Program-made: the position numbers and the translations under genes
The notes under the pieces: model-generated
Databases searched by the model: none
Told to the model about the DNA's origin: nothing
What the model saw: the letters and a program-made list of their open reading frames with translations, nothing else
Shown: positions 1 through 64,000 of the stretch, one piece after another
Numbering within the stretch: the stretch's first letter is position 1
Layout of the letters: every line of letters starts with the position of its first letter
DNA from: Propionibacteriales bacterium
GTDB lineage: Bacteria; Actinomycetota; Actinomycetes; Propionibacteriales; Nocardioidaceae
Assembly (NCBI GenBank): GCA_009377795.1
Contig: WHTJ01000009.1
Coordinates: 1 to 64,000, forward strand
Direction: 5' to 3'
Length of the DNA stretch: 64,000 nt

Positions 1-64
1 GCAACTGCTCGCGTTCCACAGGCGTCAACTCCAGCACTGCCTTCGGTCGTCCAGTTCGGGACAC
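1..64 (-). CDS. IS630-family transposase, N-terminal fragment (runs off window)
   Basis: Read on the minus strand from a GTG at 64, the first 21 residues are SRTGRPKAVLELTPVEREQL after the start. This matches the basic RGRP...L.L...ER..L opening of actinobacterial IS630-type transposases, whose N-terminal helix-turn-helix binds the element ends. The rest lies left of the window, so the catalytic DDE core cannot be seen. The insertion appears to have cut the SnoaL-like gene that follows. IS630 elements use TA targets; TA dinucleotides lie at 81-82 and 109-110, but the exact end is not determined. Only 21 residues support the call. Confidence 0.6.
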   Translation of the reverse strand, partial: MSRTGRPKAVLELTPVEREQL

Positions 65-110
65 ACCACAGTCTACAACATATGGAACGAATTATTGGCG
101 CACGACACTA

Positions 111-425
111 GCCGATCACGCCGACGACATCGTGATGTTCGATGTGCCGCCACCGAGCGACGGAGTACGAGGGATCGACGCCTATCGCGAGACCTGGCCG
201 CCCTTTTTCACATGGCAACAACAAGGCGCCTCCTTCGACATCGTCTCCATGGACGTCACAACGGGAGCCGATGTCGCCTTCGCACACGCACTGCTGCGCT
301 GTGGAACTCAAGAAGAACTGCGGGCAGATCCTGAGAACCGCCTACGCCTGACTGTCGGGCTACGTAAGGAACGCGGACGCTGGCTCGTGACACATGAACA
401 CCATTCATTCCCCCACAAGGACTGA
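111..425 (+). pseudogene. SnoaL/NTF2-like protein, 5'-truncated
   Basis: The frame encodes the main part of a SnoaL-like (DUF4440-type) NTF2 fold: ADDIVMFDVPPP, a Gly-Asp-Ala-Tyr segment, DVAFAHALLRC, and the C-terminal RLTVGLRKE..GRWLVTHEHHS block seen in this family. The family normally has about 25 to 35 more N-terminal residues (first helix). Here the upstream sequence stops resembling the family around 84-110, where the IS630-like element begins. A GTG at 132 could start a 97-residue product, but it would lack the first helix and part of the first strand. Members are small polyketide-cyclase-like or steroid-isomerase-like proteins, and no substrate can be assigned. I read it as disrupted by the insertion. 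Confidence 0.65.
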
Positions 426-461
426 AAGGCAGCTCGCCAGCGGGTGTGCTGCTCGAGCGCC

Positions 462-615
462 TCATGACCACGCGCCGCCTGACATGGGGACGGCGCTACG
501 GCCCGGGCAACCCTCGGCCAGACCGCGCACTAGCGACTCGATGAGCCTCGGCACATCGTCGTCGTGATGCCACGACAGCCGCATCGCCCGATCGGCATAG
601 GGTGACCCGGCGGAA
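462..615 (-). pseudogene. Possible C-terminal remnant of a PLP-dependent (class V-like) aminotransferase
   Basis: The minus-strand frame ending at 462 reads YADRAMRLSWHHDDDVPRL followed by IESLVRGLAEG. This looks like the RLS...(N)xxDVxRLxxAL tail of class V aminotransferase or cysteine-desulfurase-like enzymes. No body of such a gene precedes it (the next segment is the start of another small gene), so it can only be a leftover tail. The match is short, and chance resemblance cannot be excluded. Confidence 0.28.
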
Positions 616-629
616 GGCCGCGTGTGGTC

Positions 630-821
630 TCAGCCGCCCAGCACGAGCCAGGCGACGACCAACACGATCACCAGCCCGACCAGAGCGGCGCCCACCAGGG
701 CTGCCCAGGGCGCCCCGGATTCGTCGGGCTCGTGACGGTCGACGAAGGCCTGGAACATCTGCGTGTTGGCGCCAGGATCAAGGTCGTTCTCGGGCCCAGG
801 ATCAAGGTCGTTCTCGGCCAT
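630..821 (-). CDS. Small tail-anchored membrane protein with internal repeat
   Basis: A 63-residue protein. The N-terminal acidic part contains a seven-residue motif twice (ENDLDPG, then PENDLDPG), encoded by a near-exact 21-bp direct repeat at about 779-819. A linker (FQAFVDRHEPDESGAP) leads to one strongly hydrophobic C-terminal helix of about 22 residues (ALVGAALVGLVIVLVVAW). The topology is that of a tail-anchored or single-pass protein with a soluble N-terminus. The start at 821 is chosen because AGGAG lies seven bases upstream; a TTG six bases earlier would sit on the ribosome site. No family recognised. The repeat shows recent in-frame duplication. Confidence 0.6.
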   Translation of the reverse strand: MAENDLDPGPENDLDPGANTQMFQAFVDRHEPDESGAPWAALVGAALVGLVIVLVVAWLVLGG

Positions 822-976
822 GGACAAACTCCTACACGGTGGTTGGTGGCACCACTTTAGGGCCTACGCCGTGCACCCATCCGCACGTCGGCATAAAAGT
901 GTGTGCCTTGCCGGTGACACCATGGGTTCGTTTCCACCGGGTCAAACGTTCATCAGTCCTCGAAGGTGGTCGCGCC

Positions 977-1378
977 ATGTCAGAGACTTCGGACGCCGAA
1001 GGTCGGTGCCTGTGTGGGGGCATCTGGTACGCCGTTCGCGGCGAACTGCGAGATGTGATCAACTGCCACTGCGAACGGTGCCGCCAGTTCACCGGGCACC
1101 ACATGGCCGCGACGCGGGCACGTCTCGAAGACATCAGCATCGAGGATGCTAATTCGCTCCTCCGTTGGTTCTTCCCCGTTCCCGAAGCGGGTTACGCCTT
1201 CTGTTCCCGCTGTGGATCATCACTCTTTTGGCAGTCCGCGGCTGACCCCACGCGCCGCTCCATCTGTGCGGGCACTTTGGACACACCGACAGGGCTGAGG
1301 ACGACTCAGGCGTTGTGGACCAGTCAGGCTAGCGACTACCACAGCCGTTCCGACCTGCCCGAGATCGCCACCCAATGA
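977..1378 (+). CDS. GFA/CENP-V domain zinc protein
   Basis: A 133-residue protein of the GFA (glutathione-dependent formaldehyde-activating enzyme-like) fold. Zinc-binding cysteines are visible as CLCGGIWY near residue 12, CHCERCRQFTG near residue 36 and FCSRCGSSLFW near residue 75, the standard spacing of the family. Despite the name, most small bacterial members have no proven formaldehyde activity. They are cytoplasmic proteins with a structural zinc site and sometimes a second, catalytic one. The ATG at 977 puts the start just before the first cysteine motif. The gene is monocistronic, convergent with typA. Confidence 0.85.
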   Translation: MSETSDAEGRCLCGGIWYAVRGELRDVINCHCERCRQFTGHHMAATRARLEDISIEDANSLLRWFFPVPEAGYAFCSRCGSSLFWQSAADPTRRSICAGTLDTPTGLRTTQALWTSQASDYHSRSDLPEIATQ

Positions 1379-1467
1379 GCCCACCCCGGGGCGGGCGGAA
1401 TCGGGGATCCACGTCCGGTGCACCGCGCGCGCCGATCTCGATCCACCGTTCACGAGGGTGGTCACAA

Positions 1468-3372
1468 TTATCCGCCGGTGGTGTTCCGGCGGCCGCGCTG
1501 CTTGGTGCGGTCCGCGGCCGGGAGCACGACCTTGCGCAGCCGGATCGCCGTCGGGGTGATCTCGACGCACTCGCCCTCGCGGCAGAACTCCAGGGACTGC
1601 TCGAGGCTGAGCCTGCGTGGGGGGACCAGCCGCTCCAGCTCCTCGGCGGTCGAGGAGCGCACGTTGGTGAGCTTCTTTTCCTTGGTGATGTTGACGTCGA
1701 GGTCGTCCGAGCGGGAGTTCTCGCCCACGATCATGCCCTCGTAGACCTCGGTCCCCGGCTCGACGAACATCGTGCCGCGCTCTTGCAGGTTGAACATCGA
1801 GTACGTCGTCGCCGACCCCGTCCGGTCTGCCACAAGCGAGCCCGTCGGGCGGGTGCGGAGATCGCCCACCCATGGCTCGTAGCCCTCGAATACGTGGTGC
1901 GCGATGCCGGTGCCGCGGGTGTCGGTGAGGAAGTCGGTGCGGAACCCGATCAAGCCGCGCGCGGGGACGAGGAACTCCATCCGGACCCAGCCGGTGCCGT
2001 GGTTGGTCATGTGCTCCATCCGCCCTTTTCGTACGGCGAGCAGTTGGGTGACCGTGCCGAGGTAGTCCTCGGGGCAATCGACGGTGAGCCGTTCGACCGG
2101 CTCGTGCAGTTTGCCGTCGATCTCCCTGGTCACGACCTGCGGCTTGCCCACGGTGAGTTCGTAGCCTTCGCGGCGCATCTGCTCGACCAGGATCGCCAGC
2201 GCGAGCTCCCCGCGGCCCTGGACTTCCCAGGTGTCGGGCCGTTCGGTGGGCAGCACCCGGATCGACACGTTGCCCACGAGCTCCCTGTCGAGCCGGTCCT
2301 TGACCAGGCGGGCGGTCACCTTGTGTCCCTTGACGCGGCCGGCCAGCGGTGACGTGTTGGTTCCGATGGTCATCGAGATCGCCGGCTCGTCGACGGTGAT
2401 CAGCGGCAGGGCCACCGGGTTCTCGGCATCGGCCAGAGTCTCCCCGATCGTGATCTCGGGAATGCCGGCCACCGCGATGATGTCGCCCGGCCCGGCCTCC
2501 GCGCACGGCACCCGGTTGAGGTCCTCCGTCATCAGCAGTTCGGTGAGCTTGACCCGCTCCACGCTGCCATCGCGGCGGCACCAGGCGGCGTACGAACCCT
2601 TCCGGATCGTGCCCTCATGCACCCGGCACAGTGCGAGCCGGCCGAGGAAGGGCGAGGTATCCAGGTTCGTCACATGCGCTTGCAGCGGCGCGCCCTCGGT
2701 GTAGCGGGGTGCGGGCACGGTGTCCAAGATGGTGCGGAAGAGCGGCTCCAGGTCCGGCGAGTCCGGCAACCCCCCGTCCTCGGGCTGCTTAGTGGAGGCC
2801 CGGCCAGCAGTCGCGGAGGCGAAGACGACCGGGAAGTCCAGCGCGTTCTGGTCGGACTGGTCGTCGAGCAGGTCGAGGAAGAGCTCGTACGTCTCGTCCA
2901 CCACCTCGCTGATCCGGGCGTCCTGGCGGTCCACCTTGTTGATCACCAGCACCACGGGCAGGTGGGCTGAGAGGGCCTTGCGCAGCACGAAGCGGGTCTG
3001 CGGCAGCGGGCCCTCGGAGGCGTCGACCAGCAGTACGACGCCGTCGACCATGGACAATCCACGCTCCACCTCACCACCGAAGTCCGCGTGACCAGGTGTG
3101 TCGACGATGTTGATCGTGACGGGGGCGCCCGCACTGGGGCCGTGGTAGCGGATCGCGGTGTTCTTGGCCAAGATAGTGATGCCCTTCTCCCGTTCCAGCT
3201 CACCGGAGTCGAGCACCCGATCGTCGACGGTCGCGCCCTCCCGGAGGGCGCCGGACTGCCACAGCATGGCGTCGACGAGTGTGGTCTTGCCGTGGTCGAC
3301 GTGCGCCACGATGGCCACATTGCGGAGATCGTCGCGCGTGGACCGGGGCGTGTCACGCGGGGAGGGAGACAT
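1468..3372 (-). CDS. typA: Translational GTPase TypA/BipA
   Basis: A 634-residue ribosome-associated GTPase, close to the usual 610-635 residues. The G1 motif AHVDHGKTT is at about residues 22-30, followed by switch [16 protein letters not shown] and the G4 motif NKVDR. The C-terminal half has the EF-G-like domains and the TypA-specific region ([11 protein letters not shown], then [19 protein letters not shown]). TypA binds 70S ribosomes and helps large-subunit maturation and growth under stress or cold. The start shares its CATG with an ATG on the opposite strand. Its promoter must lie in the roughly 70 bases between 3372 and the divergent acetyltransferase. No sign of damage. Confidence 0.97.
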
Positions 3373-3442
3373 GGCTGAATCCTGTCAAACGCTGCAAAAC
3401 CGCCTGACCCGGAGCGGACAGACGCCTTCACCGGAGCGTGCC

Positions 3443-4393
3443 TTGACCGTGGTACAGAACGACCTGACCATGCGCCCGATCGCCGGGCGCGAAGAACTCA
3501 ACCTCTTCTCCCGACTGCCCTATGTCCTCAACGAGGAGCTGGGGGACGACCTCGCCGTCGACCGTCGCCGGCCGGAATGGATGTGGGTCGCCCTTCGCGG
3601 CGACCACCTACTGGCCAGGGTCGCCTGGTGGGGTCGGACCGGAGACGACACACCATTCCTCTTGGACATTCTCGACATCGACGACAGCAGCGCGGATCGC
3701 GGCCGCGTGGACATCGGCGTGCGGCTGCTGCAGACCGCCATGGCCGAAGTGGTCCCAACAGGCACCCGTCCACCCGAGTACAGCCGTATCGTCTCACCCG
3801 ATTGGCGCGAGGCCGGGGAGACCAGGCGCGTCGTCGAGGACCGCATGGTCGCCCTGGAACGGACCGGAGCCCGCCTGTTGGTCGAGCGGCTGCGTTTGGA
3901 GTGGCGTCCAGGAACGCCGATCCCCGAGCCGAGGGGGCGCCTGGCGTTCCGGCCGGTCCGCGACACCGAGGAAATCCTCGCCCTGATGACTCTGGTCCTG
4001 GACGGGACGCTGGACGCGCACAGCAGGGACGACCTGACCCGGATGTCCGCCCGCGAGGCGGCGGTCAGACACTATGAGGAGGAACTCGCGCACTACCGGA
4101 GCCCGCGGGACTGGTGGCGGATCGCGACGCTGCCGGACGGTGAGCCGGTGGGGTTCGTCACCCCGGCCCGCAACGACTACAACCCCATCATCGGCTACCT
4201 CGCCGTACTGCCCGAGCACCGGGGCAACGGCTACATCGACGAGATCCTTGCCGAAGGCACCCGTATCCTCATCGCGCAGGACGTCCCACGCATCCGGGCG
4301 GCCACGGATCTTGGCAACACTCCCATGGCGAACGCCTTCCAGCGCGTCGGATACGTCAATTTCGAACGCACGATCAACATGACCTGGCACTGA
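3443..4393 (+). CDS. GNAT-family N-acetyltransferase
   Basis: About 316 residues. The C-terminal half carries a GNAT acetyl-CoA site: [15 protein letters not shown] (motif A, R-G-x-G-x variant RGNGY) near residue 255, then [13 protein letters not shown] (motif B). The N-terminal half resembles a second, degenerate GNAT repeat ([20 protein letters not shown]). Actinobacterial proteins of this build are mostly uncharacterised, and the acceptor is unknown. Start choice: TTG at 3443 has GGAG seven bases before it. GTG 3449 and ATG 3470 are alternatives, and an ATG at 3371 would overlap typA's own start and is unlikely. A strong hairpin follows the stop. Confidence 0.85.
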
Positions 4394-4402
4394 TCCAGGC
4401 AT

Positions 4403-4436
4403 CGGGTGGGGAGGCCGCAAACGGCCTCCCCACCCG
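4403..4436. terminator. Rho-independent-type hairpin after the acetyltransferase gene
   Basis: A perfect 15-bp stem (arms 4403-4417 and 4422-4436) with a four-base CAAA loop, then ATTT. It begins ten bases after the acetyltransferase stop. Confidence 0.8.
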
Positions 4437-4445
4437 ATTTGCGAC

Positions 4446-4754
4446 GTGAGCCCGTTTGCCCGTGTCTACTGGCCCGTCTACACAGACCCGCATGCCAGGT
4501 TCCACGACCTGCGCCACGTGCATGCCACGACGCTCCTGCTCGCTGGGGTGCCCGTTCACGTGGTGGCTGAGCGGCTAGGTCATGCTGATCCTTCGATCAC
4601 GCTGCGGGTCTACGCCCATGCCATCCGGCGTCACGCGGCGGGTGTCGCTGACGTGTTCGCTGCTGCGGTAGGCGGCGGTGTCCCTCGGGCTTCCGACAAG
4701 GCTCCGACCGCCGACCCTGACGAGCCGGACGACGAGGACCACCCGCGGTGGTAG
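4446..4754 (+). pseudogene. Tyrosine recombinase (integrase), C-terminal remnant of an older element
   Basis: Only the last 100 or so residues of a phage-type integrase remain: the catalytic HDLRHVHA box, LGHAD, and the nucleophile tyrosine in RVYAHAI. The N-terminal arm-binding and core-binding domains and the first catalytic arginine are missing, and the frame starts abruptly after the GNAT terminator. It reads rightward toward the 45-bp repeat at 4887, exactly as the intact integrase at 15444 reads toward its repeat at 16643. It lies outside the present element, so it is best explained as the surviving end of an earlier element that used the same tRNA site. Confidence 0.85.
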
Positions 4755-4803
4755 GGGCGTCGTGTTAGCAAAGGCGTTAGCAAATCGGCCCGTGGAGACG
4801 AAG

Positions 4804-4838
4804 AACGTCCAGGTCAGTCAACACCAGACCTGGACGTT
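4804..4838. terminator. Hairpin after the integrase remnant
   Basis: A 12-bp perfect stem (4804-4815 with 4827-4838) and an 11-base loop, followed by TCTCCT. It lies between the integrase remnant and the left attachment repeat and may belong to the older element's right end. Confidence 0.65.
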
Positions 4839-4886
4839 TCTCCTGCGTTTATGCAGGTCAGAGGCGGTCTAGCCTTAGTGTCAAGT

Positions 4887-4931
4887 TGGCGCGCTCGGAG
4901 GGATTCGAACCCCCAACCTTTTGATCCGTAG
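4887..4931. repeat. attL: 45-bp direct repeat of the tRNA-Arg 3' end
   Basis: Identical to 16643-16687. The copy covers the encoded CCA, acceptor 3' strand, T arm, variable loop and the anticodon arm up to the 5' edge of the anticodon loop. After 4931 the sequence diverges from the tRNA, so this copy cannot make a tRNA. It is the tRNA 3' end displaced by integration. Confidence 0.93.
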
Positions 4932-5100
4932 GGTGTTCCGGACCGTCCGACGTGCCGCGCAGGACCTGTGTGCACGCTCAGATGAGGTGGTGGTGTCGAG
5001 CCTCGTCTGGCGGCCTTTCGCTCGGTGGTGCGGCCATTCTGCGGCCAACGGAGGTCTCGAAGGGAGCGAGGGTTTGACCGGTGTCCTGCCTCGGCTGGGG

Positions 5101-5196
5101 TCGAGCATGCCGAGGGGGCCATACGCTGGTCCGCGAGGATCGGGCGGCACCGGCCTGCCCGCCGTAACCCGATCCTGGCCCCCTCGGCTTGCTCGA
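5101..5196. repeat. Long nested inverted repeat (candidate origin or transfer locus)
   Basis: Outer arms 5101-5121 and 5176-5196 are 21 bases with a single mismatch. Inside them, 5136-5144 pairs with 5168-5176 (9 bp), and 5141-5145 can pair with 5157-5161. The DNA could extrude a roughly 96-nt branched hairpin. The stretch 4932-5248 holds no convincing gene. In a rolling-circle AICE, such structures next to an att site are candidates for a single-strand origin, a clt (cis-acting locus of transfer) or an iteron-like binding site; which one is inference. Confidence 0.7.
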
Positions 5197-5248
5197 TGCG
5201 GGTCCCGGCCGAGGGAGGTGGTTAAAGCCTCGCTCCCGGCATCTGCCT

Positions 5249-5515
5249 CTACCACCGGTGATCGGTCGGAGCGCTGTCGGGCCAGAGCAGGTCGGCCAGG
5301 TGCCGACAGGCTTGGCCCTCGGTGGGGAAGGAGCGCAGGTCGAACTCTGACCCGCGCTCGGAGTAGTAGACCACCCACTCACTGGGACGTTGGTCGATCA
5401 CGTAGGCATCATGTTGGTGCCCACCGGTCAGGGAGTACGAGTCCGGGTCGACGCCGTGCTCGTGAAGTAGCTGTCCGAGGCGGGCGATGTCCACCGGGCC
5501 GGTGATCTCGACCAT
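5249..5515 (-). CDS. Small acidic protein of unknown function (88 aa)
   Basis: The ATG at 5515 begins MVEITGPVDIARLGQ and the protein ends at SAPTDHRW. The core has LLHEHGVDPDSYSLTGG followed by a YVIDQRPSEWVVYYSERG segment, a WxVYYSERG pattern I associate with small uncharacterised actinobacterial proteins. There are no membrane segments and no cysteines. It is the first gene inside the left end of the element and is transcribed toward the attachment site, apart from the other cargo. Small single-domain proteins at this place may be immunity, inhibitor or regulatory proteins, but nothing here proves a role. It is compact and predicted to be alpha/beta. Confidence 0.6.
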   Translation of the reverse strand: MVEITGPVDIARLGQLLHEHGVDPDSYSLTGGHQHDAYVIDQRPSEWVVYYSERGSEFDLRSFPTEGQACRHLADLLWPDSAPTDHRW

Positions 5516-5646
5516 GCCTTGATCATCCCACTGCCCGCCACCTGAGTCCCTGGTGTCGTTGAAGTCTCCACGATGCCAGGGGCTCTTTGCTGCCTGCGCG
5601 CCCCGCCGCTGGAGGCCGGCCAGGTCGGAGAGCGGCGCGGGCGCGC

Positions 5647-5666
5647 GCGGGCCGCTTGCGGCCCGC
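5647..5666. repeat. Perfect 9-bp GC palindrome in the non-coding stretch 5516-5936
   Basis: GCGGGCCGC, TT, GCGGCCCGC at 5647-5666, embedded in an extremely GC-rich run (5620-5670). The 420 bases from 5516 to 5936 show no convincing gene; this palindrome is the only clear feature. It may be a terminator for a leftward transcript or a protein-binding site such as a clt or nick-region motif. Confidence 0.5.
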
Positions 5667-5936
5667 CTTGGTCTCGTACAGAAACTTCTCACTGACCGCG
5701 TCGGGCACACGGCAGCGTCGGGAACACGTTTCCTCCCTCGGGTGACGTGCGACGGGGTCCCGCCTTACGTGCAACGCTCGGAACGCGACACACTGATCTG
5801 GCCCCCTCTGTGTCCAGTGGCGGGTTGAGCGGTCCTCGAGTCGGTGGGCGTTCGGGCAGCGAGCGGTGGGCGTAACGTCTTGTGTGCGGGTCTGGGAAGT
5901 GGCTGATCCGAAGTGTCGATGTGCGGGGGTAGGTCG

Positions 5937-6854
5937 ATGTGTATGCGATTACTCCATCTAGCTCAATGCGACGCGGGTAGCCTTCAGCTGATGGCTCGAA
6001 GAGACCTGCCCAGCAACGCCGATACATCGGCGTCTTACGAGCTTCCTGGGATCGCTCTGATCTCTAGGGACGGTGCCGCGCAGCTGCTGATGGCACCCGG
6101 CGAGAGCTCCGACGTCGAGAGGTTCCCGATCCGGCGCGCCGGCAAGAAGACCGCGCTCCGGTTCGCCGTAGGTGAGCCTGGGCGTCGGGGCACAATCTGG
6201 CGCCTGTGGGCAAGTCGGGAGACCGACGACGTGTACCTCGGCAGCAGGCACACCGCCAGAGAGGCGAAGATGAGCCTTCATCAATCGGGTGACTGGCGCT
6301 TTCAGATCGTGGACCCAGAGCGTCCGAAGACGGTTCGGCTCCATGACTTCGAAGGCACCCCTGACGGGCGGATCATCCATCGCTGGGCTCGACCAAAGCC
6401 AAACGCTGTTGGCTGGACGCACGCTGTCTCAATCGTTCTGCCAGCGCATCACCTAGTGACGATCCCGGATGACGGCGTGCGCTGGGATGATGTGCGCTGG
6501 TGCCCAGCGCCCCGCCCCGGAGCACAGGTCGAGTTCCAGGTCAAAATCGTCTCTCCCGACCGAGGCGTGGTGAGCTATCGCGAGCTGATCGAGAGCGGTG
6601 GCCGGCTCGCTGTGATGGACGCACTGCAACTTGCCAGCGGCGACGTGGCTATCGTTCTCGCCCTTACTGTCGTCACCACGGAAGACGAAGCCGCCGAGAT
6701 CGCTCGATACGAGGAAAAGGCACGACTCGGGGTACCACCCGCAACGGACTTCGATCGATCGCCACAGCTTGGTCCGCGCCACCTGGTCTTCGGGCATGAC
6801 CCAGATGGCCGACCTCGGTACTACGACCTGGCCTTCACAGTGGATCCCGGCTAG
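5937..6854 (+). CDS. Cargo protein of unknown function (about 300 aa)
   Basis: A soluble protein with no recognised domain. Visible segments: a first half rich in beta-strand patterns with GTIWRLWASRETDDVYLGSR and SLHQSGDWRFQI, then IHRWARP, a region around WDDVRWCP, and an acidic helical end (DEAAEIARYEEKARL). The GRxSxWRxWAxxxxxDVY...SLHxSGxW arrangement reminds me of uncharacterised actinobacterial proteins often found on mobile DNA. The start is uncertain: ATG 5937 or 5943 follow GGGGGTAGG, while ATG 5991 would begin at MARRDLPSN without a clear ribosome site. Base composition is lower in GC than the element core, typical of cargo. The larger gene at 7122 follows after 267 bases, in the same direction. 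Confidence 0.6.
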   Translation: MCMRLLHLAQCDAGSLQLMARRDLPSNADTSASYELPGIALISRDGAAQLLMAPGESSDVERFPIRRAGKKTALRFAVGEPGRRGTIWRLWASRETDDVYLGSRHTAREAKMSLHQSGDWRFQIVDPERPKTVRLHDFEGTPDGRIIHRWARPKPNAVGWTHAVSIVLPAHHLVTIPDDGVRWDDVRWCPAPRPGAQVEFQVKIVSPDRGVVSYRELIESGGRLAVMDALQLASGDVAIVLALTVVTTEDEAAEIARYEEKARLGVPPATDFDRSPQLGPRHLVFGHDPDGRPRYYDLAFTVDPG

Positions 6855-6987
6855 GCGTATCGCAGCAGGTGGGGATAGGTGGCGCGGATAAGTGGTTGGC
6901 GCACAACGTCGGGCACGCCCTCCGGCACACTCGGCAAGTCAGAAGTGTCGGTTGGTGCGAAAGCATGAGGCTGCGGTGAACGTCACT

Positions 6988-7125
6988 ATGTCCGAACCCG
7001 GAGCAAGGTTCGGTGTGGACGCTGAGCCTGCGGACCGAGGAGACGGGATTGTACGCAGCGTCGAAGTGAGCTCGCCTCTGCGCAGCGAGCATCACCGCGT
7101 GACGGTGAACAGGGGGATGCCATGA
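6988..7125 (+). CDS. Possible small leader ORF, coupled to the HEPN-like gene
   Basis: A 45-codon frame from ATG 6988 (or GTG 6976) that ends in the ATGA overlapping the start of the next gene at 7122. The predicted peptide has no recognised domain. The 4-base overlap is the typical coupling arrangement and is the main support. The alternative is that 6855-7121 is only a promoter region. Confidence 0.28.
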   Translation: MSEPGARFGVDAEPADRGDGIVRSVEVSSPLRSEHHRVTVNRGMP

Positions 7126-8471
7126 GCAACCGTAGGAAGTCGCGACGGGCACGGAGAGCCCAGGCAGGTAGTCAGAGACAGGCACGGAGAGCCCAGGCTG
7201 GTGGTCAGCGCCACAGTCAGGCTGCAGCCCGTCAGATGGTCGAAAGGCTCGCCACCGGGCCAGCATTGGGCTTTCCGAAGTCGCCCGAGAGAATCGATGA
7301 CTATATTGCAGCGTTCGGCCATTTCGAAGACTGGATCGCCCTTGAACGGCCGGACGACTTCCTCGACGAGAGCTTGATTCCTGCGGAGCATCGTATGATG
7401 GCTGATTTCTGGCCAGAAGCATTCGACACCTATCGCCATGCCATGTGGTCGTACCTTGAACGTCAGAGCGGCATGAAGGAGTGGTCGTCCGCCATACGGT
7501 CGCTCATGCTGCGTGCCAGAAGCCTGGACCCGTCAGGATATGAGGAGTTTACCGAAGCCTTCGACGGCGCGATACCTCGATTCATCGAGCAGAAGCGCAA
7601 TGCAGTGAAGCGGTATCAAGACATGGGCCGTGCAGCAGATAGGCCAACTCAACTGCGCACTGCCCTGAGCGTCTTCTCCGATTTCTACGAGATCGATCTT
7701 CCTCTCTGGTTCCTTGCTGTAGTTGGAGAGGCTATGAATACTGGCCGGATCGACGCGGGACTTCTCGGTGGTCCTGCGTCGAGGACCGCGCAGGGTGCGC
7801 TGGTCGACACCACCATCGAGAAGTTGGCTGGCACTCCACTTGAGTCCTACTTTAGTGAGGCCTACGATGCCGAGTTACGTAATGCGATCAATCACAATGA
7901 CTATCAGTTGCACGTGGCTGATGATGTTGTTGAGGTCCGCGCACTGGATGGCTCTCGCACCTGGAGTGGCGATGAGCTTTACAGGCGAGTGACAGGTACC
8001 ACGCAACTCGTAGAGGCGGTACAAACCGTTGGCGCGTACCTGCGGTACGTCGAAGAGCCCAGGTTGCGAGCAAGTGTGGCTGACGTGGGTTTGGTGGCCT
8101 GCCTATTTGGCCGCTCTGAGGGGACTATGCCGCACGCAACGCTCTTCCAGCTGTGGTGTTTTCACGAGATGGATACGTCAGGTTCATGGCTCGACAGCGC
8201 AACGGTCACATTCGCGGCTCAGCTAGACGGAAGGGAGCGTGTGCGATTCACAGAAAGGGGCTTCACCGTTGGTGAGCCATTCTTTGAGCTAGCCCCCGAA
8301 AGCTTCTGGCGGTCGGGTTGGATGCGCGTGACACGTATCCCGATTGCACCAGACCTCGGGCTTGGATACCCGAAGTTAGAACTCCCTGGAGCTTTACCCG
8401 ATTACGAGATGATTGGGGTGGCAGATGAGCACGTGGTCAGGCTGGAGCGGGCGAAGACAGCATTAGACTAG
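7122..8471 (+). CDS. Cargo protein with HEPN-like R-X4-H motif (449 aa)
   Basis: The N-terminus is very basic, with a repeated RRAQAG(S/G)QR unit (residues 8-30) from an in-frame duplication. The middle is helical. Near residues 250-262 it reads AELRNAINHNDYQL; Arg-Asn-x3-His (R-X4-H) is the signature of HEPN-superfamily RNases, and the following DY and D...D pattern fits the RNAIAHxDY versions found in defence and abortive-infection proteins. The C-terminal 120 residues are beta-rich and unassigned. An RNase or toxin role in phage or element defence is inference from motif and location. Lower GC than the neighbouring core genes suggests foreign origin. AGGGGG lies shortly before the ATG. Confidence 0.65.
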   Translation: MSNRRKSRRARRAQAGSQRQARRAQAGGQRHSQAAARQMVERLATGPALGFPKSPERIDDYIAAFGHFEDWIALERPDDFLDESLIPAEHRMMADFWPEAFDTYRHAMWSYLERQSGMKEWSSAIRSLMLRARSLDPSGYEEFTEAFDGAIPRFIEQKRNAVKRYQDMGRAADRPTQLRTALSVFSDFYEIDLPLWFLAVVGEAMNTGRIDAGLLGGPASRTAQGALVDTTIEKLAGTPLESYFSEAYDAELRNAINHNDYQLHVADDVVEVRALDGSRTWSGDELYRRVTGTTQLVEAVQTVGAYLRYVEEPRLRASVADVGLVACLFGRSEGTMPHATLFQLWCFHEMDTSGSWLDSATVTFAAQLDGRERVRFTERGFTVGEPFFELAPESFWRSGWMRVTRIPIAPDLGLGYPKLELPGALPDYEMIGVADEHVVRLERAKTALD

Positions 8472-8491
8472 TGCTACCTGCGGAGCAGATG

Positions 8492-8962
8492 TCAGCCCTG
8501 GCGCTCGCCGTGCTCGAGGTACGTCATGATGCGTCGGTCACGAGAGTCGAGGGCCTGGCGTACGCGTCGGGATAGGCGAGGGATCAGTGGCTCGTCTAGA
8601 TCGTCGGGATCGTAGAAAGCGTACTCGGTGAGCTCGCCTTCCAGCTGGATGCGGGCCTGCTCGTCGGCGTCGAGGATGCCGCCGTCAAAGATGAACAGGA
8701 TCTTGTCCCCCTCGGAAGGGCTCGGAGCCCAGTCGGCGACCAGGAGCCGGCCGATCGGTGGCTTGATCCCGAGTTCTTCCTGGACCTCGCGACGGCAGGC
8801 TTCGAGCGGGGTTTCGTTGGGCTCGACGTAGCCTCCGGGGATGTCCCACGTGGGCTTGTAGTCGGGGTGGACTAGCAGCACTCGGCCGTCCTCGTCGAGG
8901 AAGAGTGCACCGGCGGCGACGCGGGGCTTCGCCATCGGTGGGGCCTGCTGCTCGGTGGTCAT
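8492..8962 (-). CDS. NUDIX hydrolase
   Basis: 156 residues with a complete NUDIX box GGYVEPNETPLEACRREVQEELG (G-x5-E-x7-REVxEELG) at about residues 43-65, so it should bind Mg and cleave a nucleoside diphosphate linked to X. The substrate is unknown. In pSAM2-type elements a NUDIX protein (Pif) takes part in control of transfer between element-bearing cells. This gene sits beside the regulator in the corresponding place, so a related role is likely. It is transcribed with the XRE gene upstream (30 bases apart). Confidence 0.9.
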   Translation of the reverse strand: MTTEQQAPPMAKPRVAAGALFLDEDGRVLLVHPDYKPTWDIPGGYVEPNETPLEACRREVQEELGIKPPIGRLLVADWAPSPSEGDKILFIFDGGILDADEQARIQLEGELTEYAFYDPDDLDEPLIPRLSRRVRQALDSRDRRIMTYLEHGERQG

Positions 8963-8992
8963 GTACTCAGCCTAGCGGGCCCGCCGTCATGG

Positions 8993-10216
8993 TCAGGTGA
9001 CCTTGAGGCGCTTGGCAAGGTTGGCGAGCTCGAAGCTGGGCTTCGTGCGCTGGCGTCGTATCCAGGTCAGGACCAGTTGGCGGCTGAGGAAGTGGTATTT
9101 GACCTGCTCGGGCGCCAGCTGCTCGGCGTCGAGGAGAGTGCCCAGGGCTTCATCGGTCTTGGCTCGGTTGCTGTAGCCGCGAGCCACTTCGAGCGCGTGG
9201 CGTACCCGCCGCTCAGTCGGAAGGCCGGATGTGTCGATCTGCGCGCCGAGATCGAGGGCGGTCTTCACGTTGCCGAGTTCCATGGCTGTCGAGACCCGGT
9301 GAATGGCGACGTTGGTGGGGCCGAAGGCGGTCCACATGTAGTTGGCGTCCTGCCCGAGCCGCTGTGCGGCACGGTCTGCGCCGTCCAGGAACGCTTTCGT
9401 CATTCTGCGGTCCTCTGCTCGAGCCGCGGCCATGGCACCGACGAAGAGCAGCGTGCCGTAGACGGACAGGTGGTCGGGCGATACGCGGTCGAGCCGGGTC
9501 TTGAGCAGGCGAGCGGCCTTGTCGGTCGTCTCGATGGCTTGCTGGTACTCGCCGTTCGAAAGCAGTGAGTGGCTGATGGACCGTAGAACCGACCCGAGCA
9601 CCACCGGGTCTTCGCACTCCTGGGCTGCCTGGAGCCCGCGATCTGAAGCGATCCACGCCAGATCGGTCTCGCCGACCTTGGTCAGCGTCGACGCAGCAGC
9701 TTGATAGGTCAGGCCAAGCAATCCTTGTGCGGCCTGATGCTGCTGTCCGTCGTACTGCTGGACGGCGACGTGCAGGTCCGTCAGCAGGATGGGCAGACGG
9801 TTGGTGACGAAGCCGAACTTGGAGTGCTGGTAGGCGTCCCACACGCCGGCGACATCCTGGCGGAGTTGCCGTAGGTCTGGCGGCTCGACGTCGAGAGCGC
9901 CGTTGAGGACGGGCGTCAGCTGCCGGTAGTTCATCAATGCGGACCGCAGCGCTGGGACGGTCTGCTGCCCGCTGTCGGTGGTCCACTCCACCAACGACGG
10001 TTCGTTGAGTAGGTCTCCAAGGTGCACGTCGAGGGCATCCGCGAGGGCTCGAATGACCGACAGCCGGTCGAGGTCGATCTTGTTGTTCTCGATCTTGCTG
10101 AGCCAGTCGACGGTACGGCCAACACGGTCAGCCAGCACCTCTTGAGGCATGCCGCGCCGCAGGCGATACCACTTGACGCGCTCGCCGATGGTCAGCGTGT
10201 TGGTCATGCCTTTCAT
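8993..10216 (-). CDS. XRE-family regulator with TPR-like C-terminal domain
   Basis: 407 residues. Residues about 8-70 form a Cro/CI helix-turn-helix (GERVKWYRLRRGMPQEVLADRVGRTVDWLSKIE). The remaining 330 residues are alpha-helical repeats with the AAQEC..., YQQAIETTDKAARLL style of tetratricopeptide sensors seen in actinobacterial regulators. It lies between the element's leftward NUDIX gene and the rightward transfer operon and is likely the main switch. A TGTCA-N8-TGACA palindrome just upstream (10226-10245) fits autoregulation. ATG 10216 follows GGAGGTGA at 12 bases; ATG 10207 is an alternative. Confidence 0.88.
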   Translation of the reverse strand: MKGMTNTLTIGERVKWYRLRRGMPQEVLADRVGRTVDWLSKIENNKIDLDRLSVIRALADALDVHLGDLLNEPSLVEWTTDSGQQTVPALRSALMNYRQLTPVLNGALDVEPPDLRQLRQDVAGVWDAYQHSKFGFVTNRLPILLTDLHVAVQQYDGQQHQAAQGLLGLTYQAAASTLTKVGETDLAWIASDRGLQAAQECEDPVVLGSVLRSISHSLLSNGEYQQAIETTDKAARLLKTRLDRVSPDHLSVYGTLLFVGAMAAARAEDRRMTKAFLDGADRAAQRLGQDANYMWTAFGPTNVAIHRVSTAMELGNVKTALDLGAQIDTSGLPTERRVRHALEVARGYSNRAKTDEALGTLLDAEQLAPEQVKYHFLSRQLVLTWIRRQRTKPSFELANLAKRLKVT

Positions 10217-10225
10217 GCGCTCAGC

Positions 10226-10245
10226 CTGTCACCTCCGTCTGACAG
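10226..10245. promoter_or_regulatory. Candidate operator of the XRE regulator
   Basis: CTGTCA-N8-TGACAG, a 6-bp inverted repeat centred about 20 bases before the XRE start in the divergent region 10217-10396. The rest of that region has a CCCCCGAATTTTTTTCC tract and the ribosome site of the rightward operon. Confidence 0.4.
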
Positions 10246-10396
10246 AGACCCCCGAATTTTTTTCCGGGTCCCCTCCAGGATGCCTGCTTACGGTCGACAC
10301 GTCACTACAACAAGCGGCTCGCGGTTCGTTCGACTGGTCGACTCAGGTCGGCTCAGCGGACGGGTCGAGGGCCACCGATTGAAGGGAGTTCTAGTT

Positions 10397-10738
10397 ATGC
10401 GTCAGTTGATTTTGGACACGTCTGTTGTCGCTGGTGGGTTCGAGGTGCGAACTGTCCGCCCGAAGAACGAGCGGGGCACGGAGGTGCAGATGAAGGACAA
10501 GCAGAGCGGTGAGCCTCTGTGGCTCGTGCAACTCGCGGTTCTCGAAGAAGCAAACGGCGCTGAGTCGATGATCACGGTCACCGTGGCTGGGCAACAGCCG
10601 AGAGTGTCTCCTGGTCAGAAGGTCAAGCCGGTTCGGCTTCGTGCGATCCCGTGGTGCCCGGACGGCAAGTCAGAGGTCCGTATCGCGTACCGCGCTGAGT
10701 CCGTTCAGCCTGTAAGCACCTCTAGCAAGGCCGCCTGA
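10397..10738 (+). CDS. SCO3933-like element regulatory/hypothetical protein
   Basis: 113 residues beginning MRQLILDTSVVAGGFEVRTV, then a beta-rich core with TVTVAGQQPRVSPGQKVKPV and ending VRIAYRAESV. The DTSxVxxGFxxxxV opening and size match the SCO3933-type proteins that open transfer operons of actinomycete integrative elements, annotated as regulatory but not well characterised. GAAGGGAG ends eight bases before the ATG, a strong ribosome site. It is the first gene of the rightward transfer and replication operon. Confidence 0.7.
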   Translation: MRQLILDTSVVAGGFEVRTVRPKNERGTEVQMKDKQSGEPLWLVQLAVLEEANGAESMITVTVAGQQPRVSPGQKVKPVRLRAIPWCPDGKSEVRIAYRAESVQPVSTSSKAA

Positions 10739-10798
10739 GGTTCCTCCGGTTGGTCGTCTCGTCATCAGCGAATCGAGATTCGGAAGGAGATCGGATTC

Positions 10799-11122
10799 AT
10801 GTCAGAGATGAACGGGTCAGCAGCGACCCGGACTGCGAGTGATGGTCAGGTGTACCGAATGGCCGTGTTCGTGGGAATGCTCGAACTCGCAAAGCACACG
10901 GCCGAGTCCGCTGCCAGGCTCGCTGAGGTGGTGACACGAGCTGACTCGCTCGTGCAGACGAACACCGGTGAACTCAGCACATCTGCTGAGTTCGAGAACC
11001 GGGTTCGCAACGCATATCTGCTGGCGTCGTCTGCCGCGAACCGTGCGGAAGGGGCGTGGAGCGTGCTGGTCAGCGCAGCCGAAGAGCTGCGCCGAGTCGA
11101 GTCAGGTGGTGAGTGCTCATGA
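10799..11122 (+). CDS. Small helical protein of the transfer operon (107 aa)
   Basis: The sequence is mostly alpha-helical and alanine-rich (LELAKHTAESAARLAEVVTRA; AYLLASSAANRAEGAWSVLVSAAEELRRVE), with no signal or membrane segment. AAGGAG is positioned ahead of the ATG. Its stop overlaps the next start (ATGA at 11119). No family recognised. By position it belongs to the small spread or transfer accessory genes that AICEs carry between the regulator and the translocase. Confidence 0.65.
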   Translation: MSEMNGSAATRTASDGQVYRMAVFVGMLELAKHTAESAARLAEVVTRADSLVQTNTGELSTSAEFENRVRNAYLLASSAANRAEGAWSVLVSAAEELRRVESGGECS

Positions 11123-11322
11123 CTGTGGTTGGGGTCGTGGTGCTCATGACGGTTCTGCTGGTGATCGGTCTCAAGTACCGGGTGGTCCGTTTCGGTGCGC
11201 TGGCAGTCGGCGTGCTGTACGGGTTCCTACTTGCGGCTACACCGGCACAGGAACCGGTTGGTGATGCGGTCAACAACCTGGGCGGCTACGCCTGGGGCGA
11301 ACTGCAACGGATCGGAAGGTGA
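11119..11322 (+). CDS. Small two-helix membrane protein (Spd-like)
   Basis: 67 residues with two hydrophobic segments: residues 2-20 (TVVGVVVLMTVLLVIGL) and about 28-44 (FGALAVGVLYGFLLAA), separated by a short basic loop KYRVVR. It is coupled by ATGA to the gene before. Small membrane proteins of this kind in AICEs (Spd) support spread of the element between hyphal compartments. Here that is inference from size, topology and location. Confidence 0.65.
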   Translation: MTVVGVVVLMTVLLVIGLKYRVVRFGALAVGVLYGFLLAATPAQEPVGDAVNNLGGYAWGELQRIGR

Positions 11323-11327
11323 TCACG

Positions 11328-11735
11328 ATGAACGACACAGGATCGGTCATCAACCTCAGCGCGGCCCGTGTGGACGAGCTTCGTCGCGCATGGGAAGCCG
11401 CTGAGGAGGAGTACAAGAAACAACGGGTCGTCACAGCGGTGCTGTGGACGATGTACCAGGAAGCTGTCTCCCGCGCGGAGGCCGGTGAACTGACCACATC
11501 GTTCGGCCCGATGGTGCTGGTCACCAACGCGCTCTGTGAAGCCTACGAGGCCGCATGGCAGGCCGAATGCTTCGCAGACGAGATGCGCAGGTCCACCCGT
11601 CAGGCGTACGTGAAGGCGTCGTCTGGCAAGGACCTGGAAGACGCGGAAGCGGCCCAGCCAGCCAGCTTCACCGCTCCCGCGTCGCAACGGCGGAACCCAC
11701 TCCGTAGGAAGGGGAACCGTCATGGCCAACGGTAA
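11328..11735 (+). CDS. Coiled-coil-like accessory protein of the transfer operon (135 aa)
   Basis: Charged helical protein (ARVDELRRAWEAAEEEYKKQR; CEAYEAAWQAECFADEMRRSTRQ) with a basic C-terminus (RRNPLRRKGNRHGQR). ATG 11328 is preferred because GGAAGG lies just upstream; a GTG at 11319 is also open. The 3' end overlaps the next gene by 14 bases. No recognised family. Confidence 0.6.
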   Translation: MNDTGSVINLSAARVDELRRAWEAAEEEYKKQRVVTAVLWTMYQEAVSRAEAGELTTSFGPMVLVTNALCEAYEAAWQAECFADEMRRSTRQAYVKASSGKDLEDAEAAQPASFTAPASQRRNPLRRKGNRHGQR

Positions 11736-12063
11736 CGGATACATCAGTGTCGGTCTGTCGTCTGGTCGAGACAGCAGGGTCGACTGCCACGTCTATGACG
11801 ATGGCGGGCCGATCCTGTGCGTCGACGGCACGGGGGTTCACCTCACAGTGGCCCCCAACCGCCGGGAAGGCATCACCGAGGATGATGTGCGGTTCGCCCG
11901 CACATTGTCGGAGGCGGTGGCGACGTATCGCTCCGAAGTCGAGAGGTGGTACGAGCAGACCAAGCTCTGCCCGTGGTGCGGCCACGAGCTGGGTGAGGAC
12001 GGCGAGTGTCATCGTCTCGATGACGACCTGGCGAGGGGAGCTGATTCCCATGCCACGGCGTAA
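11722..12063 (+). CDS. Small zinc-ribbon protein (113 aa)
   Basis: The N-terminal beta-rich part (ISVGLSSGRDSRVDCHVYDDGG) leads to a helix and a C-terminal CPWCGHELGEDGECH zinc-binding segment near residues 82-96. It overlaps both neighbours, so translation is coupled along the operon. The role is unknown; zinc ribbons in element accessory proteins often bind nucleic acid or other proteins. Confidence 0.65.
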   Translation: MANGNGYISVGLSSGRDSRVDCHVYDDGGPILCVDGTGVHLTVAPNRREGITEDDVRFARTLSEAVATYRSEVERWYEQTKLCPWCGHELGEDGECHRLDDDLARGADSHATA

Positions 12064-12211
12064 TCACAAGGCGAGGGCTCGTCTGCATCGTCGGCAGTGC
12101 TCGGTGTGTGAGCGGTGGTCGTTCTTCGAAGGGAATGTCTGCCCGCGTTGCCAGCAGCAGTTGGCGTTCGTGATGTTCGATGCGATGGGCGGGGAGTGGT
12201 CGACATGTTGA
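12050..12211 (+). CDS. Tiny zinc-ribbon protein (53 aa)
   Basis: Starts MPRRNHKARARLHRRQ, strongly basic, then CSVCERWSFFEGNVCPRCQQQL: two CxxC pairs 15 residues apart, a classic four-cysteine zinc ribbon. GAGGGGAG precedes the ATG. It overlaps the gene before by 14 bases and the next by 7 bases. The basic N-terminus plus ribbon suggests nucleic-acid binding; the target is unknown. Confidence 0.65.
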   Translation: MPRRNHKARARLHRRQCSVCERWSFFEGNVCPRCQQQLAFVMFDAMGGEWSTC

Positions 12212-12888
12212 CCGGACATCCCCCGCGCCCCTCGTCGCGGAACAAGGACATTCGCGAGTCGCGGGCATCGGGCTCATCGAGGTCCCGCACCAGGTCCGCG
12301 CACCGGTCCCTTCCGGGACTCGTGGTCACTGTGCTGTGGCGTTGGCGGTTCGAAATCGTCGGCGTCATCATGCTGTGGCTGACCTGGAGCATGCTGACCG
12401 ACTGGTTCGGCACCATCGCCGGGATCATCAACCTCGTTCTGGTTGCTGGCCTGGCGGTGGCGGTGACACCGATTCGTCGGTTCATCACCGGCAGGTTGTG
12501 GTGCATGATCACCCGGCATCGTCTGCGGACGGTGCTCGCGGAGGTCCGCGCCACCACCCGGGCCGGTCGGTTGCCGTTCATCATGCGCATGGCACGTACC
12601 CCGGTCGGGGAGCGTGCCTGGGTGTGGTGTCGAGCGGGCGTGTGTGCGGAGGACATCGAGCAGAAGACCGCTCAGGTTCGCTCGGCGTGTTTCGCCCGCG
12701 ACGCACGGGTGCATCGGCATCCACGCTGGTCCCATGTGGTGACCATCGACGTGGTACGCCGGGACCCGCTGGCGGCAACCGAGGTGATCGGCTCACCGCT
12801 CAAACCGGCCGCTGGGCGTGCTCCCGTTCGGGAGGCATCCAGTGTCCCGGCGTTGACGCCATCCCGTATGGGTGGTGATGCAGCGTGA
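12205..12888 (+). CDS. Membrane protein of the conjugation module
   Basis: 227 residues. A basic, serine-rich N-terminus (about 45 residues) is followed by two membrane helices (FEIVGVIMLWLTWSML and IAGIINLVLVAGLAVAV), then a cytoplasmic basic domain (TGRLWCMITRHRLRTVL...). The ATG at 12205 follows GGGGAG by eight bases. It sits directly before, and overlaps (GTGA), the FtsK-like translocase gene, the usual place of a membrane partner that anchors the translocase in pSAM2-like elements. The partner role is inference. Confidence 0.7.
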   Translation: MLTGHPPRPSSRNKDIRESRASGSSRSRTRSAHRSLPGLVVTVLWRWRFEIVGVIMLWLTWSMLTDWFGTIAGIINLVLVAGLAVAVTPIRRFITGRLWCMITRHRLRTVLAEVRATTRAGRLPFIMRMARTPVGERAWVWCRAGVCAEDIEQKTAQVRSACFARDARVHRHPRWSHVVTIDVVRRDPLAATEVIGSPLKPAAGRAPVREASSVPALTPSRMGGDAA

Positions 12889-13790
12889 CCAGCAAGTTTG
12901 GTCGCGGCATTTGGAGAAAGGGAACGGGTCCGGGAGCTTCGGCTCCCGGCCCCACCCCCTCCGGGGCGCGCGCATTCACCCGTACAGGGTCGGTCCCGAT
13001 CGATTCGCTGTCGATCTGGCAACTGATCCACCTTGGTGTGGACGAGAACGGTGAACCCGTCCACGTCGACCTGGCCGAACGCAACATGCTGATCGGTGGC
13101 GAACCAGGGAGCGGCAAATCCGTGTCGCTCAACCTGATCGTCGCCCACGGCGCCCTCTCACCCGACTGTCGACTCGTCCTCCTGGACGGGAAGCTGGTCG
13201 AACTCGGCCTGTGGCGCCAATGTGCCGACACCTTCGTCGGCCCGGACATCGAGGAAGCCCTCGATGTGCTCAAACGCCTCCAAAAGGAGATGGATGAGCG
13301 GTACGAGCAGCTGCTCGACGGCGGGTCACGCAAGATCGCCCGTACCGGTGCCGCCGATGTGGTGCTAGTGGTGATCGATGAACTCGCCTACTACTCGGCC
13401 ACAGTCGGGGAACCCCGTCACCAGAAGGAGTTCGTTGCCCTGGTGCGGGACCTCGTTGCCCGTGGACGAGCCGCCGGGATCATCGTCATCGCCGCCACCC
13501 AACGCCCCTCTGCCGACATTGTTCCCACCTCGTTGCGGGACCTGTTCGGCTACCGGTGGGCATTCCGATGCTCCACCGAAGCCTCCTCCGACACCATCCT
13601 CGGTTTCGGATGGGCCAACCGGGGCTACTCGGCCACCGACATCGACCCCGCAGCCCGTGGGGTCGGCTGGTTGCTCGCCGAAGGCGGCATCCCGCGCCGG
13701 ATGAAGTCCGCGTTCCTCACCGACGGTGAGGTGGCGTTCCTGGCCGACTACGCAGCCCGACTCCGACACGATCGGAAGCGGGCGGCATGA
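12885..13790 (+). CDS. FtsK/SpoIIIE-type DNA translocase (TraSA-like)
   Basis: 301 residues, about the size of pSAM2 TraSA and much shorter than chromosomal FtsK. Walker A GGEPGSGKS at residues 70-78, Walker B VVLVVIDELAYY near 155-166, a sensor-like IIVIAATQRPSADIVP and arginine-rich FGYRWAFR region follow, as in FtsK motors. AICE translocases pump double-stranded element DNA between mycelial cells without a relaxase. The GTG start overlaps the upstream membrane gene's stop, and its own stop overlaps the replication gene (ATGA), so the three are co-translated. Confidence 0.92.
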   Translation: MTSKFGRGIWRKGTGPGASAPGPTPSGARAFTRTGSVPIDSLSIWQLIHLGVDENGEPVHVDLAERNMLIGGEPGSGKSVSLNLIVAHGALSPDCRLVLLDGKLVELGLWRQCADTFVGPDIEEALDVLKRLQKEMDERYEQLLDGGSRKIARTGAADVVLVVIDELAYYSATVGEPRHQKEFVALVRDLVARGRAAGIIVIAATQRPSADIVPTSLRDLFGYRWAFRCSTEASSDTILGFGWANRGYSATDIDPAARGVGWLLAEGGIPRRMKSAFLTDGEVAFLADYAARLRHDRKRAA

Positions 13791-15247
13791 CCGTTTCGAC
13801 GGTCACCTTCAACCCCGAGCTTGACAGTGAGGACAGCCCGGGGTCGGAGGCGTTCGCCGAACTCGATTTCACCGACCGGTGTATCAACCCGATCCGGCTG
13901 CACGGCCAGATCGACACCGTAGATATGCGCACCGGTCAAGTCCTCGCCACCCACCACACCGACCGCGACGGGGCGGTGTACGTGGCCTGCAAGGACCGCC
14001 GAGAGGCCGTCTGCCCCTCCTGCGCCACCCTCTACCGGCACGACACCCGCCAGCTGCTCAGAAGCGGCCTGGCGGGCGGGAAGGGTGTCCCCGACACGGT
14101 GCAGCAGCACCCCGCCGTGCTCCTGACCGTGACCGCACCTTCATTCGGGATCGTCCACTCTCGCCGCACGGCGAAGTCCGGGCGGGTGATCCGCTGCCGC
14201 GCCCGGTCTCAGGCCCGTCGTATCGACCGCTGCAAGCATGGGGTGCTGCTCCGCTGTGAGCATGTGCACGGCAAGGACGACCGAAGGCTAGGGCAGCCGT
14301 TCTGCCTCGACTGCTATGACCACGACGCACAAGTCGTTTGGAACGCCCACGCGGCGGAACTGTGGCGACGCACGTCGATGACGATCCGTCGCCGCCTCGA
14401 ATCCCTTGCCGACAACCACGAGGTAAGCGTGCGGGCCAGCTACGCCAAGGTGGCCGAGGACCAGGCGCGCGGCGTCGTCCACTTCCACGTCCTGATCCGC
14501 CTCGACGGCATCGACCCTGACGACCCACAGGCGATCGTCCCGCCCCCGCCGTGCGTCGACGTGCACGCGCTCAAGGACGCCTGCCTAGAAGCCGCTGCCA
14601 GCACCGCGTTCTCCACTGTGGCCCACCCCGACAGTCCCGAAGGGCTTGGCTGGCCAATCCGCTGGGGCAACGCCCGGGTCGACATCATCCGTGACGGCAT
14701 CCGCGAGGTCACCGAAGACGAATGCCGCCGCATTGTCGGCTACCTCGCCAAATACGCCACCAAAAGCACCGGCGCATCCGGAGCCGTGCTGCGGCGCATC
14801 CTCCCCGCCTTCGCGTTCGTCAAGCGTGACGACGGACTTCGGCGGTCCCCGTGGCGATACGGCAACATCGAGGACTACGACGACCCCGAGTCGCATCGGG
14901 ATCGGCTCATCCAAGCCTGCTGGCGGATTGGCAGGGCACGCCACCACAGCTACCGCGCACTGCGGCGGTGGGCGCATAAGCTCGGCTTCCGAGGTCACTT
15001 CTCGACCCGATCCCGCTGCTACGGAACCACCCTCGGCGCCCTCCGACGCGCCCGCCAGACCTACAGCAGAGCAGCTAGCCTCGAAATCCTCACCGGCGTT
15101 GACCTCGACGACATCGCGGTCGTTAGCTGTCTGCACTACGCCGATACCGGATGGCGAACGACGGACGCAGCAGCCCTGGCCAACAGCGCAGCTGCTCGCG
15201 CGCGGGAGTACTCCGACACCGCGACCGAAGAACTATCCGCAGCCTGA
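13787..15247 (+). CDS. RepSA-type rolling-circle replication initiator (HUH)
   Basis: 486 residues, RepSA-like in size and build. A zinc-binding CPSCATLYRHD segment lies near residue 75, further CKHG...C and CLDC...HD segments near 145-180. The HUH metal motif VVHFHVLIRLDG lies near residue 229, and YLAKYATKS near 319 carries candidate catalytic tyrosines. HUH initiators nick one strand at the double-strand origin and prime rolling-circle replication, needed for the replicative transfer of AICEs. The nick site in pSAM2 lies within the rep gene; I did not locate it here. Coupled to the translocase and followed, after 14 bases, by the excisionase. Confidence 0.9.
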   Translation: MTVSTVTFNPELDSEDSPGSEAFAELDFTDRCINPIRLHGQIDTVDMRTGQVLATHHTDRDGAVYVACKDRREAVCPSCATLYRHDTRQLLRSGLAGGKGVPDTVQQHPAVLLTVTAPSFGIVHSRRTAKSGRVIRCRARSQARRIDRCKHGVLLRCEHVHGKDDRRLGQPFCLDCYDHDAQVVWNAHAAELWRRTSMTIRRRLESLADNHEVSVRASYAKVAEDQARGVVHFHVLIRLDGIDPDDPQAIVPPPPCVDVHALKDACLEAAASTAFSTVAHPDSPEGLGWPIRWGNARVDIIRDGIREVTEDECRRIVGYLAKYATKSTGASGAVLRRILPAFAFVKRDDGLRRSPWRYGNIEDYDDPESHRDRLIQACWRIGRARHHSYRALRRWAHKLGFRGHFSTRSRCYGTTLGALRRARQTYSRAASLEILTGVDLDDIAVVSCLHYADTGWRTTDAAALANSAAARAREYSDTATEELSAA

Positions 15248-15261
15248 AAGGAGGATTCCCC

Positions 15262-15447
15262 ATGGATCAGCAAGAACGGACTTGGACACCGGCGGACGTC
15301 TCCGCGTTCCTCGGTGTCCCTGTCGCCACCCTCTACCGGTGGCGGTATCTGCAAACCGGACCCAAGGCCGCTCGTGTCGGTCGGCATCTGCGTTACCTGC
15401 CGGCCGACGTGTACGCCTGGCTCCGCGAACAACAGGAGGTTGCATGA
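15262..15447 (+). CDS. xis: Excisionase (Xis), MerR-like winged helix
   Basis: 61 residues with the compact excisionase HTH: WTPADVSAFLGVPVATLYRWRY, then KAARVGRHLRYLPADVYAWL. AAAGGAGG stands nine bases before the ATG. Xis bends att DNA and turns the integrase toward excision. Its stop overlaps the integrase start (ATGA), the standard AICE xis-int arrangement. Confidence 0.92.
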   Translation: MDQQERTWTPADVSAFLGVPVATLYRWRYLQTGPKAARVGRHLRYLPADVYAWLREQQEVA

Positions 15448-16628
15448 GTTTCGTCAAGAAGCGCGGGAAGTCCTGGCGCGCTCGCTATCGAGGGCCTGAT
15501 GGACGAGAGCGAAGCAAGTCTTTCGGTAAGAAGATCGAGGCCGAGCGATGGCTTGCACGGCAGGAAACACTGATGGCGTCGGGCGACTGGACCGACCCGG
15601 CCTTGGGCCGGGTGCCATTCGGCTCCTACGCCCAGGACTGGCTGAACGGTCGATCTGACCTCAAGCCGAAGACGAGGTTCCAGTACCAGTACATGCTCGA
15701 CCGTTACGTCGTCCCAACCTGGGGCAACGTACAGCTGGCGAAGATCACCTTTGAGGGAGTCTCACGGTGGGTTACCCAGCTCGTCGAGTCGGGAACCGGG
15801 CCTTCGGCTGTGCGGCAGTCGGTGTTCGTGTTGTCCGCCGCCCTGGACCATGCGGTACGGGCTCGACGGATCAGAGCGAATCCGGCGCGCGGCATTGGTC
15901 TGCCGAAAGCCCCACGCCGGGACTACGTGATCCTGTCCCACGGCCAGGTGAGACAGCTGGCCGCCGAGGCTGACGGTCTGCGCACGGAGGAGACAAAGGG
16001 CCAGAGTCGCGACGGGCTGGTGATCACCTTCCTCGCCTACACCGGGCTCCGGTGGGGTGAGATGATCGCTCTCCGGGCTCGGGACATTGACCTGAACCGA
16101 CGCCGGGTCGACGTTCGGCGGGCGTTCAGCGATGTGGGCGGTCGGCTCGACCTGGGAATGCCCAAGTCGTCGCGATCGCTTCGCACGGTGCCGCTGCCCG
16201 CATTCCTTGCGGCCGCGCTCAGGGAGCACCTGGAGGGCAAGGACGCGACCGCGCTGGTGTTCACGACTCCGAGCGGTACTCCACTCCGGCAGGCAAACTG
16301 GCGGCGCACGGTCTTCGTCCCGGCGTGCGAGCGGGCGAAGGTTCCCGAGGGGTTCCGAATGCACGACCTCCGGCACACCGCGGCGTCGCTGATGATCCAG
16401 GCCGGATACCCGCCGAAGGGGATTCAGGAGATCCTCGGACACGCCAGCATCACGACCACGCTCGACCTCTACGGTCACCTGTTCCCGGGTGATCTGGACC
16501 GGTGGGTGGACCAGCTGGACGCCGCTGCGGAGCAGTCTCGTACGCAGTCGCGTGCGGCCAAATTGCGGCCAGTCGATGACGAAGACCCCGGCGATGGTAG
16601 CGCCGGGGTCTCCGAAACCGGGTCCTGA
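15444..16628 (+). CDS. int: Site-specific tyrosine integrase
   Basis: 394 residues: N-terminal AP2-like arm-binding domain (FVKKRGKSWRARYRGPDGRER), SAM-like core-binding domain (residues about 65-150), and catalytic domain with Arg in TGLRWGEM near 202, HDLRHTAA near 306, LGHAS near 331 and nucleophile Tyr in DLYGHLF near 342. All catalytic residues are present. It reads toward the attachment repeat, which begins 15 bases after the stop. The target is the 3' part of tRNA-Arg(ACG). Confidence 0.96.
   Translation: MSFVKKRGKSWRARYRGPDGRERSKSFGKKIEAERWLARQETLMASGDWTDPALGRVPFGSYAQDWLNGRSDLKPKTRFQYQYMLDRYVVPTWGNVQLAKITFEGVSRWVTQLVESGTGPSAVRQSVFVLSAALDHAVRARRIRANPARGIGLPKAPRRDYVILSHGQVRQLAAEADGLRTEETKGQSRDGLVITFLAYTGLRWGEMIALRARDIDLNRRRVDVRRAFSDVGGRLDLGMPKSSRSLRTVPLPAFLAAALREHLEGKDATALVFTTPSGTPLRQANWRRTVFVPACERAKVPEGFRMHDLRHTAASLMIQAGYPPKGIQEILGHASITTTLDLYGHLFPGDLDRWVDQLDAAAEQSRTQSRAAKLRPVDDEDPGDGSAGVSETGS
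16584..16610. terminator. Hairpin within the 3' end of int
   Basis: A 10-bp perfect GC stem (16584-16593 with 16601-16610) and seven-base loop inside the last codons of the integrase. It may end the element's rightward operon before it runs antisense into the tRNA gene. Confidence 0.5.
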
Positions 16629-16642
16629 CCTGGGGTTTTGTG

Positions 16643-16687
16643 TGGCGCGCTCGGAGGGATTCGAACCCCCAACCTTTTGATCCGTAG
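16643..16687. repeat. attR: 45-bp direct repeat inside tRNA-Arg
   Basis: Identical to 4887-4931. It starts at the encoded CCA end of the tRNA and stops at the first base of the anticodon loop, so strand exchange most likely takes place in or near the anticodon region, as is usual for tyrosine integrases using tRNA genes. The repeat restores a full tRNA on this side. Confidence 0.93.
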
Positions 16688-16718
16688 TCAAATGCTCTAT
16701 CCGTTGAGCTACGAGCGC
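16643..16718 (-). tRNA. tRNA-Arg (anticodon ACG)
   Basis: A 76-nt cloverleaf on the minus strand: acceptor GCGCTCG pairs with CGAGCGC, discriminator G, encoded CCA; D arm GCTC...GAGC; anticodon arm TTTGA/TCAAA around CTACGGA with anticodon ACG at 16683-16685; T arm GGGGG TTCGAAT CCCTC with one mismatch. It reads CGN arginine codons after A34-to-I editing. The gene is intact because the element supplied its 3' end. Confidence 0.96.
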
Positions 16719-16970
16719 TGGGCAGGCCAGGGACTGCCGGCCGACGCCAGAGTTTAGCGTGCCCGACCGGGCCGCCCGAAATCGACTGAATCCACTCGCC
16801 CGGCCGCCAAGCCGTCGCTCGCCGGGCCGCTGGGCCGCCACCTCGATCCGTGCAGGCCGGCCCCGCTCCTGATCACGCGCAGTGAAGTCGAGGCAACCAT
16901 TCATCCACACGGCGCGTCTAACGATCAGTCGGGCCGGTATTCGACCGGTCCGTTTGCTGGGGAGGTCTGC

Positions 16971-18806
16971 ATGTCAGGTACGACTTTGGGACGCCGATCA
17001 TGGAGTCGGCGTACCCGCACACGCACCACGCTGATAGCGGCATCCGCCGGTGCGTTGGTTGCGACCATGATATCCGGCGCCGCCTCGGGGACAGCCGCCG
17101 AACCAGCCGCAGCCGCCGCACCGACCGCAGCCGCCGAGGACCCGTGCCCGGAGCCGTTCCCGCTCGCCGCGGTCACCGAGGGAATGCCGGTCACCGGACT
17201 CACCGTCAGCCACGGTAGGGAGCCGGATGAGATCACCGGCGAGATCGTGAACGTCCTCGAGGACGGCATCGCGCCCGGTGTGGACATGATCGTCGCGCGA
17301 ATGGCGGGTTCCGAGATCACCGACCCGGAGACCGGCAAGCCCTGGCGCGGAATCTGGGCCGGCATGTCCGGATCACCGGTGTACGCTCCGGACGGCCGGC
17401 TCATCGGCGCCGTGTCGTACGGATTCTCGTACAGCCCGAGCGACTACGCGGGCATCACGCCGGCCGAGGAGATGTACAACGTCCGCAACTACGCATCGGG
17501 CGTCCAGGCCAAGCGCACGGTGAAGGTACCGGCGAAGACCGCCAACCAGATGGAGGCCGAGGGCGGGGTTTCGGAGCGGCAGATTGACTCCGGCTTCCAC
17601 CGGTTGCAGGTGCCGATCGCCGTTTCAGGGGTCTCAGAGCGACGACTCCACCGGACCGCGAAGAAGGCGGATCACCCGACCAGGCGCCTCGTGGCCGGAC
17701 CCGGCGCGAGGGCGAGCGAGGAGCCCATCCCGGTCACTGCCGGCGGCAACCTGGCCGCTTCGCTGTCGTTCGGCGACTACTCCCAGGTCGGTACAGGTAC
17801 AGCCACCGCCGTGTGCGACAACGGCACCCTCGGGTTCGGTCATCCGATGCTGTTCGGCGGCAAGAGCACGATGAGCATGCACGGCGCGCACGCCCTGTTC
17901 ATCGAGACCGACCAGTTCGACGGGTCGTACAAGATCGCCAACCCGGGCGCGCCGATCGGCCAGATCACCGAGGACCGGCTGGCGGCAATCCTCGGCGTCG
18001 AGGGCCAGACGCCGAAGGCCACCATGTACAACTCGAACATCTCAGCCACCAACGGCAAACAGCGGGACGGGAGCACGACGCTCACGCAGAAGTTCTTCCC
18101 GGACGACATCGCCTGGGTCGGCGCGATGCACTTCCTGGTCAACGCGGACTCGGTGTTCGACCAGATCGGCGGGGGCACCGGCGAAGTGAACTGGACGGTC
18201 GAGCTCGATCGGGCCAACGGATCGACGGTCACCTACAGGGGTGGCGACGTCTTCGCCAGCCCAGGTGACCTCACCTTCACGGCGCTGTGGGATCTGTACG
18301 ACGACCTGTACCGGATCGACACCAACAGGTTCGAGAAGGTCACGGTCACCAACGTGACGGAGCGGGCCAGCCTCGATGACGAGTTCCACGCCTACCGGCT
18401 CGGGGTAGTCCAGCGTCGATCAGGCGGCGAGTGGAGGAACCTCAAGCCCGGCAGCGTGATCAGGGCCAAGGCCGGCTCGAAGCTCGTCCTCCGGACGCGG
18501 CTCCTCCCCCGCAATGACAGCGCCGGCTCGGCGACGTGGAGGCGGCTCGTGGTCCCGGTCGGCTCGGCACTCGCCGGACGATCCGGCCCGCTCGTGGTCA
18601 GCGGAGGCGCCTCGACCTTCAACCCGGGAAAGGTGAGCTCCCTTCCGCAGCTGCTCAACAAGATGCGCAGGGATCCCGCCAACGACCGGGTGTTCGCGAA
18701 GCTGCGGATCAACCGTCCCAACCGCAACTTCATCAGGCGGGACAACGCTCCGGCGCCGTCGCACACGCAGGGGTCGAAGTGGTTCCACGTGCGGGTCAGG
18801 AGCTGA
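16971..18806 (+). CDS. SpoIVB/S55-domain serine peptidase, secreted or membrane-anchored
   Basis: 611 residues. An N-terminal basic stretch and hydrophobic segment (TLIAASAGALVATMISGAAS) plus an alanine-rich tail look like a signal peptide. The S55 domain follows: PVTGLTVSHGREPDEI near residue 70, the serine-nucleophile box GMSGSPVYAPDGRLIGAVSY near 130-150, and the VGTGTATAVCDNGTLGFGHPMLFGG region near 268. S55 peptidases include SpoIVB, which signals during sporulation in Bacillus; actinobacterial homologues are extracytoplasmic and uncharacterised. The C-terminal 200 residues are beta-rich. GGGGAGG lies before the ATG. Monocistronic. Confidence 0.85.
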   Translation: MSGTTLGRRSWSRRTRTRTTLIAASAGALVATMISGAASGTAAEPAAAAAPTAAAEDPCPEPFPLAAVTEGMPVTGLTVSHGREPDEITGEIVNVLEDGIAPGVDMIVARMAGSEITDPETGKPWRGIWAGMSGSPVYAPDGRLIGAVSYGFSYSPSDYAGITPAEEMYNVRNYASGVQAKRTVKVPAKTANQMEAEGGVSERQIDSGFHRLQVPIAVSGVSERRLHRTAKKADHPTRRLVAGPGARASEEPIPVTAGGNLAASLSFGDYSQVGTGTATAVCDNGTLGFGHPMLFGGKSTMSMHGAHALFIETDQFDGSYKIANPGAPIGQITEDRLAAILGVEGQTPKATMYNSNISATNGKQRDGSTTLTQKFFPDDIAWVGAMHFLVNADSVFDQIGGGTGEVNWTVELDRANGSTVTYRGGDVFASPGDLTFTALWDLYDDLYRIDTNRFEKVTVTNVTERASLDDEFHAYRLGVVQRRSGGEWRNLKPGSVIRAKAGSKLVLRTRLLPRNDSAGSATWRRLVVPVGSALAGRSGPLVVSGGASTFNPGKVSSLPQLLNKMRRDPANDRVFAKLRINRPNRNFIRRDNAPAPSHTQGSKWFHVRVRS

Positions 18807-19108
18807 CCTCGCAAGTCCGCCAGATCTCTCGCTGATCCGCGTCCTGATGGGGCGGCCGGGCTCGGGCCCGCGTCCGTCCCATCGGGAACGACTTGGGCCG
18901 AAAAATCCTGTCTTCCATGCGGTTACGGCCTCACCACGATCAGTGCCGGAACTGACCCCGGTTGTGACCGGGCAGCCTGCACATCGTACGGTTAGCCAAT
19001 CACGGCCGCAGTGACGCGGACGCGAACTCCACACATCACCACCGGCAGATAGCCGGTGGGCGGCACCGAGCCACGGTGTCGCGATGCGCGAGAGGGATTT
19101 GGTTGGCA
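18807..19108. other. Intergenic region between S55 peptidase and PEP carboxykinase
   Basis: 302 bases without a gene. A hairpin at 18846-18883 probably ends the upstream transcript. The remainder should hold the carboxykinase promoter and a long 5' leader. I see no clear riboswitch or operator. Confidence 0.5.
18846..18883. terminator. Hairpin after the S55 peptidase gene
   Basis: Ten-base arms GATGGGGCGG and CCGTCCCATC pair with one G-T, enclosing a second GC-rich stem. It begins 40 bases past the stop. Confidence 0.5.
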
Positions 19109-20977
19109 ATGACAGCCGAGACAGCGTCACCAGCTCACGACACGTCCGACAAGCCCGGCGCGGAATCTCCACCCACTTCGCACACCGGCATCCTGTCCTG
19201 GGTCGAGGAGGTCGCGGAGCTCACCCAGCCCGATCGCATCCATTGGTGCGACGGTTCGGACGCCGAGTGGGAGCGACTCACCGACCAGCTCGTAGCCGCG
19301 GGCACCTTCGTCCGGCTCGACCCGGACAAGAAGCCCAACTCCTTCTGGTGCGCCTCCGACCCCACGGACGTCGCCCGAGTCGAGGACCGTACGTTCATCT
19401 GCTCCCGTGACGAGTCCGACGCCGGTCCGACCAACAACTGGGTGGATCCGGACGAGATGAAGGCCACCCTCACCGACCTCTACCGCGGGTCGATGCGGGG
19501 ACGGACCATGTACGTCATCCCCTTCGTCATGGGTCACGTCGAGTCCGAAAACCCCATGTTCGGCGTGGAAATCACCGACTCGGCGTACGTCGTCGCGTCC
19601 ATGCGCGTGATGGCCCGCATGGGCTCGCACGTCCTCCGCCGTATGGAGGAGCTGGACTCCGCCGGAGAAGAACTACGCTGGGTTCCCGCGTTGCACTCCG
19701 TCGGCGCTCCGCTCGAGCCCGGCGAGCAAGACGTCGCGTGGCCGTGCAACGAGACGAAGTACATCGTGCAGTTCCCCGAAGAGCGGATGATCTGGAGCTA
19801 CGGTTCCGGGTATGGCGGCAACGCCCTCCTCGGCAAGAAGTGCTACGCGCTCCGCATCGCCTCGGTCATGGCGCGGGACGAAGGCTGGCTCGCGGAGCAC
19901 ATGCTGATCCTCAAGCTGACGTCACCGGAGAACAAGGTCTACTACGTCGCCGCCGCCTTCCCGAGCGCGTGCGGCAAGACCAACCTCGCCATGCTCGAGC
20001 CCACCATCCCCGGCTGGAAGGTCGAGACGCTCGGCGACGACATCGCCTGGATGCGGATCGGTGCGGACGGCCGGCTCTACGCGGTCAACCCCGAGTACGG
20101 GCTCTTCGGAGTCGCTCCGGGCACCGGCTGGCACACCAACCCCAACGCGATGCGCACGGTCGCCAAGGGCAACTCGGTCTTCACCAACGTCGCCCTGACC
20201 GATGACGGCGACATCTGGTGGGAGGGCATGACCGAGGAGCCGCCGGCCCATCTGACGGATTGGAAGGGCCGCGACTGGACGCCGGACTCGGATGAGGTTT
20301 CTTCCCACCCCAACAGCAGATTCTGCACCCCGATCACGCAGTGCCCGATCCTCGCTCCGGAGTACGACGACCCGCAGGGCGTACCCATCGACGCGATCCT
20401 CTTCGGCGGTCGCCGCCAGACCACGATCCCACTCGTGACCGAGGCCCGCGATTGGGTGCACGGCACGTTCATGGGTGCGACGCTGTCGTCCGAGACCACG
20501 GCCGCCGCCACCGGTGCGGTGGGCGTCGTACGCCGGGACCCGATGGCGATGCTGCCCTTCATCGGCTACAACGGCGGCGACTACTTCAACCACTGGATCA
20601 CGGTCGGCAAGGAGAACGACTCCGCCAAACTCCCCCGGATCTTCTACGTGAACTGGTTCCGGCGTGGTGAGGACGGCCGCTTCCTCTGGCCGGGGTTCGG
20701 CGAGAACAGCCGCGTGCTGAAGTGGGTCGTCGAACGCATCGAGGGCAACGCCGGTGCTGTCGAGACCCCGATCGGGCACGTGCCCACCGCGGACGCCCTG
20801 GACCTCGACGGGCTCGACGTCGACGAGGCCGACATCGCGGCCGCGCTCCGCGTCGACCCGGAGGAGTGGAAGGACGAGATCCCGCAGATCAGCGAGTGGT
20901 TCGAGAAGTTCGGCGACAAGCTTCCCGCCGTACTCTGGACCGAGCTCGACGGCCTGCGCGCGCGGCTCGACGCCTAG
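19109..20977 (+). CDS. pckG: Phosphoenolpyruvate carboxykinase (GTP)
   Basis: 622 residues, the size of the GTP-dependent class. It converts oxaloacetate plus GTP to phosphoenolpyruvate, CO2 and GDP, the entry of gluconeogenesis from C4 acids. The GTP-PEPCK P-loop with the reactive cysteine, [13 protein letters not shown], lies near residues 283-295; [12 protein letters not shown] near 235 and [12 protein letters not shown] near 432 are further family signatures. ATG 19109 is preferred over an in-frame upstream GTG, with AGAGG upstream. It fits the organic-acid catabolism elsewhere in the window. A bidirectional terminator follows at 21085. Confidence 0.97.
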
Positions 20978-21004
20978 TTCTGTTTGATGGACCGCGCCGT
21001 CGCG

Positions 21005-21072
21005 AGCGGCCGGTGTTGCGTGGCGCGAAATGGTCGTGATTTCGCAAATTCGGCAGCCAGAACGCGCCACGC
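21005..21072. repeat. 68-bp dispersed palindromic repeat, copy 1
   Basis: Matches 22493-22560 at 65 of 68 positions, same orientation. It contains terminal inverted arms (GTTGCGTGGCGCG at 21015-21027 and its complement at 21063-21075) and an inner GAAAT/ATTTC pair. A REP- or MITE-like unit lying between pckG and the M14 gene. Confidence 0.8.
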
Positions 21073-21084
21073 AACGGGCGACGT

Positions 21085-21132
21085 TTCTCCCAATCCCCGG
21101 CCGTAGCGAGCGGGGGTCGGGGATTGGGAGAA
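21085..21132. terminator. Bidirectional terminator between pckG and the M14 gene
   Basis: A 14-bp perfect stem (21085-21098 with 21119-21132) between the stops of two convergent genes. Confidence 0.8.
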
Positions 21133-21136
21133 CGGC

Positions 21137-22363
21137 CTAATCCGTCGACCCCTGGTCCCAGCCGTAGTCGGGATAGTCGAAGAAGTCGTCGCCGTTCAAC
21201 GTGTCGACCTCACCGGTGGCCATAGCGTCGAGCATCGACTCAACCCCGGTCTGCACGCTCTCGGTCAGCATGCCCTTCATCTTCTGACCGAAGTTGTGCG
21301 ACTGACCACGGACCTCGAAGAGCACGCTGGCCGTGCCGTTCAGCCCGAACGCCGAACGGGCCTGACCGGCGAACTCCCGCGCGTCGGGGTGGAAGTAACG
21401 ACCGACCGCGGCGATCGGCGACTGGGATCCGTAGTGGTCCTTGATGCCGTCGGCGATGGCCAGCGAGTAGCGACGCGACTTGTCTTGGTCTAGCAGCGGC
21501 CACTCGTCCTGGTAGGCGGCGCCGTCGTTCGGGCCCAACGGCGGGTAGTCCAGGGCGAGCGAGATCAGCCTGCCGTCCTGGTCACCGCCGGTCTGCCAGT
21601 TGCACGCACCCATGTGGTGCAGGTCCACGAACGCGTCGACCCCGCCGAACTCGTTCCGCAGGTCGACGTAGACATCCCGGATGGCCTGCGACTCGGGCGA
21701 GAGGTAGAACCCGGCGTCCACCTGCCTCCCCGGCAGGTCCTCCGGCCGCGGCTCGTAGCCGAGGTCGGCGTTGAAGTCCCGGTTGAGGTCGAAGCCGGGA
21801 AGGTCGATGCCGAGGTTCCTCGGCCGGTGGTACCACGCGGGATCGGTGCCCTCGAGCTGCGGATGCCGCGTGATGACCTCGTCCCAGGAGATCACGTTGG
21901 TACGGCGGTTCAGCTCGCCGCCGTCGGGGTTGACCATGGGCATGGCTACCAAGGTGACCTCCTCCAGGACGCGGCGGGTCGCCGGGTCGTTGCTGGAGGC
22001 GAGCGTGCGCAGGATGCCCAGCAGGGCCTCAGTGCCGGTGCGCTCGTTGCCGTGGATCGCGCTCTGCACCAGGGCAATGCGGTCACCGGTGCCGACCCGG
22101 GCGGCGTAGACGTCACGGCCGAGCTCGGTCTCGCCCACCACCTCCACGTCGACGCGACCGTTGCTGTTGCGCGCGATCCGCTGCAGTTTCGGTCCGAGCT
22201 CGTCGTACGTCGTCCACCCGATGAACTGCGGATCCTCGAACGTCTTGCAGGTGCCCTCCGCGGGATCCGCGGCGACCGGTGACGCGGCTAACGCGCTCAC
22301 CACAAGGGCCCCGGCAGCGGCGGATCCGAGCACAGCCTTGGTACGACAGGGAAGACGGGTCAC
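21137..22363 (-). CDS. Secreted M14-family zinc carboxypeptidase
   Basis: 408 residues from a GTG at 22363, chosen for the GGAGG five bases upstream and the signal peptide it opens (TRLPCRTKAVLG then AAAGALVVSALAASPVAA, cleavage near ADPAEG). Zinc ligands of the M14 fold are visible: HGNER (His-x-x-Glu) near residue 101 and the third histidine in VDLHHMG near 248. A catalytic glutamate lies in LFEVRGQ near 350, and the arginine region NRDFNADLGYEPRPED fits substrate binding. Likely an exported carboxypeptidase or peptidoglycan-peptide amidohydrolase. Substrate not predictable. Flanked on both sides by the 68-bp repeat. Confidence 0.9.
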   Translation of the reverse strand: MTRLPCRTKAVLGSAAAGALVVSALAASPVAADPAEGTCKTFEDPQFIGWTTYDELGPKLQRIARNSNGRVDVEVVGETELGRDVYAARVGTGDRIALVQSAIHGNERTGTEALLGILRTLASSNDPATRRVLEEVTLVAMPMVNPDGGELNRRTNVISWDEVITRHPQLEGTDPAWYHRPRNLGIDLPGFDLNRDFNADLGYEPRPEDLPGRQVDAGFYLSPESQAIRDVYVDLRNEFGGVDAFVDLHHMGACNWQTGGDQDGRLISLALDYPPLGPNDGAAYQDEWPLLDQDKSRRYSLAIADGIKDHYGSQSPIAAVGRYFHPDAREFAGQARSAFGLNGTASVLFEVRGQSHNFGQKMKGMLTESVQTGVESMLDAMATGEVDTLNGDDFFDYPDYGWDQGSTD

Positions 22364-22492
22364 GTGAACCTCCTCGCTCGTACGAGCTGGAATGAGCGGA
22401 TGTCCCCGGACCCGGTATGCTGCATACATTACCCTGCGTGCTTAATTGAGTGCAAGGAGACACCACCACGCGGGACTCGCATTGGTGACGGC

Positions 22493-22560
22493 AGCGGCCG
22501 GTCTTGCGTGGCGCGAAGTGGTGGTGATTTCGCAAATTCGGCAGCCAGAACGCGCCACGC
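22493..22560. repeat. 68-bp dispersed palindromic repeat, copy 2
   Basis: Three mismatches to the copy at 21005-21072. It lies upstream of the M14 gene and downstream of the HAD gene. One outer arm is one base shorter here because of a G-to-C change, while the GCGTGGCGCG core arm and its partner are kept. Confidence 0.8.
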
Positions 22561-22584
22561 CGTCGCCGCGGCCTGCAACCGTGA

Positions 22585-23268
22585 CTACGGCGACCCACCC
22601 TCAGGGAGTGCGAGGAGTCCCTCGACGACGGCGACGAGATCGTCTCCGGTCACGTCGGCCGGCGAGTAGATATCCGGGAAACGCTTCTCCAGCCGGCTGA
22701 CCCAGCCGGTGACCAGGCCCGCGTGGTGAGCTCCGTGCGTGTCCCAGCTGTGGGCGGCGACCAGTGCGACCCGTTCCGGCGGTACGCCGCAGGTTCGTGC
22801 GGCATGAAGGTAGATGTCCGGTGCGGGCTTCCAGCGCTGGATGTCGTCCACCGACAGGACCCGCTGGACGTACGCGTCGACGCCCGCGCGACTCAACAAT
22901 GCGCTGGTGTTCTTGACCGATCCGTTGGTCAGGGTGATCACCTCGACGCCGGCGTCGTGGGCCAGCCGCATGGCCGGCTCGACATCAGGGTGCGGATCCA
23001 GCTCGGCGAAGCCGGCGACGATGTGGCGTACCGCATCGTCGGAGAGCGCGCCGCCGGTCACCGCGGCGAGGCCATGGGTGGCGATGTCAGGGAACGGGCG
23101 GTAGCCGCCGCTGGCGACGAGCACGAACGCGTCGCGGAGCAGGCGAGAGAACCACAGCTCCAGCACGTGGCCCGGCTGGCCGGCATCGATGATGCGCTGC
23201 CGCAAGGGTTCCAGGGGAAACAGCGTCTCGATCACGTCGAACGCGATCACCGATGGTCGGTTGACCAT
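22585..23268 (-). CDS. HAD-superfamily hydrolase (haloacid dehalogenase type II-like)
   Basis: 227 residues. The nucleophile motif FDVIETLF places Asp10 as the phosphoryl or alkyl acceptor. TLTNGS (motif II) is near residue 115, KPAPDIYLHA (motif III lysine) near 146, and a VAAHSWDTHGAHHAGL segment near 170 replaces the usual GDxxxD, as in type II haloacid dehalogenases (VAAHxWDxxGA). That pattern supports a dehalogenase-like rather than phosphatase branch. The true substrate is unknown. ATG at 23268 follows AAGGGAG. Confidence 0.85.
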   Translation of the reverse strand: MVNRPSVIAFDVIETLFPLEPLRQRIIDAGQPGHVLELWFSRLLRDAFVLVASGGYRPFPDIATHGLAAVTGGALSDDAVRHIVAGFAELDPHPDVEPAMRLAHDAGVEVITLTNGSVKNTSALLSRAGVDAYVQRVLSVDDIQRWKPAPDIYLHAARTCGVPPERVALVAAHSWDTHGAHHAGLVTGWVSRLEKRFPDIYSPADVTGDDLVAVVEGLLALPEGGSP

Positions 23269-23438
23269 GCCGAACTCCCTTCTGACGTCCGGTGAACGGG
23301 CGTGGGTGGGTGGTCAGTCAGCCGGCTGCTGGTTTGTCGCATGCGGCCTCCAATCGGACAGTCTCGAGCGACGCTAGGGCGGCGGTGTATCCGCGTTCGG
23401 TGACCCCGCACACAGAACGCCGCCCGAGGGCCGGGCGA

Positions 23439-23481
23439 AACGCGAGGCGGCGCCGACCGCCCGTCGGCGCCGCCTCGCGTT
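23439..23481. terminator. Long GC hairpin
   Basis: An 18-bp perfect stem (23439-23456 with 23464-23481), loop CCGCCCG, in the stretch 23269-23506, which has no gene. It could stop leftward transcription of the remnant or rightward read-through. Confidence 0.65.
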
Positions 23482-23506
23482 CTCTCAGTTCGATCCACTT
23501 CCGGGA

Positions 23507-23676
23507 TCAGTCTCCGGTGTACTCGAAGATGTAGAGCCCGAAGTCACGATCGCCGGCGTGCCACGCCGGGCGCGCTGCGGCTGACGGAGAGCCGGACGAC
23601 GGGCACGGGCGTGGTGATCTCGTCGTACGAACGTGCCGGCAAGCCGACGTACGGCGCGGTGGGCCTGGACACCTGA
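23507..23676. pseudogene. Two abutting gene-tail remnants
   Basis: On the minus strand, a frame ending at 23507 reads DRDFGLYIFEYTGD before its stop, a typical protein C-terminus with nothing family-like before it. On the plus strand, a frame ending at 23676 reads ALRLTESRTTGTGVVISSY then KPTYGAVGLDT and stops, also coding-like but without a start. Both look like tails of genes whose bodies were deleted. They adjoin at about 23565. The evidence is short and weak. Confidence 0.35.
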
Positions 23677-23694
23677 CCGCGACCGTCGCTTCCG

Positions 23695-24327
23695 TCACTT
23701 CGGCAGCTTGGGAGGTTTCGGGAGCGGCCCACCCGGCGCATGGTGGAGCGCCTCGAAGCCGGGCAGGGCGAGACCCTGCGGCCCGTAGAGCAGCGATGCA
23801 AGCGCCACGCTGCACCATGGCGCGAACGCGCCCACCAGACGCAGCGGTGCGGTGTCGTTGAAGTACAGCTCGAACCACCAGGATTCCGGGGCGGGCCGCA
23901 ACTCCACAACGCCGGAAAACCAGAAGACCACCCAGCCGCGGTAGTCGCAAAGGATGCGCCGATCCGTCATGACGGTGCGGGTGCTCCCGAGATGTTGCCA
24001 TTGCGGCGTGGCCTGCTCGTCCGCCCAACGCGCCCATGCCTTGTGCTCAGCACGCACCTGCCGGTTGTGCATGGCCCGGATGATCGCAGTCGGGCCAATG
24101 CCGAGCATGCCTATGCCGTGTTTTCGCTGCGGCCGCACGGGAATGGTCACGTTCTTTCCCACGCGGCGCTCGAATCCGAGCTCGGTCTCGACCAGTACCT
24201 GTTCATCCGGCTCCAGGCGTACGGTCGTCGGACCGGCCGTCGGGATCGCCCCGCCCTCGCTCAGCAGGGCGTACAGCCGACACGCGCGTTCCCAGCCGTC
24301 GGCAAAGATCGCCTTCCGGTCAGCCAC
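23695..24327 (-). CDS. Conserved-looking protein of unknown function (210 aa)
   Basis: Begins MADRKAIFADGWERACRLY, then a beta-rich middle (TTVRLEPDEQVLVETELGFER; RTVMTDRRILCDYRG) and a C-terminus with an aromatic segment (GWVVFWFSGVVELRPAPESWW) and a proline-rich tail. The VMTDRRILC pattern recalls bacterial PH-like domains, in which a TxxRlL strand precedes a final strand and helix; this is a guess from pattern only. No signal peptide. Monocistronic, upstream of the TtuC-like gene in the opposite sense of reading order. Confidence 0.6.
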   Translation of the reverse strand: MADRKAIFADGWERACRLYALLSEGGAIPTAGPTTVRLEPDEQVLVETELGFERRVGKNVTIPVRPQRKHGIGMLGIGPTAIIRAMHNRQVRAEHKAWARWADEQATPQWQHLGSTRTVMTDRRILCDYRGWVVFWFSGVVELRPAPESWWFELYFNDTAPLRLVGAFAPWCSVALASLLYGPQGLALPGFEALHHAPGGPLPKPPKLPK

Positions 24328-24435
24328 GGTTCACTCCCCGGTTGCGCCGAGTCGTGTGACGCCTCGCCGACTTCCGCCTGGTCATCGATCGACGTTATCA
24401 AGCCCGCGGTTCATCGCCGGCCGGGCGCGAACTCG

Positions 24436-25518
24436 TTATGCGTCGAGGTTGTCGATGATGGCGGCGGTGAGGTCCTTGGTTCCGGTTCTGCCACCGAGGT
24501 CGGGTGGGAGATTCCCGGCCGCCGTGGTCGTCTCGATCGCCCGATCGATCCGGGCCGCTTCGTCGGGCAGTCCCAGATGTCGGAGCATCAGCGCCCCGCT
24601 ACCGATCGCCCCGATCGGGTTGGCAATGCCTCGACCGGCGATGTCGGGTGCGCTGCCGTGAACCGGCTCGAACATGCTCGGAGCCGTCCGCTCGGGGTTG
24701 AGGTTCGCGCTCGCCGCGAGGCCGAGGCTGCCGGCCAGGGCGCTACCGAGGTCGGACAGGACGTCACCGTGCAGGTTCGAGGCCACCACCACCGATAGCG
24801 ATTCCGGCTGGAGGACGAACCTGGCGGCCATGGCGTCGACCAGACAGCTGTCGGCGTCGACGTCGGGATAGTCCCGGCGTACCCGATCGAACACCTCGTC
24901 CCACAGGACCATGCCGAACTGTTGAGCGTTGCTCTTCGTCACGCCGGTGACCTTCGGCCGGTCTCGGGTGCGAGCCAGCTCGAAGGCGAACCGGATGATG
25001 CGCTCGCAGCCGAACTCGGTGAACAGCGCCGACTGCACGGCTACCTCCTGGCCGTCACCGCGAGCCGACAAGTTGCGTCCTCCGAAGCCGGAGTACTCGC
25101 CTTCGCTGTTCTCCCGGACGACGATCCAGTCGAGCGGGGTGTCGTCGGCCTTCCGCAACGGGCTGGTCACGCCCGGCAGAAACCGGACCGGCCGGATATT
25201 GACCCACTGATCGAAGCCCTGGCAGATCGCCAGACGCAGACCCCACAGGCTGATGTGGTCGGGCACTGATTTCCAGCCGACTGCTCCGAAATACACGGCC
25301 TCGAATCCACGCAGCTGCTGCAATCCGTCCTCGGCCATCATGCGCCCGGTGTCGGTGTAGTACTGACACCCCCACGGAAACTCCTCCCACTCGAAGGCGA
25401 ACTTCCCGTGGGACGCGGCCGCCGATGCCTCCAGCACGTCGCGGCCGGCGGCAGCGACCTCTTCGCCGACGCCGTCTCCGGGGATCACGGCCACCCGGAT
25501 CGTACGCGTAGAGCCCAC
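24436..25518 (-). CDS. Tartrate dehydrogenase/decarboxylase-like (isopropylmalate dehydrogenase family)
   Basis: 360 residues of the NAD-dependent beta-decarboxylating dehydrogenase family. VIPGDGVGEEV opens the fold; VRENSEGEYSG and the metal and substrate region SNLHGDVLSDLGSAL near residue 250 and EPVHGSAPDIAG near 285 are complete. The sequence YFGAVGWKSVPDHISLWGLRL is characteristic of the TtuC/DmlA group (tartrate, D-malate) rather than LeuB. It would oxidise tartrate or D-malate to an oxo-acid, with decarboxylation for malate. GTG 25518 is chosen for the AGGAG upstream. Neighbours (D-tartrate dehydratase-like, TctABC) support tartrate or related diacids. Confidence 0.88.
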   Translation of the reverse strand: MGSTRTIRVAVIPGDGVGEEVAAAGRDVLEASAAASHGKFAFEWEEFPWGCQYYTDTGRMMAEDGLQQLRGFEAVYFGAVGWKSVPDHISLWGLRLAICQGFDQWVNIRPVRFLPGVTSPLRKADDTPLDWIVVRENSEGEYSGFGGRNLSARGDGQEVAVQSALFTEFGCERIIRFAFELARTRDRPKVTGVTKSNAQQFGMVLWDEVFDRVRRDYPDVDADSCLVDAMAARFVLQPESLSVVVASNLHGDVLSDLGSALAGSLGLAASANLNPERTAPSMFEPVHGSAPDIAGRGIANPIGAIGSGALMLRHLGLPDEAARIDRAIETTTAAGNLPPDLGGRTGTKDLTAAIIDNLDA

Positions 25519-25657
25519 GAGGAAACTCCTGTTCTGCGGTGTCACGAACCAAGGCGGGCTGTGCCCCAACCAACCGACCAACCCGAGCCCGATTGAACGG
25601 CCCGGGTCGTGCGTGTGTCCAACACGATCCGCCGATCCGGCTGGTAGTGAGCGCCTA

Positions 25658-26545
25658 TCAGTGCGGGTGACTCCCGGTTTTGGCGACATCCAAGAAGGCC
25701 TCTGCGGCAGGTGTGAGCCGCGCGCAGCGATGCACTAAGCAGATGTGCAGAAGCGACGGCGGCTCGAGCGGCAGGACTCGCAGCCCCGCCGTACGTGCGA
25801 GCGGAGCCCACGCCTCGGTCATGACGGCGGCCCCGACACCCTTGAGCACCAACGGCAGAATCGCCTCCCGATGCTCGGCTTCGACGGCGATGTGCACGTC
25901 GACACCTTGCGCGACGATCTCGTCGACGACCTGCCGCTGTCCCGTCCCTTGCTGGCCGACGATCAGGCTGACCCCGGCCAGATCGGCCGCCGTCGCGTGG
26001 TCCTTGGCAGTGATCGGAGGGTCGGGGCGCAGAATGAGGACGAACCGCTGTGCCTCCAGGACGTGCGTACGGATGCCGGCGGCCTCGACCGGATGTGGCG
26101 CCCCTAGCAGGCCCAGCTCCGCGACGCCGGTCCGTACGGCATCCATCACCGGTCCCGGAGTGGGCTCGGCGCGGACCCTGACCGAAACCTGAGGGTGCCG
26201 CTGGCTGAACCGGTCGATGATGGTGCTCAGCGGTTCGAGGGATGGAGACGGCATGCTGACGACATCGACGACTCCGGACCCGAGCCCCTTGAGGGACGCG
26301 ATCGTGGCCTGCGCGGTATCGATGTCCCGCAGCACCTGCCGCGCCGGCTCGATCAGCGCGCGACCCGCGTCAGTGAGTACGGCCCTCCGGCCGATGCGGT
26401 GGAACAGCAGCACACCGAGGTGACGCTCCAGCCCACCGATGGCCTGCGACAACGACGGCTGCGCCAGGTGCAAGTGCCTGGCTGCACGGTTGAATCCACC
26501 GTTGTCGACAATGGCCAGAAAGTACGCCAGCTGACGGACGTCCAC
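25658..26545 (-). CDS. LysR-family transcriptional regulator
   Basis: 295 residues: winged HTH at 1-60 (MDVRQLAYFLAIVDNGGFNRAARHLHLAQPSLSQAI), then a periplasmic-binding-type effector domain (VVDVVSMPSPSLEPLSTIIDRF...). It reads away from the enolase-superfamily gene at 26725, and the 179-base divergent gap should hold its operator. It probably responds to the hydroxy-diacid substrate and controls the dehydrogenase downstream and the dehydratases across the gap. Confidence 0.92.
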   Translation of the reverse strand: MDVRQLAYFLAIVDNGGFNRAARHLHLAQPSLSQAIGGLERHLGVLLFHRIGRRAVLTDAGRALIEPARQVLRDIDTAQATIASLKGLGSGVVDVVSMPSPSLEPLSTIIDRFSQRHPQVSVRVRAEPTPGPVMDAVRTGVAELGLLGAPHPVEAAGIRTHVLEAQRFVLILRPDPPITAKDHATAADLAGVSLIVGQQGTGQRQVVDEIVAQGVDVHIAVEAEHREAILPLVLKGVGAAVMTEAWAPLARTAGLRVLPLEPPSLLHICLVHRCARLTPAAEAFLDVAKTGSHPH

Positions 26546-26724
26546 GCGCGCCTCCGGGTTCCGGATCGGTAGGCGCAGCCTACTTGTCGGGTAGAGAAGT
26601 CTTGTTGGACCTCTGACCCCCGCGACATGCAGAGTTCGTGCTATGACATGCTTCCACCCTCTTAATCGAGACCTCCGACGCAGACCACCTGCCGCGCCTA
26701 CGGTGATGTGAGGCCAGACGATCG

Positions 26725-27840
26725 ATGCGGATCAAGGACATCCGGGCCAGCGTTCACACCATTTCCATCTCCGTGCCGCTGATCTCGGAGAAGGTCAGCG
26801 GCTACGGACGGGAGGAGCAGCGCGAGTTCGTCTTCTGCGAGGTGGAGACCGACGAGGGGCTGACCGGCGTCGCGGTCACCGGACACTTCCTGGCGCACTC
26901 GGTGGTATCCGCCCTGGAGCGGTACTTTCTGCCGGCGGTGCGCGACATGGACGTGCGTGACGTCGAGGCGATCCATGAGCGGGTATGGCGGACGCTGAAT
27001 CCGCGCGCCATGACCGGCGTCGTTTCCAGCGCGTTGTCGCTGCTGGACATCGCGATGTGGGACATCCACGGCAAGGCAGTCGAGCGCCCGGTCGCCGGCC
27101 TGCTCGGAGGTGCCCGCGATGAGGTCGACTGTTACGTAACGTTCGGCTTCCCGCAATACGATTGGGAGCAGCTGGCCGCGGCGGCACGGCTGCACGTGGA
27201 CAACGGATTCACCGGGCTGAAACTCGTCGTGGCCGTCGACCCGGGCGGCTGGCGTGAGGACGCGGCGCGCATCCGTGCGGTGCGTGAGGAAGTCGGCGAC
27301 GGCATCGACATCATGATCGACGCCAACTACCTCTTCCGGCCAGTGGACGCGCTCTACCTGTGCCGGGCCATTGAGGACTGCGGCATCACCTGGTTCGAGG
27401 AACCCTTGCATCAAAACGACGCCCGGGCGTTGGCGGACCTGCGTTCCCGTACGTCGATTCCCCTTGCGGCCGGACAGATGGAGGGGCACCGATGGCGGTT
27501 GCGAGAACTGGTCGAGCACAAAGCCGTCGACGTCATCCAGCCCAACGTCTGCTACGGAGGCGGCTATACCGAGGTGCGGAAGACCGCCCATCTCGCACAG
27601 ATATACAACCTGCCGATCGCCAACGGCGGCGGCTGGCCGTTGTTCAACCTGCATACGATGGCCGGCCTGATGAACGGGTGGCTGGTCGAGTGGCATCTGG
27701 GCATGGTCCAGGTCGGCGAGATGCTCTTCCCGGACGCACCAGGACCGGTTGACGGCAAGATCGCCGTACCGGATCGGCCGGGCCTCGGGCTGACCGTCGA
27801 CCGTGAGGCACTGCGGGCCTCGCTGGTGACGGACACCTGA
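26725..27840 (+). CDS. Enolase-superfamily (MR/MLE) dehydratase
   Basis: 371 residues. An N-terminal capping domain (residues 1-120) and TIM barrel with metal ligands IDANYLF (Asp near 199), WFEEPL (Glu near 225) and GQMEGH (Glu near 252). The second barrel strand reads GLKLVV with one lysine near 167. The last-strand acid or base is not the usual His-Gly box but NGGGWPLFNLH near 302-312. The family abstracts a proton alpha to a carboxylate, here most likely dehydrating a sugar acid or hydroxy-diacid. The exact substrate is unknown. Followed after 64 bases by a second family member. Confidence 0.85.
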   Translation: MRIKDIRASVHTISISVPLISEKVSGYGREEQREFVFCEVETDEGLTGVAVTGHFLAHSVVSALERYFLPAVRDMDVRDVEAIHERVWRTLNPRAMTGVVSSALSLLDIAMWDIHGKAVERPVAGLLGGARDEVDCYVTFGFPQYDWEQLAAAARLHVDNGFTGLKLVVAVDPGGWREDAARIRAVREEVGDGIDIMIDANYLFRPVDALYLCRAIEDCGITWFEEPLHQNDARALADLRSRTSIPLAAGQMEGHRWRLRELVEHKAVDVIQPNVCYGGGYTEVRKTAHLAQIYNLPIANGGGWPLFNLHTMAGLMNGWLVEWHLGMVQVGEMLFPDAPGPVDGKIAVPDRPGLGLTVDREALRASLVTDT

Positions 27841-27904
27841 GCCACCTGAGCACGCTCGGGCCCGGCCGCTGGCCGCCGGCCGCGACAACCACGAGGAGGG
27901 AGAT

Positions 27905-29098
27905 TTGGTCAACATCGTGGACGTTCGCGACGTCGTCGTCCCGATTCGCTCCGACATCCGCAACGCGTACATCGACTTCAGCACGATGACGGTCTCCGTG
28001 ATCGCCCTGATCACAGACGTCGTGCACGAGGGGCGCCCAGTCGTTGGCTTCGGCTTCAACTCCAATGGCCGCTACGCTCCTCAGGGCTTGTTGCGTGAAC
28101 GCTTCATCCCTCGCCTGCTGGAGGCCGCGCGGACGGATCCGGGGACGCTTCTCGACGAGTCCGGAACGAATCTCGACCCTGACGCGATATGGCATGTCTT
28201 GATGCGCAACGAGAAACCCGGCGGCCATGGAGAGCGTTCGGTCGCGGTAGGGGCTCTGGACATGGCCGTCTGGGACGCCACGGCGAAGATCGCGCAGGTG
28301 CCCTTGTGGCGCCTGCTCTCCGACCAGTCGCATGGCGGTGATGCGGTGCCGCGGGTGTTCGTCTACGCGGCGGGTGGTTACTACTATCCGGGTGAGACTC
28401 ACACGGCGCTCGTCGACGAGATGCGCTCCTACCTAGACCGCGGCTACTCCGTGGTGAAGATGAAGATCGGCGGCGCGCCACTCGACGAGGACCTACGGCG
28501 CATCGAAGCGGTCGTCGACGGCGTACTCGGCGGGGACGCCGGCCGGCTGGCAGTCGACGCGAACGGTCGCTTCGATCTGCGCACCGCCGTCCGCTATGCC
28601 GAGGCGCTCGCCCCCATGGGCCTGCGGTGGTACGAAGAGCCCGGGGACCCGCTGGACTACCACCTGCACAACGCGCTGTCCGGCGGCTATGCCGGACCGT
28701 TGGCCACCGGCGAGAATCTCTTCAGCCACCAGGACGCGCGCAACCTGATCCGCTACGCGGGGATGCGATCCGATCGGGACATCCTCCAGTTCGATCCTGC
28801 GCTCTCCTACGGCCTGGTCGAGTACTTCCGTACGCTCGACATGCTCGCTGAACATGGCTGGTCGAGGCACCGCTGCATTCCGCACGGCGGCCACCAGATG
28901 GCGTTGAACGTCGCCGCCGGGCTCGGCCTTGGGGGCTGCGAGTCGTACCCCGACGTCTTCGCGCCGTTCAACGGCTTCGCCGACCACATCGCCGTCGAGG
29001 ACTCCCGCGTCGAGCTTCCCGAGGAGCCCGGCCTGGCCATGGAGACCAAGGCGGAGCTGTATTCCACGGTGCTCAAGCCGCTCGCGGAGTCCCCATAG
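27905..29098 (+). CDS. D(-)-tartrate dehydratase-like enolase-superfamily enzyme
   Basis: 397 residues. Features match the TarD group: VKMKIGG (base lysines near 185), VDANGRF near 219, YEEPGDPLDYH near 245, GENLFSHQDARNL near 271 and the signature PHGGHQMALNVAAGLGLGG near 324-342 with the acid-base histidine. TarD converts D-tartrate to oxaloacetate. TTG at 27905 is the start: GGAGGGAG lies just before it, and the first codons give MVNIVDVRDV. It is likely co-transcribed with the MR/MLE gene upstream. A hairpin terminator follows at 29311. Confidence 0.88.
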   Translation: MVNIVDVRDVVVPIRSDIRNAYIDFSTMTVSVIALITDVVHEGRPVVGFGFNSNGRYAPQGLLRERFIPRLLEAARTDPGTLLDESGTNLDPDAIWHVLMRNEKPGGHGERSVAVGALDMAVWDATAKIAQVPLWRLLSDQSHGGDAVPRVFVYAAGGYYYPGETHTALVDEMRSYLDRGYSVVKMKIGGAPLDEDLRRIEAVVDGVLGGDAGRLAVDANGRFDLRTAVRYAEALAPMGLRWYEEPGDPLDYHLHNALSGGYAGPLATGENLFSHQDARNLIRYAGMRSDRDILQFDPALSYGLVEYFRTLDMLAEHGWSRHRCIPHGGHQMALNVAAGLGLGGCESYPDVFAPFNGFADHIAVEDSRVELPEEPGLAMETKAELYSTVLKPLAESP

Positions 29099-29310
29099 GC
29101 ACCCGACCCGGCCTCGCCGGCAGGGAAGACCGACGACTTTCGCGCCGAGATAGACGGAGCGACGTGGTGAGCAGCCGACGGGCTGTGTGATCGGCGTGGG
29201 TCGATACACGGCAGCGACGCACTGTTACGCGGCAACGGTCAGAATCGGCGAGCAGTTTGACCCGATTCAAGCGACCGTTGGCGTGTAACGACCCGTGCGG
29301 CCCGAACGTC

Positions 29311-29346
29311 CGGCCGGTCGCCGTCGGTCACGACGGCGACCGGCCG
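29311..29346. terminator. Strong hairpin in the convergent region 29099-29371
   Basis: A 16-bp perfect stem (29311-29326 with 29331-29346), GTCA loop, then CTTTCCC. It separates the dehydratase operon from the convergent MmgE/PrpD operon. A second imperfect inverted repeat (about 29223-29239 with 29271-29288) precedes it. Confidence 0.75.
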
Positions 29347-29371
29347 CTTTCCCGTCCACCCGGCCAACCCG

Positions 29372-30718
29372 TCACCCAATTCCCTTGGCGAGGCGCGCGA
29401 TCTCCCCGACGTCCGCACACTCGTCCAGACGCCAGCACATTTCCACCAGCCGGTGCGTGGCATCGGTTCCGATACGAGGCGCGGCAAGGTCGGTGAACTT
29501 CGCCTCGATCTCGGCGTCGGTCATCGGCTTGGCCGGTGTGCCCTTGTTGTGCTGCACGCTGCTGCTCACTCGACGTCCGTCGGCCAGGACGAGCTCCACG
29601 GTCGCGGCGTCCTTCGGGCGGTCGTCGTCGACGACGATGCTCACGCGATCACGCATCCCGGCGACGACCGGGTCGTTCACCCGCTCGTCGGTGAACTGAC
29701 CGACGCTCGCCGCACCGTCCACGGCCGCCACGGCGGCACTGTGGAAGATGCTGAACTTCCCCTCCAGGCCGGTGGTCGGCTTGTCCTTCCCGGTCACCCA
29801 CGAGACGTAGTCATTGACCGTCGCCTTCACCGACTCGATCTGGTCCGGCACGAGGCGGTGTTCCTCACGGAGCCCGATGACGGCCTCGATCGTCGGATGA
29901 GTCAGCGAGCCGCACGCGTACGGCTTGAAGCCGTTGTCCGGCAACGTCCATTCTTCGCCCAGGCCGGTGGTGACCAGCTCGGGGTCGGGGTCGGGGGAGA
30001 GCACCCGCAGGAAGCCGCGTTCGCTCTCCAGGATCGAGCTGGATGCGGTGAAGCCGTTCCGGGCAAGGAACGCCGCCAGCAGGCCATCCATCGCGGCCTT
30101 GCCCGGATGCAACGCCTTCCCCATGCTTCCGTAGACACCCTTGAGGCCGGCCGCCTGCGTGCCGGCCGCGCCGAGCGCGTTCGCCACCTGCCCGGCGTCG
30201 AGCCTCAGTAGGCTCGATGCCGCCGCGGCCGCTCCGAAGTGCCCGACCGTGCCCGTGACATGCCACCCCGCCTCGTAATGGGACGGGCCGGCGGCGAGGG
30301 CGATTCGGATCTCGGTCTCGAACCCGGCGACGAACGCCGCGAGCGCGCGGCGTCCGTCCACCTGGTCGAGTTCGCTCAACGCGATGACGACCGGCCATAC
30401 CGGCGCACTCCCGTGAACGGTCGTCCGCGCCGGATTGTAGGTGTCGTCGTAGTCGAGCACGTGTGCCGAGAACCCGTTCGCCAACGCCGCGAGGAGCAGC
30501 GTCGTCTGCCGGCCCGTTCCCAGCACGGTCGCCGTACGGTCCGAACCGAGCTCGTCGGAGACCGCGCAGAGGACCTCGGCGGAGGGGTCGGCGGACCCAG
30601 CGAGCGTGACTCCCAGCCAGTCGATGAGACACCGCTTGGCCTGGTGCATCACCTCGACCGGGATGTCCGGTGCGTCGAGTGCGGCGACGAAGCCGGACAG
30701 CTCGCTGGTCGCGCCCAC
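29372..30718 (-). CDS. MmgE/PrpD-family dehydratase/decarboxylase-like protein (1)
   Basis: About 448 residues of the MmgE/PrpD fold (2-methylcitrate dehydratase, cis-aconitate decarboxylase and relatives): RCLIDWLGVTLAGS near the start, VLDYDDTYNPARTTVHGSAPVWP, GLKGVYGSMGKALHPGKAAMDG and KPYACGSLTHPTIEA are family hallmarks. The reaction is elimination of water or CO2 from a tricarboxylate-like acid; the specific substrate is not evident. The start is uncertain: GTG 30718 after AGGACGG, or TTG 30745 overlapping the TctC stop. It is the last gene of the five-gene operon PrpD-TctB-TctA-TctC-PrpD. Confidence 0.88.
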   Translation of the reverse strand: MGATSELSGFVAALDAPDIPVEVMHQAKRCLIDWLGVTLAGSADPSAEVLCAVSDELGSDRTATVLGTGRQTTLLLAALANGFSAHVLDYDDTYNPARTTVHGSAPVWPVVIALSELDQVDGRRALAAFVAGFETEIRIALAAGPSHYEAGWHVTGTVGHFGAAAAASSLLRLDAGQVANALGAAGTQAAGLKGVYGSMGKALHPGKAAMDGLLAAFLARNGFTASSSILESERGFLRVLSPDPDPELVTTGLGEEWTLPDNGFKPYACGSLTHPTIEAVIGLREEHRLVPDQIESVKATVNDYVSWVTGKDKPTTGLEGKFSIFHSAAVAAVDGAASVGQFTDERVNDPVVAGMRDRVSIVVDDDRPKDAATVELVLADGRRVSSSVQHNKGTPAKPMTDAEIEAKFTDLAAPRIGTDATHRLVEMCWRLDECADVGEIARLAKGIG

Positions 30719-30737
30719 GGCAGACCTGACCGTCCTG

Positions 30738-31751
30738 CTAGCCAAGATCCGCCGACTCGAGAGCCTCCGCCACTCGATCGTTTTGTTCGGCAAGGAAGCT
30801 CTGCCACTCCTCACCGACCCGCAGCTGGGTGACCAGACCGTTCGTCTCCGAGTACTCCTTCCAGGAGTCGGTCTCGAGGAGCTGCGTGAACGCGTCCTGA
30901 TAGTACGTGAGCGCCTCCTCGGGGATGTCCGGCGGCGCCATGACTCCCCTCACCTGCGGAACGAGCCCGACGTCGTACCCCTCGTCCTCGACCGTTGGCG
31001 CATCGGGAAATACCGGCGAGGGGTCGGGGCTGATGGTGGCGATGATCTCGAGCTTGCCGGCGTCCACCTGTGAGGCGAAGTCCTGCGCGCTGCCGAACAT
31101 CATGTCCGCGTCTCCATTGAGTAGGGCCGTGACCCGCTGGCCCACCTCCTCGAAGGAGAGGAACTGCCAGTCGGTGCCGGTCTCCGCCTGGAGCGCCGCA
31201 CCGTTGAGCGCGCCGACCTCCGTGGTGGAGCCGCCGGTCTGCACGAGCTCGCCGGGCTTCGACTCGGCGTCCTCGATGAAGTCGGTCAGCGACTCGTACG
31301 GGGAGTCGGCCGAAACGGCCATGACTTCCGGCTCGATGATGAGACCGGCAACCGCCGTGAGGTCGTTGACCGTCACGGACGCGCCCTCGATCGTCTGCGG
31401 CGTGGTCAGCCAGGTCGTGGTCATGGCCGAGATGGTGTCGGTCTCGCCCTGCCGTTCCAGCAGGTACGACATCGCGCCCGCACCCTCTCCGGCCTCCTCG
31501 TTGCGTACCGACCAGTTGGAGGAGATGACATTCTCCTCGCGCATCATCGAGACGACGTCGCGCACGAAGATGTCACTTCCGCCGCCTGGCCCGGTATGTA
31601 CCAGGATCTCGGGATCTTGGGGCTCGAACTCCTCCCCGTCCTGCGCACCCGCACCCCCATCCGACTCATCCGTCTGCAGGCCGCAGGCGGAGGTGAGGAG
31701 TGCCACGAGGGCACACGACGTGAGAGCGCGCGCCATTCGAGTGTCGGACAT
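30738..31751 (-). CDS. tctC: Tripartite tricarboxylate transporter substrate-binding lipoprotein (TctC)
   Basis: 337 residues. A lipoprotein signal peptide with lipobox LLTSAC-G near residues 18-24 and an acidic linker precede the Bug/TctC fold (PEILVHTGPGGGSDIFVRDV, MAVSADSPYESLTDFI). TctC proteins capture di- or tricarboxylates outside the membrane and deliver them to TctAB. In actinobacteria they are lipid-anchored, as here. Encoded directly after tctA (30 bases). Confidence 0.92.
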   Translation of the reverse strand: MSDTRMARALTSCALVALLTSACGLQTDESDGGAGAQDGEEFEPQDPEILVHTGPGGGSDIFVRDVVSMMREENVISSNWSVRNEEAGEGAGAMSYLLERQGETDTISAMTTTWLTTPQTIEGASVTVNDLTAVAGLIIEPEVMAVSADSPYESLTDFIEDAESKPGELVQTGGSTTEVGALNGAALQAETGTDWQFLSFEEVGQRVTALLNGDADMMFGSAQDFASQVDAGKLEIIATISPDPSPVFPDAPTVEDEGYDVGLVPQVRGVMAPPDIPEEALTYYQDAFTQLLETDSWKEYSETNGLVTQLRVGEEWQSFLAEQNDRVAEALESADLG

Positions 31752-31781
31752 CTGCCAACCTCCTATGTTCTCCGTTGAAAA

Positions 31782-33377
31782 TCATTGCTCGTGCTTTTCA
31801 TCGAGGACGACATCCGTGGCGTCTGCATCCTCTCCTTCTTGTTGCGACGGCGTGTTGGGCGATGGCTCCCCCGGTGCCGGTTCGGGTTCGGCGCGCTCCC
31901 TCCTGCGAAGCAGCGCCGGTACGACGAAGATGAGTACCGCGAGCACCAGGAAGGCGACGGCCCACGGGCGGGTGACGAAGATGTCCGGATCTCCCTGGGA
32001 GATCACCAGGGACCGGCGCAGGGATCGTTCGAAGAGCGGACCCAGGACGAAGGCCAGAACCATGGGCGCGGTCGGGAAGTCGGCCTTGCGCATGACGTAG
32101 CCCAGGAGGCCGAAGATGACGAGCAGCCACACGTCGAACAACGAGGTGTTGAGGCTGTACACGCCCACGACCGAGATGACGATGATGCCCGGGTACAGGA
32201 TGTGGTACGGGATCCGCAGGATGCTCGCGAACACCGGGATCATCGGCAGGTTCAGCAGCACCAGCACGACGTTGCCGATGTACATGCTGGCGATGATGGG
32301 CCACACCACGTCGGGGTTCTCGGTGAAGAACCTGGGTCCCGGCTGCAGCCCGTAGACGAAGAGCGCTCCAAGCATGATGGCCGTGCTGGCCGACCCGGGT
32401 ATGCCGAGGGTGAGGAGCGGTACGAACGAACCCGCGGTCGCCGAGTTGTTGGCTGCCTCCGGCGCGGCGACCCCCGCGATGGACCCCTTGCCGTACTTTT
32501 CCGGGTGCCGGGAAAGGCGCTTCGCGAGCGTGTAGCTGACGAACGATGCGACGGTCGAGCCGGCCCCGGGCAGCGCGCCGACGAAGAACCCGACGATCGA
32601 GCCCTGACCGATCGCCCCGGCCGATTCGACGAGATCCCTCCGCTTCGGGAACAGATCCCTGACCCGGCCAGGAACCTGGAAGAGCGAGCGCCCTGTCTTC
32701 GCTTCGACGTTCACCATGACCTCGGCGATGGCGAACAGACCGATGCACAGCGCAACGAACTCGACTCCGTTGGCGAGCTCGATCCGTTCCATGGTGAAGC
32801 GCGTCGACCCGGAGAACAGGTCGATGCCGATGGTCGACAGGAGGAACCCGCCGAGTCCAGCGATGATCGCCTTGATCTGTGAGCGCCCGGCCAGGAGAAC
32901 CACCATGCTGAGACCCACCGCCATGAGGGCGGTGTACTCAGGAGGGCCGAAGATGACCGCGAGATCCGCCACCGCCGGAGCCAGGAACGTCAAGCCGAGA
33001 AGACCGACCGTGCCGGCGACGAACGACCCGATCGCCGCGATGCCGAGGGCGGGGCCGGCGCGCCCCTGCTTGGCCATCTGGTAGCCGTCGATCGCGGTGA
33101 CCACCGAGGCGTCCTCGCCCGGGATGTTGAGCAGGATCGACGTGGTGGAGCCACCGTACTTGGAGCCGTAGTAGATGCCGGCCATCATGATGAGCGCGGT
33201 GGCGGGCTCCAGGTTGACCGACAGGGGGAGGAGGATCGCGATGGTGGCGGGCGTGCCGAGCCCGGGAAGTACTCCGATAGTGGTCCCGGCCACCACTCCG
33301 AAGATCACCCAGAAGAGGTTCGTCATGGTGAGCGCGGCAGCGAAACCGCCCGAGAGACCTTGCAGCGCTTCGGTCAT
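31782..33377 (-). CDS. tctA: Tripartite tricarboxylate transporter large permease (TctA)
   Basis: 531 residues with about 11 membrane helices and the TctA signatures GVLPGLGTPATIAILLPL near residue 37, GIYYGSKYGGSTTSILLNIPGE near 69, and GIGQGSIVGFFVGALPGAGSTVASF near 255. This is the main transport channel, driven by a cation gradient. A charged C-terminal tail of 45 residues (RRRERAEPEPAPGE...) is longer than usual and cytoplasmic. Confidence 0.95.
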   Translation of the reverse strand: MTEALQGLSGGFAAALTMTNLFWVIFGVVAGTTIGVLPGLGTPATIAILLPLSVNLEPATALIMMAGIYYGSKYGGSTTSILLNIPGEDASVVTAIDGYQMAKQGRAGPALGIAAIGSFVAGTVGLLGLTFLAPAVADLAVIFGPPEYTALMAVGLSMVVLLAGRSQIKAIIAGLGGFLLSTIGIDLFSGSTRFTMERIELANGVEFVALCIGLFAIAEVMVNVEAKTGRSLFQVPGRVRDLFPKRRDLVESAGAIGQGSIVGFFVGALPGAGSTVASFVSYTLAKRLSRHPEKYGKGSIAGVAAPEAANNSATAGSFVPLLTLGIPGSASTAIMLGALFVYGLQPGPRFFTENPDVVWPIIASMYIGNVVLVLLNLPMIPVFASILRIPYHILYPGIIVISVVGVYSLNTSLFDVWLLVIFGLLGYVMRKADFPTAPMVLAFVLGPLFERSLRRSLVISQGDPDIFVTRPWAVAFLVLAVLIFVVPALLRRRERAEPEPAPGEPSPNTPSQQEGEDADATDVVLDEKHEQ

Positions 33378-33437
33378 GTCATCGTCTCCGTTGCGTCCCG
33401 ATGATGGACACCACTGTCATCGACCTCCGGTGTACGT

Positions 33438-33914
33438 TCAGGACCCGAACGGCCCGGCAGGCAGCCGGACCTGGAGCAGCTCCGCGAAGAGCAGCCAGAC
33501 GAGTAGGGGAACCGCGATGGCCGTGATTACCGAGCTGAGCCCGCGCCGACGCTCGATGACGAAAAGGATCACCGCGACGAGCAAGAACATCGTGAGCAGG
33601 AAGCCCAACGAACCCACCAGAAGCGCGGCCGCCATCACGGCGACCCAGAGGCCGAGCGACCGCATGGCCTCGTGCCGGCCCGGTAGCCGGAACTCTTCGG
33701 CGGTGCCGCGCGGAGTCCGCAACCGCGTCACGACGAGCGCTACGCCCGTCACCATCAGCGCGATCCCCAGAAGAGCCGGGAAGAATCCCGGGCCTGGGAC
33801 ACCCTCGATGTAGAAGCGCAGCTGCAGGCTCTGGAACAGCACGAAGACACCAAAGACCGCGAGGATGCCGCCGGAAACGGCGTCGGCCTCGCGGAAGGTG
33901 GCCACCCATCTCAT
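33438..33914 (-). CDS. tctB: Tripartite tricarboxylate transporter small permease (TctB)
   Basis: 158 residues with four membrane helices (GGILAVFGVFVLFQSLQL; GFFPALLGIALMVTGVALVV; LGLWVAVMAAALLVGSLGF; a last helix before the tail LLQVRLPAGPFGS). TctB stabilises TctA. Its start overlaps the stop of the upstream MmgE/PrpD gene (ATGA at 33911-33914), tying transport to catabolism. Confidence 0.9.
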   Translation of the reverse strand: MRWVATFREADAVSGGILAVFGVFVLFQSLQLRFYIEGVPGPGFFPALLGIALMVTGVALVVTRLRTPRGTAEEFRLPGRHEAMRSLGLWVAVMAAALLVGSLGFLLTMFLLVAVILFVIERRRGLSSVITAIAVPLLVWLLFAELLQVRLPAGPFGS

Positions 33915-35302
33915 GGTGTGCCCTCCAACGTCTTGTGCAGCCTCGCGACGTCGTCCAGCCCCTCGATGCCCCAGATGGCGTCGGCCGCCATCCGGGCCTG
34001 GTCCTTGCCGATGGCCAGGTCAGCGCATTCGAAGAACTTCGCCTCCAGCTGCTCACGCGACATCGGTTTGCGGGGATGGCCGGTGGCGAACGCCTCCACT
34101 CGCTCGACGACCGTGCCGTCCTTCAGCCGGATCGTGACGCGGGTATCCATGTGCTGGAATCCCGCCGCGTCTATCTCCTGGTCCACGACGTGGTGGCAGC
34201 GTTCCATCATCTCTTGCACTTCCGGGCTGCGGACGACCTCGTCGCGGAACTCCTCAATCCCGACCTTGCGCCGCAGGATGGCGATCGCCAGGAAGAACGG
34301 GAACGAGAACTTCGCCTCCAGTGACGTGGTCGGCATGCGGTAGATGAGTGCGTTCGGCATCGCCGAGTTCGTTCCGGCGATGGCCTCCTCTACCTGGTCG
34401 GGTGTGATGTCGTGTTCACGCACCAGTTCGAGCACGGCGTCCTGTCCCGGATGCGACAACGAGCCGGAGGGATAGGGCTTGATCGAGACGCCGGGGTCGT
34501 CGAGGAAGAACGGCGAGCCGAGCCTGCCCTCGATGCGCGCCGGATCGTAGCCGTCGCTCGAGGCGGCGTACATTCCCCGGTCGGCCTCGAGGATGTTCCG
34601 CGCGGCCGTGAAGCCGTCACCGGCGAGGCGGGCGGCGAAGACGCCGGCCCGCGCGGCGTTGCCGGCATGTAGCGGCTTGGTCATGGTCCCGAAGCTTTCG
34701 CGGTAGCCGCCGGACAACGACGCGGCGGAGCCGAGCGCATGGAGCAGCTGCCCGCGTGAGAGCCCGAGGAGCTTGCCCGCGCCCGCGACCGCTCCGATGG
34801 CTCCGAAGGTCCCGGTGGAGTGGAAGCCCTTCTGGTAGTGGCGCGGATTGGACGCGTCCGCGGTCCGGCACGCGACCTCGACCCCCGCCACATAGGCCGT
34901 GAGCAGATCTCGCCCGGACGCGCCGACGGCCTCGGCGACCGCCGAGGTCGCGGCGAGCACCGGCGCGGTCGGATGCGTCAGCAGGCCGTACACGCTCTCC
35001 GGATTCGTAGAGAGCTGGGTGTCGTCGTAGTCCATCGCATGGATCGCGAGGCCGTTCACCAGGGCCGCGAGCTCGACGGACGTCCGTAGCGGTGTTCCGA
35101 AGACGGTGACCTCGCCGGCAGAGGCGACTCGCTCGAGGTAGCGCCGCATCACCCGATGGCTCTCCTCCGCGACCCCGCTGAGCGTGAGACCGTACCCGTC
35201 GAGGATGTGCTCGATCGCCGTGCTGCGTACCGCCTCCGGTATGTCGTCGTACCGAAGGCCGAGCGTGAAGTCCGCTACGTATTCCGTCAGTGACATCTCC
35301 AT
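33911..35302 (-). CDS. MmgE/PrpD-family dehydratase/decarboxylase-like protein (2)
   Basis: 463 residues with the same fold as the protein at 29372: HILDGYGLTLSGVAEES, MDYDDTQLSTNPESVYGLLTHPTAPVLA, GYRESFGTMTKPLHAGNAARAG and KPYPSGSLSHPGQDA. It opens the operon that ends with its paralogue, and both surround the transporter genes. Two PrpD-like enzymes with one TctABC suggests consecutive or stereo-specific steps on one imported hydroxy-acid. Substrate unknown. Confidence 0.9.
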   Translation of the reverse strand: MEMSLTEYVADFTLGLRYDDIPEAVRSTAIEHILDGYGLTLSGVAEESHRVMRRYLERVASAGEVTVFGTPLRTSVELAALVNGLAIHAMDYDDTQLSTNPESVYGLLTHPTAPVLAATSAVAEAVGASGRDLLTAYVAGVEVACRTADASNPRHYQKGFHSTGTFGAIGAVAGAGKLLGLSRGQLLHALGSAASLSGGYRESFGTMTKPLHAGNAARAGVFAARLAGDGFTAARNILEADRGMYAASSDGYDPARIEGRLGSPFFLDDPGVSIKPYPSGSLSHPGQDAVLELVREHDITPDQVEEAIAGTNSAMPNALIYRMPTTSLEAKFSFPFFLAIAILRRKVGIEEFRDEVVRSPEVQEMMERCHHVVDQEIDAAGFQHMDTRVTIRLKDGTVVERVEAFATGHPRKPMSREQLEAKFFECADLAIGKDQARMAADAIWGIEGLDDVARLHKTLEGTP

Positions 35303-35392
35303 GCCTCTCGCATTCCTTCCGACCAGGTGAACGGGTCCGGGTCTCGTCGTCTTCGGTGACGGCCGGGGTCCGCCCGACGAGGGTTTTCGTCA

Positions 35393-35706
35393 CGCGGACG
35401 TGGTATCGGCGTGCGTGCAGGTCAGCTGGGCGAACCGGAAGGCCGGCTTCTCGAGTTCGTGGGTGTGGATGAGGCCGAGCTCGGCCGGTGTGATGGCGAA
35501 TCGGGCCCGTTCGTCGGTGAACCGCAGATCGTGCGCACCGACGGGTGGTCGACGCCGAGGCGTCTGACGTCGTCTTGTTGCGAGAAGCGCTCCGCCCTCA
35601 CCACGTCTGCACCAGGGTCGGCCAGCGACATCGTGCAGGGGCCGGAGGGGAGGCGGGTCAGGTCGGGCAACCCGACGAGCATGGATCGGAGCACCTGCCT
35701 TCCCAC
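35393..35706 (-). pseudogene. Chimeric remnant: CaiB CoA-transferase start joined to an enoyl-CoA hydratase piece
   Basis: On the minus strand, about 35570-35700 encode LPDLTRLPSGPCTMSLADP then GADVVRAERFSQQDDVRR, a clear degenerate copy of the N-terminus of CaiB/BaiF CoA transferases (LTRLLPGPxCTMxLADxGADVVKVE). Downstream in another frame, 35393-35535 read DLRFTDERARFAITPAELGL then IHTHE and a stop at 35390, the middle of a crotonase fold. Neither piece is a full gene, and frames change between them. The stretch 35303-35824 therefore holds decayed genes plus the promoters of the PrpD operon and the divergent IclR gene. Confidence 0.6.
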
Positions 35707-35824
35707 TGTACGGGATTGCTTCTCGTGTTACGGACAAATTACGGTTAGGGTGACGTGCTGTCAAGGGATGACTGAGGACCGTTTGAACTGAAGACCGTTG
35801 AGACGAGGGAGCGCCCAGGACCCC

Positions 35825-36643
35825 ATGGCCGAAGGAAGCAAGCCGCGGCCTGTAAGCGTGCAGTCCATCGACCGGGCGGCACGCATTCTGCGTTGCTTCA
35901 GCGCCAGGACACCGACGCTCGGGATCTCCGAGATCGCCCGCCAGACCGACCTCACCACGAGCACGACCCATCGCCTGCTTGTCGCCCTGCAGCACAACCA
36001 ACTCGTCCGGCAGACCACGGATCGCCGGTATGCCCTCGGGCCGCTGCTGATTCGGCTCGTCCGCAGCGGCGCGGTCTCGCCGACTCTGCGCGAGGCGGCA
36101 CTCCCGTCGATGACCGCGCTACGGGACGCGGAGGAGGAGACGGTCGGGTTGCACATGCTCCTGGCCGACGACGAGCGCGTCGTCGTAGACCAGGTCGAGA
36201 GCCACCTGCCGCTGCGGCGGACCTACACCGAGCTGGGTAACCCCATCCCGCTGCCGTACGGCGCACCGGGCAAGATCATCGCGGCCTTCCTCCCGGAAGA
36301 TCGCAGGGAGGCCGTGCTGCGGCGCCCACTGAAGCACGTGACCCCAGCGACGGTGGTCGACCCCGATGCTCTGCGCGACGAGATGGACCAGGCGAGGCAT
36401 GCCGGCTATGCGCTGTCGTTCGCCGAACGTACGCCGGGAATCCACACCGTGTCCGCGGCGATCTTCGACCACAGCGGATCCGTGGTGGGTTGCCTCAGCC
36501 TGACCGGGCCGGAACTGCGCCTGCCGGCCGAGCGAATGCACACGCTCGGCCCACGCGTCCGCGACGCGGCCTGGACGATCTCGGAGATGCTCGGAGCAAC
36601 CGACGAGCTGGTGCGGTCACAGCACGCAACCCCGCCGCCGTAG
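35825..36643 (+). CDS. IclR-family transcriptional regulator
   Basis: 272 residues: N-terminal winged HTH (QSIDRAARILRCFSARTPTLGISEIARQTDLTTSTTHRLLVAL) and C-terminal effector domain (GLHMLLADDERVVVDQVES; LPYGAPGKIIAAFLP; HTVSAAIFDHSGSVVGCLSLTGP). IclR proteins sense small organic acids. It is divergent from the PrpD-TctABC operon and is its likely regulator. ATG 35825 is preferred to a GTG nine codons upstream because it begins just before the conserved domain. Confidence 0.92.
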   Translation: MAEGSKPRPVSVQSIDRAARILRCFSARTPTLGISEIARQTDLTTSTTHRLLVALQHNQLVRQTTDRRYALGPLLIRLVRSGAVSPTLREAALPSMTALRDAEEETVGLHMLLADDERVVVDQVESHLPLRRTYTELGNPIPLPYGAPGKIIAAFLPEDRREAVLRRPLKHVTPATVVDPDALRDEMDQARHAGYALSFAERTPGIHTVSAAIFDHSGSVVGCLSLTGPELRLPAERMHTLGPRVRDAAWTISEMLGATDELVRSQHATPPP

Positions 36644-36689
36644 CCCGGCGTCGCCGCTGGTCCGCGGGCGTCAAGGCACTCGGGTGCGC

Positions 36690-37898
36690 TCACCTGTCCA
36701 GCAGGCCCGGGTCTCGACCAGGAGTTTCGACCTGGTTGGGGTCTACTCGTCGCCGCCTTCCCTGCGAGGCTGCTTGTTCGAGCATGCTGACGGCCGCGGT
36801 GACACCCGGCGCGGTGGTGATGGCTTCACCGAGCTTGCCGGCCGAGGCGACGTAGCCGTCACGTCTACGCACCGCCGTGACTGCGTCCTTGATCTGAGCG
36901 GGGGTGGCCCGTTCGCCGTCCAGTGCGATCCCGGCGCCGGTACGCGCGATCTGGTGTGCCAGTGCCGGTTGATCTGCGGCCTCGTTGGGCAGGCACACTA
37001 CGGGCAGCCCGTGCGCAAGCGCAGCGGCGACGGTTCCGTGCCCGGCGTGCGTCACGACCACGGCGGCCGACGGCAACACCTCGGCGTGCGGCACGAACGG
37101 CACCAGAGCGGCGTCCCCGGGCACGCTCAGAGCGGTGGTGTCCATGAGACCCGTGGTGACCAGCAACCGGTGCTGCCCGTCGTCGAGGGCATCGAGCGTC
37201 CGCTGGATCCGAGAGGTCTGATCCCAAGCCACCCCGGTGGAGAAGCTGGCCACCACGAGCGGCCGCGGGTCGGTCTCCGACCAGGGCGGACGCCAGCCTG
37301 ACGGTGGTGCCGGCTCCGCGATCGGGCCGACGTACCGGAACTCCGCCGGCACCTCGGCGGCAAGCGGATCGAGCTCCGGAACGCTGGTGCACAGCGTCAA
37401 GAACGGTAGCCACGCATCCCAAAGCCGGCTCGCCGGCGTACGGCCGGCCGCCACGCGAACCGCGTTGACCGCGCCCAGCATCGGCGCCTCCACGGCGCCT
37501 CCCGGGGGTACGAGCGCCCCCGGCGCGCTGTGCACGAGCACCACCGTCGGCACCCCTAAGCGCTCAGCAGCGGCCAGCGCTCCAAACATCAGGCAGTCCA
37601 CCACGAGCACGTCGTACGACGCGGCGAGCGCCTCGGGCACGTCCGTCAGGTGCTTTTCGGATGCCCATACGGTGCCGACCAGCGCCCGCATCCAGTTGTC
37701 CGGCTGCGCTCTCGGCCAATCACGCTGCGCACCCTCGAGGGTCCGGAATCCCAAGCCGAGTTGCTCGAAACGCTCACGCTGCACTTCATATCCGGCGAAC
37801 ACCACTTCGTGTCCCTGCGCCACAAGCTCACACGCCAGCCCGGTCGCCGGAACCTGATTACCCGCTCCAGGCCAGGTCAGGAAAAGGTAGCGGAACAT
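36690..37898 (-). CDS. GT1-family (UDP-glucuronosyl/MGT-like) glycosyltransferase
   Basis: 402 residues. The N-terminal acceptor domain begins FRYLFLTWPGAGNQVPATGLACELVAQGHEVVFAGY. The C-terminal donor domain has the GT-B signature VVTHAGHGTVAAALAHGLPVVCLPNEAADQPALA near residues 283-316. Such enzymes glycosylate macrolides or other small molecules, often for resistance or detoxification. It lies one base after, and in the same direction as, a TetR gene, a regulator and modifying-enzyme pair that fits inducible drug inactivation. Acceptor unknown. ATG 37898 and ATG 37907 are both possible. Confidence 0.88.
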   Translation of the reverse strand: MFRYLFLTWPGAGNQVPATGLACELVAQGHEVVFAGYEVQRERFEQLGLGFRTLEGAQRDWPRAQPDNWMRALVGTVWASEKHLTDVPEALAASYDVLVVDCLMFGALAAAERLGVPTVVLVHSAPGALVPPGGAVEAPMLGAVNAVRVAAGRTPASRLWDAWLPFLTLCTSVPELDPLAAEVPAEFRYVGPIAEPAPPSGWRPPWSETDPRPLVVASFSTGVAWDQTSRIQRTLDALDDGQHRLLVTTGLMDTTALSVPGDAALVPFVPHAEVLPSAAVVVTHAGHGTVAAALAHGLPVVCLPNEAADQPALAHQIARTGAGIALDGERATPAQIKDAVTAVRRRDGYVASAGKLGEAITTAPGVTAAVSMLEQAASQGRRRRVDPNQVETPGRDPGLLDR

Positions 37899-37899
37899 G

Positions 37900-38463
37900 T
37901 CAGGCACTCCCCAGGATGGATTTGACCATCAACGTCATCGTCTTCTCTGCCGCGGCTCGAGAACGACCGAAGTCGCGGCGCAACAGCTTCCACATGTAGA
38001 CGTCGCACGTGCACACCAGCGCGTCGACCACGCGCGCACGTCGGCCCGCCGGCATGGTCTCCAGGTAAGGAGCGAACAGCAGTTCCACGCGTTCTCGATG
38101 TTTTGCTCGCCCCAACTCGACGATCGGTCTTACGGCAGGGTCGGCCTCCTCCGCGAGGCTGCGTACCACCACGTCCCCGAATGCCTCGTAATGGTCGAAC
38201 CACGTACGGACCGCCGCGTCCACGTCGCCGGGCTCTGCCCCACGGAGCTGTTCGGCGATCTCGGCCAGCACCTCCTCCAGCGCCTGCCGCAACAGCTTCC
38301 CCCGACTGCCGAACACCCGCAGCACGGTCTGCACGCTCACCTCCGCCCCCGCGGCCACATCCTCGAGCCGTATATCGGAGTGCAGCCTGGACCTGAGCAA
38401 CCGTGCGGCAGCATCCAGAATCCGCTGCCTCGTTTCCTCCGCCGCAACCGCCCTCGAACGCAT
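37900..38463 (-). CDS. TetR-family regulator of the glycosyltransferase
   Basis: 187 residues. TetR-type HTH near residues 10-55 (ETRQRILDAAARLLRSRLHSDIRLEDVAAGAEVSVQTVLRVFGSRGKLLRQAL). ATG 38463 gives the expected short lead before the HTH. The region just upstream has a GTTAACTAGACTAAC palindrome, a likely autoregulatory operator. Co-transcribed with the glycosyltransferase. Confidence 0.88.
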   Translation of the reverse strand: MRSRAVAAEETRQRILDAAARLLRSRLHSDIRLEDVAAGAEVSVQTVLRVFGSRGKLLRQALEEVLAEIAEQLRGAEPGDVDAAVRTWFDHYEAFGDVVVRSLAEEADPAVRPIVELGRAKHRERVELLFAPYLETMPAGRRARVVDALVCTCDVYMWKLLRRDFGRSRAAAEKTMTLMVKSILGSA

Positions 38464-38487
38464 CGTGTACGTCCTCGACGTATTCAC

Positions 38488-38502
38488 GTTAACTAGACTA
38501 AC
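38488..38502. promoter_or_regulatory. Candidate TetR operator
   Basis: GTTAACTAGACTAAC, an imperfect palindrome (GTTAnnT...AnnTAAC type) 25 bases before the TetR start, AT-rich in a GC-rich setting; could also overlap the promoter. Confidence 0.45.
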
Positions 38503-38544
38503 ACGAAATGTCTCGCGTCCCCAGAGAGGCCATGAAGCCCACAT

Positions 38545-38596
38545 TTCGCGCCGAGATTGCACATCTGGCCAACCACCAGTGCAATCTCGGCGCGAA
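38545..38596. repeat. 18-bp perfect inverted repeat, REP-like
   Basis: Arms TTCGCGCCGAGATTGCAC (38545-38562) and its exact complement (38579-38596) around a 16-base loop. It lies between the TetR operator and the AtoE gene. The first 13 bases also occur at 29139-29151. It could be a terminator or dispersed repeat. Confidence 0.65.
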
Positions 38597-38653
38597 GGTC
38601 CTAGGCTCCCCTGTCACGTCCCCCCGTCTCAAAACGGCGTAAGGAAGAGACGC

Positions 38654-40078
38654 ATGAAACTGTTCCAATCGATGGGCCGCGGGCTTTCGGTGATCTCCGC
38701 CCGGTTCATGCCCGACCCGATGATCTTCGCGCTCCTGCTCTCCGTGGTCGTGTTCGTCCTCGGACTCGTCCTGACGGACAACGGGCCCATAGACATGCTC
38801 GTCCACTGGTACGACGGCTTCTGGAGCCTGCTGGAGTTCGCCATGCAGATGGTGCTCATCCTGGTCACCGGGTACGCCCTGGCGACGGCGCCGGGACTGG
38901 CGAACGGCATCAGGTGGATGGCGCGCGTCCCCAATACCGGCCGCTCCGCGGTCTTCGTCACTGCGCTGGTCTCGACGATGTTCACCTGGTTCCACTGGGG
39001 CCTGGGACTGATCGTCGCCTCGTTGTTCGCCCTCACCCTCGGCCGGGAGGCCGCCAAGCGTGGCGTGAAGGTGCACTATCCGCTGCTCGGCGCCGCGGCG
39101 TACTCGGGCCAGATGGTGTGGCACATCGGCCCGTCGACCTCGGCCGGCCTGCTGTCGGCCACGGAGGGCCACTTCCTGGAGGACCTCATCGGCGTCGTGC
39201 CGATCACCGAGACCTCGTTCACCTCGTACGCACTCATCCTCAGCGTCGTCCTCGTGTTCCTCGTGGTCCCGTTCGCGCTGTGGTCGATGACGCCGAACGA
39301 CGACGAGGCCGTCGGCCTGGAGGGGTACGCGCCCGAGAAGATGGAGCGGCCCGGCGACGGCAGCGACGAGGGATCGGCTGCCCGCCCGCAGGGCGGTGGG
39401 ACCCGCAAGCCGGGTCCGGGGGCACAGACGGCGACGGTGGAGACCGGGCGAACGCCGGCCGACCGGATCGAGAACAGCCGGATCGCCGCCGCTCTGATCT
39501 GGATTCCGGGCCTCGTCTACGTCGTGTACTTCTTCGCGACGGAGGGGTTCTCGCTCGACCTCAACATCTTCAACTTCGCGTTCATCTCGATCGGCCTGGC
39601 GCTGCACGGCACCCCGATCGCGTACTACCGCGCCATCCAGCAGGCCGTGTCCGGGGCGGCCGGCATCATCCTCCAGTTCCCGTTCTACGGCGGGATCGCC
39701 GGCATGATCGGCTCCTCCGGGCTGGCCACGATCTGGGCCGGCGGGCTGCTCGCGATCTCGACGCCCTTCACCTTCCCGGTGGTGGCGTGGCTGACCGGCA
39801 GCTTCATGAACATCTTCGTGCCATCAGGCGGCGGGGAATGGGCCGTCATCGGCGAGGTGATCAGCCGTACGGCGCTCGAGCTCGACGTGCCGACCGGCCA
39901 GGCGATCATCGCCTACGGCGCCGGCGACATGTGGACCAACATGCTGCAGCCGTTCTGGGCCATCCCGCTGCTGGGCATCATGGGCCTGCGGGCGCGCGAC
40001 ATCATCGGCTACACGGTCGGGCTGATGCTCGTGGCGGGACCGTTCATCGCGCTCGGCCTGCTGCTGCTTCCGTACTGA
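38654..40078 (+). CDS. AtoE-family short-chain fatty acid transporter (1)
   Basis: 474 residues with about 12 membrane helices. AtoE/TIGR00366 features: SARFMPDPMIFALLLSVVVFVLGL at the start, MFTWFHWGLGLIVASLFAL, HYPLLGAAAYSGQMVWHIGPS, and the conserved FVPSGGGEWAVIGEV near residue 395. A soluble, acidic and glycine-rich insert (residues 215-270) interrupts the middle. It should import acetoacetate or short-chain fatty acids. AAGGAAG lies before the ATG. Its 3' end overlaps the convergent methyltransferase gene by 35 bases. A paralogue is at 58630. Confidence 0.9.
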   Translation: MKLFQSMGRGLSVISARFMPDPMIFALLLSVVVFVLGLVLTDNGPIDMLVHWYDGFWSLLEFAMQMVLILVTGYALATAPGLANGIRWMARVPNTGRSAVFVTALVSTMFTWFHWGLGLIVASLFALTLGREAAKRGVKVHYPLLGAAAYSGQMVWHIGPSTSAGLLSATEGHFLEDLIGVVPITETSFTSYALILSVVLVFLVVPFALWSMTPNDDEAVGLEGYAPEKMERPGDGSDEGSAARPQGGGTRKPGPGAQTATVETGRTPADRIENSRIAAALIWIPGLVYVVYFFATEGFSLDLNIFNFAFISIGLALHGTPIAYYRAIQQAVSGAAGIILQFPFYGGIAGMIGSSGLATIWAGGLLAISTPFTFPVVAWLTGSFMNIFVPSGGGEWAVIGEVISRTALELDVPTGQAIIAYGAGDMWTNMLQPFWAIPLLGIMGLRARDIIGYTVGLMLVAGPFIALGLLLLPY

Positions 40079-40853
40079 GCCGGTGCGCCACCGTCACCTC
40101 CCACCGCTGCCGGAACCACAGGTCTGCGTCCACGCGGTGCGGTCGCATACCGGTCGTCTCCCCGCCGGCAAGGTCGCCCTCGAGGTCGGCCCGCACCACG
40201 GCGGCCGCGTCAGGGGCGGTGACCGACTGCTGCAGCCACTGCTCCACCGGGCGGTTGATCTCGCGCTCCCCGACGGCGTCCACCGCCAGCCCGTGGTCGC
40301 GCAGCCACCGGGATACGACGCCTCGCGGCGGCATGCTCACGTGCGAGGAGTCGCGCATCCGCTCGACGTGGTCCTGCCGCACGGCGATGTCGGGGTCGGT
40401 CGACGCCGCCAGGTCCTGCACCACCAGCCGCCCACCGGGCCGCAGCACCCGCACCATCTCCGCGAGCGCGGGGCTGGGATCGGCGAAGTGGTGCAACGAG
40501 AACCGCGTGACCACCAGCGTGAAGGCGCCGTCGGCGAACGGCAGGTGCTTGGCGTCACCGGACACGAACTCCAGGTTCGCGTGTGCCTCGGCGGCGGCTC
40601 GCTGTCGGCCCTCGGCGATCATCGCGGCCGTGCTGTCGACCGCGGTGACCCGGGCGACGTCCGGCGCGAGGGCGCGGCTGACGATGCCGGTGCCGGCGGC
40701 GACGTCGAGTACGACGTCGTCGCGTCGTGGTCCGGCGTACGACAACAGCCACGCCAGCCCGGACGTAAACGCGACGTTGAGCCGCTCGTCCTCAAACGTG
40801 CCGGCTTGTCGGGTGAAGGCCTCCCGGATCCGCTGTTCGTGGGCACCCGACAT
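40044..40853 (-). CDS. Class I SAM-dependent methyltransferase
   Basis: 269 residues, UbiE/COQ5-like Methyltransf_11 fold: motif I VLDVAAGTGIVSRAL near 48, acidic strand TAVDSTAAMIA, motif II FVSGDAKHLPFADGAFTLVVTRFSLHHF and post-II VLRPGGRLVVQDL. The substrate is not predictable. Convergent with AtoE (35-base overlap of the 3' ends) and divergent from the amidase, whose start is 39 bases away. Confidence 0.9.
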   Translation of the reverse strand: MSGAHEQRIREAFTRQAGTFEDERLNVAFTSGLAWLLSYAGPRRDDVVLDVAAGTGIVSRALAPDVARVTAVDSTAAMIAEGRQRAAAEAHANLEFVSGDAKHLPFADGAFTLVVTRFSLHHFADPSPALAEMVRVLRPGGRLVVQDLAASTDPDIAVRQDHVERMRDSSHVSMPPRGVVSRWLRDHGLAVDAVGEREINRPVEQWLQQSVTAPDAAAVVRADLEGDLAGGETTGMRPHRVDADLWFRQRWEVTVAHRLSTEAAAGRAR

Positions 40854-40891
40854 GCCGACACCGTAGCCCTTCGACTGGAAGAATCGGCGGG

Positions 40892-42310
40892 ATGAGGGAT
40901 CTGTGCTTCACCAGCGCCCGCGACCTCGCGGCGGCGGTCCGGCGGCGTGAGGTCGGTGTGCGGGAGGTCGTCGAGGCGCACCTTGAGCAGATCGACCGCG
41001 TCAACCCGGAGGTCAACGCGGTCGTCACGCTGGTGCCCGAGCAGGCCCTCGCGGCCGCCGACGCGGCCGACGCCGCGCTCCCGCGGGGTGAGGGCACCGG
41101 ACCACTGCACGGACTGCCGATCGTGCACAAGGACACCCACGAGACAGCCGGGATCCGCACCACGCACGGCTCGACAGTGCTGGCCGACCACGTGCCTACA
41201 CGCGACGAGCTGATCGTCGAGCGACTCCGCGCCGCGGGCGCGATCGTGCTGGGCAAGACCAACGTGCCGGAATTCGCCGCGGGCTCGCACACGTTCAACG
41301 ACGTCTTCGGCGTCACCCGCAACCCCTACGACCTCTCCCGCTCGGCCGGAGGAAGCAGCGGCGGCGGCGCGGTGGCGCTGGCCTGCGGCATGGCACCCAT
41401 CGCCGACGGCAGCGACATGGGCGGCTCACTGCGCAATCCCGCGTCGTTCTGCAACGTCGTCGGCTTCCGCCCCTCGCCGGGCCGGGTGCCGAACTGGCCG
41501 ACGCCGGCCGGCTGGGCCACGATGTCGGTCCAGGGACCGATGGCGCGGACCGTGTCCGACACTGCCCTGCTGCTTTCGGCCATCGCCGGCCCGGACCCGC
41601 GGTCACCGATCTCCCTGCAGGACCCCGGCGGCGACTTCGACGTACCGCTCCAGCGCGACCTCGGCGGCCTGCGCGTGGCCTGGTCGGCCGACTTCGGGGG
41701 AGCGTTACCGGTGGAGGACGAGGTGGTGCGGGCCCTGGAGCCACAGCTGCGGGCGTTCTCCGGCCTGGGCTGCAAGGTCGAGGAGGCGTGCCCGGACTTC
41801 TCCGGCGCCGAGGAGGTGTTCCGAACGCTGCGCGCTTGGCAGTTCGAGATGGCCCTCGGGGGTGTGGTCGACCGGCATCGGGACCAGGTGAAGCCGAGCA
41901 TCGTGTGGAACGTCGAGGTCGGACGTGCGCTGTCCGGTCAGGACCTCGCCCGCGCCGAGACCCTGCACACCCGGTTGTTCCACCAGCTGCGCGAGTTCTT
42001 CGAGCGGTACGACGTCCTGCTGCTGCCGGTCAGCCAGGTGGTCCCCTTCGACGCCGACCTCGAGTACCCCACCACGGTCTCCGGCGTCGCGCAGGAGACC
42101 TACGTGGACTGGATGCGCTCGGCGTACTGGGTCTCCGCGACCGGCTGCCCCGCGCTGTCGGTCCCCGGCGGCTTCACGCGTGATGGCCTGCCGGTGGGGC
42201 TGCAGGTGGTGGGGCCGCACCGCGCCGACCTGCTGGTGCTGCAGGTCGGCCACGCGTTCGAGCAAAGCACACAGATAGGGCTTCGTCGACCGCCGATCGT
42301 CGCGGCCTGA
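40892..42310 (+). CDS. Amidase-signature family enzyme
   Basis: 472 residues. The Ser-cisSer-Lys triad is visible: VHKDTHE lysine near residue 79, SAGGSSGGGAVALA serine near 154, and GSDMGGSLRNPASFCNVVGFRPS with the nucleophile serine near 178. It hydrolyses an amide to acid and ammonia. This form (with VSATGCPALSVPGGF near 410) resembles general amidases, not GatA. No partner genes indicate the substrate. Confidence 0.93.
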   Translation: MRDLCFTSARDLAAAVRRREVGVREVVEAHLEQIDRVNPEVNAVVTLVPEQALAAADAADAALPRGEGTGPLHGLPIVHKDTHETAGIRTTHGSTVLADHVPTRDELIVERLRAAGAIVLGKTNVPEFAAGSHTFNDVFGVTRNPYDLSRSAGGSSGGGAVALACGMAPIADGSDMGGSLRNPASFCNVVGFRPSPGRVPNWPTPAGWATMSVQGPMARTVSDTALLLSAIAGPDPRSPISLQDPGGDFDVPLQRDLGGLRVAWSADFGGALPVEDEVVRALEPQLRAFSGLGCKVEEACPDFSGAEEVFRTLRAWQFEMALGGVVDRHRDQVKPSIVWNVEVGRALSGQDLARAETLHTRLFHQLREFFERYDVLLLPVSQVVPFDADLEYPTTVSGVAQETYVDWMRSAYWVSATGCPALSVPGGFTRDGLPVGLQVVGPHRADLLVLQVGHAFEQSTQIGLRRPPIVAA

Positions 42311-42359
42311 CCGTTGCTAGGCGGAACGTCTGACGGCCCCTCGCCCCTCTGCGCGCCGG

Positions 42360-43445
42360 TCACAGAGAACGCGAGTATTCCTGTGCTTTTCGCAGTAGTG
42401 CTGGCACGCCTTCTTTCAGGGAGGGGGCGAATGTGGTGTCGTGGGGGCTTTCTCCGTTGAGCCAGCGGGCGTAGATGGCTTCGGAGAAGATGCCGGCTTT
42501 CCACAGTGCGAGGGTTTGGTACCAGGGAAGGGGGGTCAGGTCGAGGTGTGTGCGTGTTCGGTACCTGTCCACGATCTGATGGGTGGTTAGGAAGCCGGGG
42601 CGTCGTGTGACGGGGCTGAGTTCCAGTGGTGTGGCGGTGCTGTGTTCGTCGGCGTAGGTGGCGGTGAGGTATCCGAGGTCGGCGAGGGGGTCGCCGAGGG
42701 TGGCCATTTCCCAGTCCAGGATGCCGATGACCCGCGCGGGTGCGTCGCGGGCGAACATCAGGTTCCCCATCCGGTAGTCACCGTGGACGACCGACTGTGT
42801 CTGGCTCGGGGGCAGGTTCGAGCCGAGCCAGTCGGCGAGCTCATTCACCTGTGGGAGGTCGCGGGTGGTGTTGACCTTCCAGAGCGAGGCGAACCGTTCC
42901 ACCTGCCGCTGCAGGTATCCCTCGGGGCGTCCGAAGGTGGCGAGTTCTCCGGCGGTGACGTCGACGTCGTGGAGGTCGACGAGTACGTCGACGAGCGCTT
43001 CGCTGGTCGCTTCTCGTTGGTCGGGCGTGTCGAGGTCGGGTGGCACTGTGTCGGTGATGACGATGCCGTCGAGGGCCTCCATGAGGTAGAACGGCACGCC
43101 GAGCACGGATTCGTCGTCGCAGACGGCGATGATCCGCGGCACCGGAACGCCGTGCGGCCGCAGCAGCTGTTGGATGCGTGCCTCGCGGACCATGTCGTGG
43201 GTGGACTTGGGGAGCGGGGGTCGCGGGCCTCGACGGAGCACGACGTCCTGGGTGCCGCGGCGGATGAGGTAGGTGATGTTGGAGTGGCCGTCGCCGATTC
43301 GTTTCCAGGCGAGTGGTCCCTGGCCGATGCCGTGCTTGTCGAGGAAGTCCGCGACTGGTTCGAGCAGGAGCAGCGGTGGGCTCGGCAAGGCGTCGGCGTC
43401 GCCTCGGGTGGCGACGACCTCCCCGCCGTCGGGGACGCTGTGCAT
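42360..43445 (-). CDS. APH-fold phosphotransferase (ACAD10/11-type kinase domain, LvaA-like)
   Basis: 361 residues. Aminoglycoside-phosphotransferase fold: RIGDGHSNITYLI and VVLRRGPRPPLPKSTHDMVREARI at the ATP lobe, catalytic VVHGDYRMGNLMF near residue 220, metal motif GILDWEMATLGDPLADLGYL near 240. The PPLPKS, HDM-REARI and LWKAGIFSEAIYAR segments are those of the kinase domains fused to ACAD10/11 and of LvaA, which phosphorylate the 4-hydroxy group of acyl-CoAs. The start overlaps the stop of the acyl-CoA dehydrogenase gene, so the two are translated together. Antibiotic resistance is unlikely. Confidence 0.88.
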   Translation of the reverse strand: MHSVPDGGEVVATRGDADALPSPPLLLLEPVADFLDKHGIGQGPLAWKRIGDGHSNITYLIRRGTQDVVLRRGPRPPLPKSTHDMVREARIQQLLRPHGVPVPRIIAVCDDESVLGVPFYLMEALDGIVITDTVPPDLDTPDQREATSEALVDVLVDLHDVDVTAGELATFGRPEGYLQRQVERFASLWKVNTTRDLPQVNELADWLGSNLPPSQTQSVVHGDYRMGNLMFARDAPARVIGILDWEMATLGDPLADLGYLTATYADEHSTATPLELSPVTRRPGFLTTHQIVDRYRTRTHLDLTPLPWYQTLALWKAGIFSEAIYARWLNGESPHDTTFAPSLKEGVPALLRKAQEYSRSL

Positions 43446-44683
43446 CAGTGGTCGCTCCCGTGGCGGACGACGACCGTACCCTGATCGGGCTCGCCCGCCT
43501 CTACGGCCTTCCGCCTGGCGGAGGAGGCGCGGCGGGCGATGGCCCACTTGTGGGTCTCGTTGGGTCCGTCGTAGATGCGGAAGGGTCGTACCTCGTTGAG
43601 GAACTGGGCCAGCGGTAGCCCGTCGGAGACGCCGTCGCCCCCGCAGATCTGGATGGACCGGTCGATGACCCGGAAGATGGCGTCTGAGCAGTGCACCTTC
43701 GCGATCGACGACATCGCGGAGCCGGCCTTGGGATCGGTCTCCAGAAGCTGTGCGGTCTTGGTGATGATCGCGTCGGAGGTCTCGATGTCGATCACCGACT
43801 CGGCGATGAGGTTCTGGGCGATGCCCAGATCTCTCATCCGAGCGCCGAAGAGCTCTCGCCGCTCCGCCCGGTCCAGTGCGATGTCGAGCGACCTTCGGGC
43901 GAGACCCAACCAGCGCATGCAGTGGGTGAGCCGGGCCGGCCCGAGGCGGACCTGCGCGTAGCGGAAGCCCTGCCCGACCTCCCCGAGCACAGCGTCGTCG
44001 TCGACCTCGCACCCCGCGAAGTAGACGTGGGGATGGCCCCCGTCGATGTAACGGTCCATCGTGTGCACCGACTCCCCGACGCGGACCCCCGGGTTGTCCA
44101 TGTCCACGAGGAACATGGTCGCGCCTTCGGGTGCTCCTTCGGTCGCCTCGGTCCGGGCCATGACGATGCAGAACCCGGCACCGACCGCCCCACTGATGAA
44201 CCGCTTGTGCCCGTCGATCACCCAGTGCCCGTCACGGGCTACGGCGCGAGTCTGCAGGGCGGCCGGGTCGGAGCCCGCACCCGGGTGCGGCTCTGTCATG
44301 CCGAAGCAGGAGCGGACCTCACCCGATGCCAGGGGCGCGAGGTAGGCCGCCTTCTGTGCGTCGGTGGCGATCAGGTTGAGCATGTGCATGTTGCCCTCGT
44401 CGGGCGCCATGCAGTTCAGGACGCTCGGGCCGATCGGGGAGTAGCCGGCCTCCTGGAACACCGGCGACCAGTACTCGATGGGCAGACCCTGGCCGCCGTA
44501 CTCCTTCGGCACGTGCGGGGCGAAGACACGCGCACCCTTCGCCGCAGCCTGCAGCTTGTCGCGCGTGGCCTGAGGCATGCGCTCACCCGGGACGGGCTCG
44601 TGCGGCATCACGGTCTCACGGATGAAGTGGCGGGTGCGTGCCCGCAGGTCCTCGACCTCGGGCGGCAGGGCGTGGGAGCTCAT
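43445..44683 (-). CDS. Acyl-CoA dehydrogenase, ACAD11/LvaC-like
   Basis: 412 residues with the FAD acyl-CoA dehydrogenase fold: VFAPHVPKEYGGQGLP, CFGMTEPHPGAGSDPAALQTRAV (flavin and substrate region near 135-157), WVIDGHKRFISGA, and QICGGDGVSDGLPLAQFLNEVRPFRIYDGPNETHKWAIAR at the end. The DGPNETH tail, with the kinase next door, places it near the ACAD10/11 subfamily. In that chemistry the dehydrogenase-fold protein removes phosphate from a 4-phosphoacyl-CoA, leading to a 3-hydroxyacyl-CoA. It could also be an ordinary dehydrogenase. Confidence 0.88.
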   Translation of the reverse strand: MSSHALPPEVEDLRARTRHFIRETVMPHEPVPGERMPQATRDKLQAAAKGARVFAPHVPKEYGGQGLPIEYWSPVFQEAGYSPIGPSVLNCMAPDEGNMHMLNLIATDAQKAAYLAPLASGEVRSCFGMTEPHPGAGSDPAALQTRAVARDGHWVIDGHKRFISGAVGAGFCIVMARTEATEGAPEGATMFLVDMDNPGVRVGESVHTMDRYIDGGHPHVYFAGCEVDDDAVLGEVGQGFRYAQVRLGPARLTHCMRWLGLARRSLDIALDRAERRELFGARMRDLGIAQNLIAESVIDIETSDAIITKTAQLLETDPKAGSAMSSIAKVHCSDAIFRVIDRSIQICGGDGVSDGLPLAQFLNEVRPFRIYDGPNETHKWAIARRASSARRKAVEAGEPDQGTVVVRHGSDH

Positions 44684-44702
44684 GGGGGCCTTTCGAACGC
44701 GT

Positions 44703-45476
44703 TCAGGCGACTCCGCCTGCGGTGTGCAGGCCGCCGTCGATGATGGTGACCTGGCCGGTGACCCACGAGGCCTCGTCGGACACCAGGTACGCGACAGCGC
44801 TCGCCACGTCCTCCGGGGAGCCGAGACGCTTCATCGGGTAGTCGGCCGCGGCCTCGGACTCCTTGCCCTCGTAGAGGACTCGGGCGAACTCGGTCTTCAC
44901 CACACCGGGCGAGACCGCATTGACCCGTACCGCAGGACCGAGTTCGGCGGCCAGCGTCCGCGTGAGGTGCGAGACGGCGGCCTTGCTCACGCCGTACATC
45001 CCGAGCCCTGGCGACGGCGTGTCGCCGGTGACGGAGGACAGGTTCACCACGCAGCCCCGCTCCGCGAACCCGGTCTCGGTACGGCGAAGTGCCTCCTGGA
45101 CCCACGCCAGCGTGCCGAGCACGTTGACCTCCAGGATCTTGCGAGCGGTATCGAGTTCGAGGTCGGCCATCGGTCCGTACGCCGGGTTGATGCCGGCGTT
45201 GTTCACCAGGATGTCGAGGCGGCCGAACTCACCGCTGACGCGGTCGAACACCTCGCGACGGTGCTCCGGGTCGTCGGCCCTACCGGCCACCGCGACGGCG
45301 CTGCCGTCCGGCATGGTGGCCACCGCCTGGTGCAGCGGGTCCGGTTTGCGTGCCGTGATGCACACGCAGGCCCCCTCGGCCACGAGCCGCTGCGCGATCG
45401 CCAGGCCGATGCCACGGCTGGCGCCGGTGATGACGGCGACGCGGCCCTCGAGTCGATGACAAGTGGTGGAACTCAT
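44703..45476 (-). CDS. Short-chain dehydrogenase/reductase
   Basis: 257 residues: NAD(P) motif TGASRGIG at residues 18-25, NNAG near 91, catalytic Ser in NLSSVTGDTPSPG and YGVSKAA (Tyr-x3-Lys) near 157. FabG-like. In this operon it may oxidise the 3-hydroxyacyl-CoA made by the kinase and dehydrogenase pair or reduce a 4-keto group. Starts at the ATG 45476, eight bases from the ligase stop. Confidence 0.92.
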   Translation of the reverse strand: MSSTTCHRLEGRVAVITGASRGIGLAIAQRLVAEGACVCITARKPDPLHQAVATMPDGSAVAVAGRADDPEHRREVFDRVSGEFGRLDILVNNAGINPAYGPMADLELDTARKILEVNVLGTLAWVQEALRRTETGFAERGCVVNLSSVTGDTPSPGLGMYGVSKAAVSHLTRTLAAELGPAVRVNAVSPGVVKTEFARVLYEGKESEAAADYPMKRLGSPEDVASAVAYLVSDEASWVTGQVTIIDGGLHTAGGVA

Positions 45477-45484
45477 GAATGTCC

Positions 45485-47155
45485 TCAGGCAGTGGGCGTG
45501 TCCAGGACAGTGTCGGGAGACTCGCGTAGGACGTTGCGGCGGATCTTCCCAGTCTGCGTCTTGGGCAGGTCGGCGACGATATGGACGACACGGGGGCACT
45601 TGTAGGCGGCCAGTCTCTCGCGGGTGAACGCGATCAGCTCCGCTTCGGTGGCCGAGGCCCCGGACTTCAGCGAGACGTAGCCGACCACCGTCTCTCCACG
45701 GTAGTCGTCCGGATGGCCCACCACCGCGGACTCGTGGACTGCAGGGTGCTCGTAGAGGGCGTCCTCTACCTCCCGCGGCCAAACCTTGTAGCCCGAGGTG
45801 TTGATCTGGTCCTTGAGCCGGTCGACGAGGTACACCCAACCCTGCTCGTCCATGATGGCGCCGTCACCCGTACGAAGCCGCCCTCCCGGCATGGTCGACG
45901 CGGTAGCTTCCGGCTTGTTCCAATAACCGGGCACGACCTGGGGCCCACCCAGCTCCAGCTCTCCCTGCTCCCCGTACGGCACCGGCTCGCCGTGCGGGTC
46001 CACCACACGAGTGGCGAGGTTCGGAAGGGGAACACCGATCGACAGTGTGCCGCTGGCCTCGTGAACCGGCGCCTCGGTCCCGAACGGGACGGCGATCACA
46101 GCCGACGATGTCTCCGTCATGCCGTAGACGTTGTGGATGTAGACGCCGAACCGCTCCCGGAACCGCTCGATCGTCGCCGGTGGAATCGGCGCGCCGCCAG
46201 AGTACAGCGCCCTCATCGAGGCGAAATGCTCTCGGGAGGCGTGCGGGACCTGGTAGATCGCGTTGAAGGCCGTGATGGACCCGATCGTGAACGTCACCCT
46301 GTGCTCAGCGAACGCCTCGATCGCCACCTCAGGGTGGAAGCGGTTGGCGAGGACGAGCAAGGTGTCGTGCAGCAGCGCGATCGTGGCGTTGATGACCGCG
46401 CCCGTGATGTGGAACAACGGCGCAGTGGCGAAAACCACGTCTCCGGGCTGGAGATCGACCCAGGCGGCATAGGTCGCGGTGACCGCGAGCAGGTTGCCGT
46501 GGGTGTTCATGGCACCCTTCGGCGGGCCCGTGGTCCCCGAGGTATACGCCAGCAATGCAACGTCGTCCTGGGTCAGATCCACAGCATCGGGCCGGGAACC
46601 GCGGAACCGGTCTACGAGCTCACAAAGATCCCCGTCCGATGCGCTCGCGAACCGCTCGGTCGAGGCGAAGACCCGGGCATCGTTACGGGTCTGATAATCG
46701 AGCGGCGACGTGCTCACCATCCACCGCACGGTGCTGCCCTCAAGGGTCTGGCCGGTCTCCGTGAGCCCACCATCCGTACAGACCATCCCAGTAGCGCCGG
46801 AGTCATCGATGAGCCGGCGAAGCTCCCGGCCGCGATACATCTGATTCAGCACCAGCGCGGTCGCCCCCAGCTTCCACAACGCAAGCAGGACCAACGCGTA
46901 CTGCGGAACGTTCTGCAGATACACCCCCACCCGATCACCCCGCCCCGTGCCCAGCGACACGAAAGCGGCCGCGAGTGCGTCAGTCTCGTCGTCGACCTGC
47001 CGCACGGTCCGCATCCCGTCGAAATAGGCGAGGGCCGGCGCCTGCGGTGTACGGGCGACGCGCTCCTTCCAAGCGTCGATGAGCGACCGGTGCGAGATCT
47101 GCATCGTCACCGGAACCTGCTCTGGATACAGCGCTGTCCAGGGGTGCTCCGCCAC
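45485..47155 (-). CDS. Acyl-CoA synthetase (AMP-forming) (1)
   Basis: 556 residues. ATP-binding P-loop LAYTSGTTGPPKGA near residue 200, adenylate motif NVYGMTETS, YLVDRLKDQINTSGYKVWPREVE hinge and acyl-transfer lysine in KTQTGKIRRN near 537. It activates a carboxylic acid to its CoA thioester and is first in the operon with SDR, acyl-CoA dehydrogenase and kinase. GTG 47155 is chosen: GGTGGAG lies eight bases upstream, and the sequence AEHPWTALYPEQVPV is a common opening. Divergent from its probable TetR regulator. Confidence 0.93.
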   Translation of the reverse strand: MAEHPWTALYPEQVPVTMQISHRSLIDAWKERVARTPQAPALAYFDGMRTVRQVDDETDALAAAFVSLGTGRGDRVGVYLQNVPQYALVLLALWKLGATALVLNQMYRGRELRRLIDDSGATGMVCTDGGLTETGQTLEGSTVRWMVSTSPLDYQTRNDARVFASTERFASASDGDLCELVDRFRGSRPDAVDLTQDDVALLAYTSGTTGPPKGAMNTHGNLLAVTATYAAWVDLQPGDVVFATAPLFHITGAVINATIALLHDTLLVLANRFHPEVAIEAFAEHRVTFTIGSITAFNAIYQVPHASREHFASMRALYSGGAPIPPATIERFRERFGVYIHNVYGMTETSSAVIAVPFGTEAPVHEASGTLSIGVPLPNLATRVVDPHGEPVPYGEQGELELGGPQVVPGYWNKPEATASTMPGGRLRTGDGAIMDEQGWVYLVDRLKDQINTSGYKVWPREVEDALYEHPAVHESAVVGHPDDYRGETVVGYVSLKSGASATEAELIAFTRERLAAYKCPRVVHIVADLPKTQTGKIRRNVLRESPDTVLDTPTA

Positions 47156-47178
47156 GGCTATCGCTCCACCTTCCCCAG

Positions 47179-47200
47179 ACCGATCGATCGCTCGGTCGGT
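47179..47200. promoter_or_regulatory. Candidate TetR operator between ligase and TetR
   Basis: A 22-bp near-palindrome in the 99-base divergent gap: ACCGATCGA and TCGGTCGGT are the two ends. Such ACCGAnCGn...CGnTCGGT sites are typical of TetR regulators of acyl-CoA genes. Confidence 0.6.
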
Positions 47201-47254
47201 GTTAGACTCCCCGAGCGGATGCGGACCTGTCAAGGGCGCGAGGGGCGGAAGGCC

Positions 47255-47899
47255 ATGACCAACAGACCAGCGGTGGCGGAGCCGGTCCCGGCGGACTGGC
47301 GTCTCTACCCCCCGAGCTCCCTGCCCCTGATCCTGGAGGCGGCGCTCGCGTGCTTCGTGGAGCAGGGCTACCACGGCACGACGATCCGGGTCATCGCCGG
47401 CCGGGCGGGGCTGTCCGTCCCGGGTCTCTACCACCACTACGCCTCCAAGCAGGCGCTCCTGGTCGCGATCGTGTCGCACGCGATGGGAGAGCTCTGGGAT
47501 CGAAGCCTGGCCGCGCTGGAGGAGGCGGGTGACGACGTGGTGCGCCGGTTCGACCTTCTGGTCGAGTGTCTTGTGCTCTTCCACGCCCATCGGCGGGAGC
47601 TCGCCTTCATCGCGGCCAATGAGATCCGGAGTCTCCTGGGCCAGGCACGCGCCGACCACATCGCCGCGCGTGACCGCCAGCAGCGCCTCATGGATGACGT
47701 GGTCGCGCAGGCGGTCGCGCAGGGTTTGTTCACGACGCCGTTCCCACGGGAGGTGAGCCGGGCGGTGATCACCATGTGTACCGGCGTCGCCCAGTGGTAC
47801 CACCACGGGGGTCCGCTTCGACCCGACGAGCTTGCGCGCGAGTACTGCACGGTCGCGCGCATGGCGGTTGGCAGTACCGCGCCGGAGGTGACGACATAA
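47255..47899 (+). CDS. TetR-family regulator (1)
   Basis: 214 residues: HTH near 25-70 (LILEAALACFVEQGYHGTTIRVIAGRAGLSVPGLYHHYASKQALLVAIV) and a ligand domain of the PA/FadR-like TetR_C type (HRRELAFIAANEIRSLLG). It likely represses the divergent ligase-SDR-ACAD-kinase operon through the palindrome at 47179-47200, with an acyl-CoA as ligand. GCGGAAGG precedes the ATG. Its stop overlaps the probable start of the next gene. Confidence 0.92.
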   Translation: MTNRPAVAEPVPADWRLYPPSSLPLILEAALACFVEQGYHGTTIRVIAGRAGLSVPGLYHHYASKQALLVAIVSHAMGELWDRSLAALEEAGDDVVRRFDLLVECLVLFHAHRRELAFIAANEIRSLLGQARADHIAARDRQQRLMDDVVAQAVAQGLFTTPFPREVSRAVITMCTGVAQWYHHGGPLRPDELAREYCTVARMAVGSTAPEVTT

Positions 47900-48768
47900 C
47901 CGATCCGCAAGGGGTACGTGCGGCCTTCCGGGAGATGGTGGCCCGGGAGGCCCCGGTCGTGGTGCCCGGTGCACATGACCCGCTCAGTGCGCGGATGGTC
48001 GAGTCGGCCGGGTTCGCCGCGACGTACATCGGCAGCTACGCCACCTCCGCCGCCGCGTACGGCCTCCCCGACGTCGGTGCCCTCACGCTGACGGAGCTCG
48101 TGGAGCACGCTCGCCGGGTCAGCCGTGCAGTCTCCATACCGGTCCTCGCGGACGCCGAGGGTGGTTTCTTCGGTGCAGGCAATATGTGGCGCACCGTCCA
48201 GGCGTTCGAGGAGGCGGGGGTCTGCGCGGTCCACGTCGAGGACCATGCGGGCGGGAAGCACACCAGCCTGGGCACGGCACTACGGGCCCTCGAGGACACC
48301 CTTCCGCTCCTGCGTGCGGCGCTCGACTCGCGCACTGACCCGGACTTCCAGATCATCGGCAGGACCGACGCCCTCTGGGTCGCCGGGGACCTCGACGAGG
48401 CGGTCGGGCGGATGCAGGCCTTTGCCGAGGCCGGGGTGGACATGGTGTTCCCGACCGGGATCACGCCCGAGCAGCTGGCTCGCATCCGCCGGGAGGTTCC
48501 GTGCCCGGTCCTCGTCCTGGGAGACCTGCCGCCCACCAGCGTCGCTGCCATAGCCGACGCAGGGGCAGACGTGATCGTGTACTACTCGTTCACCCTCGCG
48601 GCCGCCTCCCGAGGGGTCGGCCAAGCGCTCGGGAAGCTCGAGCGGACCGGTGACGTGAGAACGCTCGATGACGAGCTGGAGGATCTCGGCACCCTCGAGG
48701 CGCGTCTGGGGTACGGCGAGTACACCGACCGCGCCCTTCGGTACCGCCGACGGCAGATACCCGACTAG
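47896..48768 (+). CDS. Isocitrate lyase/PEP mutase-family enzyme
   Basis: About 290 residues of the PEPM/ICL barrel: VPGAHDPLSARMVESAGFAATYIGSYATSAA, PVLADAEGGFF (metal site; the usual DxDxG reads DAEGG), VHVEDHAGGKHTS near 115, IIGRTDA and VFPTGITPEQL. Family reactions are C-C or C-P bond cleavages such as methylisocitrate or dimethylmalate lysis. No ATG, GTG or TTG fits the expected N-terminus. An ATA at 47896 has GGAGGTG five bases before it and gives ITDPQGVRAAF, the normal family start; ATG 47935 would have its ribosome site touching the codon. Coupled to tetR by overlap. Confidence 0.8.
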   Translation: MTDPQGVRAAFREMVAREAPVVVPGAHDPLSARMVESAGFAATYIGSYATSAAAYGLPDVGALTLTELVEHARRVSRAVSIPVLADAEGGFFGAGNMWRTVQAFEEAGVCAVHVEDHAGGKHTSLGTALRALEDTLPLLRAALDSRTDPDFQIIGRTDALWVAGDLDEAVGRMQAFAEAGVDMVFPTGITPEQLARIRREVPCPVLVLGDLPPTSVAAIADAGADVIVYYSFTLAAASRGVGQALGKLERTGDVRTLDDELEDLGTLEARLGYGEYTDRALRYRRRQIPD

Positions 48769-48860
48769 GGCAGATGGTCGCGCGTGATGACACGCACCTG
48801 TTGTTAGCGTGTCCGCACGTCGGACCACTGCGAATCGGGGCGCGCAGCAAAGGAGAGAGC

Positions 48861-49541
48861 GTGGAGATCACGACGAACCTGGTTGCGGGGGTCGCGTCCA
48901 GCCTGCTTGCGGTTGTCTTGATCGAGCTCTATCTGGTGAGCAAGCGTCGATTCCGTGATCGCCCGGTGCGAGCCCTGTTGAACAACGCCGACCGGATCGG
49001 GATCATCACGCCGGAATACCCCAGTGATGTCGATGAACGGGTCGGATCCTTGATCGCCACCTACGACTCGGTCGCACTGGCCCACTTGCTTGAGGTCTGC
49101 ACACGGGTCAAGGCATCGAGCGTCCTTGCATCCCCGTCGCGGATGCCCGAGAACCTGCCGGCCATGTCGATCGTCATCGGCGGGCCAGTGAGCAACCCGA
49201 TCGCCAGGTTCTATCTGGAGACGTACTGTCGTGGCTTCAGATCCGTCGACAGCGGATTCGAGGTGCCCGGACGCGAGCCATTCCTCGAGGACTCCACGAC
49301 CTCGTGGGCGTTCCTGGTGCGGCTCGATGGCTCGGTGACGACGAGATCCGGAGCAGTACTCCTGGTCTGGGGAATCACCGCGCAGGCAACGGCGGCCGCC
49401 GGATACTTCCTCGCCAACAAGCCAAACGACCTGCCCTGGCGCGACGAGAACTTCTTCGTCGCCCTCGCCGTCGACACGAAGCTCGGCTACACCTCGGTGC
49501 AAGCCACCCCGACCAACGTCGGCGTCGAAGTCTTCGTATAG
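48861..49541 (+). CDS. N-terminally membrane-anchored protein of unknown function (226 aa)
   Basis: GTG 48861 has AAGGAGAGAG just upstream. Residues 5-25 form one membrane helix (LVAGVASSLLAVVLIELYLV) followed by a basic stop (SKRRFRDR). The soluble part has SIVIGGPVSNPIARFYLE near 100 and VLLVWGITAQATAAAGYFLA near 172: a glycine-rich GG..N turn and a G-x-x-AxAAA helix start, perhaps an alpha/beta nucleotide- or sugar-binding fold. No cysteines of note, no known family. Monocistronic, between the PEPM-like gene and the convergent alcohol dehydrogenase. Confidence 0.6.
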   Translation: MEITTNLVAGVASSLLAVVLIELYLVSKRRFRDRPVRALLNNADRIGIITPEYPSDVDERVGSLIATYDSVALAHLLEVCTRVKASSVLASPSRMPENLPAMSIVIGGPVSNPIARFYLETYCRGFRSVDSGFEVPGREPFLEDSTTSWAFLVRLDGSVTTRSGAVLLVWGITAQATAAAGYFLANKPNDLPWRDENFFVALAVDTKLGYTSVQATPTNVGVEVFV

Positions 49542-49631
49542 CCACACGCCGGCGTTCCCGTGTACCTTCGGCCGCGAATCGACGGTGTGTCCTCGGTATC
49601 GAGACCGGCCCCAGGCTCCACCAGCCCAGCC

Positions 49632-50813
49632 TCAGTAGGCGGCGTGGAGGACCGCCAGGGCGTCGTCGACGGTGACCGGTCGCGGGTTCCCGGCGACGAT
49701 CATGTCCTGCAAGGCTTCCTCGGCCAGGCCCGCGAAGTGCTCCGGTCCCACACCGACGTCACGTAGGCGGGTGGGCACACCCATCTCGGACAGCATCGAG
49801 CGCAACCGCAGCTCGGCTGCCTCCGCCGCCTCCTCCTGTCCCATGCCGGCGACCGGGACGCCCATGGCTGCGGCCAGCCTGGCCTGACGGTCGGCGGTCA
49901 CCGGCCGGTTGAACGCCATGACGGGTGGCAGCAGGATGCACGAGGTGACGCCGTGCGGCACGCCGAAGCGGGCGCCGAGCTGGTGCCCGAGCCCATGACT
50001 CAATCCGGTGGACACATTCTTGAGATGGACGATCGCAAGCCACGCCGCGACCTGGCAGCGCTCCCGCAGCTCCAGGTCCGACGGCTCATCGCCGCTGACC
50101 AGCAGGTCCGAGGAGAAGATCCGCAGGGACTCGAGAAACAGCGCGTCGGTGTGCGGGTGGTGGCGTGACGAGTAGAAGCCCTCGACCACATGATCGATGG
50201 CCCGCACGCCGGTGGTGAGCCAGAGTTCGCGGGGCGTGCGCGAGGCCAGCTCGGGGTCGAGGATGGCGACGCGGGGAGTGATCTGGTCGGCGAGAAGGAT
50301 GTCCTTGACGCCGCGAGCGGTGTCCGTGACACCGGCGACCGGGGTGAACTCACCCCCCGAGAGCGTCGTGCCCACGGCGATCTGCGGTGGAGGGGTGCCC
50401 TCGAGCGGGGGGACCACCGCCGGCCCGGGATGCCGATATCGGACGCGGTGGCGGTCGATGTCCTCGCTCTCCGCGATCCCCGCGGCCACGGCGAGTGCCG
50501 CCGCCTTGGAGCAATCGATCGGGCTGCCCCCGCCGATGCTCACGATGCCGTCCGCCCGGTGTTCCCGGAACCGGGTGGCCACCTCGAGCACCGCCTCGCG
50601 GGGGACGTGCGGCGGGACGTGGTGAAAGACGGCAACGGCCCCGCAGTCGTCCGCCAGATGATCCACGACGTCCGTCGTGGTGGCCAACGTGTTGCTGGCG
50701 ACCACGAGGGGACGGTGCATGCCGAGCGCCCGTCCCTGCTCTCCGAGCCGGGCGGCCGCCTCCCTGCCGTAGATGACCCGGTCCATGCGTGGCATCTCGA
50801 ACGCGCTGCTCAT
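49632..50813 (-). CDS. Iron-containing alcohol dehydrogenase / maleylacetate reductase-like
   Basis: 393 residues of the group III dehydrogenase fold: GGGSPIDCSKAAALAV (NAD-binding, near 94), TTLSGGEFTPVAG, metal-ligand histidines in VRAIDHVVEGFYSS near 190, GLSHGLGHQLGARFGVPHGVTSCILLP near 260-285. The overall pattern (PPHVPREAV, TTLSGGEFT) is close to maleylacetate reductases and hydroxyacid-oxoacid transhydrogenases. ATG 50813 overlaps the thioesterase stop, so it is part of the leftward operon with the thioesterase and ligase. Confidence 0.88.
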   Translation of the reverse strand: MSSAFEMPRMDRVIYGREAAARLGEQGRALGMHRPLVVASNTLATTTDVVDHLADDCGAVAVFHHVPPHVPREAVLEVATRFREHRADGIVSIGGGSPIDCSKAAALAVAAGIAESEDIDRHRVRYRHPGPAVVPPLEGTPPPQIAVGTTLSGGEFTPVAGVTDTARGVKDILLADQITPRVAILDPELASRTPRELWLTTGVRAIDHVVEGFYSSRHHPHTDALFLESLRIFSSDLLVSGDEPSDLELRERCQVAAWLAIVHLKNVSTGLSHGLGHQLGARFGVPHGVTSCILLPPVMAFNRPVTADRQARLAAAMGVPVAGMGQEEAAEAAELRLRSMLSEMGVPTRLRDVGVGPEHFAGLAEEALQDMIVAGNPRPVTVDDALAVLHAAY

Positions 50814-51196
50814 CCAACCTCTTCGAGTTGGCGCTGCTCCCATTCCTGAATCACCTGAATCCAGCGCTCAGGGACGGGGATGGGCGTCGCCTTATCGGCA
50901 CCGAGCGCGACCAGGATGGAGGTGCTCCGGCCCAGGATCGACCCGTCGTCGCGCCAGACCGACTGCTCCATGGTGAAGCTGGTCCTTCCCAGCTTCGTGA
51001 TCCTCGTTCCGCACGTGAGGTGGTCGCCGAACTGGCCCTGGCTCCGGAAGTCCGTCTCCAGGCGGGCGAGTACGTACGTCAGCTCGTCGTACGCCGCCAG
51101 CCCCGTCCGCACCATGTAGTCGATTCGCCCCGTCTCCAGAAGGCGCAGCAGGGCGAGGTTGTTCATGTGCCCCATCGCGTCGAGGTCACCGAACAC
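50810..51196 (-). CDS. 4HBT-type acyl-CoA thioesterase, N-terminus uncertain
   Basis: 128 residues from the only in-frame start, GTG 51196. It has the hotdog-fold active-site segment FGDLDAMGHMNNLALLRLLE (catalytic Asp in DLDAMGH), TRITKLGRTSFTMEQSV and ILVALGADKATPIPVPE. Hydrolyses an acyl-CoA. Upstream of the GTG the same frame encodes VPAHVSTEV, the normal first beta-strand of the family, back to the TGA of the ligase at 51239, but no usual start codon exists there. Either the first strand is missing or translation starts at an unusual codon by coupling with the ligase stop. Confidence 0.85.
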   Translation of the reverse strand: MFGDLDAMGHMNNLALLRLLETGRIDYMVRTGLAAYDELTYVLARLETDFRSQGQFGDHLTCGTRITKLGRTSFTMEQSVWRDDGSILGRSTSILVALGADKATPIPVPERWIQVIQEWEQRQLEEVG

Positions 51197-51238
51197 GACC
51201 TCGGTGGAGACGTGTGCCGGTACCGCACGTCGTCGCCC

Positions 51239-52804
51239 TCAGGCATCGGCGAACTGCTCCCGCAGCTCCCGCTTCAGCACCTTCCCGTAGGCGCTCACCG
51301 GCAGGCTGGGCACGACGTGGACCTGCTTGGGTTTCTTGTACGACGCCAGGTGCCTGCCGCAGTAGTCGATCAGGGCGCCGTCCTCCGGTTCGGTGCCCTC
51401 GGCGGGCACGACCACCGCAACCACCCGTTCGCCCCAGTCGCGATCGGGGATGCCGATGACGGTGACGGCGGCGACCTCCGGGTGCTGGATCAGCACCTCC
51501 TCGACCTCGCGCGCGTACACGTTCGCACCGCCGGTGATGATCAGGTCCTTGAGCCGGTCGAGGACGTAGAGGTATCCGCGCTCGTCGAGCTTGCCGATGT
51601 CGCCGGTGTGGAGCCAGCCGCCACGCAGCGTCCTCGCCGACTCGTCCGGACGTTCCCAGTACCCGCTCATCACCGCCGGGCCGCGCACCACGATCTCGCC
51701 CAGCTCACCTGCCGGCACGGGGTTGTCGTCCTCGTCCACCAAACGGACCTCCATGCCGGTGCGGCTGCAGCCCGCGGACGCGAGGCGGGCCTCGACCGCG
51801 GGATCGCCCAGGGCGTGCTCCTCCTGACGCAGGTACGTCGCCGTCATCGGCGTCTCACCCTGCCCGTAGACCTGGACGAGCACCGGGCCGAGCCGCTCGA
51901 CGGCGACCTTGAGGTCCTCGACATGGAACGGCGCGCCCCCGTACACGATCGAGTGCAGCCGGCTCAGGTCGCGGTCGGCCAGGGCTGGACTCTGGACCAG
52001 CCGGTTCACCTGCGTCGGCACCAGCCAGGTGTTCGTGACACCCTCGCGCTCGATCAGCTCCAACGTCGCCTCGGTGTCGAAGGCCGCCTTCTCCGGGATG
52101 AGGTTCGTGCTGCCCTTCGCGATGGCCGCGAGTGCGTGGAAGCCGGCGCCGTGGGTGAGCGGAGCGGCGTGCAGGGTGACGTCCTCGGGCTTCAGCGGCA
52201 TGAGGTCGGCCACCCATCCGACCATGACGAACATCAGGTTGCCGTGGGTGAGCATGGCGCCCTTCGGGCGGCCGGTCGTGCCGGAGGTGTAGAACAACCA
52301 GCAGAGGTGGTCGGGCGACACGTCGACGGCTGCGTCGGGCGCATCGGGGTGGAAGGCGATCAGGTCCTCGTAGTCGTGCACTGCGGCCTGCGCCGCCGCG
52401 GGGCGTGCCTGGTCGAGCGAGATCACGTGCATCACCGACGGGGTCCGGTCCAGCGCTTTCTCCACGTCGTCCCGGAACTCCGGCCCGTGCACGATCGCCA
52501 CGGCCTTCGGATCGTCGAGGTGGTAGACGAGCTCTGCGCTGTTGAACCTGGCGTTCAGCGGGACCACGCAGAGCCCGAGCTTGAACGCGGCGAAGAGCAC
52601 CTCCAGCAGCTCGGGACGGTTCCACATGACGAAGCCGATCCGGTCCCCCGTGGACAATCCAAGGTTCGTGAGCGCGGCGGCGAGTGAGTTCACCCGGTCG
52701 TCGAGCTCCCGGTAGGAGAGGCGCTGTCCTCCCCACCGCACCGCGTCGTGGCCCGGGTAGTGCAGAGCCGTGTCCGTCAACAGGCGACCGATGTTCATGC
52801 GCAC
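51239..52804 (-). CDS. Acyl-CoA synthetase (AMP-forming) (2)
   Basis: 521 residues. P-loop FYTSGTTGRPKGAM near residue 171, VQVYGQGETPMTATYL, GWLHTGDIGKLDERGYLYVLDRLKDLIITGGANVYAREVEE and catalytic lysine SAYGKVLKRE near 510. It resembles medium- or long-chain acyl-CoA or cyclohexanecarboxylate-type ligases. First gene of the operon with thioesterase and alcohol dehydrogenase. A copy of the 16-bp operator (52839-52854) lies 35 bases before its start. Confidence 0.93.
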   Translation of the reverse strand: MRMNIGRLLTDTALHYPGHDAVRWGGQRLSYRELDDRVNSLAAALTNLGLSTGDRIGFVMWNRPELLEVLFAAFKLGLCVVPLNARFNSAELVYHLDDPKAVAIVHGPEFRDDVEKALDRTPSVMHVISLDQARPAAAQAAVHDYEDLIAFHPDAPDAAVDVSPDHLCWLFYTSGTTGRPKGAMLTHGNLMFVMVGWVADLMPLKPEDVTLHAAPLTHGAGFHALAAIAKGSTNLIPEKAAFDTEATLELIEREGVTNTWLVPTQVNRLVQSPALADRDLSRLHSIVYGGAPFHVEDLKVAVERLGPVLVQVYGQGETPMTATYLRQEEHALGDPAVEARLASAGCSRTGMEVRLVDEDDNPVPAGELGEIVVRGPAVMSGYWERPDESARTLRGGWLHTGDIGKLDERGYLYVLDRLKDLIITGGANVYAREVEEVLIQHPEVAAVTVIGIPDRDWGERVVAVVVPAEGTEPEDGALIDYCGRHLASYKKPKQVHVVPSLPVSAYGKVLKRELREQFADA

Positions 52805-52838
52805 TTCCTGCCAGGGATCTCGTGAGAGCGGGCTCCGG

Positions 52839-52854
52839 TGGACTGATCAGTACA
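52839..52854. promoter_or_regulatory. Shared 16-bp operator, copy A
   Basis: TGGACTGATCAGTACA, upstream of the ligase at 51239-52804. Its complement TGTACTGATCAGTCCA differs by one base from the copy at 62989. It contains the perfect decamer ACTGATCAGT. Confidence 0.65.
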
Positions 52855-53769
52855 TTAGACGGGGGTCGACTGGCCGTCAACGCTCCCCGAACGCCGACCC
52901 CGCGAGTTGACCAGGTAGATGCCCACGGCGACCGCCCCGCCACCGAAGAACAGACCGGGGTGCAGTGTCTCGCCCAGCACGATCACGCCGAGAGCGGACG
53001 CGATGATCGGTACCGCGAAGATCCACGACGTCACGACGCCTGCCTTTCCTCGGCGCAGCAGCACGAACAGCAGCCCGAAGCCGCCGATGCCGGCCAGCGC
53101 TCCCGCCCAGGCCATGGCGAAGAAGAGGGGGACTCCCCAGGTCGCCGTACTGGTGCCCAAGGCCGCGAGGAGGCTGACCGGGAGCAGCCCATAGAGGTTC
53201 TGCCACAGCAGGAGACTCCACACCGAGACCTCCGCCGGCAGCCACTTGACGAACAGCGTGCCGGCTGCCCAGGCTACGGCCGAAGCGAGCAGCAGCAGTA
53301 CGGAGCCGATCGGTGTCAGCCCGAGCTCGAGCTCTCCGAACACCAGCAGGACGACGCCCAGCCATCCGGTCACCAGGCCGAGTACCTGTCGCAGAGTCAG
53401 CCGCTCACGCAGCAGGAGCGCAGCACCCAGGGCCACCAGGAGGGGCTGGGTGTAGATCAGCACGGATGCGATCCCGATCGGCGCATGAACCAGGCCGGCG
53501 TTCTGCAGCGCCATGAACGCGGTGACATTGGTCGCGCCCAGCGCGACCCCGTAGCGATGGACGCCGCGACCGCCCAGGAACCCGCCGTGGGACCTCCGGC
53601 GGGTCGCTACGACGATCAGCAGCACGGTGGTGGCGGCCACCACGCGGAGGACTGTGAACACCTCGGGTGAGGAGTACGTCAGCCCGAGCTTGATCGCCAG
53701 AAAGGACGAACTCCAGATCGTCCACAGGGCGGCGATGATCGCCGGAGTGGAGGTCAGGCGTGCGATCAA
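52855..53769 (-). CDS. EamA/DMT-family metabolite exporter
   Basis: 304 residues with ten membrane helices arranged as two EamA repeats (ALWTIWSSSFLAIKLGLTYSSPE...; AVAWAAGTLFVKWLPAEVSVWSLLLWQ...), including the repeat signatures P-x-x-x-A...LGE near the end (IIASALGVIVLGETLHPG). It exports small metabolites of unknown kind. TTG 53769 is the likely start, overlapping the TGA of the OB-fold gene; the hydrophobic region starts right after. Last gene of the thiolase operon. Confidence 0.87.
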   Translation of the reverse strand: MIARLTSTPAIIAALWTIWSSSFLAIKLGLTYSSPEVFTVLRVVAATTVLLIVVATRRRSHGGFLGGRGVHRYGVALGATNVTAFMALQNAGLVHAPIGIASVLIYTQPLLVALGAALLLRERLTLRQVLGLVTGWLGVVLLVFGELELGLTPIGSVLLLLASAVAWAAGTLFVKWLPAEVSVWSLLLWQNLYGLLPVSLLAALGTSTATWGVPLFFAMAWAGALAGIGGFGLLFVLLRRGKAGVVTSWIFAVPIIASALGVIVLGETLHPGLFFGGGAVAVGIYLVNSRGRRSGSVDGQSTPV

Positions 53770-53984
53770 GCCGCTGGCCGGTAGGCCGCCACGCCCTCCA
53801 CGGGGCTGTCTGCCTGCTCGAGGTTGGTGCCAGGCGGTGGAACGGCGTCGGGGGCGCACAGCAGCCTGCCGGTGCGCAGACCCGCAGAGGTGCGGACCAC
53901 GGCCACGACGTAACCAGGCTCCAGGCCAGGTGGTGGCACGCGAATCACCGTGGCCGCCTCCAGCGTGACGGCGTCGTCAGCCAT
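53766..53984 (-). CDS. Small OB-fold protein, thiolase partner (DUF35-like, no zinc ribbon)
   Basis: 72 residues: TLEAATVIRVPPPGLEPGYVVAVVRTSAG, LCAPDAVPPPGTNLEQ and VAAYRP. This is the OB-fold half of DUF35/ChsH2-type partners of thiolases and hydratases (VxxPPxGxExPYVVAVV). The N-terminal rubredoxin-like zinc ribbon of full-length DUF35 proteins is absent. Its ATG overlaps the stop of the thiolase gene (ATGA), and its TGA overlaps the exporter's TTG. It probably binds and stabilises the thiolase, as in steroid-degradation lipid-transfer thiolases. Confidence 0.75.
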   Translation of the reverse strand: MADDAVTLEAATVIRVPPPGLEPGYVVAVVRTSAGLRTGRLLCAPDAVPPPGTNLEQADSPVEGVAAYRPAA

Positions 53985-55135
53985 CAGGCCCTCCCGAGGA
54001 TCGTGACGGTTGCGCTCGCACCGCAGCCACCCAGGTTATGCGCCATGCCCAGTTCGGCGCCCTCGACCTGCTGGGCCGCCGTGCCACGAAGCTGTGCGGT
54101 GATCTCGTGGATCTGGGCGAGCCCGGTCGCGCCCACCGGATGCCCGCGCGAGAGCAGTCCGCCGCTGGGGTTGACGACCAGCTTCCCCACGTCGAAGGTC
54201 GTTGCCCCGTCCGTGATCGCGGCTCCCGCTTCACCGCGGGGGAGCAGCCCGAGGTCCTCGCAGTCGACGATCTCCGCGACGCTGAAGCAGTCATGGAGCT
54301 CCACGACCTGGAGGTCGGCCGCCGTGATGCCGGCTCTCGCGTAGGCGCACGTGCTCGCGGACGTCGTGGCCGGGAAGCTGGTCAGGTCCTCGATGTCGGA
54401 GATCGACGCCGGCCCGGACGCCTGTTCGCACGCGAGCACCTCGACGGCAGACTGCGCGGTGGTCGGGCGGTCGACCGTCACTACCGCGGCGGCCGCGCCA
54501 TCGGAGATCGGCGAGCAGTCGTACAGCCGGAGCGGGTCCGCGATCGGTCTCGAGCCGAGGACGTCGTCCACGGTGACCTCCTCGCGGAACATCGCCAGGG
54601 GATTGTGGCGGCCGTGGCGGCGGTTCTTGACCACGACCGAGGCCGTCTGCTCGCGCGTGGTCCCGTAGCGGGTTTCGTGCGCCTGCGCGACCAGCCCGAA
54701 AAAGCCGGGGAAGGTGAGGCCGGTGGCCCCGTCGGTCTCCCGGTCCATCGCCTCCGCGAGGCCGCGGGTCACCTCGGGGACCGGCGACGCGGTCAGCTGC
54801 TCCGTGCCGATGGCGAGCGCGACGCGGGCATCACCGACGCGACAGGACATGACGGCGTGCCGCAGAGCGATGCCCGCGGAGGCGCAAGCACCTTCCACGG
54901 CCGTAGCCGGCACGAACGGAAGTCCGAGGCCGCGTGCGACCAGGGACGCGAGGACTCCCTGGTGGTGCAGCGACTGTCCCAGGAAGTTCCCCACGTACAC
55001 GGTGTCCACGTCCTCGGGCTGCACCCCGGCTTCCTCCAGGGCCGCGCGGCCGGCCTCGACGGCGAGCTCGACGGTGTTCGCCTCAGGGTGTCGGCCGAAG
55101 GTCGTCATCGCCGTGCCGGCGACGTAAACGTTCAT
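53984..55135 (-). CDS. Thiolase (SCP2/lipid-transfer type acetyl-CoA acetyltransferase)
   Basis: 383 residues. AVEGACASAGIALRHAVM near residue 81 carries the reactive cysteine, VELHDCFSVAEI near 279 the HDxF motif typical of SCP2/SCPx-type thiolases, and VNPSGGLLSRGHPVGATGLAQ near 320 the GHP loop; NLGGCGASATV closes with the second cysteine. It cleaves a 3-ketoacyl-CoA. The OB-fold partner downstream fits this thiolase type. ATG 55135 is preferred. Operator copy B lies between it and the divergent CitE-like gene. Confidence 0.92.
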   Translation of the reverse strand: MNVYVAGTAMTTFGRHPEANTVELAVEAGRAALEEAGVQPEDVDTVYVGNFLGQSLHHQGVLASLVARGLGLPFVPATAVEGACASAGIALRHAVMSCRVGDARVALAIGTEQLTASPVPEVTRGLAEAMDRETDGATGLTFPGFFGLVAQAHETRYGTTREQTASVVVKNRRHGRHNPLAMFREEVTVDDVLGSRPIADPLRLYDCSPISDGAAAAVVTVDRPTTAQSAVEVLACEQASGPASISDIEDLTSFPATTSASTCAYARAGITAADLQVVELHDCFSVAEIVDCEDLGLLPRGEAGAAITDGATTFDVGKLVVNPSGGLLSRGHPVGATGLAQIHEITAQLRGTAAQQVEGAELGMAHNLGGCGASATVTILGRA

Positions 55136-55169
55136 CGGACCTCCCTGATGGACATCGTTCAGGACCTGA

Positions 55170-55185
55170 TGTACTGGCCGGTACA
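55170..55185. promoter_or_regulatory. Shared 16-bp operator, copy B
   Basis: TGTACTGGCCGGTACA in the 62-base divergent gap between thiolase and CitE-like gene, so it can control both. Confidence 0.65.
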
Positions 55186-55197
55186 AGTCTAGCAAGG

Positions 55198-56091
55198 ATG
55201 GTGAGCCGCATGCATCGGTCCATGCTCTTCGTCCCCGCGGACGACGCCGGGCTGCTGGCGGACGGCGTGGCCAGCGCGGCGGACGGACTTATCCTCGACC
55301 TCGAGGACACGGTGGCTCTCGACCGCAAGGCAGAGGCGCGCGACCAGGCCGTCGATGCGCTTCGACAGCACCCGGGGCGGTCGCTGTCCGTGCGGGTGAA
55401 CAGTGTGGACAGCCGGTTCGTCGTCGAGGACCTGACGGTGCTGGTGGACGCAGCGGGGGAGAACGTGCGGGAGGTCTGGCTCCCCAAGGTGGAGCGTCCG
55501 GAGCAGGTGACGCACGTCGACTGGCTGCTGCGCAGTCTGGAGCAGCGGGCCGGAGTGCCCGTCGGGCACGTGGAGCTGCGTGCCCTGGTCGAGACAGCGG
55601 CCGGTCTCGAGGAGATCTCCGGCATCGCCCGCGCCTCGCAGCGGCTGCGGCAGCTGGCCTTCGGGATCGCAGACCTCTCCGGCGATCTCGGCCTGCGGTG
55701 GCCGACGGACGGCAGCGAGCAGCTGTACGTCCGCAGCCGCTTGGCGGTCGCCTCGCGCGCGGCGGGGTTGGCTCGGCCGGTGGACAGCGTCTGGCCGCGG
55801 ATCGACGACGAGAAGGGCTTGCGTGTGGACTCCCGTGCCGCCAGGACGTTGGGCTTCTCCGGCAAGTTCGCGCTGGCTCCGTCGCAGGTGGAGACGATCA
55901 ACGAGGCGTTCTCCCCGACACCCGAGGAGGTACGCCGGGCGGTGCAGCTGCTCGAGGCCTTCGCGAGTGCTGAGCGGGACGGCCGAGCCGCACTCCAGTT
56001 GCCGAACGGGGAGTTCGTCGACTACGCATTCCTCCACCAAGCGGAGGAAATGGTCGAGGCTGGCCGGCGTCTGGGAGTCGTCCCTGACTAG
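55198..56091 (+). CDS. CitE-like HpcH/HpaI aldolase (citrate lyase beta/malyl-CoA lyase family)
   Basis: About 297 residues. RSMLFVPADDAGLLADGVASAADGLILDLEDTVAL opens the family, with VRVNSVDS near 66, VWLPKVERPEQ near 92, VELRALVETAAGLEE near 124 with the metal-ligand Glu, and FGIADLSGDLGL near 157 with the second acidic ligand. Members cleave or make malyl-CoA, beta-methylmalyl-CoA, citramalyl-CoA or HMG-CoA-like thioesters. It supports a pathway ending in a branched or hydroxy acyl-CoA. ATG 55198 or 55210; GGATGGTGA favours 55210 slightly. Confidence 0.88.
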   Translation: MVSRMHRSMLFVPADDAGLLADGVASAADGLILDLEDTVALDRKAEARDQAVDALRQHPGRSLSVRVNSVDSRFVVEDLTVLVDAAGENVREVWLPKVERPEQVTHVDWLLRSLEQRAGVPVGHVELRALVETAAGLEEISGIARASQRLRQLAFGIADLSGDLGLRWPTDGSEQLYVRSRLAVASRAAGLARPVDSVWPRIDDEKGLRVDSRAARTLGFSGKFALAPSQVETINEAFSPTPEEVRRAVQLLEAFASAERDGRAALQLPNGEFVDYAFLHQAEEMVEAGRRLGVVPD

Positions 56092-56130
56092 GTCGAACCC
56101 CTCGGCAGATTGTCGAGGGAAACCGCTAGG

Positions 56131-56146
56131 TGGACCATTCAATACG
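56131..56146. promoter_or_regulatory. Shared 16-bp operator, weak copy C
   Basis: TGGACCATTCAATACG, 9 bases before the TetR start at 56155. It keeps the TGGAC arm and TAC of copy A but differs mostly by transitions inside. An autoregulatory site is plausible. Confidence 0.4.
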
Positions 56147-56154
56147 ATGGTCGC

Positions 56155-56811
56155 ATGGAGGTTTCGGCAGCGACGATGCATGAGCACAGCATGACCGGGG
56201 GTGGACCGCTCCCGTCGGGCGCACGGGCGACGACGCGCAAGGGCACGATGACGAAGGAGCGGATCCTTCGCACCGCCGCCGAGCTCTTCGCCCGCAACGG
56301 CTATCACGCCACGGGCCTCAGCGAGCTGGGTGACGCGGTGGGCCTCGGACGTGGGGCGCTGTACTACCACATCGGCAGCAAGGAGAACCTTCTCTACGAG
56401 CTGAGCGTCCGACACGTGCAGGAGATGGTGGACTACGGCGAGAAGCTGTTCTCGTCGCCGCTGGGCGCCGAGGAGCGGTTCCGCCGGCTCAGTCGCAAGC
56501 TCATGCGGGTCATCGCCGACAACCTGCCTGAGCTGACAGTGTTCTTCCGCGAGATCAACTCCTTCAGCGGGGAGCGCCACCAGCGCATGGTCGAACTGCG
56601 TGAGCGGTTCGAGAACCTGTGGCTCCAGGTCATCAGTCACGGCGAGGCCGAAGGGTTGTTCCTGCACGGCGACGCGCTGACGGTCAAGGCCGTCCTCGGC
56701 ATGCACAACTACAGCTATCTCTGGATCGACCCGGAGGGGTCGCTCACCCCCGAGGAGGTCGCGGACCGCTTCTGCGACATCTTGCTGCACGGCCTCATCA
56801 AGCAGGGCTGA
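56155..56811 (+). CDS. TetR-family regulator (2), candidate regulator of the acyl-CoA regulon
   Basis: 218 residues. HTH near 32-75 (TKERILRTAAELFARNGYHATGLSELGDAVGLGRGALYYHIGSKENLLYEL); the C-terminal domain (ELTVFFREINSFSGERHQRMVELRERFENLW) is of the KstR2-like TetR_C type, which senses acyl-CoA intermediates. It lies amid the five operator copies, with one before its own start, which makes it the best candidate to bind them. Start uncertain: ATG 56155 or 56176 (GGAGG 13 bases upstream). Confidence 0.9.
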   Translation: MEVSAATMHEHSMTGGGPLPSGARATTRKGTMTKERILRTAAELFARNGYHATGLSELGDAVGLGRGALYYHIGSKENLLYELSVRHVQEMVDYGEKLFSSPLGAEERFRRLSRKLMRVIADNLPELTVFFREINSFSGERHQRMVELRERFENLWLQVISHGEAEGLFLHGDALTVKAVLGMHNYSYLWIDPEGSLTPEEVADRFCDILLHGLIKQG

Positions 56812-56842
56812 CCACCTTCACAAACCTGCAACTTCTGTCTAT

Positions 56843-56858
56843 TGTACCGTTCAGTCCG
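56843..56858. promoter_or_regulatory. Shared 16-bp operator, copy D
   Basis: TGTACCGTTCAGTCCG, 52 bases before the start of the ligase at 56910. Matches the TGTACYGnYCAGTCCA consensus at all but the last base. Confidence 0.6.
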
Positions 56859-56909
56859 GTCGCACGACTGGCTGCACGCAATTTGACCCCGGCCGGGGAG
56901 GCAGACGCA

Positions 56910-58559
56910 GTGGACCTGGAGGAACCGTCTACGACGGAGGTGTGGAGGCGCTCCACCGCCTTGCTGAGCCAGGATCCGGAGCTCGAGCTCAACACGTTCC
57001 AGGAGGCCTGCGGCAAGTGGGCCGCCGACAGGAGCAAGCTCGCTCTCGTCGTTCGCCACGAGGACGGCTCCTCCGAACGCTGGACTTATCACGACCTGGC
57101 GCGCGAGGCGGCGCGGGCGGCGCGCCTGTTCGCGGACGTCGGTCTTCGCCCCGGCGACCGGGTGGCCGCCGTACTCACGCGTCAGGTCGAGGCCTGGATC
57201 TGCGCGCTGGCCGCGTGGCGGTCGGGGCTGGTCTACGTACCGCTCTTCGTCGGTTTCGGTGGTGACGCGCTCGCGGCGCGGCTGTCCACGTCCCACGCCC
57301 GCGCCGTCGTCGTCGACCACCGCTGGCGGGCCCCTTTGGCCGACGCTCAGGACCAGCTCGACGAAGACATCGAGGTGATCGCCGTCGGAGGCCCCCGCGG
57401 CGCGGGCATCCGGCGGGGCGACCGGAGCTTCTGGGCGGAGATGGAGCTGTGCGACGCGGACGGTCCGGTGGTCCGGACGAGCCGTGACACCCCGGCGACC
57501 CTGATGTTCACCAGTGGCACCACGAGCCAGCCCAAGGCGTGCGTCATCCCGCACTCCGGGTTCGTCGCGCTGCTTCCGTTCGTCGAGCACGTGTTCGCCG
57601 TCGACCATCGCGACCTGCTCTTCTCCACCAGCGACCCCGGCTGGTCCTACGGTCTCTACACGACCGGATGCACCCCGATGTCGATGGGCGTTCCGCGCCT
57701 GATCTACACCGGCGACTTCGACCCGAAGGCTTGGCTTCGGGTGATGGAGGAGGAGCAGGTCACGTTCGCGGCCGGCGCGCCGACCGCGTTCCGCAAGCTG
57801 CTCGCCGCTGCCCGCCGTTCCGGATTCCCCTCGGCCCTACGGGGAGCGAGTACGGCGGGTGAGCCGCTCGATCCCGAGACCGCCCAGGGCTGGCACGAGC
57901 TGTCCGGGACCCGGCTCCGCGACGGCTACGGACTCACCGAGATGGGCATGGTCCTCGGCGACATCGCGGAGCCGGAGGTGCACACCGAGCCGGGCACGCT
58001 GGCGGCCGCGGTCCCCGGCTTCGAGGTGTGCCTGGTCGACGAGAAGGGCGAACCGACCGACGCCGACGAGGGCCGCATCGCGATCCGGCGGCCGCCGTTC
58101 CAGCTCTCCGCGGGGTACGAGAACGCGTCGGAGGCGTGGGATCAGCGCTGGGTCGGCGACTGGTATGTCACCGACGACATCGCGCAGCGCAACGAGCACG
58201 GCAACTGGCGGTTCGCCGGACGTGCCGACGATGTGATCGTGACCTCCGGCTACAACGTGGGGCCCGTCGAGGTCGAGTCGATCCTCCTAGAGAACCCCGG
58301 GGTCGCGGAGGCGGCGGTCGTCGCCGCTCCGGACCCTGAACGCGGATCGGTCATCCGAGCGGTGATCGTGAGGTCTGATGGCGCATCCGCTCCGGACGTC
58401 CTCGTGCCACAGCTGCAGGACGCCGTCCGTCGACGACTCGGACGCCACGCATACCCGCGAATCGTCGAGTTCCTCGACTCCCTGCCGAGAACCGCAACCG
58501 GAAAGTTGCGGCGGGCCGAGCTACGCACCACCCCGGTGGGACGACTTGAGGAGAGGTGA
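56910..58559 (+). CDS. Acyl-CoA synthetase (AMP-forming) (3), ACSM/acetate-ligase-like
   Basis: 549 residues. P-loop LMFTSGTTSQPKACVIPH near residue 197, with Ser-Gln where most ligases have Gly-x, DGYGLTEMGMVLGD, WYVTDDIAQRNEHGNWRFAGRADDVIVTSGYNVGPVEVES and catalytic lysine TATGKLRRAE near 530. The layout (GDPGWSYGLY-like SDPGWSYGLYTT) is that of ACSM and acetyl-CoA-synthetase relatives, so short or medium acids are likely. GTG 56910 after GGGGAGG. In operon with AtoE and enoyl-CoA hydratase. Confidence 0.92.
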   Translation: MDLEEPSTTEVWRRSTALLSQDPELELNTFQEACGKWAADRSKLALVVRHEDGSSERWTYHDLAREAARAARLFADVGLRPGDRVAAVLTRQVEAWICALAAWRSGLVYVPLFVGFGGDALAARLSTSHARAVVVDHRWRAPLADAQDQLDEDIEVIAVGGPRGAGIRRGDRSFWAEMELCDADGPVVRTSRDTPATLMFTSGTTSQPKACVIPHSGFVALLPFVEHVFAVDHRDLLFSTSDPGWSYGLYTTGCTPMSMGVPRLIYTGDFDPKAWLRVMEEEQVTFAAGAPTAFRKLLAAARRSGFPSALRGASTAGEPLDPETAQGWHELSGTRLRDGYGLTEMGMVLGDIAEPEVHTEPGTLAAAVPGFEVCLVDEKGEPTDADEGRIAIRRPPFQLSAGYENASEAWDQRWVGDWYVTDDIAQRNEHGNWRFAGRADDVIVTSGYNVGPVEVESILLENPGVAEAAVVAAPDPERGSVIRAVIVRSDGASAPDVLVPQLQDAVRRRLGRHAYPRIVEFLDSLPRTATGKLRRAELRTTPVGRLEER

Positions 58560-58588
58560 GATCCCGGTGGTGACACCACCGGGATCTC
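58558..58588. terminator. Perfect 31-nt palindrome at the ligase stop
   Basis: Two 15-base arms around a central A, sharing the last two bases of the ligase stop codon. There is no T-run after it. It may be a weak terminator or attenuator, or an mRNA-processing hairpin, in the 70-base gap before the AtoE gene. Confidence 0.65.
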
Positions 58589-58629
58589 GCGGGGAATCAA
58601 CATTCCGCTTCCGCTAGGAGGAACAAGCA

Positions 58630-60138
58630 GTGAACAAGCTAGCCCGACCATTCGTGGTGTTCGTTGAGCGGTTCTACCCGGATCCGTTCGTCTTCGCCAT
58701 CGGCCTGACCGTGATCGTGTTCCTGCTGGCCCTTGGCCTCACGGACTCGGGACCCTCTGATGCCGTCGTCGCCTGGGGTGACGGTCTCGCCGATCTGATG
58801 ACCTTCATCGGCCAGCTGGCCCTGACCATCGTCACCGCCCACGCGCTCGCGCACACCGACGCGGTACGAAAGGGACTGGGACGCCTGGGTCGTATCCCCA
58901 ACTCGCCGGCCGTCGCCTACGGCATGGTGGCGTTCATCGCCGGCGTGGCGAGTCTGTTCGCCTGGGCCTTCGGTCTGGTTGTGGGCGCATTGATCGCCCG
59001 GCAGGTGGCCATGGAAGCGCGGAAGAAGGGGCTGAAGCTGCACTACCCGCTGCTGGTGGCCTCTGCCTACGCCGGCTTCGTCATCTGGCACATGGGTTAC
59101 TCGGGATCGGCGCCGCTGTTCGTGGCTACGGAGGGCCACGCCCTCGAGGAGCAGGTCGGCGGAATCATTCCGGTCTCGGAGACGATCTTCGCCCCCTGGA
59201 ACATCGCCACGGCCGTCGTTGCGCTCGTCGCAGTCACCGGGCTGATGGCGCTCCTGAGGCCCAAGGAGGGACGCGACAAGATCATCGAGATCAGCGATGC
59301 CGCGATCGAGGATTACCAGGAGACGATGGCCCGGATGGACCGGGAGCTCGTCGCCGCAAGCGCCTCCGGGGGTACCGCTGCCGCCGGCGGTTCCGAGACT
59401 GCGGTGAGCAGCTCGCGCTCCTCGGAAACCGTTGCCACGCAGGAGGCCGGAGCCGGCGGCCCGAGCACTGTGACCGCCGGTGGGGGGACCGACAATGGGA
59501 GTCGCACGATCGCCGATCGGCTGGACAAGACCCGCATCCTCAGCCTGTTCGCGGGCCTCGCCCTGGTGGTCTACCTCGTCATGTACTTCGGGGACGCCGG
59601 CCTCAACCTGACTCTGGACGTGGTGAACTGGACCTTCCTGGCCCTCGGCCTCCTGCTCTCGCGCTCGGTCCTCCACTACGTCAAGCTCATCGGTCACGCG
59701 AGCACGGCGGTCGGGCAGATCATCCTGCAGTACCCGTTCTACGCGGGGATCATGGGCATGATGGCCGGCACTGGGCTCATCTCGGTGTTCGCCGACTGGT
59801 TCACGAGCGTCTCCTCCGCCGACACCCTGGGCTTCTTCGCGTTCCTCTCCGGCGGCATCCTGAACATGTTCGTTCCCTCCGGTGGTGGACAGTGGGCCAT
59901 CCAGGGTCCGATCTTCATCGAGGCCGCCCAGAACCTGGGGACCGACCCGTCGCGAGTGGTCATGGGTGTTTCCTACGGTGACCAGTGGACGAACATGATC
60001 CAGCCGTTCTTCACGATCCCGCTGCTGGCGATCGCCGGCCTGCACGTCCGGCAGATCATGGGCTACACCTTCCTGGTCCTGATCGTCACCTTCTTCATCT
60101 TCGGTGGCGGCATCCTGCTCGCCGGTTCGGGAGCGTGA
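58630..60138 (+). CDS. AtoE-family short-chain fatty acid transporter (2)
   Basis: 502 residues, paralogue of the protein at 38654: VFVERFYPDPFVFAIGLTVIVFLLAL, LFAWAFGLVVGALIARQ, HYPLLVASAYAGFVIWHMGYSG, and FVPSGGGQWAIQGPIF near 418. A hydrophilic Ser/Gly/Ala-rich insert (residues 235-295) lies at the same place as in the paralogue. AGGAGG eight bases before the GTG. Between an acyl-CoA ligase and an enoyl-CoA hydratase, it likely imports the acid those enzymes degrade. Confidence 0.92.
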   Translation: MNKLARPFVVFVERFYPDPFVFAIGLTVIVFLLALGLTDSGPSDAVVAWGDGLADLMTFIGQLALTIVTAHALAHTDAVRKGLGRLGRIPNSPAVAYGMVAFIAGVASLFAWAFGLVVGALIARQVAMEARKKGLKLHYPLLVASAYAGFVIWHMGYSGSAPLFVATEGHALEEQVGGIIPVSETIFAPWNIATAVVALVAVTGLMALLRPKEGRDKIIEISDAAIEDYQETMARMDRELVAASASGGTAAAGGSETAVSSSRSSETVATQEAGAGGPSTVTAGGGTDNGSRTIADRLDKTRILSLFAGLALVVYLVMYFGDAGLNLTLDVVNWTFLALGLLLSRSVLHYVKLIGHASTAVGQIILQYPFYAGIMGMMAGTGLISVFADWFTSVSSADTLGFFAFLSGGILNMFVPSGGGQWAIQGPIFIEAAQNLGTDPSRVVMGVSYGDQWTNMIQPFFTIPLLAIAGLHVRQIMGYTFLVLIVTFFIFGGGILLAGSGA

Positions 60139-60905
60139 TGCCGACGTCGAGAATCCGGACCGACGGACAGGCTCCGTTCGTATGGGTCGTGCTCGATGCA
60201 CCGGCCAAGCGCAACGCGCTCGACACGGAAGCACTGCGTGGCCTCGCGGAGACTGTCCACCGGCTTGCCGCGGATCCGGAGGTCGCGGTCATCGGCCTGC
60301 GTGCCGAAGGTGACCACTTCTGCGCGGGTGCGGACATCGACGAGCTCAGGGCCCTCGGTTCGTCCGCAACGGCACGGGAGCACGCACGCATCGGGCAGGC
60401 CGCGTGCAACGCGCTCGAGCAGGCACCCGTGCCGGTGGTCGCCGCCATTCAGGGGTACTGCGTCGGCGGTGGGCTCGAGCTCGCGATGTCGGCCGACATC
60501 CGCATCGCGACGCCGGACGCCCGGTTCGGCCAGGTGGAGCTCGGCATCGGAAGCATCGCCGCCTGGGGCGGCATGCGACGACTGCCCCGCCTGGTCGGGG
60601 TGGCCGTGGCGAAGGACCTCGTGTTCTCGGCACGGCACATCGATGCAGTGGAGGCACGCGTGCGCGGCCTGATCAACGATGTGGTCGAGGACGGCGACCT
60701 CGTCACGGCTATCGAGCAGCGGACGGAGCATCTCCTGACGGCGCCCAGACTCGCGCTCGCCGCGAGCAAGCGAGCACTCGACCACTGGGCCGACGTACCC
60801 CTGGCGGCCGGTCTGGAGGACGACCGCGAGACGTTCGCGTGGCTCATGGAGGGCGACGAGTTCCAGGACGGCGTGAGCCGGTTTCTGGCTCGGTCCGGTC
60901 GCTGA
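60138..60905 (+). CDS. Enoyl-CoA hydratase/isomerase family protein
   Basis: 255 residues. Crotonase fold: VVLDAPAKRNALDTEALRGLAE, oxyanion hole HFCAGADIDEL near residue 60, IQGYCVGGGLELAMSADIRIATPDARFGQVELGIGSIAAWGG near 105-145. One glutamate is conserved (VELGIG), and the second usual Glu position (GGGLELA) is also present, so hydratase activity is plausible. ATG 60138 overlaps the AtoE stop (TGATG). Confidence 0.93.
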   Translation: MPTSRIRTDGQAPFVWVVLDAPAKRNALDTEALRGLAETVHRLAADPEVAVIGLRAEGDHFCAGADIDELRALGSSATAREHARIGQAACNALEQAPVPVVAAIQGYCVGGGLELAMSADIRIATPDARFGQVELGIGSIAAWGGMRRLPRLVGVAVAKDLVFSARHIDAVEARVRGLINDVVEDGDLVTAIEQRTEHLLTAPRLALAASKRALDHWADVPLAAGLEDDRETFAWLMEGDEFQDGVSRFLARSGR

Positions 60906-60939
60906 CGTCGTGGGACGTCACAACCGTCGGCCGTGACCG

Positions 60940-60979
60940 GAGCAGGGCCCCTCACGAGGGTTCGTAAGGGGCCCTGCTC
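60940..60979. terminator. Bidirectional terminator
   Basis: A 13-bp stem (60940-60952 with 60967-60979) between the convergent hydratase and acyl-CoA dehydrogenase genes. Confidence 0.8.
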
Positions 60980-60997
60980 GCGTCCGGTCCGCCGGTG

Positions 60998-62164
60998 TCA
61001 GGCTCCGGGAGCGTTCCACGCGTCATCGAACGCGTAACCCTCCAGCAATTCCCGGGCGATCACGAGGTACTGGATCGTCGGCGTCCCCTCCTCCAGCCAG
61101 TTCAGGCGCGCGTCACGGTACAGCCGTTCGATGGGGTGGCGGCGGGTGTAACCGATGCCGCCGTGGACGAGCAGGGCGCGGTCGGTCACCCTGCCCACCG
61201 CCTCCAGGCCGAACTGCTTGCACATCGCCGACTCGGCCGGAATCCGCTTGCCCGCATCCCATTTCGCCGCCGCGTCGAGAAGCATGTTCCGGAGGGCGTA
61301 GACGTCGACCGCCATCTCGGCGAGGTAGCGCTGCACCGCCTGCCGCTGCGCGATCGGCTTGCCGAAGGTGACCCGCTGCTGTGCGTACTGCCGCGAGAGA
61401 TCCAGGGCTCGCTCGGAGGTACCCCACGAGCTGGCGGCGATGAACACCCTGCTGATCTCGAGCGCACGCTCGAGATGGTCCTGACCCTGGCCCTCCTCGC
61501 CGACCAGCGTGGAGACCGGGACGCGAACGTCCTGGAACGTCACGACGCCGTGCTCACCGCCCTTGCACCCCATGGTCTCGGGCAGCCGCTCGATCGACAG
61601 CCCCGGCCGGTCCCGTTCCACGAGGAAGGCGGAGACCTCGGTGTCGGAGGTCTTCGCCAGGACGAGGAAATGGCTGGCGAAGTCGGAGTTCGTGATCAGC
61701 CACTTGCGGCCGTTGATGACGTACTCGTCGCCGTCACGACGGGCGCGAGTGCCCAGGTCCGCACCCGTACCGTGCTCCGGCTCGGTGAGCGCGAACGCCA
61801 GCGACTTCTCGCCGACCGCCGCACCGGGGAGCAGTGCGTCCTTCTGCTCGCGACCGCCGATCTCGGACAGGGCGTGTGCGAACGAGTTGTGCACGTGGAT
61901 GGCGGCGCGGATGCCGCCCTGGATCTTCGCGAACTCAGCGACGATGGGTAGGTACTGCGCGATGGAAAGCCCGGAACCGCCGTACTCCCGCGGGATGAGC
62001 AGGCCGAACGCTCCACTCTCGCGGAGCACCGGCCAGACCTTGTCGTAGGGAATGCGCTCGTTGTCCTCGATCTCCTGCTCCAGGGGGTCGAGCTCATTCC
62101 AGATCGCGTCGAAGGTCTTGTCGCGAAGCGCGACGTACTCCTCCTCCGGGAGTCCAACGGTCAT
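60998..62164 (-). CDS. Acyl-CoA dehydrogenase (2)
   Basis: 388 residues: LLIPREYGGSGLSIAQYLP, SLAFALTEPEHGTGADLGTRARRDGDEYVINGRKWLITNS near 120-160, QRVTFGKPIAQRQAVQRYLAEM, and HGGIGYTRRHPIERLYRDARLNWLEEGTPTIQYLVIARELL at the end, with the EGTxxIQ catalytic-Glu segment of classical enzymes. It introduces the alpha-beta double bond. ATG 62164 is preferred over GTG 62173 because GAGGTGG precedes it. Downstream of the SDR gene (48 bases). Confidence 0.93.
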   Translation of the reverse strand: MTVGLPEEEYVALRDKTFDAIWNELDPLEQEIEDNERIPYDKVWPVLRESGAFGLLIPREYGGSGLSIAQYLPIVAEFAKIQGGIRAAIHVHNSFAHALSEIGGREQKDALLPGAAVGEKSLAFALTEPEHGTGADLGTRARRDGDEYVINGRKWLITNSDFASHFLVLAKTSDTEVSAFLVERDRPGLSIERLPETMGCKGGEHGVVTFQDVRVPVSTLVGEEGQGQDHLERALEISRVFIAASSWGTSERALDLSRQYAQQRVTFGKPIAQRQAVQRYLAEMAVDVYALRNMLLDAAAKWDAGKRIPAESAMCKQFGLEAVGRVTDRALLVHGGIGYTRRHPIERLYRDARLNWLEEGTPTIQYLVIARELLEGYAFDDAWNAPGA

Positions 62165-62212
62165 GGGCGCCACCTCTCCGTGTATGTGGTCACTGGATCG
62201 AGTCGTTTCTGG

Positions 62213-62980
62213 TCACAGGGACCAGCCACCGTCCACGTTCAGAACGGTGCCGGTGCAGTACGTCGCGTCCTCGGACAGGAAGACCGCCGCAGTGGCGATC
62301 TCATCGGCAGTGCCGAAGCGGCCGAGCACCGTTTCGGTGTGGATCCGCTGGCGCGCCTTCTCGGGTACGGCCGAGGTCATGTCGGTGTCGACGAAGCCCG
62401 GCGCGAGGACGTTCACCCGGATGCCGTCCTGCCCGACTTCCTTGGCCAGCGAGCGGGCAAAGCCCACCATGGCGGCCTTGGCGCTGCCGTATGCCGTGTC
62501 TCCGGCGTGTCCGATCAGCCCCACCACGGAGGAGACGAGGAGGATGCTCGGCCGGTCGCTGCTCCTCAGTGCCGGCAACGCCGCCCTCGTGATGTGGGAC
62601 AAGCTGCCGACGTTGTGTTCGACCACCCGCCACCAGCGGTCGTGATCGAGGCGCTCGATGAGGCCGCCGTCCCAGACGCCCGCGTTCAGGATCAGAGCGT
62701 CCAGCTTCCCGAAATGCTCTCTCGTCGCTGCCACGGCATCGGCGGCGGAGTTCTCGGAGCTCAGCTCGTAGCGGATCGGAAGCACCCGCGGGCCCAGCTC
62801 CGCCACGAGTGCCGCAGCCCGCTCCGCACTCGAGTGGTAACCGCAGCCCACGCCGGTGCCCCGAGCCGCGAGCCGCCGGACGATCGCCGCGCCGATCCCG
62901 CGCGAGCCACCGGTCACGAGAACCACTCGCCCGGTCCCTCGGTCCTCCGAGGACGACGAGGGTGGCAGCGAGGAGCTCAT
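62213..62980 (-). CDS. Short-chain dehydrogenase/reductase (FabG-like)
   Basis: 255 residues: TGGSRGIG near 24, NAGVWDGG near 99, SSVVGLIGHAGDTAYGSAKAA with Ser and Tyr-x3-Lys near 150-168, PGFVDTDMT and TGTVLNVDGGWSL at the end. Reduces or oxidises a 3-hydroxyacyl or keto group. Operator copy E is 9 bases before its start, divergent with the racemase-like gene. Confidence 0.93.
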   Translation of the reverse strand: MSSSLPPSSSSEDRGTGRVVLVTGGSRGIGAAIVRRLAARGTGVGCGYHSSAERAAALVAELGPRVLPIRYELSSENSAADAVAATREHFGKLDALILNAGVWDGGLIERLDHDRWWRVVEHNVGSLSHITRAALPALRSSDRPSILLVSSVVGLIGHAGDTAYGSAKAAMVGFARSLAKEVGQDGIRVNVLAPGFVDTDMTSAVPEKARQRIHTETVLGRFGTADEIATAAVFLSEDATYCTGTVLNVDGGWSL

Positions 62981-62988
62981 GCAAGTAC

Positions 62989-63004
62989 TGTACTGACCAG
63001 TCCA
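62989..63004. promoter_or_regulatory. Shared 16-bp operator, copy E
   Basis: TGTACTGACCAGTCCA in the 111-base divergent gap between the SDR (62980) and the racemase-like gene (63092). It differs by one base from the complement of copy A, 10 kb away. Confidence 0.65.
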
Positions 63005-63091
63005 TTCGGCTCACAACGCCCGGGCGCGGTATGGCCCGTGGGGACCTCAGTCGGGCGGGCAGACAGGTTTCGACGTCGAGAGGACGGTGGG

Positions 63092-64000
63092 ATGAACGGT
63101 CCACATCCGCCTGAACCTCCGGTGAGCAACCCGGGGCCCCTGGCCGGGCTGCGGGCCCTCGAGCTCGGAGGCATCGGACCGGGGCCGTTCTGCGGCATGT
63201 TGCTGGCCGACCTCGGTGTGGACGTGGTGAAGGTCGAACGGGTCGACGTCGCGGACACTCCTGCCGACGACTCCGCTCGGTACGAGGTGCTGAACCGAGG
63301 ACGCACGTCGGTCGCCGTCGACCTGAGGACGTCGGAGGGGCGGGACATAGCCTTGTCGCTTGTCGAGACATGCGACATGGTCTTCGAAGGATTCCGGCCG
63401 GGCGTCGCGGAACGTCTCGGCGTCGGCCCGGCAGAGTGCATGGCCAGGAACCCGCGGGTCGTCTATGGGCGGATGACGGGATGGGGCCAGCGTGGCCCCC
63501 TGGCGCAGACCGCCGGCCATGACATCAACTACATCGCGCTGACTGGCGTTCTCGACGCCATCGGAACAGCGGGAGGGCCGCCCGTGCCGCCGCTGAACCT
63601 CCTGGGCGACTTCGGTGGTGGTGGCGTGTTCCTGGCGCTCGGCCTCGTCAGTGCCGTGTGGGAGTCCGCCCGCTCCGGACATGGCCAAGTGGTCGACGCC
63701 TCCATCGTGGACGGTACGTCGGCCCTGCTCGGCATGCTCATGGGCATGCGCAGCGCCGGCGACTGGACGGGAAGTCGCGGCGAGAATCTCCTCGACGGTG
63801 GTGCCCACTTCTACGGCGTGTACCAGTGTGCGGACGGTCATTTCATCTCGGTGGGGGCGATAGAACCGCAGTTCTACGAGCGGTTCCTCGATGGGCTGGG
63901 GGTGGAGGATGTTCCTGCCGATGACCGCATGGAACCCACGGACTGGCCTGCCCTACGCGAACTGGCGGCTGAGGCATTCCGGGGCAGAACTCGCGCCGAG
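63092..64000 (+). CDS. CaiB/BaiF family, alpha-methylacyl-CoA racemase-like (3' end beyond window)
   Basis: 303 codons are visible and the frame is open at the window end. LAGLRALELGGIGPGPFCGMLLADLGVDVVKVER is the class III CoA-transferase/AMACR opening; QTAGHDINYIALTGVLDAIG near residue 140 and LLDGGAHFYGVYQC near 233 match the racemase's histidine region and GGxxFYxxY segment. The AMACR reaction inverts a 2-methylacyl-CoA so that beta-oxidation can proceed. It is therefore consistent with branched-chain acid catabolism in this region. ATG 63092 follows GAGAGGACGGTGGG. Confidence 0.88.
   Translation, partial: MNGPHPPEPPVSNPGPLAGLRALELGGIGPGPFCGMLLADLGVDVVKVERVDVADTPADDSARYEVLNRGRTSVAVDLRTSEGRDIALSLVETCDMVFEGFRPGVAERLGVGPAECMARNPRVVYGRMTGWGQRGPLAQTAGHDINYIALTGVLDAIGTAGGPPVPPLNLLGDFGGGGVFLALGLVSAVWESARSGHGQVVDASIVDGTSALLGMLMGMRSAGDWTGSRGENLLDGGAHFYGVYQCADGHFISVGAIEPQFYERFLDGLGVEDVPADDRMEPTDWPALRELAAEAFRGRTRAE

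Follow-up and report, generated by a model that had tools for sequence, protein, structure and literature searches.

Sites A, B, D and E, four copies of a 16-bp palindrome, lie in the promoter gaps of an acyl-CoA gene cluster and are real, standing far above chance expectation. Together with a fifth, weak copy (C), they are very probably (roughly 0.88 on our estimate, made from the sequence) operators of the TetR-family protein encoded at 56155–56811 on the plus strand, which would act as an acyl-CoA-relieved repressor of the local pathway. All positions refer to the window, that is, the whole stretch of 64,000 nt analysed (bases 1–64000 of contig C90, in an assembly of 4.58 Mb, 182 contigs and 96.8% completeness), unless another contig or locus is named.

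Operator A (52839–52854, minus strand) is a predicted operator in the promoter gap of ligase 2 and reads TGTACTGATCAGTCCA towards that gene. Operator B (55170–55185, no strand assigned) is TGTACTGGCCGGTACA in the divergent thiolase/CitE gap, C (56131–56146, plus strand) is TGGACCATTCAATACG before the tetR gene, D (56843–56858, plus strand) is TGTACCGTTCAGTCCG, a predicted operator before ligase 3, and E (62989–63004, minus strand) is TGTACTGACCAGTCCA in the divergent gap between the short-chain dehydrogenase (SDR) and CoA-transferase genes. A, B and E follow the symmetric pattern TGKACYGNNCRGTMCA exactly and D follows it with one mismatch. Direct reading of the DNA confirmed the coordinates of all five sites as given by an earlier sequence-only reading, and likewise its observations that A and E are one base apart over 10 kb and that the sites occupy gaps before the named genes. 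All five sites are outside reading frames if the thiolase starts at the ATG (55135) and not at the TTG (55195).

When the window was searched with the A/E consensus, allowing up to three mismatches, seven strand-matches were obtained, every one at A, B, D and E, with an expected count of 0.35; none of 100 shuffles reached seven, the maximum being two. A symmetric matrix built from A, B, D and E found no further match of at least 14 bits in the window. Site C had already been called weak, and its score of 11.0 bits is indeed at background. It is not significant by sequence alone, because three other window positions (4465, 18187 and 63088) score equally high, and what raises it above its poor score is a promoter register identical to that of E. 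The match at 63088–63103 (TGGGATGAACGGTCCA, 11.7 bits) is located where the family III CoA-transferase gene begins and probably arose by chance.

The genes behind these sites are those of an acyl-CoA pathway. The target of A is an AMP-forming acyl-CoA ligase (ligase 2, 51239–52798, minus strand), and those of B are a thiolase (Thiolase_N, Thiolase_C_1; 53984–55135, minus strand) and a CitE/HpcH-type C-C lyase (55198–56091, plus strand). D precedes ligase 3 (56910–58559 with a putative start codon, plus strand), which is closest to the AcsA/MbcS type and is probably followed in the same operon by a short-chain fatty acid transporter of the AtoE type (58630–60138, plus strand) and an enoyl-CoA hydratase (60138–60905, plus strand). 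On one side of E is a FabG-like SDR (62213–62980, minus strand), with an acyl-CoA dehydrogenase (60998–62173, minus strand) probably downstream in the same E-controlled operon; the divergent target (63122–64000, continuing to 64282 of contig C90, plus strand), formerly labelled a racemase, is instead a family III CoA-transferase of putative activity. No substrate-specific equivalog model matched, at its cut-off, any of the ligases, CoA-transferase or dehydrogenases in the proposed regulon. The pathway is perhaps one for a short acid, which may be branched or dicarboxylic.

The regulon is local. The whole genome was searched by pattern, with the reversed pattern as control, and exact copies of TGKACYGNNCRGTMCA are confined to A, B and E. 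Allowing one mismatch gave 17 places genome-wide, D included, versus 28 for the reversed control, so that the motif is at background outside the cluster; a looser one-arm pattern gave 40 strand-matches, of which seven are within the cluster and the remaining 33 compare with 34 for the control. Of the one-mismatch places elsewhere that were read, only C16:27543 and C102:15142 are outside predicted reading frames. These two were not taken as regulon targets; they precede unrelated regulators (an AefR-type TetR and a PadR-type regulator, respectively). The first of them (TGTACGGGACAGTACA, C16:27543–27558, or 2544–2559 of locus L049) has TGAACTGCACGGACCAGTTCA nearby and lies between an MFS transporter and the AefR-type TetR; the pair looks like that TetR's own operators. 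A random-like spread through coding DNA genome-wide, which the sequence-only reading had named as evidence against a regulon, was thus looked for, and the motif proved to be local to the cluster.

Strong evidence that the sites belong to the 56155 TetR comes from its relatives. Only A, B, D and E went into the matrix, and loci were picked purely by protein similarity to this TetR; up to 20 kb was read around each close relative (27 loci, 444 kb), and shorter stretches around remoter ones (66 loci, 417 kb). The close loci contain 41 sites of at least 14 bits and 13 of at least 20 bits, the 41 matches not being 41 independent events because several of these loci are near copies. Among 300 column-permuted palindromic matrices none reaches either count (mean 2.7 and maximum 33 at the lower threshold, mean 0.02 at the higher one). 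The 66 remoter loci gave two sites and none, respectively. Although 83% of the DNA is coding, 34 of the 41 matches are in gaps or at gene starts (p 2e-20). A site of at least 13 bits is present within 400 bp upstream of the TetR gene in 16 of the 27 close relatives versus 0 of 46 remote ones. Mapped onto the TetR tree, presence of the motif requires 6 label changes versus 19.2 in shuffles, a contrast inflated by the near copies and by the shorter remote stretches. A scan with the core alone (KACYGRYCRGTM) over 46 TetR upstream regions was too unspecific in G+C-rich DNA. These site counts and upstream frequencies lend strong comparative support to the earlier proposal that the 56155 TetR controls a local regulon.

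Across the relatives' gap sites the half-site is T G K A C C/T G A/G, and the site and relatives of the 56155 TetR are found together in several actinobacterial classes as well as in one alphaproteobacterium. Some loci with a close TetR (L018, L019, L119, L121, L134 and L135) have no strong site nearby. L018 encodes a TetR 53% identical to the 56155 TetR and shows no site in its 10.8 kb, the locus starting only 2.2 kb before the gene. In L123–L130 (up to 20 kb each), which carry a more distant branch of the TetR, many copies of TGTACCGRYCGGTCMA surround PF04199 cyclases, ligases, SDRs and acyl-CoA dehydrogenases; these loci may represent a larger catabolic regulon with the same operator code.

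In Aeromicrobium sp. PE09-221 (L116), where the TetR is 73% identical, the acyl-CoA dehydrogenase 76%, the SDR 72%, the CoA-transferase 67% and ligase 3 68%, a site at 16657–16672 occupies the divergent SDR/CoA-transferase gap, with the same gap and register as E. The dehydrogenase is also preceded by a site, and the gap between tetR and ligase 3 holds a degenerate copy, placed as D is in the window. In locus L017 a perfect TGTACTGATCAGTACA directly precedes tetR, and the dehydrogenase (78%) and CoA-transferase (55%) genes come next; L120 has two sites between an SDR–dehydrogenase–TetR run and a divergent transporter–ligase 3 run. The acyl-CoA dehydrogenase is 76–78% identical in three motif-bearing loci.

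The 56155 protein matches PF00440 (TetR_N, 52.1 bits) and PF17932 (TetR_C_24, 102.6 bits), both above cut-off, and its AlphaFold model has nine helices with a mean pLDDT of 85.7. It possesses the N-terminal helix-turn-helix and the all-helical C-terminal ligand domain of the TetR family, and its proposed palindromic operators overlap predicted core promoters, in the manner of that family. Among solved structures its best match by phmmer, hmmsearch and Foldseek is PfmR (PDB 3vpr); in the fold search PfmR is followed by DarR, AibR with isovaleryl-CoA, KstR2 and the fatty-acid FadRs.

Could the sites belong to another regulator, either the TetR_C_24 protein at 47255–47899 or a distant TetR, with the 56155 TetR merely encoded among them? 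We regard this as improbable, although it is the best surviving alternative. The genome has seven TetR_C_24 matches, two of them in the window, and the one at 47255–47899 is only 5 kb from A; moreover, the site at C16:27543, which scores 20.3 bits, precedes an AefR-type TetR. Against this, the motif also occurs in other classes together with relatives of the 56155 TetR, whose genes it precedes, and the C16 site departs from the conserved core (GGGACA). Two branches of the TetR tree hold most of the motif-bearing loci, and the 47255 TetR is outside these branches and is preceded by a different palindrome, GACCGATCGATCGCTCGGTC(GGT), at about 47181–47203. That second regulator, absent from the sequence-only reading, is on the plus strand, divergent from a ligase (45485–~47170, minus strand); a long minus-strand frame reaching 47806 overlaps it, and the start of that frame is probably spurious.

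The placement of the sites relative to predicted promoters bears on how the 56155 TetR would act. Two registers are observed, and each predicted -10 box is partly dictated by the motif's own letters. In the first, seen in A, D and the Aeromicrobium D, the operator begins 3 nt into the -10: A overlaps the 3′ half of TAATGT (52857–52852; -35 TTGACG at 52880–52875, spacer 17), and D overlaps TATTGT (56840–56845; -35 TTCACA at 56817–56822, spacer 17), this TTCACA-17-TATTGT being the sole sigma-70-like promoter found by a scan of 10.5 kb. TTCACA, the spacer length of 17 nt and the register are all retained in the Aeromicrobium D, whose -10 is TAACAT. In the second register, seen in E, the Aeromicrobium E and C, the operator ends in the -10 (TACAGT, TACACT and TACGAT, respectively) and the ATG follows 6 nt later. 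Here E overlaps TACAGT (62992–62987), 6 nt from the SDR ATG, and C ends inside TACGAT (56143–56148), 6 nt from the ATG at 56155. An ATG at this distance from the -10 resembles leaderless actinobacterial transcripts. At B no convincing -10/-35 pair was found, and neither register clearly fits.

Repression, rather than activation, is the most likely action of the TetR, given the overlap of its sites with predicted -10 boxes or start points. There is a slight possibility that it binds the sites but activates, or exerts dual control, at some of them: TetR-family activators exist, and the register of A and D is unlike that of C and E. However, all the placed sites overlap a -10 or a start point, positions at which a dimer on the DNA would obstruct the polymerase, and the sites of PfmR are similarly placed. 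The idea of chance palindromes, or of a structural repeat with no regulatory role, draws on C being at background by itself, and is refuted for A, B, D and E by the comparative test, as well as by the window shuffles (0 of 100), the background level elsewhere in the genome and the conservation of sites in the same gaps in another genus.

The sequence-only reading was aware of no described regulator having exactly this site, a remark that needs qualification. A literature search with the motif letters returned two relevant matches only, PfmR and the PaaR of Burkholderia. PfmR (TTHB023) of Thermus thermophilus HB8 matches the 56155 TetR in sequence at 2e-32 and in fold with 36% identity and 2.0 Å over 187 columns; 3VPR is its structure (PMC10636190). 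In vitro selection with PfmR yielded the consensus (a/c)Y(g/t)A(A/C)YGryCR(g/t)T(c/a)R(g/t) (PMC7022988), a 16-bp palindrome whose inner 12 bp, KACYGRYCRGTM, are the same as in the window motif, so the site has a close published precedent. This core fits fully in A, B and E, D is off at one central base (T for R), and C does not fit. The outer two bases on each side differ, being of the CT..AG type in PfmR and TG..CA in the window; since the outer bases (MY..RK) thus fail, the 56155 TetR is classed as PfmR-like and not as PfmR. The two proteins also have only about a third of residues identical, and they come from different phyla with different gene sets. PfmR sites occupy promoters or start points, at its own operon (acyl-CoA dehydrogenase, ligase and SDR genes) and at a thiolase; they often span start points, and the genes are those of fatty acid metabolism and probably also of phenylacetate metabolism (PMC7022988).

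Other known systems resemble this one in part. SbtR (TTHA0167) of Thermus thermophilus resembles the present case by its site: its operator TGACYrnnyRGTCA has the same core geometry (PMC7022988), but outer bases unlike those of the window motif. PaaR of Burkholderia cenocepacia is a TetR repressor of an acyl-CoA catabolic pathway with inverted repeats in core promoters (PMC2770484); its operator ACCGACCGGTCGGT was rejected as the same site, showing no fit to the window motif in the same register. BkaR/Fad35R of mycobacteria is an autoregulated TetR from a region with CitE and acyl-CoA ligase genes and a 16-bp-core palindrome (PMC3920632), and its motif GTTA(N)T(N4)A(N)TAAC was likewise rejected as unlike that of the window. 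AibR and KstR2 belong to the same fold group as the 56155 TetR at about 25% identity, and the structure of AibR was solved with isovaleryl-CoA. KstR2 responds to a CoA thioester, and its operator differs from the window motif.

We propose the following mechanism for the 56155 TetR. A TetR dimer would bind the 16-bp palindrome TGKACYGRYCRGTMCA, both the binding and the dimer stoichiometry being presumed. The bound dimer would block RNA polymerase at the ligase 2 promoter (A), the thiolase and CitE promoters (B), the ligase 3–transporter–hydratase promoter (D) and the promoters of the SDR–dehydrogenase operon and the divergent CoA-transferase (E), and the TetR would repress its own gene more weakly via C. 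Once a growth substrate has entered the cell and been activated, one of the pathway's CoA thioesters would most likely bind the TetR_C_24 domain, upon which the repressor would be released and the whole local pathway switched on. There is less certainty about the ligand, both as to its being an acyl-CoA and as to which acyl-CoA it would be; the fold neighbours and the gene context make an acyl-CoA the most likely choice.

In the literature searched, no paper describes the present regulon, which on this basis is new, although of an ordinary kind. On balance, we lean towards a broader reading, in which the 56155 TetR would represent a widespread, undescribed subfamily of TetR repressors, extending through several actinobacterial classes into Alphaproteobacteria, with one operator code (TGTACYGRYCRGTMCA) and with regulons rewired to different acyl-CoA pathways: in the window that of an acid with a short or branched chain, and elsewhere those of loci that carry PF04199 cyclases. 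If so, one operator matrix would predict many catabolic regulons. By marking the genes of the acyl-CoA cluster that would be expressed in concert, the sites help to narrow down both substrate and inducer; they also provide a testable operator code for a large set of TetRs that are as yet uncharacterised. A repressor/operator pair of this sort could find use in sensing acyl-CoAs.
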